Source: Narthecium ossifragum
Taxonomy: Eukaryota; Streptophyta; Magnoliopsida; Dioscoreales; Nartheciaceae
DNA: 64,000 nucleotides
Direction of reading: 5' to 3'
NCBI GenBank assembly: GCA_963920575.1
Contig: OY986970.1
Coordinates: forward strand, 2,881,654 to 2,945,653
Part shown: positions 1-64,000 of the stretch, in pieces
How the letters are laid out: each line of letters starts with the position of its first letter
Position numbering within the stretch: position 1 is the first letter of the stretch
The notes under the pieces: model-generated
The model's input: only the letters and a program-made list of their open reading frames with translations
What the model was told of the DNA's origin: nothing
Database searches by the model: none
Position numbers and translations under genes: made by a program

Positions 1-1315
1 CGCTAAAGTTGGAGGCCACCACTCCAACGGCCGCCTGGTGCCCACCCTTGATTGCCCGGGAGGCATCAACTTGTAGAACCACTGCTCCACCCTCACCATG
101 TTGTGCATTACCCATCCCCACTCTGCATTTGTTAGTTAGGAATTCCTCCGCCAGACGCTTAGCACGACGCGCTACCACCTCTGCCGGTTCCCCTGTCTCC
201 TTGAAGATTCTAGCATTACGATCTTTCCAGGTTAACCAGATCCCATAACTTATATAGGCTTGGAGCTTCTTAACCCCCAGCTGGCTTGATGATCGTGTGA
301 AGACTGCAACTAAGTTATCAGCGTTCCAATCGCATTCACCAACACCCAACTCGAGTAGCAGCCTATCTACTACTTGGCGGATGTAGGCGCATTCAAACAG
401 GGCATGTTGCACTGTCTCATGCAACCCGCATCGAGAGCAATTCCTTTCCGACGAGAGATGGTGATGCCATAGCGCCTCTCGCATGGGGATCTTGCCCTTC
501 ATAGCTTGCCACAAAAATTGTTGTATCCTAGGTCCGGCCGGCAGTCTCCATAGGCAAGACCAGTTCATCCCGTCCTCCTCCATGTTGGTATAACATCACC
601 TCTGCAGAAGGAGTTGATAGGCCGATGACGATGTGACTGTGCCACTACGATTGAACTCCCATCTATGGGTATCCCTGGCAAGCTGTGAGCAGCTGGGTAG
701 GTTGGCGATGGTGCTGGGCAACTCCGGGTGGAAAAGCTCCGCCAATCTCTCCCCATCCCAGCCATTGTGGGATTGTAGGTCCTTCACCAACAGTTGATCT
801 AGGTCTGTTGTGATAAGGCTTGGCAGGTTGATCAAAGCTTCATCCATAACCCACCAGTCATGAAGAACGCTAACCTTACTCCCCTGTCCCGGTGTCCACT
901 GTAAGCCCAGGCGCAGGTCTTTAGTAGCACTGCATATCATCCTCCAATGGTGGGAAGCAGTACGATAATGGCATAGATCTGAAAGTACCCCTTCCCATTT
1001 GTATTTTGCCCGAGCAAGCTTGGTCCAGACCGAGTCTTGATCAAGGAGAGCGGCTGCCCTCTTCACTTTCAAAGCTCTTTGCCAAATGGTGTAGTCCTTC
1101 ACACCCAATCCACCCCACTCCTTAGGTCTGCAAACTTCTCGCCAAGCAACGATATTCCATCCAGACCTCCTCCCGACCCCGCCCCGCCTGTTAATTAGAC
1201 CAAAGGTTGCCTTGTTCATGCTTTGAGATCCTTTTCCGGCATCCTTCTGGAATTGATCCCCAGAAAAACTTTTTAGAACCCAATAATAGAAAGCTGAGCT
1301 CATTGGGAATGACAT
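1..1315 (-). mobile_element. LINE (non-LTR) retrotransposon, 3' coding portion, cut by window start
   Basis: Read on the minus strand, 1315-596 encodes the region after the reverse transcriptase core of plant LINEs; it has the typical WREVCRPKEWGGLGVKD stretch and a Trp-rich zf-RVT-like continuation. Between about 590 and 240 Cys-rich zf-RVT sequence follows, and near 80-1 the frame reads VLQVDASRAIKGG, the start of the RNase H (RVT_3) domain of these elements. Frames change between the blocks, so this is a decayed copy. The 5' part (endonuclease and RT) is not seen upstream of about 1320, which suggests truncation or decay. The family is recognised from motifs only. Confidence 0.8.
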
Positions 1316-2565
1316 TTCTTTCTAAAATTAAGGCCAACTTAGCTATCCGAGTGCAACTTTCCTCCGATTTTGTTTGTTTGTTTTTCCACTTGCCACTCAA
1401 TAGGAAAGTCAACAATAAATACAAAAGAAAAATGACCATTTTAAAACGATGCGCTGCTATCAACCTTTATCTACATGTTTCCATATTATAGAACTGACTT
1501 TGGCGTCGTTTTATGTTAGTCTGAGTCAACTACATATTTATACTTCAAAAGCATCAATATTGCACATTTCATAATCTTGATAGCTGCATCTTGTTGGATA
1601 TCTAACCTATAGAGATATTAGGGTATTTACCGACCCCAAGCCAGAACCAGAGGCCCAATTTTAAAAAATAATCAATTAAAAATTACAAATGAAAAATAAG
1701 TGATGTCAAATGGATTGCTTGAGATAATGTCCTTATGGCATCACCGTATCAATGGCGCACAACAATCGGGGTTGGGGGTTCCAATCATGACCCTCTCTCA
1801 TCACCGGTATGACTCATATCATTACTTACAATAAAAAAGAAGAAGAAACCATACATTTTTCTGTCATCTAATTTAAAAACTTAAGTTCTTTTTGTCTGAG
1901 ATAGATCAAATCCATCTCATTCCATTTGGTCCCACCTTTTCAATTAATTTGTTCCTGATCTTTAGAGGCCCTGATCAACTATCCAACGACTCATGTGTGC
2001 ATCCGTTGATTAACCGATGCATACCTTATTGAAGGCCCCCCTCGAATCCAGTCACCGGGCTCCATCCAACGCTCGTAAGCAATCGTACGCATATCACCAT
2101 CGGAGTTCAAAACCAAAATGTTTTGAGATTTTAAACTTCCAAAGTGAGACAAGGGGGCGTACTTAATGTCCCTTTTTTGTGTTTATACGAATTTCATATT
2201 TTTTTAATTTCCGAACAATTATATGCATATCACCATCGCAGTTCAAAACCTCTGTGTTTTGAGATTTTGAACTTCCAATTCGAGACAATGGGCTTAATTT
2301 TATTTCACCTCTCGACTTTGTACGGATATCATATTTTTTGATTCCCAAACAAACTTAAAACCACATTATTTAATTTAAAATGTGATCCCCACCGAACGGA
2401 GCTTCCATTTTCATTGCGTCCCATCCCGAAGTCATTGCATGCGGCCCCCCACCTTTTCCGTTAATTTGCTCGTGCTCGTGATCGTTGAGAGCCCCGCCAG
2501 ATAAACGATCCAACGGAGCTAATTAAATAGTTGGCAATGCCCAGATAGATATGTGTAGAGTAGGA
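1316..2565. other. Intergenic, no gene recognised
   Basis: AT-rich sequence between the LINE fragment and the promoter of PDR gene A. No supported coding region. It holds a two-copy direct repeat (2093-2290) and the block 2160-2224, which reappears upstream of PDR gene B near 54938, so the paralogues' duplicated segment starts at least this far upstream. Confidence 0.6.
2093..2290. repeat. Imperfect direct repeat, two copies
   Basis: Two copies of about 65 bp, at about 2093-2155 and 2226-2290. Each begins CATATCACCATCG, continues GTTCAAAACC and ends with GAGACAA. They lie in the gene A promoter region and are missing upstream of gene B, where sequence equivalent to 2225-2635 is absent. Confidence 0.7.
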
Positions 2566-2732
2566 CTAGAGTCTAGATAAGTTGTCTATTGTAAAAGATT
2601 GTCCAATTTTTAAATCATGAACTTGTTTCAAGATGTAAATTGTAATTATATTATTGATAATTGTTTGAACAAGTTGACGGTTAAAAAAACGGATAATCTT
2701 TGTCAAAGAATGGTTGTGTAATGGCCTAGTGG

Positions 2733-2754
2733 ATATATATATATATATATATAT
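2733..2754. repeat. (AT)n microsatellite
   Basis: Eleven AT dinucleotides in the gene A promoter; the homologous region upstream of gene B lacks them. Confidence 0.95.
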
Positions 2755-2847
2755 CAAGTCCTTCCTCTGTTCAATGGATTCCCACCTGTAGTCGTACCAG
2801 TGTCTGATCACGAGAACCCAGACGTGGGCTAGCTGAGAGCGGTGGAG

Positions 2848-2850
<3 letters not shown>

Positions 2851-2900
<50 letters not shown>
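2851..2900. repeat. (AT)25 microsatellite just upstream of PDR gene A
   Basis: A 50-bp pure AT run ends 46 bp before the start codon, so it lies in the 5' UTR or core promoter. The equivalent place in gene B (about 55153-55163) has only a few units. Confidence 0.95.
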
Positions 2901-2904
<4 letters not shown>

Positions 2905-2946
2905 GTTCAGCAACAGAACCCCGCAGGCCTGTAAACTTGATCGAGC

Positions 2947-5900
2947 ATGGAGGTCTCCACACATTCGAGCACACCCCGTGGGACGAGCCCAAGCGTCCGG
3001 GTCGACGTCGAGGACGAGGAAGTCATGCACCGGTACTGGGCGGCGTTTGAGAAGCTCCCCACTCACAACCGCCTTCGCACCGCCGTCCTAAGGTCGGCTG
3101 TGGAGGGTGCCGAAGGTGACGAGAGCCAGTACGAGCACAAGGAGGTCGATGTGCGGATGCTCGAGCTCTGTGACCGCCAAGAGTTCATTGAGAGGATCCT
3201 TAAGGTTCCTGAGAAGGACAACAAACTCTTTCTCCAGAAGCTACGCACCCGGTTCCACAGGTCAGTTTGTGTGCATAATATATATTTCCTCTTCTGAAAA
3301 TATTCTTGTGTTCTAATTAATTTCTTTAATGATGTGATGTTATTATTATTATTATTATTTCCCTAGAGTTGGAATTGAATTTCCGACCGTGGAAGTCAGA
3401 TTTGAGCATCTAACAGTTAAAGCCGAGTGTCACACTGGTAGAAGGGCTCTACCTAGTATCATGAACAAAGGTAGAGACATTGTTGAGTCTGCCGTAGGCC
3501 TGATAGGAAGAAGGTTTTCAAAGATGACTACGCTGACCATTCTCAAGGATATTTCCGGAATTATAAAGCCTTCACGGTTTGTCTCCTAATTAATTGTTGC
3601 AACTACGTACATTAATGTTATATATCAGAGCTCTGCAAAATTATTTCGCTACATGAAGATTAATTGATGCATATCTTTCCATTTTTTTCTCCCAGAATGA
3701 CGCTTTTATTAGGCCCACCATCTTCCGGAAAAACAACACTTTTACTGGCTTTGGCTGGAAAGCTGGATCCGAGAATGAAGGCAAAGACTTCGACAACATG
3801 CATGCCCATTCAATACAGTACTGTAGACTTTTATATATGCAGCCAATTAATTAAAATGTTCTCAAGCACTCATCCAATTATTTCCATAAACAATTGTAGG
3901 TAGAAGGAGATGTGACGTATAATGGTTATAAGCTGAGCGAATTCGTACCTCAGAAGACAGCAGGATATGTTAGCCAAAATGATGTGCACGCTGGAGGGAT
4001 GACTGTTAGAGAAACTCTCGACTTCTCCGCAAGATGTCAAGGCGCAGGGCATAGCTATGGTAAAGTTTATATATTTCAACATTAATATCAAAACAACTAT
4101 TTCAAAACATAAGCAGCTGTTGACTATATTCAAGCAAGGGGAAATTAATTATATGCAGGTATTTTATCTGAACTGGAGAGAAGGGAAAGAGATGCAGGAA
4201 TAATTCCAGAAACTGACGTTGATCTGTTCATGAAGGTACACGTATATTGTGATAAAAGAAATCCGAGTAATCGATCGTCACATTCTGGCTACTTGTAGTT
4301 TTCATTTGTCCACTAATAATAGTTGGCGTTAATATATTCAGGCTACTGCAGTGGAAGGGGTCAAAGGCAATCTCCAGACAGATTACACCCTCAGAGTACT
4401 GATCACCACAACATTCATGCAGCAGCTTCGTTCGCATTATAATTGTTTCTATGCGGCATGACTTATGATGGTCTATGTTGCAGATACTTGGGTTGGACAA
4501 TTGCGCTGACACGATGGTTGGGGAGGAGATGAGGAGAGGGATATCGGGTGGGCAGAAGAAACGAGTCACCACAGGTTAAAGGAGAATATTAATTAATAAT
4601 ACTAATTAATGTCTAGTTCTTTCTTCAAATTAAGAGTTGTACGTATTATATCTGGTGTTCTTATATTTGTCTCTATGAATTCGGTCACAAATGCAGGCGA
4701 GATGATGGTCGGCCCCAACAAGATCCTATTCATGGATGAGATATCGACTGGACTAGATAGCTCCACCGCCTTCCAGATTGTGAAGTGCCTCCAGCAGATG
4801 GTTCATCTCAGGGAGGCAACTTTCGTAACATCTCTCCTCCAGCCTGCTCCAGAGATTTTCGAACTCTTTGATGACATAATTCTACTGTCCGAAGGCCAGA
4901 TAGTATACCAAGGCCCGCGAGAGCATGTTCTTGATTTCTTTGAAAGCTGCGGCTTCCGCTGTCCTGAAAGGAAAGGGACTGCTGACTTCTTGCAAGAGGT
5001 AATTCTATCATTTTTCTTATCGAGTTCTTCTTCTTTTGTTTTTTTTTTTTGTTTTTCTTTTTGTTTAGACTTAGTTAAACCCTAAGGTGCATTATTCATC
5101 CAGGAATCGGAATGAGAATTCCTTAAAACAAAGAATTCAACATGTTTGGTTGCAGAATCCATTTAGAAACCAGAATTGAAGTTCCTACGTTTGAGGGAAT
5201 TTTGGATTCCCGAATTTGATAGGGGAATTCAGAGTCCCCTCAAACGCAAGAGCCCTCATATTCATGAAATGTACATGAATATCCTTTATCTTTGTTTGAT
5301 TAAACTGATCAAACGGCAAGGATCAATCTTAAAAATAATCTTATTTCTTTCTCTTATTTATTAATAGTCTTATTTCTTTCTCTTATTTATTAATAATATT
5401 TCAAATAATCTTATTTATTTCTCTTATTTATTAATAATATTTCAAATAATCTTATTTATTTCTCTTATTTATTAATAATATTTCAAATAATCTTATTTAT
5501 TTCTCTTATTTATTAATAATATTTCAAATAATCTTATTTTCTTCTCTTATTTATTAATAATATTTCAAATAATCTTATTTTTTTCTCTTATTTATTAATA
5601 ATATTTCAAATAATCTTATTTTTTTTCTCTTATTTATTAATAATATTTCAAATAATATTAATAATATTATTTCTCTCTTATTTATTAATAATATTTCAAA
5701 TAATATTAATAATCTTATTTCTTTCTCTTATTTATTAATAATATTATGAACTCTCATATTAATAATATTATTTCTTTATCTTATTTATTAATAATATTTC
5801 AAATAATAACATTATTTCTTTCTCTCATTATTAATAATCTTTGATCCAAATAAACCAAGGTAATACAAATACATATACATACATAAATATATTCATAAAT

Positions 5901-8900
5901 CTATGCTATTAGTGTAAGGGGTATTTTGATGTTTAATTTATATTTCTATTCCAGTTCTCCTGTTTATTATGTATACAAAACACTTGTGAGTGTCATTCCC
6001 ATTTCAGTTCCTTAACGTACCAAGCAACCACAATTCCTTTTCAATTCCGATTCACAATTTTGTTCCCATTCTAATTTCCATTTCCATCCCAATCAGACGT
6101 GACCTAAGCCTTAGGCGGGGTATTACTTATAGCAGTCAAACAGTGTGATCTCTTTTAAACTTTGTATTTTTTTTTTCTTTCTGACAGGTAACCTCAAGGA
6201 AGGATCAGGAGCAGTACTGGGCAGATGCCAACGAATCATATCGTTACATGACGGTCTCTGAGTTTAGTGCAAGATTCAAGGCATTTCACGTGGGTCAGTT
6301 TCTGGAAGAGAAGCTCTCACACAGCTTTGATAAGAGCAGGAGTCACAAAACCGCCTTGGTTTTCTCCAGATACTCCGTCCCCTGGATTGAAGTGCTAAAG
6401 ACGTGCTTTCACAGGGAATGGCTTCTTCTAAAGAGGAACTCCTTTGTCTACCTGTTTAAATTCTTTCAGGTTAATGCTTGCTTCATACTCCTTTGTCTAC
6501 CTGTTTAAATTCTTTCAGGTTAATGCTTACTTCATATTTCAATGGTTGATGTATATATATCTTCTGTCGATCTTCTTGTTTCATCATTAATTGTATTGAT
6601 TTCCACTGTGAAGATTATCATCTTGGCTATCATCTCCTCGACTATGTTCATGAGGACGAGGCTGCATCTGACTGAAGCAGATGGTGGGCTTTACATTGGA
6701 GCTCTTCTCTTTGGTTTGACAGTCAACACGTTAAATTTGTACTCAGAGATATCACTCACCATCGGTATGCTGCCAGTGTTTTACAAGCATAGGGGCTTCT
6801 TCTTCTATCCAGCGTGGGCTTTCACCCTTCCCAGTTTCCTTTTGATGATTCCCGTCTCCATTCTGGAGTCTGTCATTTGGGTTAGCATGACTTATTATTC
6901 CATAGGTTTCGCACCAGAGGCTAGCAGGTGAAAAGCATTACGGATCCGGATTATAAATGATTTTTAGATTGCATTAGTCGTAAAAACCCTGTTTCATGGA
7001 TGCAGGTTTTTGAAGCAGCTGCTCATCTACTTCCTGACCCAACAGACGGCGGCTGGACTCTACAGGTTAATTGCAGGAGTTAGCAGGTCGATGGTCATCG
7101 CCAACAATTTTGGAACTCTAATCACCCTTGCCATGTTTCTTCTGGGAGGTTTCATCTTACCTAGAGGTTTTTTATCCATGACTTAGCTACAAACATTAAT
7201 GTTTTACTGGTCAATATCTTGATCAAACTAACTTGCAAATATGTAAACGATTATGGTGAAAAGTTGGACCGCAAGCTATAATTCTGTGGATACAGCTACC
7301 TTTGTCTTTGGTTTCTTTGATTCTGACATGCATATATACATTACTTTTCTGAAATCAGACATGCATTCTTGTTGGGCATCACACATTAAATCATTGGACT
7401 CAGCAGTTATAGTGGCATCTGATAGTACTTGCAGAGAGGAAGGAGGGCATAAACTGTTTGTCCGATGGTTTGACTGAAACTATTTCATATTTTTTTTTTA
7501 ATGTTTCACAGAGTTAGTACCTAAGGAATGGCTCTGGGGCTATTGGATTTTGCCTCTTTCGTATGCTTATAATGCTCTGGTAGTCAATGAGATGCTTGCT
7601 CCTCGGTGGATGGACAAATCTGTAAGTTCTTTCTTGATCTGATTTCTATATTCAATTTATTCAGCTTCTCCCGTGCCCATGTGCACACCTCAATGTTTAA
7701 GATTTATTGAGCTACTTGGGCCTTGACAATAATGTTACTCACAGGCACCTGATGGGAGGAGATTAGGGTTGGCAGTGCTAGAGAATTATAACATCTTTAC
7801 AGATGAGAACTGGTATTGGATCGGAGCCGGTGCGCTTTTAGGGTTCACCATACTCTTCAATCTGCTCTTCACCCTCACACTCATATATGTAAACCGTAAG
7901 TAGTTAAATTACTCTTATGGTTCAGTATATTTCTCATCTTGATATTCATCTCAAACGTTCTTAACATGTTTATTTTTATTTGTTTGTGTATAGCTTTGGG
8001 GAAACCACAGGCTGTTATATCTGAAGAAGTTGCCTTGGAAATGGAAGGCAACAAAGCAGAAGCAAATGACTTGCCAAATGGAATAAAGAATGTTGATAAA
8101 AATGGTTTTTCAACTCAATCTTCTACTGGAATAGGTTCGAGTGGCACATGTAAGTAATGCTCAAAATAAGCATTTCACTCAATGGGGTCATAAGCATCTA
8201 AGCCCATTATAATGTGATTTTTGCAGTAGAAATGGCCATGGAACGTTTCAGTGCCCAAACAGCACAAGTTTACCCCAGTGGGTTTAGTAGTGACACATCC
8301 AGTGCTGCAGCCAAAGGCCTTGGCACTAATAGAGGAATGGTTCTACCATTCGAACCTCTAATCATGACCTTTAAGGAAGTGAATTACTATGTCAACATGC
8401 CTACAGTAAGTTCCTCTCTAGTGACAGTTGCTTTAGACACTACGTATCAAGTGAAAGCTAGATTCGGATAAATATCACACCACCTTGCGTCTTGGCTATA
8501 TTTATACGGATGCTTTAATTGTTCTGATAGGAAATGAAGAAACAAGGAAGGACCACTGATAGATTACAGCTGCTAAGGGGAATTACTGGAGCTTTTCGGC
8601 CAGGAGTCCTCACGGCTTTAATGGGAGAGAGTGGAGCCGGAAAAACTACCCTCATGGATGTTTTGGCAGGTAGAAAAACCGGTGGCTATATTGAAGGAGA
8701 TATCCGAATCTCTGGTTACCTCAAGAACCAGGAGACATTTGCAAGGATTTCTGGTTATTGTGAACAGAATGATATACACTCTCCTCAGGTCACAGTTTGG
8801 GAGTCTTTGATCTACTCTGCATTCCTTCGTCTTCCAAGGGAAGTTACCGATCAAGAGAGGATAGTGAGTTCCTTCATACATACATTCTCGGTTTCGATCC

Positions 8901-11539
8901 TGTTGGTTGTTTTTATATGAACAAGCAAATATAACACCTCCACTGCTGACTTCAGATATTTGTGGACAAAATAATGAAGCTGGTAGAGCTTGACAATATC
9001 AAGGATGCCATAGTTGGCCTTCCAGGAGTTACAGGGCTATCTAACGAACAGAGAAAGCGGCTGACAATAGCTGTGGAGCTCGTTGCTAATCCTTCAATCA
9101 TTTTTATGGATGAACCGACTTCAGATCTTGATGCAAGAGCTGCAGCCATTGTAATGCGAGGTGTGAGGAACACAGTTGACACTGGGAGAACAGTAGTATG
9201 TACAATCCATCAACCGAGCATTGACATATTTGAAGCCTTTGATGAGGTACTCGTATCTTGATACGGTCTTGCATATTTATGTTTCACATGTAACAACCAC
9301 AGAATCATGTGACATTACACTTGACATTTCATATCTCAGCTTCTACTATTGAAGAGAGGAGGCCAAGCAATATATTTTGGACCATTGGGTCGAGAATCCC
9401 GGGAGATGATTGAATACTTTCAGGTTTGTATCTTTCTCATTATATTGTACATTGAATAATAGTGATTGCTGATATGGTTTATAATTGTGTTAATTAGCTA
9501 CTATTTCTTTTCCCTGAATAGACCACATATAATTGCCTGAACTTTTGAAGTTAATTCTGATTGTCTATACGACGAAAATAGTTTGAAGAATACATCTCCA
9601 ATCTCCCTCTGAAATGCATTATTTGATACTTAAAAGGATCTAAGCGTGTCTACCATTTCTGCAATCATATCTGGTACGAAGCAAATGTCGTGAATTAGAA
9701 CTCCAAGATATATATATTTAAACATGTATCTCTAATATGCAAAAAGAAGCAAAGTGATTATTCTATGCTAAGTATCATGCATTTTCATGAACTAGGCAAT
9801 TCCTGGCATCCCAATAATTCAACCTAAAGAAACCCCTCCAACATGGATGCTGGAAGTGACCTCAGCTACTACTGAAGTAGGGTTGGCGATTGACTTTGCT
9901 GACCACTATCGATCATCAACTCTATGCAAGTAAGCAAGAACTCATTATAAGTGCTGATTTTACTTGAATGTTGGCGTTGCTGGTTCGCTGAAAATAACGC
10001 TCCGTAATACATCTTTGTAACATGCAAGCTTACAAATCATGCGGTATGATATAACATTCACTTTCTTGTCATTAATACTCTAACTAGGAGCACTGAGCAG
10101 TTGGTTCTAGAGCTAAGCAATCCAGCAATCAATTCGCGTGATCTTACCTTTCCAACAAAATATTCAAAATCCACATCAGGGCAGTTCAAACTCTGCCTTT
10201 GGAAGCAGTGGTGGACTTACTGGAGGAGTCCCGACTACAACTTCGAGAGGTTTTTAGTAACTATGGCCATTGCTTTACTAGTTGGAACCATCTATAAGGG
10301 AATAGCCAACAGGAGGTATTCTGCTATACCACTCCTCCTATTGGTTTTTTTTCTTCTTTTCATTATTCACCTTTGCTGACAGCAGGGTCGTCCTCTTCTT
10401 GTTTGGTCTGTTGAAATGGATGCAGGGAGAGTTCAATGGATCTTAGGATCACCATCGGTGCCATGTATGCATCAGTAATTTTTTTGGGCATCGCCAACAG
10501 CTCCACTGTGCAACCAGTTGTTGGTGTGGAGAGGACAGTGTTCTATCGGGAGAGGGCTGCGGGGATGTACTCTGCTTTACCTTATGCCATTGCTCAGGTA
10601 TGTGGACTGCATCAATTTGCAGGAATATTTGTAGAAGGATTCTGTGAAAAAGATGATCACTCTCTTATTCAGTTATTCTTGGATCCTCTCCAAAATGTTA
10701 TGTTACCGGAAAATCTGGTCAAGATCACTTTCATTGCTAGTTTCCATGTCATATATATGCTCTTAATTACATTCACATTAAGTCTTTGACTACGTTCCCG
10801 TCTACAATCTGGGGATCATAGTGACATATAACATAGAGTTACAAAGTCCTTCGATGGATAACTAGCCGCAATATTTGCTTTTATGCAGGTTGTGATAGAA
10901 ATACCATATGTCTTCATCCAGTCATCGTACTATACAGTGATCGTGTACTCACTACTGGGTTTCCAGTGGACACTTGTAAAGTTCTCATGGTTCTTCTTTA
11001 TCTCCTTTTTCACCTTACTATACTTCACTTACTACGGAATGATGGCTGTTTCAATATCACCAAATTATCAAGTGGCGGCCGTCTTTGCTACAACATTCTA
11101 TGCACTCTTCGACCTCTTTTCTGGATTCTTCATATCCGAAGCAGTAAGTACCTGCTCTTCATTACCAACTTCTGATGAAGGGTGATATGAATAATGAAAC
11201 TACAAACATTCTCAAGAGCTTATGGTTTTAATCAACTGATGGATTTGTTGATGGCCTCCTGTATTGCAGAAAATTCCAGTGTATTGGGTATGGTACTACT
11301 GGATTTGTCCGGTGGCCTGGACAGTATATGGGCTAATTGTGACGCAATACGGCGACCTGGAGGATGTGATTAAGGTGCCCGGTCAACCTGACCAGCCAAT
11401 TAAATTGTATGTCAAGGAGCAACTAGGTTATGATCCAGAACTCATTGGTGTTGTGGCTGCTGTTCTAGTCGGATTCACCATCATCTTCGCCTTCACCTAT
11501 GCTTGTTGCATCAAGAAGCTGAATTTCCAAGTCAGATAG
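2947..11539 (+). CDS. Full-size PDR-type ABCG transporter, gene A (1470 aa, 23 exons)
   Basis: A pleiotropic-drug-resistance type ABC pump, a family that exports hormones, defence compounds or lipids across the plasma membrane; the substrate is unknown. Exons: 2947-3260, 3367-3576, 3696-3780, 3900-4059, 4159-4235, 4342-4395, 4484-4574, 4697-4998, 6188-6469, 6614-6927, 7006-7166, 7512-7621, 7745-7895, 7994-8149, 8227-8405, 8531-8863, 8956-9246, 9340-9423, 9796-9929, 10088-10315, 10426-10597, 10889-11143, 11270-11539. They join in one open frame. NBD1 has Walker [10 protein letters not shown] (about 181-189), signature ISGGQ (320-324) and Walker B LFMDE. TMD1 spans about 500-770. NBD2 has GESGAGKTT (914-922), the degenerate signature LSNEQ (1021-1025) typical of PDRs, and Walker B IIFMDE. 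TMD2 is about 1160-1460. Intron 3 is GC-AG. The D-loop of NBD2 reads SDLD where SGLD is usual. Length and order are normal for the family. Confidence 0.95.
5087..6102. mobile_element. Insertion in intron 8 of PDR gene A, probable non-autonomous DNA transposon
   Basis: Gene B has an uninterrupted site here (about 57350-57375), so 5087-6102 was gained by gene A or lost cleanly by B. The sequence CCTAAG flanks it on both sides (5081-5086 and 6103-6108), a plausible target duplication. The outer parts carry GGAAT-rich, inversely related stretches; the middle is a 41-bp tandem array. I found no clear terminal inverted repeats and no ORF, so the class is open. Confidence 0.65.
5335..5800. repeat. 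41-bp AT-rich tandem array
   Basis: Units such as AATAATCTTATTTATTTCTC followed by TTATTTATTAATAATATTTCA repeat with a 41-bp period, for example starts at 5402 and 5443. The last units are degenerate and shortened. The array lies inside the intron 8 insertion. Confidence 0.9.
6439..6536. repeat. 49-bp tandem duplication across the exon 9 splice donor
   Basis: 6439-6487 is repeated at 6488-6536 with one visible difference (GCTTGC versus GCTTAC). The unit holds the last 31 bases of exon 9 and the donor CAG|GTTAAT, giving donors at 6470 and 6519. Gene B has a single copy. Use of the second donor would add 49 bases and hit a stop at 6506-6508. Confidence 0.95.
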
Positions 11540-11589
11540 CAAAAGATAATAAATATGAGGAATATTTTTCAGGCATCAGCTTTAGCACG

Positions 11590-12262
11590 CATCACCTAGG
11601 TGAACCCAAGCCTACTGAGTGAAGGTGGGAAGTATAGAAGAAGCAGAGCTGCTTGCTATTAGTCTGGCACAACATGGTGCTAAGACTCATGGCATCAGCA
11701 TCAGCCGTGTTATGGTGGAAGCTAACTTTAGAAATTGCCTAGTTCATCTCACAGGCAGATTGATGTGGCCTGAAAGACTAGAGTGGAGAGAAAAGTTACA
11801 GAGAAAGAGGACAATCCGAAGGTGTATCACCTCCAAACACACACACACACAGGCAGCAACATCAACGGTCTCTGCCGGGGCCTTCACAGGCCAAGAGTTC
11901 CGCCTGAGCAGCAAGGCTTCAGGGAAATCTGTAACATTGTGTATGTGGTTCACGTAAATCATTTTTGTATACATCCATAAAGAGGTCAACTACATGGCTG
12001 ATTTTTTGGCTAGGAAGGTGCCTCGAGTCATCAGCATGACTTAATTTCTGTAAACATTTTTTTAAGTACACATTAAGGCATGCCATCCAGAGTTTATTGA
12101 GGTTAATCTCCAGTTCCTCGGTTTCGAATGTTGTTGCAGATGATCTCGTCAGTCGAGTTCGGATTGGAGCAATTGGCGGGGCTATGTATGTGTAGAACCT
12201 TGAGTATGTAGTATCACCTAGCCTCTTTGGCTCAATTAAGAAAAATAAAAAATAAAAAAAAT
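11590..12262 (+). mobile_element. 5'-truncated LINE tail with RNase H remnant and A-rich end
   Basis: Starting about 50 bp after the gene A stop, the plus strand encodes an RNase H (RVT_3)-like stretch: EEAELLAISLAQHG, then VEANFRNCLVHL, and further on NYMADFLARKVPR, the usual end of this domain. It is out of frame in places. It ends in an A-rich tail at 12238-12262, as LINE 3' ends do. The same sequence follows gene B (63805-64000), so the insertion predates the gene duplication. It may supply the 3' UTR or poly(A) region of both genes. Confidence 0.75.
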
Positions 12263-12690
12263 GGAGCAGTTAATTTACTAATGTGTTGCCTGGAAACCGA
12301 AGGTTGCCTTCATGTATTGGGTTTATTTTTCAGTTCTATGAGCTAAAACAGTAGTTTAAAAGCCAATCTCAAATTAAATACTTATGACATGCAATAACAA
12401 AAGCTGAAGTGGTATCAATTACTTTGTGAAACTAATGCCCAATTATCTATCCCTCAATCCTTTTGTATCACATTGAGGAGAATGAAGCTGATCAAAAAAA
12501 TGTGTGCCCGTATGATGAAGACTCATGGCCCTCAGTGTTCAGATCAGATATAATTTTTGTGAGCCATTAGCCATCTATGACGTGACTCATGGCGTAGAAA
12601 ATAAGCATGCGTCATTCGATCTCAAATGGAATCCATATATATACATGCATATCTCAGATGAATTTTAGCACTGCTGATACACGGTCATTT
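12263..12690. other. No gene recognised
   Basis: AT-rich sequence between the LINE tail and the next LINE-like fragment. A short stretch near 12480-12510 resembles 54806-54838 upstream of gene B; the match is weak. Confidence 0.5.
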
Positions 12691-13344
12691 TTTAATTTAT
12701 GAGTTGAGCCACATAGGGCTAGATTTCTTAGGTCAGGCTATCCAAAATTACAATTTCATCCTCCGAAACCCACCAGAAAGGGTTGCTGGAGCGATGACAC
12801 TATCTCGCAACACCGTCGGCTCTAACATTAGAAAACCGAAGGATGTGCACTACAAGGACGGACTCAAAAAGTTAAATTTCAGACCATATATTCTTTGCCA
12901 GGCCCTCAGCTTCCCTTGACCAGACACTGAATTCATTAATAATGTTAACGGCCATTCACGAATTAGATTCAATAAGAGCATGTTTGGCTAATGGGCGGAT
13001 CTGGAATCCGCGGGATCCGGAATCCAGAATCCGCCCCGCGGATTCCGAAAACGGCGTCTGCTCTCCCGAGCGGACGCCGAAAATGGGATCCACCTCCGTC
13101 CCATTTTCTGGGATTCGAGGCCGATCCAAACGCGCTGTGACGGGATCCGCGCATCCCTTTCATCCCTTGGATCCAAGGCAGCCAAACATGCCCTAAGTAA
13201 TTTATGACATCCATATTGTTTAGAACATTTAAGGGCCAAATCCACCGCCCCTGATTCAGCACAAAGAATGTTGGGTGCCTGAAATGGTCTACCAACGACC
13301 CATTCCAGGTTATCCACATCCGATCCACATACCACAGAAATCAT
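12691..13344 (-). mobile_element. Decayed LINE RNase H remnant, interrupted by a MITE
   Basis: On the minus strand, 13344-13200 reads an RNase H-like stretch (CAESGAVDLALKCSKQYG), and after the MITE a later piece near 12780-12840 reads VVHILRFSNVRADGVAR, like the HV-R--N--AD-LA end of RVT_3 domains. Stops and frame changes separate the parts. The assignment rests on these two short matches. Confidence 0.5.
12976..13193. mobile_element. Tourist/PIF-Harbinger-like MITE, TSD TAA
   Basis: The left end GAGCATGTTTGGCT and the right end AGCCAAACATGCCC form terminal inverted repeats of the GGGCATGTTTGG type. TAA lies directly outside both ends (12973-12975 and 13194-13196). Length 218 bp, GC-rich, no ORF of its own. 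Confidence 0.88.
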
Positions 13345-13801
13345 TGAAGTAACAGAAAGAATATCAAATGCGGCATCAACTTGAATGATATGAACTATGT
13401 TCTTATTAGGCTTTGATATGAACTCTACGTAAAGACGGTGAATTCAACGTGCCAACACGGTCATTTATTGGCCTACGTGAATTTTAGCAGCCAGATGTCT
13501 TACTGTGCCGTTTGCGTTGGTAATGTTCTGTTGCCATTTAATTAGTTCTGTTGCCATTTAATTAGCAACAGAACATGAACTTGTTGTGTTCATGATGGAC
13601 CCTTGAGGAGGATCAATATCAAGAACTCAGGGACAAGACAAATGAAAGTAGTCAAAGTAATCATCAAACGTTAACGGAGGTTTTATACTATGCTTCAGTC
13701 TAAGAACATAACAAAGAAGCAGAGCCGGACCGGATGGTTTTATTTAGCCTATAGCAGCGACCATACAACCGTTGCCAACGATAGACGACACCATTAGTCT
13801 C
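13345..13801. other. No gene recognised; small direct plus inverted repeat inside
   Basis: AT-rich spacer. GTTCTGTTGCCATTTAATTA occurs twice back to back (13525-13544, 13545-13564) and is followed at once by GCAACAGAAC (13565-13574), the reverse complement of its first ten bases, so a short hairpin is possible. Confidence 0.6.
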
Positions 13802-13804
13802 TAA

Positions 13805-14003
13805 CCCCTTTGGTATGGGGTTAGAAAAAGTGAGGTTAAGGGGGAATAAGGTTAGAAAAAGTGGGGTTAATGAATGGGGATAGAAAAAGTAGAGTAATGG
13901 TGGTAGGTGGAATGATGATAAAATAGTAATGATTATTTTTTGTGTTTCGGATAGGAATGGGGATAAGGGGGGTTATCCCCTTAACTCCATACCAAACATG
14001 GGC
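13805..14003. mobile_element. Tourist-like MITE, TSD TAA
   Basis: Left end CCCCTTTGGTATGGGGTTA; the right end read in reverse is GCCCATGTTTGGTATGGAG. TAA flanks both sides (13802-13804, 14004-14006). Length 199 bp. The middle has repeats of GGGGTTA and AGAAAAAGT. It resembles the MITE at 17471-17694. Confidence 0.85.
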
Positions 14004-14201
14004 TAATTGTTTTACCAACATTTTTTACACCATTGCAACCATTCAAGAAGATAATAGGGAGAATGATCAATAAGGGCTGAAAAAAAAATATGATGGGGCA
14101 TTAGGTCCCATATTATTATGGGACCAAAGTAACCCTTATATCCCCCCCAACCCCCCCTATATCCCCGCTGCAAGAAGAGGCCCCACCGCGCCCACCCCCA
14201 A

Positions 14202-15519
14202 TGTAGTAAAGAAGACAGCTGGGTCTTCTAGAGGTTTACATAAAAGAGGACTATGTTGTCAAATTCAGCTGAAACAAGAAGCAAAGAAGACAGCTGAAGC
14301 TTAGCATAAAGATGGAATGAGGCAGCTGAGGACCAGCAGTTCTAAAGCAACCACCATAGTTGACTGGGAGCAAAGATTAGACATGTGCATAAATCAAACA
14401 CTGCAACCATTTATCAAAGCTCATGGATCAATGCAGCGGAAGGCTCCACTAAAAAACAAAGTTAAGCTGACAAGGAAGACAACTGTGAAAGTTGTGAACA
14501 AAGAAGTGTTTGCTTCACAACAAGAAAGCTTAAAAGAGGTTCGCTTTGTATGGGTCTAAAATCAAGACCAACTGTGTATGAAGAGAGAAGAAATTAACAG
14601 CTGGAAAAGTAGCTGGGAAGCAATGGAGTAGCAGGTTGCTCAAGCATGGCAACATGCTTATATATAGAGGAAGACTAAAGCTGTGAAGGAACAACTCCGG
14701 TCCAAAGAAAGTGAGGAGCAACTTGATCAAAGTGAGCTGAAATCCTAGCTTCCTCAGAGCTGCCATTTTATCAAAGAGAGAGTTCTTCACTCTTGAAGAT
14801 TTCAAGAGGTGTTATCTGAAGAATGAGTTCTTCAGTTACTTGGAGGAGTCTAAGTTAAATCGAAGGTGGAATCCTTCATCCTTGGTGGATTCCAAGGAGC
14901 TTCAAGAAGAGAGGAGGAGTCCTCTATCTATCTCTGCTGAGTGTTGAAGATCATGTACTAGAGTAAGGATCAGTGGTAGTGTATTCAATTGTTGGCACTG
15001 AGCTTTGGTGAGTCATCAAGAAAGGGTGTTTGTTGTGTAACTGTCATGACAAAGGCTTAGTGCTTGGTTTGGGTGGTCTCCGATAGAGGACCCATGGTTT
15101 TTTACCCATTTGGGGTTTTCCACGTTAAAAACTTCTAGTGTCAGTTTTTGTTTTTGGGTCAGCTGTTCTTCTCCTTCTCCGCCAATTCTTAGGATATGCA
15201 ATGCACACACACACTGCCTCTCAAGTGTTTGTTGTTTTCCTCCTTAGATGCTTTTACTTGATAGTCTTGCTTAAGTGTTGGGACTTGTTCTAAATAGTTT
15301 AGAAGCTTGTTGTGGTCTTAAAATCACCTTGAGTTATTGGTTGATGTACTACTTTTACTGCTAGACAATTAGATCATATCACCATGCTTATATGACCTTG
15401 AGGTGTTTGATGTTTTGTCACTGTGATAGTGTTTAACTGATTGTGCTCTTTTAAGTGTTTAAGATATAGTTATAGTATAAGAGACTTGTTAAGTAATTGT
15501 TAGGGGTTATTTAATTACA
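14202..15519 (+). mobile_element. Copia-type LTR remnant (probably solo or truncated)
   Basis: It contains a TATA box (about 14659-14667, TATATATAG) and then the run TTTTTTACCCATTTGGGG with GTTTTCCACGTTAAAA near 15099-15130, a conserved R/U5 feature of Copia LTRs. It ends ATTACACA at 15519, directly against PDR exon 19 sequence. The left limit is uncertain; I could not find a matching 5-bp duplication or a PBS, so it is a solo LTR or a truncated one. Confidence 0.65.
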
Positions 15520-17008
15520 CATCAACTTTGTGCAAGTAAGGAAAAATCCCATCTATGAGTCCAGACTTAACTGCTGCTGGTGCAACTCTGACATTAATGC
15601 TATAAATCATGCTGTAGTATTTGCCATTCACCTCCTTGTACTCACTTTTGCAACTAGGAGCAACGAGCAGCTGGTTCAAGAGTTTAGCAGGCCATCCCTT
15701 AAGTCGTCCGATCTCTTCTTTCCGACACAATATGCCCAATCGACAATGGGGCAATTCAAACTCTGCCTCTGGAAGCAGTGGTGGACCTATTGGAGGAGCC
15801 CTGACTATAACTTTGAGAGGTTTTCCTTAACTCTGGCCACTGCTTTACTAGTTGGAACCGTCTTTTGGGGAGTAGCCACCAGGAGGTACGTACTTTACAA
15901 TGACCCTCCCACCTACTATTGCTTGATGTCCTAATTCATAATCTCCTCTTATGTGGTGTGTTGTAAATCGTATGCATGCAGAGAGAGTTCTTTGGATCTT
16001 AGGATCATATTAGGTGCCATGTATGCAGCAGTGATATTTTTGGGCGTCAGCAACTGCTCTACAGTGCAACCAGTTGTCGCTGTGGAGAGGACCGTGTTCT
16101 ATAGGGAGAGGGGTGCTGGGATGTACTCTGCTTTACCTTACGCCATTGCTCAGGTATGTGACTAAGTCGATACTTACAGGAGTTTTAAGTAAGAAAAGAT
16201 GATCACTCTCCTATTGTTCTATCTATTTTCTTCTCCATAATTTGATGCCAATGGTTTAAAGCCTTTTTATTATTATTAGTTAAGCCAGAATGGCTAGGGA
16301 TGAAAGAGAGGAAATGGTTTAAAGCCTTAGCGATGCTTATTGCTCACTTTTATGCAGGTTGTCGTGGAAATACCATATGTCAACGTACTATACATTGATC
16401 GTATACACATTCATCGGTTTCCAGGGGACACTCGTAAAGTTCTCATGGTTCTTCTTTATTTCCTTCATCACGTTCCTATACTTCACCTACTACGGGATGA
16501 TGGCTGTGGCAATATCACCAAACCATCAAGTGGCTGCAGTCTTTGCTGCAACCTTCTATCTATACTTCGACCTCTTTTCGGGATTCTACATCTCCCTACC
16601 AGTGAGTACCTGCTCTTCATTAGCGACTTCTACCTCTCTTAGAATTGCAGTTGGTAGCGTCCTGGTGATGCAAAACTATAGAGAATCAATCTCAGAAGCT
16701 TCTATGTTTTAGGCACTTGATGGCTTTCTTGATTGCAGAATATTCCCGTGTACTGGGTGTGGTACTACTGGATTTGTCCGGTGGCCTGGACAGTATATGG
16801 GCTAATTGTGACGCAGTATGGGGACATGGAGGATGTGATCAAGGTGCCCGGTCTGCCCGACCAGCCAATTAAGCTGTACGTCAAGGAGCAACTGGGGTAT
16901 CATCCAGACTTCATGGGTGCTGTGGCTGCTGTTCTAGTTGGTTTCCCCATCTTCTTTGCGTTCACATTTGCTGCTTGCGTCAAGAAGCTAAATTTCCAAC
17001 AAAGATAG
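15520..17008 (+). pseudogene. 3' fragment of a third PDR/ABCG gene (exons 19 tail to 23)
   Basis: Homologous to the last exons of genes A and B: the exon 19 end (about 15520-15533, with donor GTAAGG), exon 20 at 15658-15885, exon 21 at 15982-16153, exon 22 at 16358-16601 and exon 23 at 16739-17008 with a TAG stop. Exons 20, 21 and 23 have exactly the same lengths as in A and B (228, 172 and 270 nt). Exon 22 is 244 nt rather than 255: 11 bases are missing just after codons for EIPYV, which shifts the frame inside TMD2. Everything 5' of exon 19 has been replaced by a Copia LTR. It is more diverged from A and B than they are from each other, so it is an older member of the cluster. Confidence 0.93.
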
Positions 17009-17467
17009 CAAGAGACGATTAAAAAAAAGAACCATGAGAAATTTTTGCAGGGTCATCAAGCTTAGCATAAGTTTGGCCGGGTGAGAGGGCGGAGGGTGCT
17101 TTTTTAAATTGGGTGCTTTTGAAATTTGTTGGATTAGGGGTATATATATGTAATATAGGCATTTTGTAGTGGTATATATGTGATAAGCTTCTATGGCTTG
17201 GTGGGTATGACCTTCCCAAAATCATCATTTTCTATCTCCTATTTGCTCTACGCAGACCGCCTATTTGTATCTCAAGCTACTTGTTCAGAGGCGAGAAGCT
17301 TAAACAAAAGCTTATTCCTTTCAAGGAACTCTCGAGCCTAGAGATGAATACTACCAAGTCAAGTGTATGTTTCTCAAAGGTCGTCGCGAATGAGAGAAGG
17401 TTAACTATCAGTCATATTTTAGGAGTTAGTGCTGCTAAAGATATGTGGAATTATTTGGGAGTTCCCC
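17009..17467. other. Spacer with possible retroelement gag scrap
   Basis: 3' flank of the PDR fragment. From about 17280 to 17467, continued beyond the MITE to about 17757, a plus-strand reading such as AAKDMWNYLG loosely resembles Copia gag. This is a low-confidence suggestion. Confidence 0.3.
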
Positions 17468-17470
17468 TAA

Positions 17471-17694
17471 GGCCATGTTTGGTTGAGGGATAGGTAACAT
17501 GGGATAAAAGTTATCCCCAGTTAAGGGAGGAATATTCCCCTTATCCCACACTTTATTCCCAAACACCCATTATAAAGTTATCTCTATTCCACCTACTACT
17601 CCTCTCTATTTTTTCCTTATCCCAAATAATCATTACTACTTAATCCAGGATAACTTTTATCCCGGGATAACTTTTATCCCCATACCAAACGAGG
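17471..17694. mobile_element. Tourist-like MITE, TSD TAA
   Basis: Left end GGCCATGTTTGGTTGAGGG and right end CATACCAAACGAGG are inverted repeats, with repeated TTATCCC and GGATAA blocks inside. TAA flanks both ends (17468-17470, 17695-17697). Length 224 bp. Confidence 0.88.
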
Positions 17695-17757
17695 TAAGTG
17701 AGAAGAGGATGAAAGTCACAAACTTCTCTGGACTCCTTGACAAGACGACCACCAACG

Positions 17758-18772
17758 TGAAGGTCGAAGAGGGGGTTGGTCTTGGGTCTTATAAAAGAAA
17801 ATCGATGATGGAAATTTAGAGAGGAGGAGTCTAATAAAATAGTATGCTTGTAAATGATAAGAGTATAAAATAAAACAAGTAAATGAAGGATAAAAGATGA
17901 GTTAGAGAGATTGCACCATATTTTTATAGTAGTTTGGCTAAGCTTACCTACGTCCACTTCACTTAAGGGTCCTCCTTGAGGTTCCACTACTTGCAAGTCC
18001 TTACAAGTTGTCCACCAAGCTTACGGGTGTTTGGCAACCTATCCATCAAGTTTACGGGTGCTTGGCAACCTTACAATTTCTTCAATCAACTATTGGATCT
18101 CTCTCACAAAGTCTACTTCACAACTTGAATTAGTTTTACAAAGATTAAGTTCACAAATAAAGAGAATAAACATGCTAGAATATTATCACAATAATCCCTT
18201 AGCTCCCCCTAAGTTGCTTGCAAGTTTGCTGCATCTTCTCTTTTATAGCTGAGCTCCAAAGTCCTCCAAATAGCCTTCCAACGGTTATTTTCTGCTTCTG
18301 CAACGGCTCTTTAATGGCTAGTTTCCTGACTGGCGGTCGACCGTCGCATTGTCCGTCACATCGTCCGTTGCGTTCTTCTTGAGCTGCGGTCGATCCACGC
18401 ATCGACCTTCAAGCTTCACGGTTGACCGTGACATCGACCGTCACATCGTCTGTGAGGCTTTGTGAGGAGAAACACTTCTCAGGGTCAATGTTTCGTTCGA
18501 CCGTCGCTTCTCCATATAAAGCCACATAGGCCACGGTCGATCAGTCCATCGACCGTCAACCTATTTCTCATGAACAGCTTCCACGGTTGATCCGTGCATC
18601 AATTGCCAGTCTCCATAGTCGATCCGTACATCAACCGCCGCATCGACCGCGAGTACAAAAACATCTTAAATATGAATTTAATGCTTTCCAAATTAAGGGA
18701 TATTAATATCAAAACAATGTTTTATCATCATGCATAATATGATATCATCAAAACAATATACTAGGACTAACA
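17758..18772 (-). mobile_element. SIRE-like Copia 3' LTR, minus orientation
   Basis: Read on the minus strand it starts TGTTAGTCCTAG (18772) and ends ACCTTCA (17758), giving TG...CA ends. Just outside the start, in reverse, is AAAAAGGAGGAGAT, a polypurine tract, so this is the 3' LTR. The downstream half (17758-18300) matches the split LTR at 32300-32606 and 54011-54305. The U3 half (18330-18660) carries many variants of GGTCGACCG and GGTCGATCC interspersed with CATCGACC. Confidence 0.8.
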
Positions 18773-19446
18773 ATCTCCTCCTTTTTGATGATGGCAACCA
18801 TTATAATTGTGATGATAAAATCTTGAAAGCTCCCCCTTAATTTATGTATCCATGAAATGAGTTCTAAAGTGTATATTAAGGATGCCCACAAGTCATATGT
18901 CTCTCTAAGAAAATAATAGGCTAGATTTGAAGCCTAGAAAAATGAAAAATCAAAATATGACATATGCATCTCTTTGTATATGATATTTGAGCATGAATTC
19001 TTTTCTCATATGACCTTAAAAAAAAAAAATTTCAAAACTTTCAAAACCAAAAGATCAACAAATAAGGTAAAGCTTAATTTTTCACATCACAATATTTCTC
19101 CCCCTTTGACATCATCAAAAAGTAAAGAGGGGGAAGAAGAATCACATAAAACCATCAAGAATAAAAAAAAATTCTTAAGAGAACCAATAAAAGGTTTTAA
19201 AATCAACATTGAAGGTTTAAAATCTTCTCAAACAAGATACCAAACGAAGATCTACAATTAAAAGTCATTTGAAGATGAAAAGTAATCAATTCTTTTTATA
19301 AAAAAATTATCAATAGACTTTCTTGAATCATTTGAAGTTAAATATGAAATAACTTTATAACATGGAATAACAAGTTATAATGGAGGGATCATTTGTGAAT
19401 GAAAAATTAATGCATACCTCCATTACCTTTAATAGCAAATTGCTAT
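18773..19446 (-). mobile_element. Remaining internal sequence of the SIRE-like Copia element
   Basis: AT-rich, with CTCCCCCTTTGACATCATC near 19100 and CTCCTCCTTTTTGATGATGG at 18775-18794. Reversed, these are the GATGATGTCAAAGGGGGAG-type blocks found between pol and the 3' LTR in SIRE/Maximus Copia elements. No coding domain remains. The Athila-like element interrupts it at 19447. Confidence 0.6.
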
Positions 19447-19615
19447 TAATAAGTCACAAAATATACATAATTCACCCATTCAACTGGGCTTTGTTAGCTC
19501 TCAAGCAATGCATTTTTAATATCTTTTCATATGGTTTCAGGTACAAGAGCTTACAAAGAAAGTTGCATTGATTTCGAGCCAAAAAAACATCAATTATACA
19601 GATTCAGCCTTATTT

Positions 19616-20098
19616 GGATCGATCCAGACAATTTGGATCGATCCAGGGATTTTTGGATCGATCCCAAAGTGATTCGGATCGATCCAGACCCTTTTCCAGA
19701 GAGCCAGACTTTCTGTCACATATTGGATCGATCCGAATCCTTAATGGATCGATCCAAATATCTTTCTCTAGAGAGCTTAGTACAAATTGGATCGATCCAG
19801 ATCTGTAATGGATCGATCCATATTCCTTTTCGAGAGAGCTATGATTCTCTGGTACATATTGGATCGATCCAGATCTGTAATGGATCGATCCCTATTTCTT
19901 TTTCAGAGAGCCATGATTCTCTGGTACATAATGGATCGATCCAAATTGTTATTGGATCGATCCATAGACCCTTTCCAGAGAACTATGATTTTCTGCTACA
20001 TCTTGGATCGATCCAGACCCATTTTGGATCGATCCAAGTTGTTAGAAACCCAGATTCTGACATCTTGGATCCATCCAAACTTATTTCAGATCGATCCA
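19616..20098. promoter_or_regulatory. Array of palindrome GGATCGATCC in the 5' LTR
   Basis: By eye I count 14 exact copies and two near copies (GGATCCATCC, AGATCGATCC) in 483 bp. Many come in pairs about 24 bp apart, with pairs about 70 bp apart and joined by AGAGAGC-type linkers. The array ends about 60 bp before the TATA box, in the U3 enhancer position. Function unknown; protein-binding sites are an inference. Confidence 0.8.
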
Positions 20099-20161
20099 AG
20101 GTCGCCTGACGGGTAAAAATGGACGGTTCTGATCTGATCCGTGGATCCACGACTTAGAGCC

Positions 20162-20169
20162 TATAAATA
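20162..20169 (+). promoter_or_regulatory. LTR TATA box
   Basis: TATAAATA in GCCTATAAATAGAGGC. The right LTR has TATAAAAT at 31261-31268, with one extra A. A CT-rich stretch follows at 20198-20240, as in plant LTR transcription start regions. Confidence 0.75.
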
Positions 20170-21227
20170 GAGGCTTTGACTCTGATTTGAGGATCTTTTC
20201 TCCCCTCTTTTTCCCTCCTTTCTCCAGCCTTCTCCCCCCTTAGAGTGAGAGAGAGATTGAGTGCTTCAAGGGTTGGATTTTGATGGAGAAGATGGGTAAA
20301 GCTTCCTCTTCCATGGAGATCCTACCTAAGATGAGTAGCTAAATCCCTCCTCCTTGGGAATTTCATGATGTATTAGGGCTTTCTCTTTTGATTCTTGATG
20401 TAATGACTCTTGAGAGATGGTTTTTGTATGAATTCTCATGTAACTCTATATTTTTTTAATGAATTCCATTGTTGAATGGTTTGATTACCTCTTTTCATAT
20501 GGAAGTGCTTGAGAATAACATGATGCTTACTAGATGTTTGGTTTAATTCCTCAAAGAAGAGGCTATGTTAGAACCATAGCCAATTCTAGGGAATGAATCC
20601 TTGATCTAGGGATAGGATCTTGAGGTGCTAGAACCACCCCAAGCCAAATCTATCCTATTTACTATTATTGATTTAGATGAGGGATGGGATTGAGATATTA
20701 AACCCATCTCAATCCAAGACCTTATCCATACAAAGCCTTGATCCTTTGCCAACGATTTGACCTTAGTCCGGCGATCGTTGAGCCATGATCGAATTAGAGC
20801 CTCGATCATGGATCTTTACCTTATTATGCATGCGATGAGATGATCCTAACCCGACATCTCATTAGCAGTGAGCGATGCTAATCCTACGCTCGTCGATATC
20901 CAATTTAGATGATCTCTTGAGTGTCATGCATCTTGATTCATAGAGATAATATTTAAACCCTAATTCGGATTGGAATTCCCTAGGAATTCTTCCTTGATAA
21001 ATTTCCTCTTTAGTTCTTCTAGAATACTTTCGTTAGAAAACTTAACGAATCAACCATATTGTTTACAACTAGCGTAGAGATTATATCACATTTACTAATT
21101 CAATCATCAATTCCTTGAGGACTCGACCCGTGCTTCCACTAACTACATTGTAGTTAACTATTAGTCCGGTAAATAGTTTTGTCCGCCTTTGATATACTTA
21201 ACGACATATTTCAAGGTGAGTCGAAAA

Positions 21228-21246
21228 TGACGCCGTTGCCGGGGAA
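21228..21246 (+). other. Primer binding site of the Athila-like element
   Basis: TGACGCCGTTGCCGGGGAA is close to the TGGCGCCGTTGCCGGGG primer site (tRNA-Asp type) of Athila-related elements. Confidence 0.75.
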
Positions 21247-21517
21247 TTAGATTAGTTGAATTACTCAATCGATATAATTCTTTACAATTAGTTTGTTTTT
21301 GATTTCTCATATTATAAAATAACAAAAAGAATTTTTCTTACATAGCTATTTCTTTGCATTGGTAGGTGAAACTTCTGAGCGGCGAAGCAAATCATCTACG
21401 GATCAAGACCAAAGAGTTCTTGGACCAGCCCACTGTAAAGTATCTCTAATTTTGTGTTGTCTTTTGTGAATGAATGAAAGTGATTCTGAATTAGATATTA
21501 CGTTACAAGCATACTTA

Positions 21518-22796
21518 GGGGCTGTTTGGTTGCATGCATCAACTGATACATGCATCAGCTGATGCAGCATTTTGAAACAAACCAGTGTTTGGTTGGTCAA
21601 ATGCATCAGCTGATGCATGTATCAGCTGATGTAAAAAGGGGGTCAGATGCTGCATCAGTAGAAACAACCAAAATGGCCGTTTCTGCTGATGCAGCATCAG
21701 CTGATGCATCCACGTGATATCACATGATGCATCAGTTCCCCTCTTCCCCGTGCTCGTCACCGCCCTCCCCTCCCCCTTTCCCTGTCGCCCCCCTCCCCCC
21801 CCCCCTAGCCGAGCTCTCCTTCCTCCCCTCCCCTCCCCTCTTCCTCGTCGCCCCCCCCCCAGCCGAGCTCTCCTTCCTCCCCTCCCCTGACGAGCTCTCT
21901 TTCCTCCCTCTCCCTCGGAGACCAGATCCGGCGAGTCCGAGCTCTCTTTCCTCCCTCTCCCTCGGAGACCAGATCCGGCCCCGTGGCTCGTCACCGCCCT
22001 TCTCTCCCTCCGCTCCCCCTTTCCCCGTCGCCCCCCCATCGCCGAGCTCTCCTTCCTCCCTCTCCCTCGGAGCTCCCTCGGAGACCAGATCTGGCGAGTA
22101 GCCCCTCCCCCCCCTTTCCCCGTCGCCGAGCTCTCCTTCCTCCCTCTCCCTCGGAGCTCCCTCGGAGAGCAGATCCGGCGAGAAGTTACGACATCTCCCC
22201 GACCTTCGCCTCCTTCCCCTCTCTCCTTCCCCTCTTCCTCTGAAGCCAGCTCCCTCGGAGACCAAATCCGGCCTCCTCATCACGATCGCCACCGCACCAC
22301 CTCTTCCCCGAGCTCCCTCTCTTCCGTTGCTCATCCTCGCCGGCTACAACGCCGTGGCCTCATCATCGGCATCCTCATCATGATCGCCGGGCCCGGTACC
22401 GCCGGCATCGTGGTGGTCATGTACATCACCGAGGTCTGGCACCTGGCCAGCATGGTCTCGGTTGTGGAGGAGATCCGGGAGCTCGACGCCATGAGGAAGA
22501 GCCGGATGTTGATCAACGAGAAGCTCGGCGTCACGTCCTCATCTTCCTCAAGCTCAACATCTCCTTGATTTCTTTTTCTATAATAATTAAAAAATTATTA
22601 AGTTAGCACAAAAGTGAGGGTAATCTCACCAAGGGATATAAGGGGTGATTCTAACCAATAAAACAACTGAATCAACTGATGCAATACATACCAACCAAAC
22701 AGAAAATGAGCTAATACTGCATCAGTTGATACAAGCAACCAAACAAACATGTGATGCTAATACTGCATCAACTGATGCAAGCAACCAAACGCCCCC
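21518..22796. mobile_element. PIF/Harbinger-like non-autonomous element, TSD TTA, with GC-rich cargo
   Basis: Left end GGGGCTGTTTGGTTGCATG; the right end reversed is GGGGGCGTTTGGTTGCTTG. TTA lies directly outside both ends (21515-21517, 22797-22799). Subterminal sequence repeats GCATCAGCTGATGCA and TGCATCAACTGATGC, which are palindromic. The middle (about 21730-22570) is very GC-rich with repeats of CTCCCTCGGAGACCAGATCCGG type and looks like captured gene sequence. Length 1279 bp. Confidence 0.85.
22380..22567 (+). pseudogene. Possible captured exon of a host membrane-protein gene
   Basis: An open stretch of 62 codons and a stop, GC-rich unlike the flanks, begins with a hydrophobic segment (about 15 residues) followed by EVWHLASMVSVVEEIREL and DAMRKSRMLI. 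The pattern resembles a plant family of unnamed membrane proteins with WQLASVVSVLE and AMRKS blocks, recalled from memory and not checked. It lies inside the Harbinger-like element, so it is probably transduplicated. Confidence 0.4.
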
Positions 22797-24837
22797 TTAG
22801 ATTCTAGAACATCTTTGCGTGTTAAACAACATAGAGCTATGAAAAACGGACATTATCCTAACAGGGATAGTGTCAACCAAGATACCGTTAATGGAGATCG
22901 TAGGAGTATGAAGGACTATTATGTTCCTTCCAATTTTGCTCCTATGTCGGGCATACAACAACCTATTATACATGCATCCCATTATGAGTTTAAACCCCAA
23001 TTTCTTCAATACCTTTCAAATTTTCATGGTTTACCTAATGAGGACCCTTATACCCATCTTGAAGAATTCTTTGAAAAAAGTTATACGGTTAAAATTCCCA
23101 ATTTACCCGAAGATGCTATGAAATTAAAATTGTTTCCATTCACTTTGAAAGGTAAAGCCAAATATTGGCTTGGATCTTTAGAACCTCAAACAATTACTAC
23201 ATGGGAGCAATTACAAAGTGCTTTCATAGAAAACTTTTACCCTGTAGCCAAGACCCATGCTATGAGAACTCAAATAGCTACATTTCGTCAATTAGATGAT
23301 GAACCATTCCATGATGCTTGGGATCGGTTTAGAGAACTTCTAAGGAAATGTTCTCATCACCAAATTCCAAAATGGTCTATTGTAGACTATTTTTATAATG
23401 GCCTTAAATTACGCCACCAATAAGATGTTCATACGGCTTGTGGTGGGGTATTCATGACCAATCCTTATGAGGATTTGTGGGTGTTATTTGGTAAACTTGC
23501 TATAAATTTTCAAAATCATGCATTTACATCTAGGAATGTCATAGAAAATAATACTAAAGAACAATCTCATCCTAGGGGAGTCCTAGAACTATCCGATGCT
23601 ACACAAGTGGCACACCAAATTGATGCATTAAATAAGAAATTTGATCAAGTCCTTGCTTATTCTTTGAATCAAATTCCTATTAATTCTTCATCACCAAATT
23701 ACTTGCCACCTACTCCTTCATCGAATTATAATCTTCCTCCGCCTTCGGGAGAGTTGTGTTTTCTTTGTTCAACTCCGGGTCATAATGTGACCGATTGTCA
23801 CTTAGCCAATGATTACCCCAAACTTGTACAAGAACACATTAATGCAATATATGGACAATTTAAGCCCAATTATAATCCATACTCCAACACATATAATCCC
23901 GGTCTTAGAGATCATCTTAATTTCTCATGGAGGAATCCCGGACAACCAATGCCACCATATAATCAAAGACCTTCACCAATAAATAATAATAATTCAAATT
24001 ACCCTCAAAAACCAAATTTTCCTTCACCATCTCAACATCAAGCCCCTTATCAACCGCAACCACCTCAACCACATTTTCCTCCACATCAAGGCCCAAATTA
24101 TGGTCAAACATCCTATCAACCATCATCACAATACCAATCACAACCACCTACATATCAAGCTTCTCCGCAAGCTACACAAGCACCTAAACGCGACACTTAT
24201 CTTGAAGAAAAACTCCTTAAAGCATTGGATTCTTTTGAATCAAGTACCCAATTATTGCATTCTCACTCTCAATCGATTTCTAAACTTGAAATGCAAATGG
24301 GTCAACTTGCTAACTCCTTGGCAAGGAGAGAAGAAGGTCGCCTCCCAAGTCAACCTATCATGAACCCAAAAGGACAATATTTTGTTGAGTCCACCCATGA
24401 AGAGGTAAGAGCGGTAACCTCTTTTCGAAGCGGGAAGACCTATCCGAATGTTGACATGCCTAAAGAATTAGAACATGAACATGAACATGAACATATATCT
24501 CCATCTTCACATATTGTTCATGATTCTCATGCATCTCATAAGCCATCATCAAGCCATGATTTACCATCACAACCGATTGATTCAATACCATTAGAGAATA
24601 AACCACCTATTAATACATATATTCCAAAAGCTCCATTTCCATCGGCTCTTATTAATCCCTCTTCACCTCCTTTCAAGAATCAAAAGCTAGAAGACATGAT
24701 GGAAATCTTTAAGAGAGTCCAAATTAATCTTCCTTTACTTGATGCTATTAAACAAATACCATCATATGCTAAATTTCTTAAAGAGCTTTGCACGCATAAA
24801 CGTCAAACTCGGTCTCATGTGTCAAAGAAAATTGATT

Positions 24838-26229
24838 GAAAATGCACTACTTGATTTAGGAGCAAGTGTTAATCTCTTACCTTATTCGTTTTATTATGAA
24901 TATGGGATTGGAGAACTTCAACCAACGACAATGACACTTCAACTTGCCGATAGGTCAATTAAAAAACCTAGGGGTATAGTTGAAGATGTGTTGGTTAAGG
25001 TTGAGCAAGCCGTCTTTTCGGTAGATTTTGTTGTTCTTGATATGGAACCCGGAATGAAACTTAAGAAAAATATACCAATCATTTTAGGTCACCCATTCTT
25101 AGCTACGGCTAATGCATTGATTAATTGTAGGAGTGGAGTGATGACTGTTACTTTTGGTAATATGGAAATGCGATTGAATATATTTCATACTTCGAAATTT
25201 CCATTTGATAACAACGATTGTTTCATGATTGATAAGATTGATGGGTGTGTGAATGAGTCAATCATTCTTCCTCACAATGTTTCTAATGATTATATTTTCA
25301 ATGGGAGCAATGTATATGGGAATGATGCATCTAATAATGAGATTTGCGATGAAACTGTACCGGTTGTTGACAATTTAAATAATCTTTTATCGGTTTGTGA
25401 TGTTATTGTAAACGAATCAGAAGCTCTAAGTTTTTGTGATCAAAACAGTAAATTGATTGGTGAATGTATGCATAAGTTGAGGTGTTCTACATGTTATAAT
25501 ATTGCTTTGCCGGTTTATGAAGCTTTTTACGAGATAATGCCTAATCTTGATGATGATGCATGTGATATTGTTTTACCGGTTTATCAAACTTTTTATGAGG
25601 ACGGGTCTAACCTTGATAATGAGGTATGCTATATGGATTTGCCGGTTTATGAAGCCTTTTACGAAGACACATCTACTTTGAATAATGATGAATGCGATAT
25701 TAATTTACCGGTTTATGAAGTCTTTCATGACAATACTCCGAATCTTGATGAAATATTGTGTGAAAATAGTGTGTCGATTTTTGATGACTTGCATGGGGAT
25801 TATGATGATTGTGAGATGTGTTTTGATATTTTACCGGCCTCGGATGCTTGTAAAGGATTGGATGAGATTTTACCTGTTTTCGATGAGCACAATAAGTTAG
25901 ACAGTATTGGTGTGATCCCATGGTGGAGACATCCATGGGAGTTCTCATCCACTACAATTGTCATTCCAACATCTCACAATACGATGCAATTTCCAATTTT
26001 GGATCTCAAGCCATTTTCTTTGATATTGCATAAACTCTTCGGACCAAATAATATGTTTGATCGAGATTTTGACTTATCTCGGGCCAAAATTGGTAAAATA
26101 ATACAATGGTGTGCTTTAATGGGAATGTGGTATGACAATTGGCATGTGAGTAAAGCCATACGGAGATGGCTTATTTCAAGAATTTGTCAATGCTATTATA
26201 TGACATATGTTGGTATTGAGTCTAGCTAA
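24838..26229 (+). CDS. Athila-type aspartic protease plus repeat-rich C-terminal region
   Basis: The frame is +1 relative to gag and is open from 24739. It starts matching Athila protease at ENALLDLGASVNLLPYS (about 24838-24890), where DLGAS is the active-site block, and continues through QLADRSIKKPRGIVEDVLVK and PIILGHPFLATANALI to about 25200. The conserved piece between gag and protease is missing, so a deletion with frame change lies near 24800-24840. After the protease there is no RT. Instead there are acidic sequences with four copies of a ~34-residue unit built on LPVYEAFYE (25507-25760) and a 100-residue tail of unknown nature. It ends at TAA-flanked 26229. Confidence 0.75.
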   Translation, partial: ENALLDLGASVNLLPYSFYYEYGIGELQPTTMTLQLADRSIKKPRGIVEDVLVKVEQAVFSVDFVVLDMEPGMKLKKNIPIILGHPFLATANALINCRSGVMTVTFGNMEMRLNIFHTSKFPFDNNDCFMIDKIDGCVNESIILPHNVSNDYIFNGSNVYGNDASNNEICDETVPVVDNLNNLLSVCDVIVNESEALSFCDQNSKLIGECMHKLRCSTCYNIALPVYEAFYEIMPNLDDDACDIVLPVYQTFYEDGSNLDNEVCYMDLPVYEAFYEDTSTLNNDECDINLPVYEVFHDNTPNLDEILCENSVSIFDDLHGDYDDCEMCFDILPASDACKGLDEILPVFDEHNKLDSIGVIPWWRHPWEFSSTTIVIPTSHNTMQFPILDLKPFSLILHKLFGPNNMFDRDFDLSRAKIGKIIQWCALMGMWYDNWHVSKAIRRWLISRICQCYYMTYVGIESS

Positions 26230-26250
26230 AGACGTTAAATTAAGCGCTTG

Positions 26251-26266
26251 TTGGGAGGCAACCCAA
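26251..26266 (+). other. Conserved stem-loop after the pol-position ORF
   Basis: TTGGGAGGCAACCCAA can pair TTGGG with CCCAA. The surrounding AAGCGCTTGTTGGGAGGCAA block is common in Athila/Tat elements just after the pol stop. Its presence shows that the RT-integrase part was lost without disturbing this site. Confidence 0.65.
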
Positions 26267-26584
26267 TTTTTATTACTTGCATGATTGCTTGTTGTCATAT
26301 GTTTGATTGAATGCATGCATATTTCACTTTTCTTTGTATGCTTGATTGTCTGTTCTTGTTTTGTAGTGGTTTCAATTTGGTAAATTTCATTGTTGTTTGA
26401 GTGAAAATTGTATATATGTTTGATCTTGAGTCAATGCATTTGTGAGTTATAATTGTGATTGTAATGATCTATTATTCATGGATGATTGAGAAGTGGAGTG
26501 AAATAGAAGTTAAAATTCATTTTGGAGTGAAATCTTGTATTTTTAATACAACTTTTAGGATGCTTTAAAATTCGCGCTCCAGGG

Positions 26585-26993
26585 TGGATCGATCCATAAT
26601 TATTGGATCGATCCACAAACACACGTTGGATCGATCCAAATCCTTAATGGATCGATCCAAAACGGTCTCCCAAGGTAAACTCTCTGTCACCGTTTGGATC
26701 GATCCACATCTATTTTGGATCGATCCACATTTATCTTTCAGTAAGCACATTACTTGGTGGAACAATTTGGATCGATCCAAAATATAATGGATCAATCCAA
26801 CACTACGTGTTCGGATCGATACAAATCCTTTTTGGATCGATCCAACATGACCTCTCAGAGGGTCCTCTCTGTCACCGTTTGGATCGATCCACATCCATAA
26901 TGGATTGATTCAGATCCTTGCCACGTCACTCAAGTTACCATCTGTGATCATGACACATGTTTGGATCGATCCAAGTCCTTATTGGATCGATCC
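26585..26993. repeat. Second GGATCGATCC array, internal
   Basis: Eleven exact copies by eye, plus variants GGATCAATCC, GGATCGATAC and GGATTGATTC, paired as in the LTR array. It lies just upstream of the 3' ORF (ATG 27193) and of a CT-rich stretch (27040-27105), so it may be a second promoter-type unit derived from an LTR. Confidence 0.8.
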
Positions 26994-27192
26994 ACACTCC
27001 ACTGAAAACACACTTAAAGGGCGTTTAAGCGTTAGTTAGGGCATTCTTCGCCCAACCCTCTCTCCAACACTCTCTCCCTTTTCTACTTTCCTCTCCCCCA
27101 TCTCCGGCGATTTTGCTGGCGGCGTGGGCGATACCACCATCCTTCACTACCAGTGCTCCTCTATCACTCATCCGCCAGCCATCCTCTTTACT

Positions 27193-28521
27193 ATGGGGCC
27201 AAAGAAGAGGAACGCGGTCAAGAAGTCGACGGCGACGAAGGCAGCTACCAAACGGGGTGCCCTGGGTGCTTCTTCCTCGGCCGGACCGTCTTCACCACCT
27301 CCTCAATCACCAAGCAAGCGCAGCCGATCTTCAGCGCCGGAGACCACTGGTGAAGTTATACTTGACCTTTGGAAAAATCATGGATTTGAATTTGAATTCA
27401 AATTTGATATTCCTTTCTTCCGCACTCACGCACAGTCATTGGAATCTATTCGATTTTTGGAACAACACTTAGCCTTAGGGATTTGCTCACCAATTAGGAT
27501 CATCTACCCTCGGTTAATCCGGCTGTTTTATCAAAACTTGACTATTCTTCCACAAAATTCGGTTGATACCAATTGTCCAGGGTTCACATCCTCCATTCTG
27601 GGTCATCGTATTGTTTTCACTCCTAAGGCCATCAGTGACATCTTAGATGTCCCTATTTCATCCCCTGGTACCCGATATGATGCCGTTTGAGGGTGGTGTG
27701 CTTCTAAAGTTGTTCCAGTGCGAGCTTACACTAGCGATATTTATCGACGCGAACTAGATGAACAATTGTGGTTCATCGATGATATTCTATGTCGCAATGT
27801 TTTTCAGACGGCTCACCCTCAACGCCGCATAGGCGATTGGTTATGGGTCTTGTGGTGTATCCTTAAGAATATTTCCATTCCTTTTCCATCTCTCATTCTC
27901 AATGACATGGAATATTTTCTTAAAAATGCTGATAACAAGAACAAGACAAAAGCCATTTCCACACCCTTGCCTCATTTCTGATTTCCTTGTGTGTCAACCC
28001 TGGTTCTCTTCCGACGAGCCTACCATGGAAGCTCCATCCTCCTCTTTCTTTGGCCAAAATACCTGGAGCAAGGTCATTTCTAAAATGGCCAAAGCTCAGC
28101 AAGAGATTGCCTCCATCCTAGCTAAGAGGCAGCCTGTTCCACCAGCTGATCCTCAATCTGTCCCATCTGCTTCTCTTCCACCATCAGCATCTGAGCTTGC
28201 TCCACAGGTCCCACCACCCCTTTCGGAGGATGAGTCAACCTCTGAATTAGAGGATCTTCGCCTCACAATGAACGCGAGATTAGAGAAGGTTGATCATTCC
28301 TTAAGTGCTATCAAGACGGATTTGCACTATTTTCAGCAGGAGACACACCAAGAGCTCCGGAAGATACTTGCTTATTTGGCAAAGCTGTGCTCGGCAGGAC
28401 CAGCTACAGTCTCGACCTCCATGCAGATGGAGGACTTCAACACTTTACCGGAGGATCCACCAGTAGTTGATACCCCTACTCCTGCAGCTGTGCAGCCAGT
28501 TCTGCCGAGTGATGAGAGTTG
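27193..28521 (+). pseudogene. Extra 3' ORF of the Athila-like element (plant transposon protein type)
   Basis: Starts MGPKKRNAVKKST, a basic nuclear-localisation-like region, then a Ser/Pro-rich stretch. A globular domain follows (about 27350-27980) with ESIRFLEQHLALG and SILGHRIVFTPKAISDILDV, resembling the putative plant transposon protein domain found downstream of pol in Athila-related elements. TGA at 27688-27690 interrupts it in frame, and near 27960-27990 the frame shifts. The last part, to 28521, has a Pro-rich linker and a coiled-coil-like segment (LRLTMNARLEKVDHSLSAIK). It is in the envelope-like position but has no signal peptide or membrane segment that I can see. Confidence 0.6.
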
Positions 28522-28522
28522 A

Positions 28523-30584
28523 GAGTGCTGATTGTATAGCTTTTATGTGTAGTTAACAACTTGCCTAGAGTTATACATTTTTGGTTGATACTAATGCTTA
28601 GGCATTGTGACATATTTTTGGGTCATGATGTCATGGTTGTATATGAGTTCTCTTATGCTACATTGTGGATGAATGAATGAATGATTAAAGATCATTGTGA
28701 ATGATGTCATGGTTGTATATGAGTTCTTTTATGCTACATATTTTTGTGAAGTTTGGTTTTTATCTTAAGATGGTTGTTATCCTTTGTGTTTTGAGAAGTT
28801 GGATGATTATAAGTATGTGAAGGGGGTTAATCTGTGTATGTGATTGAATGTGGTACCTTTTTGAATTTGTTGTGTACCTCTTTATATTTGTGGTAGATAT
28901 TTTAAATGTATCACATATGTAAGTAGTGAGCTCATCTAAAATACAAGGGAGGTGCTGTCCAATTTTTTTTACTCATGTCAATTCTATCTCCTTCGTGTTT
29001 TCAGGATCTTTGACCAAGCAACTTATCCTCTACAATCTTATCCTATTCTCAACTCAACCCTCAATCTTTACTTAATTCATTTCTCTAGTTTTGTTCATTA
29101 ATCCTATGCTTCACATATGTGCAATTTGCCTTGCAAGGTTGAACGTCTTATACGGTTCTCAAACAACAATCCAGGTTATCTCTTTTCCTTACCCTTCAAT
29201 CGTGCTTGAGGACAATCCCGTTTAAGTTGGGGGTATGCATTACACGCTTGATAACCATTGATTAACATTTTTTATTTTACACTTCGAATGCGAAATACTT
29301 GCATCAATGATTATGTGAAAAATTCAACTCTAGTACCCTTTATGAATGATTGTTGTATGATATATTCGAAACTTCACATAGTTATAAGGATTTGCTAATC
29401 ATGATTTGGATATTATTGTTCATCTACTTTAACCCGCTTGCTACATGTTAAAGTTGGTTGAGTAATTCATCATCACTTTATATTCACACACTTATGAGGG
29501 GTTGATTAGTCAAATTGAGTGTGGTACCTTGAAGGATTAAGAAGTCGAATGTAGGAAGCATGTTTTGCTTAATTAAGAATGGTAATGCTCGTGTAGGGAA
29601 ATCCGAAAGCTTAGTAACCGGACAATGTGCGTAACAACGTGTATTGTTCGCTTCAAACGGCCTAGGAGTGAAAAAAAATATGTGTGTTGACTAGTTATAA
29701 TTCGTAGCCTTCTAGGTTCGAGCAATTAAGTCCGAGGGGTGCTTTATCAACTAATGCCCTAAAGCCAATTGGTTTGGGAGCCATTGACCCAAAGCTCGTT
29801 ACAATGGCCTAGAAGAAAACTTAAGGGATTATGACATTGCACAGTCACATACCAATGAAAAAAAATTTAAGAGAAAAAGAAAGAGAATATGTGTGATGAC
29901 TAGTTATAATTCGTAGCCTTTTGGGTTTGAGCAATTAAGTCCGAGGGTTGCTTTATCACCTAATGCCCTAAAGGCAATTGGTTTGGGAGCCATTGACCCA
30001 AAGCTCGTTACAAGGACCTAAAAGAAAGCTTAAGGGATTATGACATTGCACGGTCGCACACTAATTGAGAAAAGTATAAAGAGCAACCATGTTATATTTT
30101 AGCAAACATGTGAAATACTTGAGATGACTGAATCAGATTGGACCTTACATGGTTGATTTTGAAAATCCCAAATATTTGTGCGGTAACATCCTACACTTGG
30201 ATTCCTTGACTATACTCTAATTGTATTAAGTGTTTTAAAGTCTTTGAAGGGTGATAACCATAACTTGATTAGCATACTTCTTATACTTGTGTGATGTGAA
30301 GGGTATCATTGTGCACATGATTCTATTATTTGACATTGGAGTAAATCTAAATCACATATGAATTGATGTATTGTTTCTTGACATTTCAATTGTAAATGGG
30401 ATGTTTGTGGGTATCATCACTGTAAACCCTCACGAGATAACACTCGTCCTCTAGGGTAAACCTAGGGGTTTAACGGCTTGTCGCACATGTTAAGTGCAAT
30501 CGTGAGTCTTACGAAAGTGGCTAGTTAGATTTTATTTGTCTTTTTGCTTTGCTCGAGGACTAGCAAAGTTCAATTTGGGGGGTG
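28523..30584. other. Noncoding 3' region of the Athila-like element
   Basis: No gene. It includes a tandem duplication of about 209 bp (copies near 29679-29885 and 29888-30085, each starting TATGTGTG and containing GACTAGTTATAATTCGTAG). It also has an internal polypurine-like block at 29204-29234 (GCTTGAGGACAATCC then TTTAAGTTGGGGGT) that copies the motif preceding the 3' LTR. Confidence 0.75.
30551..30584 (+). other. Polypurine tract region of the Athila-like element
   Basis: GCTCGAGGACTAGCAAAG followed by TTTGGGGGGTG ends exactly at the LTR start TGATAAG. This is the usual Athila/Tat plus-strand primer context. Confidence 0.8.
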
Positions 30585-32294
30585 TGATAAGTCACAAAAT
30601 ATACATAATTCACCCATTCAACTGGGCTTTGTTAGCTCTCAAGCAATGCATTTTTAATATCTTTTCATATGATTTCAGGTACAAGAGCTTACAAAGAGAG
30701 TTGCATTGATTTCGAGCCAAAAAGACATCAATTATACAGATTCAGCCTTATTTGGATCGATTCCAAAGTGATTCGGATCGATCCAGACCCTTTTCCAAAG
30801 AGCCAGACTTTCTGTCACATATTGGATCGATCCGAATCCTTAATGGATCGATCCAAATATCTTTCTCTAGAGAGCTTGGTACAAATTGGATCGATCCAGA
30901 TCTGTAATGGATCGATCCATATTCCTTTTCCAGAGAGCTATGATTCTCTGGTACATATTGGATCGATCCAGATCTGTAATGGATCGATCCCTATTTCTTT
31001 TCCAGAGAGCCATGATTCTCTGGTACATAATGGATCGATCCAAATTGTTATTGGATCGATCCATAGACCCTTTCCAGAGAACTATGATTTTCTGCTACAT
31101 CTTGGATCGATCCAGACCCATTTTGGATCGATCCAAGTTGTTAGAAACCCAGATTCTGACATCTTGGATCCATCCAAACTTATTTCAGATCGATCCAAGG
31201 TCGCCTGACGGGTAAAAATGGACGGTTCTGATCTGATCCGTGGATCCACGACTTAGAGCCTATAAAATAGAGGCTTTGGCTCTGATTTGAGGATCTTTTC
31301 TCCCCTCTTTTTCCCTCCTTTCTCCAGCCTTCTCCCCCCTTAGAGTGAGAGAGAGATTGAGTGCTTCAAGGGTTGGATTTTGATGGAGAACATGGGTAAA
31401 GCTTCCTCTTCCATGGAGATCCTACCTAAGATGAGTAGCTAAATCCCTCCTCCTTGGGAATTTCATGATGTATTAGGGCTTTCTCTTTTGATTCTTGATG
31501 TAATGACTCTTGAGAGATGGTTTTTGTATGAATTCTCATGTAACTCTATATTTTTTTAATGAATTCCATTGTTAAATGGTTTGATTACCTCTTTTCATAT
31601 GGAAGTGCTTGAGAATAAGATGATGCTTACTAGATGTTTGGTTTAATTCCTCAAAGAAGTGGCTATGCTAGAACCATAGCCAATTTTAGGGAATGAATCC
31701 TTGATCTAGGGATAGGATCTTGAGGTGCTAGAACCACCCCAAGCCAAATCTATCATATTTACTATTCTTGATTTAGATGAGGGATGGGATTGAGATATTA
31801 AACCCATCTCAATCCAAGACCTTATCCATACAAAGCCTTGATCCTTTGCCAATGATTTGACCTTAGTCCGGCGATCGTTGAGCCATGATCGAATTAGAGC
31901 CTCGATGATGGATCTTTACCTTGTTATGCATGCGATGAGATGATCCTAACCCGACATCTCATTAGCGGTGAGCGATACTAATCCTACGCTCGCCGATATC
32001 CAATTTAGATGATCTCTTGAGTGTCATGCATCTTGATTCATAGAGATAATATTTAAACCTTAATTCAGATTGGAATTCCCTAGGAATTCTTCCTTGATAA
32101 ATTTCCTCTTTAGTTCTTCTAGAATACTTTCGTTAGAAAACTCAACGAATCAACCATATTGTTTACAACTAGTGTAGAGATTATATCACATTTACTAATT
32201 CAATCATCAATTCCTTGAGAACTCGACCCGTGCTTCCACTAACTACATTGTAGTTAACTATTAGTCCGGTAAATAGTTTTGTCCGCCTTTGATA
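30585..32294 (+). repeat. 3' LTR of the Athila-like element, truncated at its right end
   Basis: Begins TGATAAGTCAC. Near-identical to the 5' LTR; a GGATCGATCC array lies at 30754-31196 (11 exact copies) and the TATA box at 31261. It stops at TTTGATA (32294), some 33 bp short, where it joins the reversed PBS (GATACCAAT) of the Copia element. Confidence 0.85.
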
Positions 32295-32606
32295 CCAATT
32301 GAAGGTCCAAGAGGGGGTTGGTCTTGGGCCTTATAAAAGAAAATCGATGATGAAAATTTAGAGAGGAGGAGTCTAATAAAACAGTATGCTTGCAAATGAT
32401 AAAAGCATAAAATAAAGCAAGTAAATGAAGGATAAAAGATGAGTTAGAGAGATTGTACCATATTTTTATAGTGGTTCGGCTAACCTTGCCCTCGTCCACT
32501 TCACTCAAGGGTCCTCCTTGAGATTCCACTACTTGCAAGTCCCTACAACTTGTCCACCAACTTTATGGGTGCTTGGCAACCTATTCACCAAGTTTACGAG
32601 TGCTTA
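32291..32606 (-). mobile_element. SIRE-like Copia 5' LTR, first part, with PBS
   Basis: On the minus strand the LTR ends ACCTTCA at 32300 and is followed by ATTGGTATCA, the initiator tRNA-Met PBS of Copia elements (32299-32290). 32300-32606 matches 17758-18060. The LTR is split at 32606 by a CACTA element and continues at 54011. Confidence 0.75.
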
Positions 32607-33178
32607 CACTACAAGAGAAAAGCCCTATACCAGTGGCCGGAAACACTGGCATAGACCTAAACTGACCGCTGGCATAGCCTATACCAGCGGTCAGCACGCG
32701 TTGTTGCTCACGGCGTCGGTATAGGCTATGCCAGCGGTTATGAAGACCGCTGGTATAGCTCTATCTACACCAACAACCACGATGAACGCTGCTATTGAAT
32801 GCACAAAAGCACTGGTATAGAGCCATCATAAATGACAAATTGTAAGGTCAAAAGTGCTGGTATTGAAGGAAGTAAACGCTGGAATAGGTGTCCTACGCCC
32901 GCATTTATTGAAAACGTGGGTATATGTTATCAAGAAAACGTGGCTTGTGTATAGGCATAACCGCTGGTAAAACATAATAATAAACGCTGGTGTAGAACAC
33001 CTATTCCAGCAACTGCAGAAAACGTTGATATATGATGAAAAAAAATCGTAGGTTTTGAATGGCTAAAACCGTTGGTATAGCAAAAATACAACTGCTGGCA
33101 TTGCCCTCCCTATTTCTATTTACCCTTCGATTACTGCGTTTTTATAGTTGTTGCTATAATATGAGCAAAAATGCTGGA

Positions 33179-33179
<1 letters not shown>

Positions 33180-33213
<34 letters not shown>
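33180..33213. repeat. (TAA)n microsatellite
   Basis: About eleven TAA units inside the outer CACTA element, next to its left subterminal zone. Confidence 0.9.
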
Positions 33214-33215
<2 letters not shown>

Positions 33216-34736
33216 TTTCTATTTATTTTTTAGATCAAATATTATATAAAAACATGTAAAACAAATACCATATGTACATAAAGTCACCATATCAACAACT
33301 AGGATACAGGTGTACGATTTCCACATATCAAATATCCAAAAAACATATAAAATATTCATTCAACCTCGATACAATTGTAGGATTTCCAATATCCAAAAAA
33401 GAAATAAAATATTCATTCAACTATTTCATTCGTCCGATAATACCTGGTATTAAACTAGTTAGCTGGAAAGTCGAATAGCCAAAATTTCTCTCATGAGAGC
33501 AAGGCTTGAAAGCTCGACTTCAGTAAATGATCAGAGTTTTAGGCCACCTGCATTGAGCAATAGAAACAGATAATTACTTTTACACCTCAGCAAAGTTTTG
33601 TGCTTGAGCATGTTATCTCACAATTATCAAGTTCCAATGGAAGGATGATTTCAATATTTAGGTGACTAGATGAGAACAATAAACTTCTTCATCAGAAGGT
33701 TAGCATGCATATGTGATTTGTTATCAATGTTAGCTACTCAACATCCATATCCTAAATGTGATTTCTTGACAAAGTGTATTAGAGAACTCACTCGATTGTT
33801 TGTTTGTGATTCCAACAAATGGAGAGAAGGGGCTTCGCGTTTCGATTGGGAGAATTTAGTTGGCAAAAATTCAGCTGCAAATGTATGGCAAAAGAACAAT
33901 ATGGTATTGGAGGCAAAGCAACTACACAAGAAAATAGAGTATCTAATTTCTTTACTCCAAAGCTACTTAGGTAAAAGGTTATGGAGAAAAATGTTATATT
34001 AGATTAATGCATGGTTTTTCTAGCTTACATCCAAGATGTTCATCAAAATGCGTTGTACATAACTTGAAAGACGAAAAAAACCCAAACCATAGATAAAATG
34101 ATTACATGTCAAAACAATAGCAGCCTAAACAAGTACTCAGTTGATGTCCATGGCATGCAATCCTTGTCAAGGGATGGCTTTGCGAGGTTTTCAAGATTAA
34201 ATTCAAAGGGCATTAAGGAAAAAAAAACACGTGTACTTCAAATCAACCAGATTTAAGCCCCATACCGTAAGTAATGGTTGCATAAAGTATTTAGGAATGC
34301 TTTCTGACTAACTAACCTGTTGGTTTAACAATGAAGCTCAATACATGATTTACAAAATTTCTTAGATTAGCTCTCAAATCGTTGCTTAGCTTGGTCTGCA
34401 AGTCTGCCCATGTAAACAATGCATCTGACACTTGTCAATGAAGATTGAGCTTAAGTCTAGAGAGCTAAGCTAACAAGGAAGCCTTATATATGTCCAGCAT
34501 TGTCAACAATCACCTTGGGCCTATTGATTAACAAGTAATACCACCATACTTCTAAAGCATACAAACTGGCTAAAAATATTGAGGAGATGCACAATATCGA
34601 AAGCAATGACTTCAAAATCCAGCTGGCTAAAAATGTTACGTATAACCAAATATCGGATACAACAAACAAACATACAAACTGATACAATAGCGAAGCAAAA
34701 TAATTAAAAGTTTCAGATTGAGAGTATCACCTCTTT
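33214..34736. other. Outer CACTA interior, no gene recognised
   Basis: AT-rich. One plus-strand open stretch of 110 codons (33670-34002) has a coiled-coil-like end (EAKQLHKKIEYLISLLQ), but I do not recognise it and it may be chance or a captured fragment. Confidence 0.4.
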
Positions 34737-34818
34737 ATATCTCCTGTAGAGGGAAAAAATGTTCATCATCGTCATCAAGCCCGGCAAATCCAGCATCCTC
34801 CCTCTCATTATCATCTTC
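34737..34818 (-). pseudogene. PAT1-like exon, 3' part (after the CACTA break)
   Basis: Minus-strand continuation of the exon at 39823-39917: after the nested CACTA and one TTC copy are discounted, the frame reads an acidic stretch with AGFAGLDDDDEHFFPLQE and then a stop. PAT1 homologues have a similar acidic region after their conserved N-terminal block. Confidence 0.6.
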
Positions 34819-36017
34819 CACTACAAAAATACACCCCCTTTTGCAGCGGGCCACAACTGCTGCTAAAAGTACTTAAACCGCTGCTAAAGCTATAAGGCAG
34901 CGGTTCAATACAGCGTCGCCGTTGCCCCTGCTGCCTAAAGTTCTATGGCAACAGTTAGGCGACTTAAGGCAACGGTTTAGTTAAGTGTTGCAGATAATGT
35001 ATACTGCAGCAAAAAAAAGACATTCTGCAGCGAAATACAACCGCTGTCATTAAGTGTTTTAGCAGCTACAAAACACCGTTACGGATGTCCTTATTGACAA
35101 CACTTAGCGTACGACGACAACAGTTACGTCCGGTTGCGAAAAATGGGTCTCGCCACGGTTAAATTGTTAGCCGCAGCGGTTGGAATCTGTGGGCAGAGAG
35201 GTTTTGGCAACGTTTATCGTACCGTTGCTAAAGTGCTATTGTTGCAGCGGATCTATATCGTTGCTAATGATCTTATCGCAATGATTCCATAGGTGTTGCT
35301 AATGGTGTATTAGCAGCGGTGACAGGAAATGTTACATTAAGATCATTTGGCAGCGGTAAGCGATTGCTGCTGATAGTTTATTCTGCAACGTTGTAAATTT
35401 CTTTTGCAACAGTTTGAAACTGATGCAAAATGCTCATTTGACAGCGGTGTCCGAATCACTGCTAAATTAAAATTTGACAGCGGTTTGTAATTGCTGCTCA
35501 AAGTTCAATTGCAACCATTTAGTATTATTGTAGCGGTTTGAAACTGATGCAAAAGGCCCTGTCTATTTGCAATAGTTTTGAGCGAATTTTTTCCATGCAT
35601 ATTTTTTAATATAAATTAATCCAAATATTCAAATAATATTCACACCATGTTATTTAATCATGTTCTAGTTTTCTGAACGTACTGAATCCTCATTCATAAC
35701 CCAAAAAATATTTATCATAATTCTGAAATACACCGTATATATCAAAAATATAAACAACACTGTTCTCAAAACATTCAGGTTTTTTATAAAAGTAACAAAC
35801 AGCTTGCACAATTTTTCTCACATTGTCCAACAAGAGCAACCTGCACAACAGTGAAAAAAAATTCAAAAGCACTAAAATTAGAACAAGCAATCCAATAGTT
35901 AGATATAAAAATTTAGATTTTGAAGAACCTTCAAGTACAAATTTTCTAAAAAGCTGTAGGTAGTAAGATTATAATAATGATAAGCACTGACATGATAATC
36001 AAAGCAAATGGACTTAC

Positions 36018-36083
36018 GTTAACTGCATCAGTACCCTTATCCATAAGATCAATCTTAGTCAGCACCCAACTTAATGTCCTCTC
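36018..36083 (-). pseudogene. Captured exon of a dynamin-related protein (DRP1-like)
   Basis: On the minus strand a 66-nt exon flanked by a good acceptor (TTTTTCTCGAATTCAG) and donor (GTAAGTCC) encodes 22 residues including VLTKIDLMDKGTDAV. TKxDLMDKGTDAV is the G4 GTP-binding region of plant dynamins. No neighbouring dynamin exons were found, so this is a gene scrap carried by the nested CACTA. Confidence 0.75.
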
Positions 36084-37739
36084 CTGAATTCGAGAAAAAC
36101 AAACAGAATTCAGAATGATATTAACTTTATGCAGTGGCTAATATACATGCATAATAACCGGAATTAGCAAATTAATAAGCTATAACAGCTCATCAAATAC
36201 TAACATAGTGGAGCTCAAGGCTGACAATTGTGAGGACGTGAACAAGAATGAGACAAATTTTTAGCATCTGAACACTATGGTCACAAATAAATGGGTTACA
36301 GTACTCCCATTACATATAATTGATAAATCTAAGGATAGAATCAAACAAGAAGAGATATATGATTGCTGGGTCCTCGTCCAGCAATGACGACAATTGCTTA
36401 ATTTGTGATCTACAATAAGAGTACTAGAATAATACTGGAGTTGTCTTTAACAACACCATGTCCACCTGAAATCATATTAATAGGGTCATTAACTTCATAT
36501 GTACTCATTCAAACATACAAGTAGCAAGCATGTAAGCAGCGTCCTCATAGCACAAGAATAATGGGTGATGTTTAACTAGATGTGAGGCAGCAGCAATAAA
36601 GATAACTAGAGATGTGATGCATAAAGCTTTGATAAAAGGTACTTTAAAATGTTTACATGCAAAAAGCTTCGTAGTGGCAAACTCAAACATCATAAATTGC
36701 ACAGAACCTTTAACACTAAGCATGCAATGACAAGTAGCAAAATCAAGACTCTGTAGAATCAAGCATGCTATCCAGATAAAGAACAGCATTCAAACAATGG
36801 AAAATGCATGACTCTTCATTGCTGTCAACTTCCATTGGGGATAAAAACAAAACCAAATACAAGGTACAAAAGCATCAGCTGAGGAAATCCGAGAAGATAA
36901 CAGCTCAAATGAACATGTGTATGGACCAAAGCTAAACAAAAACTGCTGTTGTATGATATCTACAATTTTTGAAGCCTGTGTCATGTGCTCAATACACTAG
37001 AATGTTTTTTAGGTCAACCATTTATAGGCTAAATTATAGTCGCTTTCTCCATTTGATATCCTTGACTTCATCATCCACTTCTTCTCGAAACTATGTGATG
37101 ATTTTGCTACTATTAATCTAATATCGCATTCAATGTACTTATCTCTCGATCTTCTGTACAAAGACATCCTTATCTTTACACAGCTATAGCAGTTCTTAAA
37201 ATTAAGAACCACACTCTGACCCTAATACACGGAAGGTTAGTCACACCAACACTGAAACCTCCAATTCTTCCTGTCAGTATTTAACCTAATATCCAAAGGC
37301 AGTTGACTCTCAATATTGTTCCACTGTTAGTCACAAGAAATACCTATCGACTAGCTGAAAGTCAAACCACTGATCCATTTCTCTTCCTCTTTAGATATCC
37401 TGGCTTATTAGAGACAACATGCCTTTTTCAACCAGATTTGCAAATAACCTCGTGCAATTCTTTCCAGAAACAAGTGCACTAAGACAAGCACAGCATAACG
37501 AGATGTGATTAAGCTTAGCAAGTAGCTAAGACAAGCATTCTAGCTCTCCCCTGAACTAGGCCTAGAAAGACTTGCATTATACAGTATGTGACAAGATTTG
37601 ACTGCATCTATGACTTCTCAAATTGGTTATACAGGTCCATATGTGTAATTAACTTGCTAGCACACATGTAAGAGATTAAAATGAATAAAGGCAGCAATTT
37701 CAGGTATCCTTAGCTTAGGTATGGGTTAGTAGGTTGGAG

Positions 37740-38480
37740 AAAAGGATGAGGGGTTTTGGAGGTGGTGATGGTGTGATTAGTGGCGACATCGCCCGCAAGA
37801 ACGCCGGCAAGGGTGGTTTCAATGGCAGCAGCAAGTGGAAGGCAATGGTAGGGTCACGACAGGAGGGTGAATGGCCAAAGGGAAGGCGAAGAAGGTGAGA
37901 GGGGATGGCTGCGGGTACAGGTTGCAGGGAGAGGGTTAATGGCGACGATCACCAGCGAGAACGCCGGTGAGGGTAGGGCTGAGCATGGCTGCCACTAGGT
38001 GAGGAGAGGGGGAAGGCACCAGAAGCAATGGAAAGGGTTAAGCATGCCAACGAAAGGTCTAGGTAAGGATTAATGGCCGTGGTAGGAGAAATCGGCCGTT
38101 ATCGCCGGCGATGGGTTATCTTGGCCGTGTAGGGTTACGGTATGGAATACAAAAAGAAAACGGGAGAGAGGAGATGAAAACCGCGTAACTATGAGGGCGA
38201 GATCTTACCGGAAATTCGTCGGGGAGGCGGGATTCGCCGATGAAACTCACCAGAAACAATGTAAAAACCGCCGGTTAGGGTGGAGATGAGGGTTTGGTAT
38301 ATAAGGAGGTCGTAGGGTATGACGAGGCTCGTGGATGGGAAAATCGAAGACGCCGAAAACACGAGATCGTCGGAGCACGCCGCCGGAATCCACCTTGGGA
38401 TCGATCACGCGGTGGAGAGGTGTGGGATCAGTAAGGGGTCGGGCGAAGGAAAGAGACGGGAGAAGAGGGAAATAAGAACA
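37740..38480. other. GC-rich block inside the nested CACTA
   Basis: Composition differs from its surroundings, with repeats of GGCGACGATC and GCCGGCGA type and a run-on to CCCTCTGTTC-like 5' leader sequence on the minus strand. It looks like the 5' end of a captured gene, but no protein family is recognised. Confidence 0.35.
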
Positions 38481-38689
38481 GAGGGGCGCATGGCTTAGGC
38501 CATGGTTTTTTTTTTAACTTTTTATTTTTTATTTTTTATTTAGGAAAAGCTGCTCGATGTTTTTAAAGAATTAACGACTCAATTAAACTCCTTGGTTTTA
38601 TCTTATTAAAATTGATTGCAATGAACCATTTATATTTATTTTTTACAAATTAGAATCCCTTTCATATTTTTTTGAACTTTTTAGGTTAC

Positions 38690-38900
38690 ATGAGTAACCC
38701 CGTCGGGGCACTACCCCGGACCCGCGACCTGACCGGGCAAGTCAATCCCCGCCGAGGCGCTACTCCGGACCTCGACAGCTCTACGTAGTGTGTAATAAGC
38801 GAAATAGATCCCATAAACCGTTTACCTTCCGGGGGCAGCGGCCCCGGAAACCCCATCCAGGGCGCTGCCCCGGACTCCGACAGCTCTGTGTAGTGTGCAT
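38690..38900. repeat. GC-rich short repeats (GGCGCTGCCCCGGAC type)
   Basis: Two or three copies of a unit built on GGGGCACTACCCCGGAC and GGGCGCTGCCCCGGACT with CGACAGCTCT between, inside the nested CACTA. They may belong to another small insertion; no ends found. Confidence 0.45.
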
Positions 38901-39822
38901 GTCATAATCGAGTCGGCGACAGAATCCAAGGTATTCCATTACACAACACCACCATCGTTGCAAAAAGGTTTGAACATTTACACCGATTATACTGAACATC
39001 CATTAGTGGTAATGTGTATCGTTTTTACAAACTTAAATTGACATTTGCAATGTTGTCGTAGAAAGAGTTTACATCAAAACATATCACCTTGCAGCACTTA
39101 GCAAACTGTTGCTGCTTAACCATTGCAATAAACCATTTTCCTGCAACGGTTAGAAAACTGCTGCCCGTAAACCGCTGCTATAAGTAGAACTAATAGTGAC
39201 AATTAACATAACCGCTGCAAAAAATTTATCTTTTGCAACAATTGTTAAAACCGTTGTCTTTCAAGTACCACATCGTAACGGTTATGAGAAGCGCTGCAAA
39301 TAAACTGATGCTATAGAACATCTGTCAGCGGTTTACATACTGTTGCTAATGAACCGTTGCCAGAAATATAACTATTAGCGACAATTATGTAAACCGCCGC
39401 AATTCCTGCAGCGGTTAGAAAACGGCTGCACGTCAACCGCTGCTATAAGTAGAACTAATAGCGACAGTTAACATAACCGTTGCAAATATTTCATCTTTTG
39501 CAACAATTGTCAAAACCGTCGTCTTTTAAGTACCACATAGCAGTGGTTATGAGAAACGCTGCAAATAAACCGCTGCTATAAAACATGATCTACCAACGAT
39601 TTACATACTGTTGCTAATGAACCGCTGCAAGAAATATAACTATTAGCAACAGTTATGTAAACCGCAAGTTGGATATTTTTTGCAACATTAACCAAAACCG
39701 CTGTTATAGAACTTCATTTTAGCAACGGTTATATCTAAACCGCTGCCGTATCTAATTTTATAGCAGCACTTCCTCAACCGCTGCAATATAACCGTTGCAG
39801 AATGGGGTAATTTTTTGTAGTG

Positions 39823-39917
39823 TTCCAACCCTCCTAATTCAACTTCCTCAACAACACCCTTACGACCAAAAAATGCATATTGCGAAGCATCAAAAGCGAG
39901 TATCAGCTGCACGGAAG
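39823..39917 (-). pseudogene. PAT1-like exon, 5' part
   Basis: The minus strand reads FDASQYAFFGRKGVVEEVEL then GGLE. This closely resembles the conserved N-terminal block of plant PAT1 homologues (topoisomerase II-associated / decapping activator PAT1, which acts in cytoplasmic mRNA decay). An acceptor-like CTTCCGTGCAG lies just upstream in sense (about 39914-39905). The exon is broken by the nested CACTA at the TTC target site. The match is from memory of the family. Confidence 0.7.
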
Positions 39918-40423
39918 CAGAATGCTAGTGCCAAATTCAAAGCAATGAAATGAAGATACATAACACCAAGTACTTTCAAAATCCCATACGATTATAATGG
40001 CAGAGCATCCAACACCTCTATGCAAAAATTAAACTCGTCTCAATAGCACTTTAGATATAGAAACTCCCACAATAATATTTCAACGTTATCCAAATAACAT
40101 GACAATAAATAACCCATCACTGGAATCCGGAAAATCTTCTATCAACTCGAAACTGCATCAACACCGGATAATTGCAAATATGAGGATCCACAATGCATAA
40201 AAGCTAACAAAGAGATGATAGATCTATCCAGAACAACCACGAATTCAACTCCAACACCAACCCAGTTGCCTAAGTAGTTCTAAACGATTGCGGAGGAAAG
40301 CAGAAAACCAAAAGCATAAGTGATACACATAGATATCAGCAACGAAACCCTATATCAATCCAACAATAGCTGCGACTATGCGCCATAAAAAAAACCACAG
40401 GAGATGAGAATAAGGAGCTCACC

Positions 40424-40510
40424 CGCATCACCATCGCCATCGCCGAAAGCCCCGAATCCCTCACCACCGTTAGGCTTAGGTTTCCCCGGAACCCGCAACC
40501 CCCTCATCAA
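40424..40510 (-). pseudogene. Candidate first exon upstream of the PAT1-like exon
   Basis: The minus strand reads MRGLRVPGKPKPNGGEGFGA then FGDGDGDAG and meets a donor (GTGAGC). Its position and Gly/Asp-rich content would fit a 5' exon of the same captured gene, but the phase does not join cleanly to the next exon, so the link is tentative. The C-rich repeats at 40690-40800 may be its leader. Confidence 0.35.
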
Positions 40511-41629
40511 TCCCTTCTTGAAGGAGAAAAAGCAACATAAGAATATATGAGGGGGGATGAGCACAAAAACATAACAACAATCGAATGAGATAAAGACTCA
40601 TGGATGGGATGGCTTCCTCGAAGAGATCCCGGCGAAAGACGCCTCACGGAACCGTAAGTTGGATGGATCCCTGTACGTACGCCTTGGGTCGGAGATCACG
40701 CCTCGCCCCGACCCCTTGCCCTTACCCTCGCCTCGCCCCTCGCCCCTCGCCCCACCCTTCGCCCGTCGCCCGTCGCCCCACCCTTCGCCCCTCGCCCTCA
40801 CTTTTGGCATTGAGGGGATAAGAATGAGTGTGAATACTGAATAGGATCTGTTTTAGGGATTGTGCGGGAGGGGTTGCGCGGGACCTTGAAAATTTTTGGA
40901 GGAAAGATACGAATTTTTCAAAAGGGAGTATAGCTGAATAATTTTGAGTCTAATTTAGGGTTTAATCTAGCGGAAAATTGGTGTTTAGTCTCTTTTGGAG
41001 ACTTCATTTGCTGTATAGTCCCTTTGAGAATTGGTAAGGCCTTTAGTCTCTTTTTAGTGTTGTTAGTGTTGTTATGGAATCTTTGTATGACCAGAATAAC
41101 CTTGCTATTAGTCACGGCGGAATTTCCTCATTAATTGCTACTGATAGCGTTTTTATCATTCCCGGGATTACGGGTATCGTGAAATTAGCTATGGACGTTT
41201 CGTCTTCCTCAGTTAGATGGGCGTTGGAGTTATTGGTCGTCGGCGTGGATTCATTGGGTATTTTTTCTCTTTTGGCGTTTTCGGCTGAAGCCTGCGTCGC
41301 GGTTGGTATTATTTGGTCGGGAATTTTGGTTCCATGGTTTTTGAGGGAGCGGTCATCAGGTGCGGAAGAGCCATTTTGTTTTGAAGGAGGTTTAGGGAGT
41401 TGCCGTCGTCTCTACAAGTGGTATATTTCTTGCGTGGAGGTGGAGGGAGTCGCCTTCTTGGTGCTTCATCAGGTATGTTGCGATGACTTTATTTTTTGTT
41501 TTTTTCATGTGTATTTGGATGGATGTTTGTTTACAGTGGTAGTGCACCCATTCGCTGGTAATACTGGTAGTTACTTCGTTGTTAATTAGGTTATTGATAG
41601 GTTATTTTCCGTAATCTGTTATTATCATC

Positions 41630-42545
41630 TAAAGTGGGAAGTATCTACCAAACTAAAGGGGGAAGTAACTACCAATCTACAGTTCGCGAGTAACTACCAA
41701 TGGGAAGTGGGAAGTAACTAAAGGGGGAATTGAAATTGTATGGAAGTAACTAGCGATCTAAAGTGGGGAAGTAACTACCAGTCTAAAGTGGGAAGGAACT
41801 TCCAATCTAAATTGGGAAGTTACTAATGTGTGAAGTAACTAAATGGGGAGTAACTACCAGTTTAGAGTGGGAAGTAACTACCAATCTGCAGTGGGAAGTA
41901 ACTTCCAATCCGAAGTGGGTAGTAACTAAAGTGGGAACTAAGTAGCTGGGGAGTAACTACCAGTCTAAAGTGGGAAGTAACTACCAATCTGAGGTCGGAA
42001 GTAACTTCCAATCGAAGGTGGGATTATCATCTAAAGTAGGAAGTATCTACCAAACTAAAGTGGGAAGTAACTACCAGCTTAGAGTGGGAAGTAACTACCA
42101 ATCTGAAGTGGGAAGTAACTTCCAATCTGAAGTGGGTAGTAACTAAAGTGGGAAGTAAGTAGATGGGGAGTAACTACCAGTATAAAGTGGGAAGTAACTA
42201 CCAATATGAGGTGGGAACTAACTTCCAATCGAAGGTGGGATTATCATATAAAGTGGGAAGTATCTACCAAACTAAAGGAGGAAGTAACTACCAATATACA
42301 GGGGGAGTAACTACCAATGGTAAGTGGGAAGTGACTACCAGTCTAAAGTGGGAAGTAACTACCAATCTAAAGTGGGAAGTAAGTTCCAATTTAAATTGGA
42401 AGAATGTAACACTTTCAGCTGGTAGCTATATTGGTAGTTACTCTGCATTTATAGATGGTAGTCACTTCCACTTAATTAGGAAGTATCTACCAAGTATAAG
42501 GAGACATAAACTACCTCTTGTAATGGGAAGTAACGACTAATTTCA
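41630..42545. repeat. Motif array 1 (GGGAAGTAACTACCA), 5' of the transposase gene
   Basis: Roughly 35 or more copies and variants in 0.9 kb, spaced about 20-30 bp apart and separated by short linkers such as ATCTAAAGT. Common variants are GAAGTAACTTCCA and GAAGTATCTACCA. Orientation is uniform. It occupies the whole leader between the left end and the first transposase exon. Confidence 0.92.
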
Positions 42546-42588
42546 GTCCGAAGTAACTACTAAATGTCCATTTTGTGCAGGGTTAATA

Positions 42589-45268
42589 ATGGGTGAAAGA
42601 TTGATGCTGATGTTCAGATATGCAAATGAGACTATAGTTCGTGGTATTGAAAGTGCACAATCTTACCAATGTGCTGTTGGAATGGTATGCAGTAAGTGGC
42701 CAGAGTTGTGTGAAGATAGTATGTGTTTATCTTATTCCATACCTGAATACCCAAAGTGTATGCTTGAATCTGAGGTTGATTATGAAAGCATGGTTTCAAT
42801 TGCAAAATCATTAGACATCCAGCGTTTAGGTGTAAATGTTTGGAGCAATGCTGAGACCATAAAGGGGTAGCTTGATGATGCTTTGTCATGCACAGATTCA
42901 CATCATAGTGTAGATGATGATGATTTGCTTCCATCATTTTGTCAGCATTCGAAGAAGGAATTGAAATCATTTGGATGGGAGAATGCTATTAATGATGTTG
43001 GGCAGAAATTTGTAGGTGGTGCTATAGAATTCGGCTATGTGTTCAGAAGCTAGTAGTAGAGTCTGGATATGATTATGAGTACGTACGTGAAGAATACTGA
43101 CAAGGTTGTTTCTGTGGAATGCTCGCAGAAACTCTTGACTGGTTGTGAGTGGTTTGTCAAAGGTCGCCGGCAGCGTATTAATGGCTTCTTTTATGTTAAG
43201 GTGTTTAACAAAGTGCATACATGCGGATCGGGATGTCTATCTGTGAGACATAGACGGATGAATTCAGATCTTGTGGCCTGTTTGATAGATGATCAGGTGC
43301 GAATAAAGCCTACCCTTCATCTTATAGATGTTAAACACTCAATTCATTCCGACTATGGAGTGATAATTTCATATGATACTGCATGGAAAGGTGTCGAAAA
43401 GGTGAGAAAGGATGTTCTAGGTGATGACGAAAGTTCATTTGAGTTGTTAAAATTGTATGCTCGTGATGTAGTCGACGCAAATCCAGGGTCTCATTTCATT
43501 GTGGAGGTCAACGAAGAAAATGGTTGTTTTAAGAGGTTGTTTGTAGCCATGAATGGGTGTATTGAAGGTTTTAATTTCTGTCGTCCATTGCTTTGTTTAG
43601 ATGGCACCCACCTCAAGGGCAAATATAAGGGTCAGCTATTGGCGGCCACTGGGAAAGACGGCAATGAAGGTTAGATATTCGCAAGACCTAAGTTCTTAAG
43701 CTCTTGCTTTTTATCTTGTGGTTTCTATTTGATTGACATACTTATATAATTGTTCCTATCCGATATGATTGTTTGCAGGTTTGTTCCATCTTGCTTTTGC
43801 AATTGTTGATTCGGAGAACGAGGAAAACTGGTCATGGTTCCTTGTTAATCTTAAAGCGATTATCCGTACCGATCGTATTATCACTTTCATATCGGATAGG
43901 AACTTCGGTCTTGTCAATTCGGTGCCAGAAATTTTTCCAACTTGTTATCATGCTTTTTGCCTTTTTCACTTGAAGCAAAATTTGAGGAGTTGTTTTAGTG
44001 GGAGACATTTCCATGGAGATTTTAAGGAGACAATGGTTAATAGATTTTCTGCTTGTGCTTACGCTCCTACTGTTGATCTATTTGATCTGAAAGTTCAAGA
44101 ATTTTTGGATGAGGGAAAGAATATCGTGGAAAAATTCATGCAGAACTTGCCACCTGAGAGATATGCTAATGCCTATTTTAAGGTAACACTATCTGTTATG
44201 TCAGTTGATGGTAGTTACTTCCCATTTATCGTGTATTGGTAGTTACTTCCCTTTTATGGTGTTAGTTTTCCCATCATTTATTGGTAGTTACTTCCCCAGT
44301 TAATGGTAGTTACTTCTCTATTTGTACTGGTTCTTACTTGCACAATTGTTGGATGTTACATTTTAGTTAATGTGGTAGTTACTAACAGTTTACTGGTAGG
44401 TACTTCAGCCAGTGATTATGGTAGTTACTTTACATTATACTGTTTAGTCACTTTCCATTCATTCTGGTACTTACTTCGTAGTATAATTGGTAGTTACTTT
44501 GCCAATTTTTCCCATGGAAATAGATATGGGTTGATGTGCTCAAATGCAGCAGAATCATTCAACTCGTGGATTCTTGAAGAAAGGAACCTACCTATCACAA
44601 AATTGGTTGATAGGATTAGACTGATGCAGCAGATAGCAAGTAAGTACAATTGTTGAAATTGAGATTTGCAATTCATTGTCTCGTTTTAAATTTTATTTTG
44701 CATTCTAGAAGTAGTTTCAAATATATTACGTAACAATCAGTTTCTTAATGCAGATAGGAGTGAGGATTGCAAGAAATTCAGGTCGCAAATATGTCCTGTT
44801 ATCGAGCGTAAGATCAAAGTAGCATTTGATGAAGGGAGGTCTTGGTTTGTTTGCAACTCGACTCGGACGCTGTTTGAGGTTTACTCTGTGCCATCGGTTT
44901 CTGTTGATATTGCCAATAGGACTTGCTCATGCTGTCAGTGGCAGATTAATGGTATACCTTGCTCGCATGAGATGGCTTGCATAATGACGACAAGGAAAGA
45001 ACTAACCTCCTTTGTGGATCATTATTTCCATACGCCATTTTATTGTAAGAGTTACTCTTTTCCACTTTATCCGGTTCCAACGATGGGCAAGACATATCAT
45101 GCTACTAGTGATGAAGTTGTTTTGCCGCCTTTATCTCGGAGGTCCCCTGGAAGGCCCAAGAAGAAGAGGATCAAGTCCATTGGAGAATATGTTAGAAGCA
45201 TTGTATGTGGTCGGTGTGGCCGTGAGGGTCATCATAATAGGAAGTCATGCATGGAACCCCTTAAATAG
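42589..45268 (+). pseudogene. MULE transposase (MuDR domain, DDE core, SWIM finger, zinc knuckle)
   Basis: A cut-and-paste transposase. Blocks: N-terminal part 42589-42867; a MuDR-type domain (43069-43300, LLTGCEWFVKGRRQR); the catalytic core with LCLDGTHLKGKYKG, then after an intron (43670-43778) FISDRN, and AESFNSW for the D, D and E residues; a SWIM finger (TCSCCQWQINGIPCSH, about 44916-44970); a basic GRPKKKR patch; and a CX2CX4HX4C knuckle (CGRCGREGHHNRKSC) before the stop at 45268. Other splice sites: 44183 donor, 44640 donor, 44753 acceptor. An in-frame TAG at 42868 and three consecutive TAGs at 43051-43059 break the 5' part unless an unseen intron removes them. The acceptor before 44515 is unclear because the motif array runs into it. 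Confidence 0.85.
44195..44515. repeat. Motif array 2 (TGGTAGTTACTTCC), inside a transposase intron
   Basis: About ten copies of the reverse complement of the array 1 motif fill the intron between the second and third core exons and reach the next exon. Confidence 0.88.
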
Positions 45269-45394
45269 TCGTTTGTTGTCATCCAGTAATGTGTCTTATT
45301 CTTCAGCAACTGTTCAGTAAAAGCCATATTGTAATAATTAACTTTCGTTATTTACTTAACTAAGTTACATTGCAGTTAAATGGGAGGCAATTTT

Positions 45395-46320
45395 GGAAGT
45401 CATTGGTAGTTACTTCTTCACCTGTTGGTAGTTATTTCTCCATGTATTGATAGTTACTTCCTGTTGATAATGGTAGTTACTTCCCCATGTGTTGGTAGTT
45501 ACTTCTCCACCTAATGGTACTTAAGATGGTAGTTACTACACCCATGTGTTCCTGCTCAATCTAATGGTAGTTACTTCCTCAATCTGATGGTAGTTACTTC
45601 CACAATCTTATGGTAGTTACTTCTCCCAATCTAATGCTGGTTATTCCCTAAATCTTATGATAGTCTCTTCCTGAATCTATTGGTAGATACTTCTTCAATG
45701 GAATGGTAGTTACTTCGTCAGTAAACTGGCAATTACTACCTCATTTATACTGTTACTTAAAAAGGTAGTTACTTCCTTCATAATGGTAGTTACTTCCGCA
45801 TGTGTTGGTAGTTACTTCTCAACCTTTTGGTAGTTACTTCCTCAATCTATTGGTAGTTACTTCTTCAATGGGATGGTAGTTACTTCGTCAGTAAAATGGC
45901 AGTTACTACCTCATTTATACTGTTGCTTAAAAAGATAGTTACTTCCTTCATAATGGTAGTCACTTCCCCATGTGTTGGTAGTTACTTCTCAACCTTTTGG
46001 TAGTTACTTCCTCAATCTATTGGTAGTTACTTCTTCAATGGGATGGTAGTTACTTCGTCAGTAAAATGGCAGTTACTACCTCATTTATACTGTTGCTTAA
46101 AAAGGTAGTTACTTCCTTCATAATGGTAGTCACTTCCCCATGTGTTGGTAGTTACTTCTCAACCTTTTTTGGTGATTACTTCCCCACTAATATTGGTAAC
46201 TAACTACGAAAACATTGGAATGTAAGTACCAGTATAAAAGCGTGGAAATAAACATTTGGGCTACATGCAAATAATACAGGTAGTAACTACCACAATATTG
46301 GTAGTTACTTCCGATTTAAT
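45395..46320. repeat. Motif array 3 (TGGTAGTTACTTCC), between the convergent genes
   Basis: About 35 copies in the same orientation as array 2. Part of it is a higher-order tandem repeat of roughly 180 bp (segments starting near 45770 and 45950 share TTCCTTCATAATGGTAGT and TTCTCAACCTTTTGGTAG), so the array grew by duplication of blocks as well as of single motifs. Orientation becomes mixed after 46190. Confidence 0.92.
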
Positions 46321-47449
46321 CCCAATGTTACAACACAATTTAATGGAACTAACTTCCTCATTCAACGTGCTGACAATAATTTCAATGTGTACATTTGTAT
46401 GTATAAAGTCATGTATTACATCGATTGATGTAGATAGAATATGTTTAACTGTACATTCTTGGGCGGCAACAAGGAATCATGTCTTTGGCAAATATGTATC
46501 CACCAGTCTAAAGTCTGAAAGGCACATGTTTTATATGTGCATTAGTAATTTGTCGATAAGCTGCCCCTTGAATTCATTGATTCCTTCCTCTGTAATATTC
46601 CTTGGATGTCGATGATGAAGTGCTATCTCACGCATGAAGTAACACGCATAAATCGAGCAGTCATTCCTGTGACATGTTTTTTGGGTCACAATTTAGATTT
46701 GAATTGTTTTCAACATGAAATATTAAATAATGTTTGAAATTTTCCAAATAGACAATTGGTGAAGTGTGTCTTACGAGTCTGGGGCTTGTTGGGGAGTATT
46801 TTGATAGCTGACAATTGCCTTTTTGGATGCTTGAGTTGGAAGTATTTCATCTTCTATTAAATCCTTCTGTGATGAAATGAAGTGAAAATGTTAGACATCA
46901 TTTCCAGTCAGGTAATAAAGCATTACCATTTGCTTTGCATTCTTAAAACAAGGGATTATAAAGCATAGTCAGCTCATAAAGCATTTGATAGAGATCATAA
47001 AGCATTACCATTTGCTTGGCATCCTTAAGAAATGCGTCTTTCCTGCCTCTACCCCTAGGCCTCATTGAGTTGTAGAAATTCCATTTCTCATCCTCAATGT
47101 TGTACACCAATAGTGTCCAATGGAAAGGTGTTTTGTCTTCTGTCTTGTAGCCCGTTGAGAGTATTGGGAAGAAAACATGCTTCTTTCCTTTCTTAATTGC
47201 TTGCACATATTTGTCAAAAGTTTTGACAGCAATGTCCTCATTGTAATCAAGGACTAGCATGCTCTGTGTATGAAAGATAATAACATAGTAAGCTATGAGA
47301 AAAATTCAATGATTTAAGTGTGGATATGATTTACCTAACAATATCCTTCAATGAAGCAAGAATTTCCATCAAATTCAGGATCCATAGTCAATGCCCTTGT
47401 ATACGCATCGACAACCTATTCAATGAATTGCAGTTAATTGAAATTAACT

Positions 47450-47925
47450 ACCAATTATCTACGGAATTAAGTGCCATTGAACAGGGAAGTAACTATGACT
47501 TACGTGCCCCAGTAAAGGTTTTGGTATGTTGGTGAAGTAACTACTAATAATATGCAAAATAACTAACTACTCTTCACAATTTATATGGGAAGTATCTGTC
47601 ATACAGTATAAATTGAGAAGTTACTACCATTCTAAAGGGGGAAGTAACTACCACTTTAAATTGAGAAGTTACTACCATTCTAAAAGGGGAAGTAACTACC
47701 AATATAAAGTGAGAAGTAACTTCCACTTTAGATTGGGAAGTTACTACCAGTCTAAAGTGCCAAGTTACTACCAGTATAAAGTGGAAAGTTACTACCAGTT
47801 TAAATTGAGAAGTTACTACCACCCTATACCTGGAAGTTACTACCAGGTGAAAGTGTTAAATTTGTAGAATCTAACACTTTTAGCTGGGAAGCAACTGCTG
47901 TTTATTTTTGGGGGAAGTAACTACG
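47450..47925. repeat. Motif array 4 (GAAGTAACTACCA), intron of the Ulp1-type gene
   Basis: About 16 copies, again in the array 1 orientation on the plus strand; many read GAAGTTACTACCA. Confidence 0.88.
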
Positions 47926-49184
47926 AACATGATGTATACAGTAATTAAATACTTAACTCAGTTACATACCTGCACTGATATGTACTGGTTTTTCATCATA
48001 GAAATTATCATCTCGACGTCTATCCATGTGAATGGATCATTCGCGTCCCTCCAAATAGGTGTACTTCATTCAAATACAGGTAATAGTAAATGTCATGTCA
48101 GAGATGAATTGCTTGAATTTTGATAGTAGGAAATATAATGGATATGAAATAATTGGTAAGTAATTTACTGCAATCCTTCCTCTGCAAGCAATGTCTTCAT
48201 TCTATTGAAGGCCTCATCACTTATGTACTTGCCGCATCTGTACTTTTGTTTGTTTTGGAGTTTTGTAAGTTCTTCAGGTGCAGCTGGCACTTCAATATCT
48301 TCATTCTCTGAATCCAATAAGTGGAAATTTGGCATTGCAAGTTCCGATATCACCTTCTTTACTCTTTTTACTTCTTCAGGTGTACTGTATTTGTAATCAT
48401 CATTCATTGCTGGTTTTCTCTTCTTCTCCTTTATATCTCGCACCATTGAACTTTGATATTGAATGATCTCGAGGCCATGTGCAATTTTTTCCATTTGGTT
48501 TTTCTGGGTAATCTCATGCACTTCAGCTTCCTCAAGGATCTCTTGATGCCTTTCCAATTGATGATCTATTTTAGCCTTCAGTTCTGCAATCTCTCTCTGC
48601 ATCACTTCTTTCTCCTCTGTTAGTTTTCTATTTTGCAGATTGGTCAATGATAACCTGTCATTGAGATCATTGCCCTTTGTCTTCTGCCTTGTAATGTCAT
48701 TTTCCATTTGTTTAATCTTATTGTTTGCATCTTCGAGCTTTTTTACTAAATCTGAGCTGTCAACAGAGAGTGGCACCTCTGATGCTGCCTCCATGCTGGC
48801 TTCATTTCAAGCTCCAGCTTTGCATTGGACACGAGCAATTCATTAATGTGAACTTTTAATTCCGCATTAACCTGTTGCATAGTTCTGTTCTGTTCTTGAA
48901 TTGCATCGTTGTCCTTTTTTAAATCTTCACTGTACAAAAGGAGGCCATCCCTCTCAGCTGTGGTAGCACGTAGGAGCACCAACTCTTTATTCAGCTCTGC
49001 ATTAGCTGCTTCCAGCTCAATGACATTTTGTTTTGCTGATCCCAAATCTCCATTTGAAGATAATAGTTCCCTCTCTAGGGAGGCAATTTTCGACTGCAAC
49101 TCGTTGATCATATTTTCTGTTGGCTGATCTTCATTAATGGCAATCTTCAATGAAAATAAAAGAGCTTCCTTTATATGGAAATGA

Positions 49185-49345
49185 ACTACCAAAAGTATGG
49201 ACAGTAACTACCAAATATGATGGAACGTAACTACCAGTTCTAATCAAAAGTAACTATTAATTTCGTACTACCATAGTAGGAAGTAACTACCAGTTATAAT
49301 AGGAAGTAACCACCATAGTGACTACGACGTCACTACTAGTTTAAC
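49185..49345. repeat. Motif array 5, intron of the Ulp1-type gene
   Basis: Seven or so degenerate copies (CAGTAACTACCA, GAAGTAACTACCA) in a short intron. Confidence 0.8.
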
Positions 49346-50719
49346 TAGAAAGTTATGTCCACCATATAATTTATAAGCTACCATTCTTTAACTATGTACC
49401 TTGGTGGAGTTGTTGTTATTGTCTCCAACGTCCATGTCAGTTTCTTCCAACTCAACCTGCATTTTAAATACGATTGGATAACATTTTAAAGATGATTTTC
49501 AATTTGATTTTGAGCATAAAATTCCAAGGAAGGTATACCCATACATTTTGATTCTCTGATTGTGTATGACTATTGCTTTCTCCATTGCTATGGTGACATT
49601 GTTCTTCAGTACCTTTCTCTTCACTGTGATAACCTTCATCGATGGGATTGCTTTCTCCATTGCTATGGTCACATTGTTCTTCAGTACCTTCCTCTTCATC
49701 GGAGTTCACATCCAAAAATGAAGATGCATAGGTTTTTATCTCATTGAGTGTAGGACATAATTTTGTTGTCTTCACCTTCTCATCATCCATTTCAGATAGG
49801 TCATAGGTTATCAGGTTCTTGCCGTTATTATGTATGGACCACTTTACACATCGTGGTATCATGTTTTCCTTTTGATCTTGTGTCACAACAGTTGTATGTT
49901 CGCAAAACCAGTACTGCACAAAAAAAGCAAATATGATGTTTCAGATTATGTCTAATGTAGCTAATTTTGGGAATTGAGTAAAATTTGAAATCAAGCATTT
50001 CAAGTAGATAAACTTACTGGCTACAACACTGTACAGCCAGTAACCCTTGCAGGGTTTTTATGATGTTTGTCAAGTGAATCAATGAGAGTTTTTAAAATTT
50101 CACTTGACCAATCATAGGTCTTCATGTTGTCTAAATCATCCACATAGTTGATATAAGCCCGTGTCACTTTTCTTCCACTGCTACAGAAAAATATGGACTC
50201 CATGATGTATATAGTGAGCAGTTTAATGCTATCAAGAACATCTGTATCACTGCCCTTTGGGAATGTGCTCACTATTTTCTCCTTCAAAGTAGCCATTGTA
50301 ATAACCTTTACATTCCGGAAAATTTTGTCCAGTAACATTGTCTTCTTCTGGTTGGTGCTGGACTTATTGACATCCAATTTCTGCGAGCCATGATCAAGCC
50401 CAAAAATATGCTTCACATCTGAGCTTCTAATCTGGCAGTATTGATGCCCTAATTTGAATGCCTTCTTGATGTAGTCATATTGTTTGATCAATAAGACTAT
50501 ATCATTGTCACGTTTCCGTGCATTCTTCTCTGTCAGTTTTCCTTTGTACACTGCGTCAATCAAGGTGTAAAATGGAGTTTTCGACAACAATTCCCAGTGT
50601 AGATCAGTGAATGAATCTTTTATGAATGCCATTATTGTAATGAGTGCAGTTACAATTGATCTATACTGGATAAGGTTAACTTTTTTCCTGCATCAATAAT
50701 GGAAGGGAATTAAAATAAC

Positions 50720-51865
50720 TGTGAACATGGGAAGAATTACTAACATTTAAAATGGCAAGTGTCTAAGAAGCAATTATAATGGGAAGTAGCTACAGATTAA
50801 AGAAGGAAGTCAGTTCCAAATAACAAGGAAGTAACTACAAATTATATTGCGAAGTAACTACAGTTACTAACTACCAATTTACGACAATAGGTAAGGGAAG
50901 TAACCACCAATTAGAACTTTAGTTCATCCCAGTTATCATCTGCCAAGTAAGGGAAGTAAGTACCAATTATAATCTGCGAAGTCACTACAATTAAATTAGG
51001 TAAGTAACTACCATTAGAGTAGGGAAGTAACTATCAATTTAGATTGTAGTTAGTTCCAGTTATGATCTGCGAAGTAAGGGAAGTAACTACCAATTATAAG
51101 CTGCGAAGTAACTACAATTAAATTAGGGAAGTAACTACCAATAATGTATGGGAGTAACTACCGATTGTCATCTGCGAAGTAACTACCAATAAATAGGCAA
51201 CTAAATACCACTTAAATTTGTAAGAAATTACCATCTCAAAAGTATTTCCAAAGTAGTGGGAGAGTAACTACCAGGATATGAAGTAACCACCAAGGGATTA
51301 TCCACCAAGGGATTGTTGGCAAGTAACTACCAAAGAATTGAAAGTAGGGAGTGACTACATTAAAGTCCGATAAGAAAACCTAGATAAAAAACCCTAAATT
51401 CGCAAACAATAAATATAGTACAATAATCGGGAAGTAAGTACGAATGAATTGGAAGTGGGAAGTAACTACCAGGATATGAAGTAACCACCAAGTGAAGTGA
51501 ACCCAAGGGAATTTGGGAAGTAACTACCAATGAATTGAAACTACAAAGCAACCATTAAATCGTCGGATAAGAAACCCTAGATAAAAAACACTACATTAAG
51601 TAGAGTACAAAAATCGGGAAGTAACTTCCAATGAGTTGGAAGTGGAAAGTAACTACCATGGTATGAAGTAACCACTAAGTGAAGTGAATCCAATGGATTT
51701 TGGGAAGTAACTATCAATGAATTGAAACTAGGAAGCAACCATTAAATCGTCCGATAAAAAACCCTAGATTAAAAACCCTAATTCGCAAACAATAAGTAGA
51801 GTACAATAATCGGGAAGTAACTTCCAATTAGTTGAGAGTGGGAAGTAACTACCAAATATAGTCCG
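50720..51865. repeat. Motif array 6 (GGGAAGTAACTACCA), 5' of the Ulp1-type gene
   Basis: About 35 copies in the array 1 orientation, interleaved with a longer repeat of about 190 bp (segments near 51365, 51545 and 51745 share AACCCTAGATAAAAAACC and TTCGCAAACAATAA). It fills the leader between the gene start and the right end zone. Confidence 0.9.
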
Positions 51866-52436
51866 ATAATAACCCCTAGAAACGGCAGCCATAACCCTAG
51901 ATTAGCAAATAATAAATCTTGTACAATAACCACAATGCTTCTACTGGAAATCTCCATTTGTTGTTGCATTTCAAAAAAAGAGGAGGAAAAATGATAAAAA
52001 TGATAAAAAACCGTACCCTTTCACCATTTTTAATGTTTTTTTGCGACTGGAGGCCGACGGTAGGACCTTCTGCGATGGGAGCCGGACGGTAGGATCTTCC
52101 ACGCCGCCGATAAGAAGGTCTATCGGAATCTTTAGGCTTTACTAGTCGGACGACGGCGGCGGAATACGCGGGACGCCGGAAATGGTGGGTAGATAGAAAG
52201 GCTCGTGCGCGTTGGAAATGGGAGGGATGGGCTTTTATTGGGAATCAATTTCGAATTTTCGGAAATGACGGAACGGGCGGCCTGCGTGGCTGTATTTACG
52301 AGAATGAGAATGAATAGGGGTATTGTAGTCTTATGTTGCTATTGTGGGTACTAAAACACTTAAGGACTGTTACAGGGGACTAAATCACAAGAAGAGGTCA
52401 CTTAAAAGACTAAACAACATATCCCCCTTAATCTAG

Positions 52437-53439
52437 ATATATGAGAACCAAATGTTAGGAAAAAGAACATGTCAGATTGGAAATTTGGACTCCTATCCGG
52501 CCATCATAGCCGAGTAGTTTTGAGCCTAATTTTTTAAATAGATCAAATTGATTTACATGTCCTAGCAAAAGGATTATTTTAACTGCAATTAGACTTAATC
52601 TAGATATATGAGAACCAGATGCATGTTAGGAGCATTTTGATTCATATTGGGTTTTGGGTTTGGTCTAACAGTTGAGTTGGATTAATCCAAATAATATAAA
52701 AACGGAGAACTTTGACGCTAATTTGATTTAGTCTATGCATCGTAGGTCAAATAGTAACTTGACTCATTTTAAGCTTAGTATATACATCTTCGAGGAATAA
52801 ACAATTTGACAGTGTAGACCTTATACTAAAATGAGCAGTTTGAGTCATATATATGGGTTTTATTTTAGACATTCATTACAAAACAAGTAGTTTGAGTCAA
52901 ACGAGACTTGATCTACACCTATTAGAAAAAGATAGGTGCGAACGCAAAAATAGGCTCTAATATAAATTATTAAATTAGACTCGACGAAGCTCCAAAGCTT
53001 GATCAGGAAGCTTGGCTTGGAGGCTCACGAATCAAACATAGAGCAGGCTCACAAATCAAACATAGAGCTTCATAAACCCATAGCCGAGTCGAGCTCGAGC
53101 TCCATCTTCATGCTCGAATCAAGCTCCACCTCGAATTGAGCGTAAAATATGCTTTAATATGAGCCGGCTCGAACAAACAAGAGTTTAACTCGACTTGGCT
53201 CGAATACAATCTTAATTCACACCACTAACACGAAAATCCTAAGCATCTTGAAAAATAGTTGATCTCTAGAAAAAAGCTAAAGAAATGCATTAACAATATC
53301 TCGGTGCCGCCTTCTGGTAAATAAAAAAAATTAAGTTGTTTTGAAATATCTTATTTTTCAGCAGTTTATAGTTTCTTGAGGATGCAAGTATAAGTGGTCA
53401 TAACTTAAGGAGATTTTTGTCATCCTATATTAAACTTAT
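52437..53439. other. Outer CACTA interior right of the MULE, no gene recognised
   Basis: AT-rich. Contains a second copy of the MULE insertion target with its flank (TTAATCTAGATATATGAGAA at 52428 and again near 52592), so the target lay in a local repeat. No coding feature seen. Confidence 0.5.
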
Positions 53440-54010
53440 GGACATTGCTACTAGATATATGTTGTTGATTCCTCGTACCTATGCCAGTGGTCGCAAAACT
53501 GCTGATATATCAACTCTTATAGCAGCTGGAGTAGAATTTGTGTGGCTGATTCTCCATACCTATGCCAGCGGTTGCCAAAACGCTGGTATAGCCCATTTTT
53601 GTTGTAGTGATATCTATCCCAACGGTTGTAAAAGCGCGGGTATAAATCAACCAATACCAGCATTTTGACAAAAACGCTGGAACAGAACCCATGTATGCCA
53701 GCACTTTTATTGGCCGCTGGTATCTAGTTATCAACTTTCTCAGTACATTTACCAGCGGCCACAACAACGCTGGCATAGAGAAGTCAATACTAGCATTTGG
53801 ATAAAAGCGCTGCTAAACAAGTAGTCTATACCAGCGGTTGGCCTAAAGCGCTGGAATAAATGTGTCAACACCAGCGGCCGGTCTAAAGCGGTGGTAAATA
53901 ACACGTTAATGCTAGCGTTTTTAGCGGCCGTTGGTATAGACTAAGTTCACCAGCGTTTTTCTACGAGCGCTGGTAGAAAAACAGTGGGATAGGCCATATT
54001 TGTTGTAGTG

Positions 54011-54308
54011 TTGGCAACCTTACAATCTCTCCAATCAACTATTGGATCTCTCTCTCACAAAGTCTACTTTATAACTTGAAGTAGTTTTACAAAGATTAAG
54101 CTCACAAATAAAGAGAATAAAGTTGTTAGAATATTATCACAATAATCCCTTAGCTCCCCTAAGTTGCTTGCAAGTTTGCTGCATATTCTCTTTTATAGCT
54201 GAGCTCCAAAGCCCTTCAAATAGCCTTCTAACGGCTATTTTTTGCTTCTGCAACGTCTCTTTAATGGCTAGTTTCCTGACTGACGGTCGACAGTCGCATC
54301 GTCCGCCA
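54011..54308 (-). mobile_element. SIRE-like Copia 5' LTR, second part, truncated
   Basis: Continues the LTR broken at 32606, matching 18054-18345 on the left LTR up to the first GTCGACxGTCGCAT repeats. The remaining U3 is missing. Confidence 0.75.
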
Positions 54309-55211
54309 TATCATGCTCTGGCTCATGTACACAAATCGCAACTATATATATATATATATAGACACACACTACACATTAAAATTTTAAATGTTCATATAAT
54401 GAGGCAATAAAGTTAGACACGCGCACGCGCACGCACACACACATATATATATTCAATGTTCACATTTGCAGATCTAAAATATATATTTTAATATTCATGT
54501 AACTTTATTGAATATATGTGTCATAATATAATGACTTTATTGAAAATAAAATAATGTTCACATAATTTTAATATTCACATAATTTTATTAAATATATTTA
54601 ATATGTTCAAGGGTGCACAGCAGATGCACCGCAGAAAGGTGCAGCGCGTGAAACGGTCAAAATGGTCGTTTCATGCGATGCACGGTATTAGCTCCCTTTT
54701 GCGTCATGTGATGCATACATCAACAGATGCATGTGGCGAACTAAAGACGAGATCGAGCCCTCGCATTTTGATTCAGGCCAACCAAACACCCCCTTAATAA
54801 CACATTTAGAATGAAGCTGATAATATAAAAAAAAAATGTGCCTACGTCGACGAATTGACTGGCCATTTAGTTAGCAATAGAGCATATATATATTAGGCCG
54901 GCCATAAAAAAAAATTCACATAGCGTAGAGATAAACTTAATGTCCCTTTTTTGTGTTTATACGAATTTCATATTTTTTAATTTCCAAACAATTATATGTA
55001 AATTGTAATTATATTATTGATAATTGTTTGAACAAGTTGACGGTTAAAAAAATGGATAATCTTTGTCAAAGAATGGTTGTGTAATGGCCTATAGTTGTGC
55101 CAGTGTCTGATCACAAGAACCCAGACATGGGCTAGCTGAGAGCGGAGGAGTCGATAGATATATGTCACGGTTCAGCAACAGAACCCCGCAGGCCTGTAAA
55201 CTTGATCGAGC
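54309..55211. promoter_or_regulatory. Upstream region of PDR gene B
   Basis: AT-rich sequence with short AT and (CA/CG) runs (54343-54360, 54419-54450). At 54605-54796 lies GC-richer sequence ending CCAACCAAACACCCCCTTA with GATGCATGTG-type repeats, like a truncated Harbinger/MITE end. From about 54938 the sequence matches the gene A upstream region (2160-2224 joined to 2636-2946), without A's long AT runs and without about 410 bp present in A. Confidence 0.6.
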
Positions 55212-57302
55212 ATGGAGGTCTCCACACATGCGAGCACACCCCGTGGGACGAGCCCAAGCGTCCGGGTCGACGTCGAGGACGAGGAAGTCATGCACCGGTA
55301 CTGGGCGGCGTTTGAGAAGCTCCCCACTCACAACCGCCTTCGCACCGCCGTCCTAAGGTCGGCTGTGGAGGGTGCCGAAGGTGACGAGAGCCAGTACGAG
55401 CACAAGGAGGTCGATGTGCGGATGCTCGAGCTCTGTGACCGCCAAGAGTTCATTGAGAGGATCCTTAAGGTTCCTGAGAAGGACAACAAACTCTTTCTCC
55501 AGAAGCTACGCACCCGGTTCCACAGGTCAGTTTGTGTGCATAATATATATTTCCTCTTCTGAAAATATTCTTGTGTTCTAATTAATTTCTTTAATGATGT
55601 GATGTTATTATTATTATTATTATTTCCCTAGAGTTGGAATTGAATTTCCGACCGTGGAAGTCAGATTTGAGCATCTAACAGTTAAAGCCGAGTGTCACAC
55701 TGGTAGAAGGGCTCTACCTAGTATCATGAACAAAGGTAGAGACATTGTTGAGTCTGCCGTAGGCCTGATAGGAAGAAGGTTTTCAAAGATGACTACGCTG
55801 ACCATTCTCAAGGATATTTCCGGAATTATAAAGCCTTCACGGTTTGTCTCCTAATTAATTGTTGCAACTACGTACATTAATGTTATATATCAGAGCTCTG
55901 CAAAATTATTTCGCTACATGAAGATTAATTGATGCATATCTTTCCATTTTTTTCTCCCAGAATGACGCTTTTATTAGGCCCACCATCTTCCGGAAAAACA
56001 ACACTTTTACTGGCTTTGGCTGGAAAGCTGGATCCGAGAATGAAGGCAAAGACTTTGACAACATGCATGCCCATTCAATACAGTACTGTAGACTTTTATA
56101 TATGCAGCCAATTAATTAAAATGTTCTCAAGCACTCATCCAATTATTTCCATAAACAATTGTAGGTAGAAGGAGATGTGACGTATAATGGTTATAAGCTG
56201 AGCGAATTCGTACCTCAGAAGACAGCAGGATATGTTAGCCAAAATGATGTGCACGCTGGAGGGATGACTGTTAGAGAAACTCTCGACTTCTCCGCAAGAT
56301 GTCAAGGCGCAGGGCATAGCTATGGTAAAGTTTATATATTTCAACATTAATATCAAAACAACTATTTCAAAACATAAGCAGCTGTTGACTATATTCAAGC
56401 AAGGGGAAATTAATTATATGCAGGTATTTTATCTGAACTGGAGAGAAGGGAAAGAGATGCAGGAATAATTCCAGAAACTGACGTTGATCTGTTCATGAAG
56501 GTACACGTATATTGTGATAAAAGAAATCCGAGTAATCGATCGTCACATTCTGGCTACTTGTAGTTTTCATTTGTCCACTAATAATAGTTGGCGTTAATAT
56601 ATTCAGGCTACTGCAGTGGAAGGGGTCAAAGGCAATCTCCAGACAGATTACACCCTCAGAGTACTGATCACCACAACATTCATGCAGCAGCTTCGTTCGC
56701 ATTATAATTGTTTCTATGCGGCATGACTTATGATGGTCTATGTTGCAGATACTTGGGTTGGACAATTGCGCTGACACGATGGTTGGGGAGGAGATGAGGA
56801 GAGGGATATCGGGTGGGCAGAAGAAACGAGTCACCACAGGTTAAAGGAGAATATTAATTAATAATACTAATTAATGTCTAGTTCTTTCTTCAAATTAAGA
56901 GTTGTACGTATTATATCTGGTGTTCTTATATTTGTCTCTATGAATTCGGTCACAAATGCAGGCGAGATGATGGTCGGCCCCAACAAGATCCTATTCATGG
57001 ATGAGATATCGACTGGACTAGATAGCTCCACCGCCTTCCAGATTGTGAAGTGCCTCCAGCAGATGGTTCATCTCAGGGAGGCAACTTTCGTAACATCTCT
57101 CCTCCAGCCTGCTCCAGAGATTTTCGAACTCTTTGATGACATAATTCTACTGTCCGAAGGCCAGATAGTATACCAAGGCCCGCGAGAGCATGTTCTTGAT
57201 TTCTTTGAAAGCTGCGGCTTCCGCTGTCCTGAAAGGAAAGGGACTGCTGACTTCTTGCAAGAGGTAATTCTATCATTTTTCTTATCGAATTCTTTTCTTC
57301 TT

Positions 57303-57340
<38 letters not shown>

Positions 57341-60300
57341 GCTTAGTTAAGCCCTAAGGCTTAGGCTGGGTATTACTTATAGCAGTAGGGGTGTCCAAAT
57401 GGGCCGGCCCGGTCGAGCCGGGTTGGAGGTAATACCCGGTCCGGCCCTGGTAATCATCCGGACCCAAAAGGCCTTCCACCTGGTCCGACCCAGTATGGCT
57501 TTGCCCGGCTTGAAGACCGGGCTGGACCGGGCCGAACCCGATCCGGTTAGTTAAAAAAAAAAAAAGTTGTCGCTACCGTCATTGATGATCGGAGAAGGGG
57601 GCTGGCGTGGTCGACGATGATCGAAGAAGGGACGACCGGCGAGGTGAGGAGGTAATGGGTGAGACTTGGCCAGCCGAGATTTGGATCGGGGACGGCGAGT
57701 TGAGGAGGTAGGTGGCTGGATCGAGGGCGGCGAGGTGGTTGGATCGGGGCGATCGGCGACCAGTTGACTGGATCGGGGCGATCGGCGACAAGGTGGAGCT
57801 AGAGGGAGAGACCCGAGACTGGGATCGAGACCGGTGAGGTCGGTGAAGCTTGGGTGCGGCGAAGAGGTCGGGGGTCGGGCGGAGTGGAAGCCGGTGGAGG
57901 TTGGAGGAGAGATGGGGCTTGGCGGGGTCGGCGTCGATGGAGGTGGAGCTTGGCGGGGCGGCGTTGATCGATGATGGGGAGGCCGCGACGTCGATCGATG
58001 ACGGGGAGGAGGCCGCGGAGCCTCCTCATTTCCCGCCTCTGCCGGCGAAGAGCGGCGGCGCATCCGCCCCGTCGAGGTCCATGGACGGCTTGGCGAACCG
58101 ACAAACCTCGCCGAGAAGCTACGAGAGAGGGAGAGAGAGGGAGGGAGGGAGGGAGGGAGGCTTGGCCTTTAAAACCCGGACCGGGTTTTTGACCAAGGGG
58201 CCCTGCCCTGAACCTGGATCAGCCCAATCCAGCATGGCCAACACCCGGGCCGGACCGGGCTACGGCCCTGGCGGGTCCGGTCCAGACCCGTACCGACCGG
58301 GTCATTTGGGCTTATTGGACACCCCTATATAGCAGTCAAACGGTGTGATCTCTTTCAAACTTTGTATTTTTTCTTCCTGGTAGGTAACCTCAAGGAAGGA
58401 TCAGGAGCAGTACTGGGCAGATGCCAACGAATCATATCGGTACATGGCAGTGTCCGAGTTTGCTGCACGGTTCAAGGCATTTCACGTAGGCCAGTATCTG
58501 AAAGAGGAGTTCTCACACAGCTTTGATAAGAGCAGGAGTCGTGAAGGCGCCTTGGTTTTCTCCAGATACTCCGTCCCCTGGTTTGAAGTGCTAAAGGCGT
58601 GCTTTCACAGGGAATGGCTTCTTCTAAAGAGGAACTCCTTTGTCTACCTATTTAAATTCTTTCAGGTTAATGCTTGCTTTATATTTCAATGGTTGATGCA
58701 TATATATCTGCTGTCGATCTTGTTTCATCATTAATTGTATTGATTTCCACTGTAAAGATTATCATCCTAGCTATCATCTCCTCGACTATGTTCATGAGGA
58801 CGAGGCTGCATCTGACTGAAGCAGATGGTGGGCTTTACATTGGAGCTCTTCTCTTTGGCTTGACAGTCAACACCTTAAATTTGTACTCAGAGATATCACT
58901 CACCATCGGTATGCTCCCAGTGTTTTACAAGCATAGGGACTTCTTCTTCTATCCAGCGTGGGCTTTCACCCTTCCCAGTTTCCTTTTGATGATTCCCGTC
59001 TCCATTCTGGAGTCTGTCATTTGGGTTAGCATGACTTATTATTCCATAGGTTTCGCACCAGAGGCTAGCAGGTGAAAAGCATTACGGATCCGGATTATAA
59101 ATGATTTTTAGATTGCATTGGTCGTAAAAACCCTGTTTCATGGATGCAGGTTTTTGAAGCAGCTGCTCATCTACTTCCTGACCCAACAGACGGCGGCTGG
59201 ACTCTACAGGTTAATTGCAGGAGTTAGCAGGTCGATGGTCATCGCCAACAATTTTGGAACACTAATCACCCTTGCCATGTTTCTTCTGGGAGGTTTCATC
59301 TTACCTAGAGGTTTTTTATCCATGACTTAGCTACAAACATTAACGTTTTACCGGTCAATATCTTGATCAAACTAACTTGCAAATATGTAAACGATTATGG
59401 TGAAAAGTTAGACTGCAAGCTATAATTCTGTGGATATAGCTACCTTTGTCTTTGGTTTCTTTGATCCTGACATGCATATATACATTACTTTTCTGAAATC
59501 AGACATGCATTCTTGTTGGGCATCACACGTTAAATCATTGGACTCAGCAGTTATAGTGGCATCTGATAGTACTTGCAGATAGGAAGGAGGGCATAAACTG
59601 TTTGTCCGATGGTTTGACTGAAACTATTTCATATATTTTTTTTTTAATGTTTCACAGAGTTAGTACCTAAGGAATGGCTCTGGGGCTATTGGATTTTGCC
59701 TCTTTCGTATGCTTATAATGCTCTGGTAGTCAATGAGATGCTTGCTCCCCGGTGGATGGACAAATCTGTAAGTTCTTTCTTGATCTGATTTCTATATTCA
59801 ATTTATTCAGCTTCTCCTCTATCTTGAGTGGTTAATTTAGCATCCATATCTCCTCCGAATGCAGTTTTTTCCTTTAAATTGAAACCCACTTGAGGAAATG
59901 CTATGTCTGACCGTGCCCATGTGCACACCTCAATGTTTAAGATTTATTGAACTACTTGGCCTTGACAATAATGTTACTCACAGGCACCTGATGGGAGGAG
60001 ATTAGGGTTGGCAGTGCTAGAGAACTATAACATCTTTACAGATGAGAGCTGGTATTGGATTGGAGCCGGTGCGCTCTTAGGGTTCACCATACTCTTCAAT
60101 CTGCTCTTCACCCTCACACTCATATATGTAAACCGTAAGTAGTTAAATTACTCATATATTTCTCATCTTGATATTCATCTCAAATGTTCTTAACATGTTT
60201 ATTTTTATTTGTTTGTGTATAGCTTTGGGGAAACCACAGGCTGTTATATCTGAAGAAGTTGCCTTGGAAATGGAAGGCAACAAAGCAGAAGCAAATGACT

Positions 60301-63300
60301 TGCCAAATGGAATAAAGAATGTTGATAAAAATGGTTTTTCAACTCAATCTTCTACTGGAATAGGTTCGAGTGGCACATGTAAGTAATGCTCAAAATAAGC
60401 AATTCACTCAATGGGGTCATAAGCATCTAAGCCCATTATAATGTGATTTTTGCAGTAGAAATGGCCATGGAACGTTTCAGTGCCCAAACAGCACAAGTTT
60501 ACCCCAGTGGGCTTAGTAGTGACACATCCAGTGCTGCAGCCAAAGGCCTTGGCACCAATAGAGGAATGGTTCTACCATTCGAACCTCTAATCATGACCTT
60601 TAAGGAAGTGAATTACTATGTCAACATGCCTACAGTAAGTTCCTCTCTAGTGACAGTTGCTTTAGACACTACGTATCAAGTGAATGCTAGATTCGGATAA
60701 ATATCACAACACCTTGGGTCTTGGCTATATTTATACGAATGCTTTAATTGTTCTGATAGGAAATGAAGAAACAAGGAAGGACCAATGATAGATTACAGCT
60801 GCTAAGGGGAATTACTGGAGCTTTTCGGCCAGGAGTCCTCACAGCTTTAATGGGAGAGAGTGGAGCCGGAAAAACTACCCTCATGGATGTTTTGGCAGGT
60901 AGAAAAACCGGTGGCTATATTGAAGGAGATATCCGAATCTCTGGTTACCACAAGAACCAGGAGACATTTGCAAGGATTTCTGGTTATTGTGAACAGAATG
61001 ATATACACTCTCCTCAGGTCACGGTTTGGGAGTCTTTGATCTATTCTGCATTCCTTCGTCTTCCAAGGGAAGTTACCGATCAAGAGAGGATAGTGAGTTC
61101 CTTCATACATACATTCTCGGTTTTGATCCTGTTGGTTGTTTTTATATGAACAAGCAAATGTAACACCTCCACTGCTGACTTCAGATATTTGTGGACAAAA
61201 TAATGAAGCTGGTAGAGCTTGACAATATCAAGGATGCCATAGTTGGCCTTCCAGGAGTTACAGGGCTATCTAACGAACAGAGAAAGCGGCTGACAATAGC
61301 TGTGGAGCTCGTTGCTAATCCTTCAATCATTTTTATGGATGAACCGACTTCAGGTCTTGATGCAAGAGCTGCAGCCATTGTAATGCGAGCTGTGAGGAAC
61401 ACAGTTGACACTGGGAGAACAGTAGTATGTACAATCCATCAACCGAGCATTGACATATTTGAAGCCTTTGATGAGGTACTCGTATCTTGATACGGTCTTG
61501 CATATTTATGTTTCACATGTAACAACCATAGAATCATGTGGCATTACACTTGACATTTCATATCTCAGCTTCTACTATTGAAGAGAGGAGGCCAAGCAAT
61601 ATATTTTGGACCATTGGGCCGAGAATCCCGGGAGATGATTGAATACTTTCAGGTTTGTATCTTTCTCATTATATTGTACATTGAATAATAGTGATTGCTG
61701 ATATGGTTTATAATTGTGTTAATTAGCTACTATTTCTTTTCCCTGAATAGACCACATATAATTGCCTGAACTTTTGAAGTTAATTCTGATTGTCTATACG
61801 ACGAAAATAGTTTGAAGAATACATCTCCAATCTCCCTCTGAAATGCATTATTTGATACTTAAAAGGATCTAAGCGTGTCTACCATTTCTGCAATCATATC
61901 TGGTACGAAGCAAATGTCGTGAATTAGAACTCCAAGATATATATATTTAAACATGTATCTCTAATATACAAAAAGAAGCAAAGTGATTATTCTATGCTAA
62001 GTATCATGCATTTTCATGAACTAGGCAATTCCTGGCATCCCAATAATTCAACCTAAAGAAACCCCTCCAACATGGATGCTGGAAGTGACCTCAGCTACTA
62101 CTGAAGTAGGGTTGGCGATTGACTTTGCTGACCACTATCGATCATCAACTCTATGCAAGTAAGCAAGAACTCATTATAAGTGCTGATTTTACTTGATTGT
62201 TGGCGTTGCTGGTTCACTGAAAATAACGCTCCGTAATACATCTTTGTAACATGCAAGCTTACAAATCATGCGGTATGATATAACATTCACTTTCTTGTCA
62301 TTAATACTCTAACTAGGAGCACTGAGCAGTTGGTTCTAGAGCTAAGCAATCCAGCAATCAATTCGCGTGATCTTACCTTTCCAACAAAATATTCAAAATC
62401 CACATCAGGGCAGTTCAAACTCTGCCTTTGGAAGCAGTGGTGGACTTACTGGAGGAGTCCCGACTACAACTTCGAGAGGTTTTTAGTAACTATGGCCATT
62501 GCTTTACTGGTTGGAACCATCTATAAGGGAATAGCCAACAGGAGGTATTCTGCTATGCCACTCCTCCTATTGGTTGATTTTTTTTTCATTATTCACCTTT
62601 GCTGACAGCAGGGTCGTCCTCTTGTTTGGTCTGTTGAAATGGATGCAGGGACAGTTCAATGGATCTTAGGATCACCATCGGTGCCATGTATGCATCAGTA
62701 ATTTTTTTGGGCATCGCCAACAGCTCCACTGTGCAACCAGTTGTTGGTGTGGAGAGGACAGTGTTCTATCGGGAGAGGGCTGCGGGGATGTACTCTGCTT
62801 TACCTTATGCCATTGCTCAGGTATGTGGACTGCATCAATTTGCAGGAATATTTGTAGAAGGATTCTGTGAAAAAGATGATCACTCTCTTATTCTTGGATT
62901 CTCTCCAAAATGTTCTGTTACCGGAAGATCTGGTCAAGATCACTTTCATTGCTAGTTTCCATGCCATATATATGCTCTTAATTACATTCACATTAAGTCT
63001 TTAACTACGTTCCCGTCTACAATCTGGGGATCATAGTGACATATAACATAGAGTTACAAAGTCCTTCGATGGATAACTAACCGCAATATTTGCTTTTATG
63101 CAGGTTGTGATAGAAATACCATATGTCTTCATCCAGTCATCGTACTATACAGTGATCGTGTACTCACTACTGGGTTTCCAGTGGACACTTGTAAAGTTCT
63201 CGTGGTTCTTCTTTATCTCCTTTTTCACCTTACTATACTTCACTTACTACGGAATGATGGCTGTTTCAATATCACCAAATTATCAAGTGGCGGCCGTCTT

Positions 63301-63754
63301 TGCTACAACATTCTATGCATTCTTCGACCTCTTTTCTGGATTCTTCATATCCGAAGCAGTAAGTACCTGCTCTTCATTACCAACTTCTGATGAAGGGTGA
63401 TATGAATAATGAAACTACAAACATTCTCAAGAGCTTATGGTTTTAATCAACTGATGGATTTGTTGATGGCCTCCTGTATTGCAGAAAATTCCAGTGTATT
63501 GGGTATGGTACTACTGGATTTGTCCGGTGGCCTGGACAGTATATGGGCTAATTGTGACGCAATACGGCGACCTGGAGGATGTGATCAAGGTGCCCGGTCA
63601 ACCTGACCAGCCAATTAAACTTTATGTCAAGGAGCAACTAGGCTATGATCCAGAATTCATGGGTGTTGTGGCTATTGCTCTACTTGGTTTCACCATCTTC
63701 TTCGCATTCACCTATGCTGTTTCCATGAAGACGCTAAATTTCCAACGCAGATAG
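55212..63754 (+). CDS. Full-size PDR-type ABCG transporter, gene B (1470 aa, 23 exons)
   Basis: Near-identical paralogue of gene A. Exons: 55212-55525, 55632-55841, 55961-56045, 56165-56324, 56424-56500, 56607-56660, 56749-56839, 56962-57263, 58384-58665, 58758-59071, 59150-59310, 59658-59767, 59984-60134, 60223-60378, 60456-60634, 60760-61092, 61185-61475, 61569-61652, 62025-62158, 62317-62544, 62649-62820, 63104-63358, 63485-63754. Every exon has the same length as in A, and the frame is open to TAG. All NBD motifs are present: [14 protein letters not shown] and LFMDE in NBD1; [14 protein letters not shown] and IIFMDE with the normal D-loop SGLD in NBD2. Differences from A cluster in the early exon 9 region (about residues 448-480) and the last 30 residues. 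Intron 3 is GC-AG as in A; intron 8 carries a hAT-like insertion. Export pump at the plasma membrane; substrate unknown. Confidence 0.95.
57305..57339. repeat. Poly-T run in intron 8 of gene B
   Basis: About 35 T residues; gene A has a shorter, interrupted T run here. It could be slippage or a sequencing-difficult homopolymer. Confidence 0.85.
57386..58327. mobile_element. hAT-like non-autonomous element in intron 8 of gene B
   Basis: Left end TAGGGGTGTCCAAATGGGC, right end GCTTATTGGACACCCCTA: inverted repeats starting TAGGGGTGTCCAA. A perfect 8-bp duplication TATAGCAG lies outside both ends (57378-57385, 58328-58335), the hAT hallmark. Gene A shows the empty site with one TATAGCAG (about 6128-6135). 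Length 942 bp, GC-rich, many GGCCCGGTCC-type repeats near the ends; open frames inside look like products of the base composition, not genes. Confidence 0.93.
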
Positions 63755-63804
63755 CAAAAGATAATAAATATGAGGAATATTTGTCAGGCATCAGCTTTAG
63801 CACG

Positions 63805-64000
63805 CATCACCTAGGTGAACCCAAGCCTACTGAGTGAAGGTGGGAAGTATAGAAGAAGCAGAGCTGCTTGCTATTAGTCTGGCACAACATGGTGCTAAGA
63901 CTCATGGCATCAGCATCAGCCGTGCTATGGTGGAAGCTAACTATAGAAATTGCCTAGTTCATCTCACAGGCAGATTGATGTGGCCTGAAAGACTAGAGTG
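63805..64000 (+). mobile_element. LINE tail downstream of gene B, cut by window end
   Basis: Same RNase H-like sequence as 11590-11785 behind gene A, nearly base for base, so the gene duplication unit extends beyond the window end. Confidence 0.75.

Follow-up and report, generated by a model that had tools for sequence, protein, structure and literature searches.

A Mutator-like transposon with arrays of its own short motif and a VANC-like gene: candidate motif-guided anti-silencing systems in one genome

The Mutator-like element at positions 40971-52427 of the 64-kb window (the whole stretch of DNA analysed) belongs to a set of about a dozen closely similar copies of a transposon in which a transposase gene and a VANC-like gene converge; the non-coding DNA of the element holds arrays of a 15-bp, nearly palindromic motif, GGGAAGTAACTACCA. 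From sequence comparison, this transposon and its relatives are probably best read as VANC-type, motif-guided anti-silencing systems. In Arabidopsis, a motif-finding protein of the element shields the element from silencing. Here, the VANC-like protein would bind the motif of its own subfamily, dense motif arrays would mark long non-coding stretches for it, and the bound protein would remove DNA methylation and silencing from its subfamily, even from the short copies; motif and protein would change together, such that each subfamily mainly addresses itself.

The element (11457 bp) is bounded on both sides by a 9-bp target site duplication, TTAATCTAG (left copy, 40962-40970; right copy, 52428-52436), of about the length that marks MULEs (Mutator superfamily), and both of its ends recur elsewhere in the genome. 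A third, chance copy of TTAATCTAG lies at 52595. The ends form degenerate terminal inverted repeats, as in VANDAL-type MULEs (left, 40971-41058, forward strand; right, 52350-52427, reverse strand; limits approximate, from local alignment), which align with many mismatches and gaps at a score of 50, against a maximum of 37 in 500 shuffles. The sequence-only reading had called this stretch a MULE with the same limits: the direct repeat immediately outside both makes the limits exact, and the duplication together with the transposase domain PF10551 (E 1.8e-11, which passes the curated cut-off) confirms the identity. The transposase gene (42541-45268, forward strand) carries this domain in two frames, 43060-43674 and 43769-44242, and a SWIM zinc finger (Pfam E 4e-7) in the frame 44690-45268. 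The window copy is damaged: in-frame stops interrupt the transposase (before 43060, judged from the frames), and the reading frame of the coiled-coil part is broken.

The VANC-like gene (46771-50692, reverse strand; from frames and Pfam, exon limits not proven) comprises a DUF1985 exon (an open frame, 50021-50692), two overlapping coiled-coil frames (48165-49207), and a probable last exon ending near 46771. A DUF1985 gene thus lies alongside the transposase, as in VANDAL-type MULEs, with a Pfam match (PF09331, 50078-50374, E 7.8e-7) that at 29.6 bits falls below the curated cut-off of 35.1; among the 22 aligned members, 21 have a DUF1985 match at E <= 0.01. The companion gene had been described as Ulp1-type, and an Ulp1-derived piece is indeed present (stretch 46943-47305, with a Peptidase_C48 match, PF02902, at 47048-47191, E 0.043 and weak on its own), accompanied by the DUF1985 domain found in VANC; the Ulp1-derived frame has 150 scored matches in the genome. 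At the places that we take to be those of the Ulp1 catalytic triad (His-Asp-Cys), the His is present in the window copy and in locus L033 and is replaced by Tyr in L021 (exon limits not proven; Cys region not located), while the Asp position reads Asn (FYNSM) in all three. Both the window copy and L033 close their last frame with QQxPDS-stop, and this ending together with the Asn makes a working Ulp1 protease doubtful. An AlphaFold2 model of the window DUF1985 exon alone was mostly helical, at a mean pLDDT of 52.9 that is too poor for a fold search; a protein database search with the exon gave 183 candidates, none at E <= 0.001, and the DUF1985 alignment, run as a profile against the PDB, reached E 0.56 at best.

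Exact copies of GGGAAGTAACTACCA number 19 in the window (15 on the forward and 4 on the reverse strand). All 95 copies at up to two mismatches lie within the element, as do 122 of the 123 at up to three, the sole outsider being at 15867; when the element was shuffled ten times (order-1 Markov), nine shuffles held no copy and one held a single copy. The 122 copies form six arrays. Array 1 (41565-42562, forward; 32 copies, 29 forward and 3 reverse) occupies the leader of the transposase gene; array 2 (44209-44502, reverse; 9 copies) lies between transposase exons, as placed by frames and Pfam; and array 3 (45404-46313, reverse; 33 copies, 30 reverse and 3 forward) separates the two convergent genes. 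Arrays 4 (47439-47926, forward; 16 copies, 15 forward and 1 reverse) and 5 (49177-49315, forward; 5 copies) fall between frames of the VANC-like gene, and array 6 (50781-51854, forward; 27 copies, 26 forward and 1 reverse) is 5' of the DUF1985 exon, in the first intron or leader of that gene. Coding segments (4617 bp, set from open frames with approximate limits) hold one of the 122 copies and none of the 95, as against a density of 17.7 per kb in the remaining 6842 bp. The count therefore agrees with the reading by eye, which had put well over 100 copies in six arrays filling leaders, introns and intergenic space, had seen none elsewhere in the window, and had found the coding exons spared.

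These positions bear on the possibility that the arrays are binding sites for the transposase, serving transposition rather than anti-silencing. Subterminal repeats serve as transposase binding sites in other DNA transposons, and in a 1.3-kb relative (L008) that has kept both ends, 28 motif copies lie between them; moreover, linkage between the transposase and DUF1985 genes means that the motif should track the tree of either. Against this, four of the arrays (44209-44502, 45404-46313, 47439-47926 and 49177-49315) sit in introns and in the middle of the element, far from its ends, and the end stretches common to L008 and the window element (the first 85 bp and the last about 230 bp) contain no motif copy, the arrays spanning 41565-51854. 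We regard a role in transposition as unlikely, while noting that the linkage of the genes makes DUF1985 and transposase indistinguishable here as the motif reader.

Beyond the window, exact matches to GGGAAGTAACTACCA (the class A word) number 1224 + 1435 in the whole genome, against 2 + 3 for a reversed control; the corresponding figures are 473+487 against 2+1 for the class B word and 117+115 against 1+1 for class D, and the class F word has 257 palindromic sites against 0. The motif is neither equally common in unrelated sequence (five host-gene loci, L089-L093, hold 0 copies) nor absent from other family members: all 13 close DUF1985 loci carry the element's motif arrays, with 23-38 copies in 1.5 kb. 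The sequence-only proposal, in which the Ulp1-type protein or the transposase recognises the motif, thereby withstands two of its own refuting conditions and is supported in part. Two further motif clusters (L001 and L005) are similar to the element's arrays and show no similarity to its ends among the matches listed. At 49 of the 50 loci examined, the 1.5 kb on the 5' side of the DUF1985 exon contain one dominant 10-mer, in 7-38 copies; among 34 control stretches taken from the window, 5 have such a word. The words differ by DUF1985 subfamily, falling into about eight classes and four unrelated groups, and one class is a 25-bp palindrome; such a change of word between subfamilies is expected of paired protein-motif systems. 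An opposite-strand MULE hit lies within 15 kb of 80 of the 125 typed DUF1985 hits.

The exclusiveness of the motif classes is not complete. At up to two mismatches, class A copies are missing 5' of the exon at all nine class B loci, and class B copies at all 13 class A loci; on the 3' side of the exon, all nine class B loci hold 2-5 class A copies, and classes A and A2 overlap. The combination that characterizes VANC systems, a family-specific tandem motif that is dense in non-coding parts and absent from exons, is found here, with an exclusiveness that is incomplete 3' of class B exons. DUF1985 exons contain almost no copies of their subfamily's word, and they are under purifying selection, with pN/pS of 0.24-0.31 in five groups (25 loci; the class C value of 0.82 was dropped, its exons being out of register).

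Could the arrays be neutral minisatellites, in which slippage amplified an arbitrary unit in unselected non-coding DNA with no protein reader? Their structure has such features: tandem steps of 22-24 bp, larger copied blocks (170-bp units, for example), and an array size that varies between copies. The window also contains an LTR retrotransposon with arrays of its own, of the palindrome GGATCGATCC, which suggests that short-motif arrays may arise without a DUF1985 gene. Slippage does not readily account for an array in the same place at 49 of 50 loci, across all subfamilies and with unrelated words, for the use of both orientations, for a class that is a 25-bp palindrome, or for one core common to the separate arrays of an element. 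Likewise, 13 of the 15 core positions are 85-98% one letter, as against 40-64% at the next positions, although the core figure is inflated by the picking of copies for likeness to the core. Neutral origin seems to us improbable.

On a DUF1985 tree of 45 loci (5 of the 50, L070-L074, were left out, only the start of their exon having been retrieved), the class label changes 8 times, the least number possible, whereas shuffled labels need 28.4 changes on average; the shuffles show clustering only, part of which near-copies alone yield, A2 and D are not single clades, and the thresholds for the labels were chosen after seeing the table. This change of word in step with DUF1985 subfamilies is left unexplained if the arrays instead serve RNA or host factors, whether as sources of small RNAs from repeats or inverted copies or as splicing signals or enhancers that host proteins recognise. 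Both orientations do occur within one element, and tandem repeats can give rise to small RNAs (PMC10398659); even so, we hold such a role to be very improbable.

A wider version of the anti-silencing reading is tentative, and we would sooner doubt it than assume it. One non-eudicot genome may hold a radiation of self-addressing anti-silencing systems, with about eight motif classes that fall into four or more unrelated groups. Every class would be paired with a DUF1985 protein of its own, and some of the motifs would be long palindromes that dimers read. DUF1985, which is related to the plant mobile domain, might then be able to read short DNA words in general and be re-programmed for new ones; it would be older than eudicots, and the pairs could serve to decipher its code. 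The host is not a grass and may be a non-grass monocot. Rice was rejected, as rice GBSSI matches the best gene of the genome at only 49-76% identity per exon piece; potato GBSSI is not clearly nearer, and Piper was dropped after the chalcone synthase entry 6cqb (from kava) ranked 11th for the genome's own chalcone synthase. A monocot outside the grasses is favoured by the absence of any TIR domain at E <= 0.001 and by a GC3 of 0.89 in one exon of chalcone synthase; on the other side stand GBSSI exons, with a GC3 of only 0.30-0.58, and some eudicots likewise lack TIR-type resistance genes. In 2022 Sasaki reportedly placed the origin of VANC-type anti-silencing systems in eudicots; if the host is a non-eudicot and the anti-silencing reading holds, such systems exist outside eudicots and their origin moves back, which bears on the age of this counter-defence. 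If that reading is right, one genome would also supply several natural pairs of protein and motif, which would suffice for a first study of how DUF1985 proteins choose their words, and perhaps sequence-directed demethylation tools could be built.

Several known systems invite comparison. The PMD proteins MAIN and MAIL1 are described as domesticated host proteins needed for silencing, in whose mutants many down-regulated genes have a promoter motif in common (PMC7156037); among 22 DUF1985 members, 7 have a Pfam PMD match at E <= 0.01 (2.4e-7 for the best), but MAIN and MAIL1 are host silencing proteins, whereas an anti-silencing factor of the element's own is proposed here. KIU or Kaonashi MULEs carry an Ulp1 domain, also in melon, rice and grapevine, and the cited passages name motif recognition for KIU-carrying Vandals and not for the rice or melon elements (PMC13317346). 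The likeness lies in a MULE with an Ulp1-derived piece, here in the VANC-like gene, and the difference in the Asp of the His...Asp pair, which is the residue read as Asn here. A review places the Ulp1 capture at the monocot-eudicot split; this timing would suit a host among the eudicots, or else a capture of greater age.

The closest parallel is VANDAL21 of Arabidopsis, in which VANC21 binds arrays of YAGTATTAY in introns, intergenic and terminal non-coding parts (Hosaka 2017, PMC5735166; Fu 2013 as cited) and DUF1985 is a domain of VANC (PMC5735166). Both are MULEs with degenerate inverted ends, a transposase and a DUF1985 gene, and both have a family-specific short motif repeated in tandem through introns, intergenic DNA and terminal non-coding parts, with exons spared. 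They differ in that the motif here is 13-15 bp and nearly palindromic rather than 9 bp, that an Ulp1-derived piece is present, and that two genes, convergent with each other, are seen among the frames. The string CAGTATT, common to the class D word and the VANC21 motif, was matched in length by 25 of 1000 shuffles and is not significant over 16 comparisons. In VANDAL6, VANC6 goes with AGTTGTCC/AGTTGTAC (PMC5735166): a related protein with another motif, a divergence of protein and motif of the kind that separates the classes here. The motifs of these classes are others again, and four unrelated word groups, one with a 25-bp palindrome, occur in a single genome.

The Mutator-like element is 11457 bp long, and the limits that the sequence-only reading had proposed for it, 40971-52427, are borne out by a 9-bp duplication, TTAATCTAG, at 40962-40970 and 52428-52436; the element terminates in degenerate inverted repeats, which align with a score of 50 against a maximum of 37 in 500 shuffles. 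The same reading had confined one short motif to the element, in six arrays that spare the coding exons, and both points hold: the window has 123 copies of GGGAAGTAACTACCA (3 mismatches or fewer), of which 122 lie inside the element, and just one of these 122 falls within coding segments (4617 bp, approximate limits). Shuffling the element left no copy in nine of ten shuffles and one copy in the remaining one. Like-oriented copies are most commonly spaced 22-24 bp apart. The 13-bp core of this class A motif is GGAAGTAACTACC, with letter frequencies taken from copies selected for core likeness; its halves are reverse complements of each other save for one pair and the centre, so that the core reads almost alike on either strand.

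Two convergent genes make up the coding part. On the plus strand lies a gene for a Mutator-type transposase (E 1.8e-11 for MULE and 4e-7 for SWIM); the window copy has in-frame stops upstream of 43060. In the minus-strand, VANC-like gene, a DUF1985 exon (E 7.8e-7, under the cut-off curated by Pfam) is accompanied by coiled-coil frames and by a stretch derived from Ulp1 (E 0.043 taken alone). The Ulp1 piece contains FYNSM in the window (47048-47191, minus strand) and at two loci from the same genome, the class A locus L021 and the class B locus L033, placing Asn at the position expected for the catalytic Asp; the last frame of the gene, its exon limits being putative, has a similar ending in two of these copies, the window reading QQAPDS-stop and L033 reading QQSPDS-stop. 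The Asn and this ending make protease activity doubtful, and within those putative limits the piece looks like a protease fold retained without protease activity. The VANC proteins of Arabidopsis are described as having two marked domains, one of which is DUF1985 (PMC5735166). The plant mobile domain (PMD) is matched by 7 of the 22 DUF1985 members of an exon alignment (best E 2.4e-7), and a link of VANC proteins to MAIN/MAIL1 through PMD is possible.

Across the 379.4-Mb genome we scored the best 150 of 505 candidate matches for DUF1985, of 953 for MULE and of 166 for the Ulp1 frame. Among those for DUF1985, 13 (window included) show 90-100% identity, 11 of them free of internal stops, and 80 of 125 DUF1985 matches compared have an opposite-strand MULE match within 15 kb, in the convergent order of the window. 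When the best 40 of 296 left-end candidates were set against the best 40 of 123 right-end candidates, 26 of the 40 left ends were paired, with spans of 11.3-11.9 kb (nine), 4.2-9.5 kb (eight), 1.2-2.0 kb (eight) and 25.7 kb (one); elements of 4.2 and 4.4 kb retain the DUF1985 exon without a paired MULE match. A further short element, L008, keeps both of these ends (the right one among the best 40 of 123) and packs 28 copies of the motif into roughly 1.3 kb; it matches the arrays of the element, and has no coding-exon match past the leader edge among the matches listed.

When the 1.5-2 kb that precede the DUF1985 exon on its 5' side were compared across 50 loci, a single dominant 10-mer emerged at 49 of them (7-38 copies in 1.5 kb), L037 being the only one of the 50 without. 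Seven copies were reached by 5 of 34 control stretches from the window outside the element; an LTR retrotransposon accounts for three of these, an AT-rich array for one, and the fifth lies elsewhere. The subfamilies, labelled by dominant word and with exon identity to that of the window in brackets, are class A, GGGAAGTAACTACCA (90-100%); A2, TGGAAAGTAACTACCA (59-67%); B, TGGAAAGTAACTGGT (50-52%); C, TATCCACTATCCAC (39-41%); D, AAAAGAGAATACTGA, and D2, AGAGAAAAGAGAA (35-39%); E, AAAGATGAAAATGA (34-37%); and F, TCATTTTTATCANTGATAAAAATGA, a 25-bp palindrome (31-32%). The words sort into four groups unrelated to one another: AGTAACT is common to A, A2 and B; C stands by itself; D and D2 share one stretch; and E and F have much of one stretch in common, E words being partly counted in F loci. 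No DUF1985 exon contains more than two copies of any class word. Class A copies (up to 2 mismatches) are absent 5' of the exon from all nine class B loci, and class B copies from all 13 class A loci. The exclusiveness of the words is incomplete, since the class A motif occurs 2-5 times 3' of the exon in each of the nine class B loci (L028-L036); these copies may be read either as mixed addresses or as an older motif awaiting replacement. Class B clusters of about 1.5-3 kb, on the minus and then the plus strand, were seen at three places (G000:C1:33564241-33567119, C2:5540671-5543001 and C2:7607021-7608550), with no DUF1985 match there among the 125 compared, and may be non-autonomous elements whose arrays are mirrored.

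The class labels require 8 changes, the minimum possible, when placed on a tree built from 45 DUF1985 exons, against a mean of 28.4 for shuffled labels and none as low as 8 in 200 shuffles. Because near-copies cluster easily, the evidential weight rests on branches with strong support: each of the classes A, B, C, D2 and F is split from the rest of the tree by a branch of bootstrap 100, while A2 requires 3 changes and D requires 2. The exon is under purifying selection (pN/pS 0.24-0.31 within A, B, A2, D+D2 and F, 25 loci, class C being left out as its exons are out of register), and the array 5' of it varies from 23 to 38 copies across 13 close loci; the protein is thus conserved while the arrays turn over.

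By extension from Arabidopsis, we hypothesize that the DUF1985 protein would bind the arrays of its own class and, once bound, might lift silencing both in cis and at related copies; that it would do so as a dimer is suggested by the class A core, which is nearly palindromic, and by the class F palindrome. Several observations count against this mechanism. The transposase and VANC-like genes are linked, which weakens the case that it is the DUF1985 protein that reads the motif, and the class A copies within class B loci argue against strict pairing. Direct repeats at 19449-21194 and 30587-32294, 96% identical and on either side of gag-like frames, are read as an LTR retrotransposon, whose repeats and interior bear palindromic arrays of their own (36 clustered copies of GGATCGATCC). 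Clusters of the class A motif also occur at L001 and L005 (G000:C1, near 0.43 and 2.10 Mb; steps of about 95 bp in L001), without an end match among the matches listed, and possibly mark an unrelated element bearing that motif; the VANC6 motif of Arabidopsis is likewise reported from an unrelated element, AT9TSD1 (PMC5735166). At family loci L037 and L068, where the LTR element may be inserted, GATCGATCC words are again the most frequent. An AT-rich tandem array of 41-bp units lies at window 5334-5842.

The host is not a grass: rice GBSSI shares 49-76% identity per exon piece with its best host gene. No TIR domain was found in the genome at E <= 0.001, and GC3 is 0.89 in one chalcone synthase exon; both results are compatible with a monocot other than a grass, and possibly with other lineages too, and the GC3 of 0.30-0.58 in the GBSSI exons lends no further support to the former. 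Sasaki 2022 reportedly described about ten such systems in Arabidopsis, with an origin in eudicots, and the present host possibly lies outside their known range. Known Ulp1-bearing MULEs come from Arabidopsis, melon, grapevine and rice; in the part available, a review dates the Ulp1 capture to the monocot-eudicot split (PMC13317346). In the available part of Sasaki 2023, rice is named in the reference list only, and neither monocots nor eudicots are named (PMC10398659). Titles and abstract openings yielded no publication on such motifs in monocots, a weak result, drawn mostly from literature outside subscription journals. The principle is a known one, and what is new here is the motifs, including the long palindrome; in VANDAL21 of Arabidopsis, likewise, a conserved protein is accompanied by array turnover (PMC5735166).
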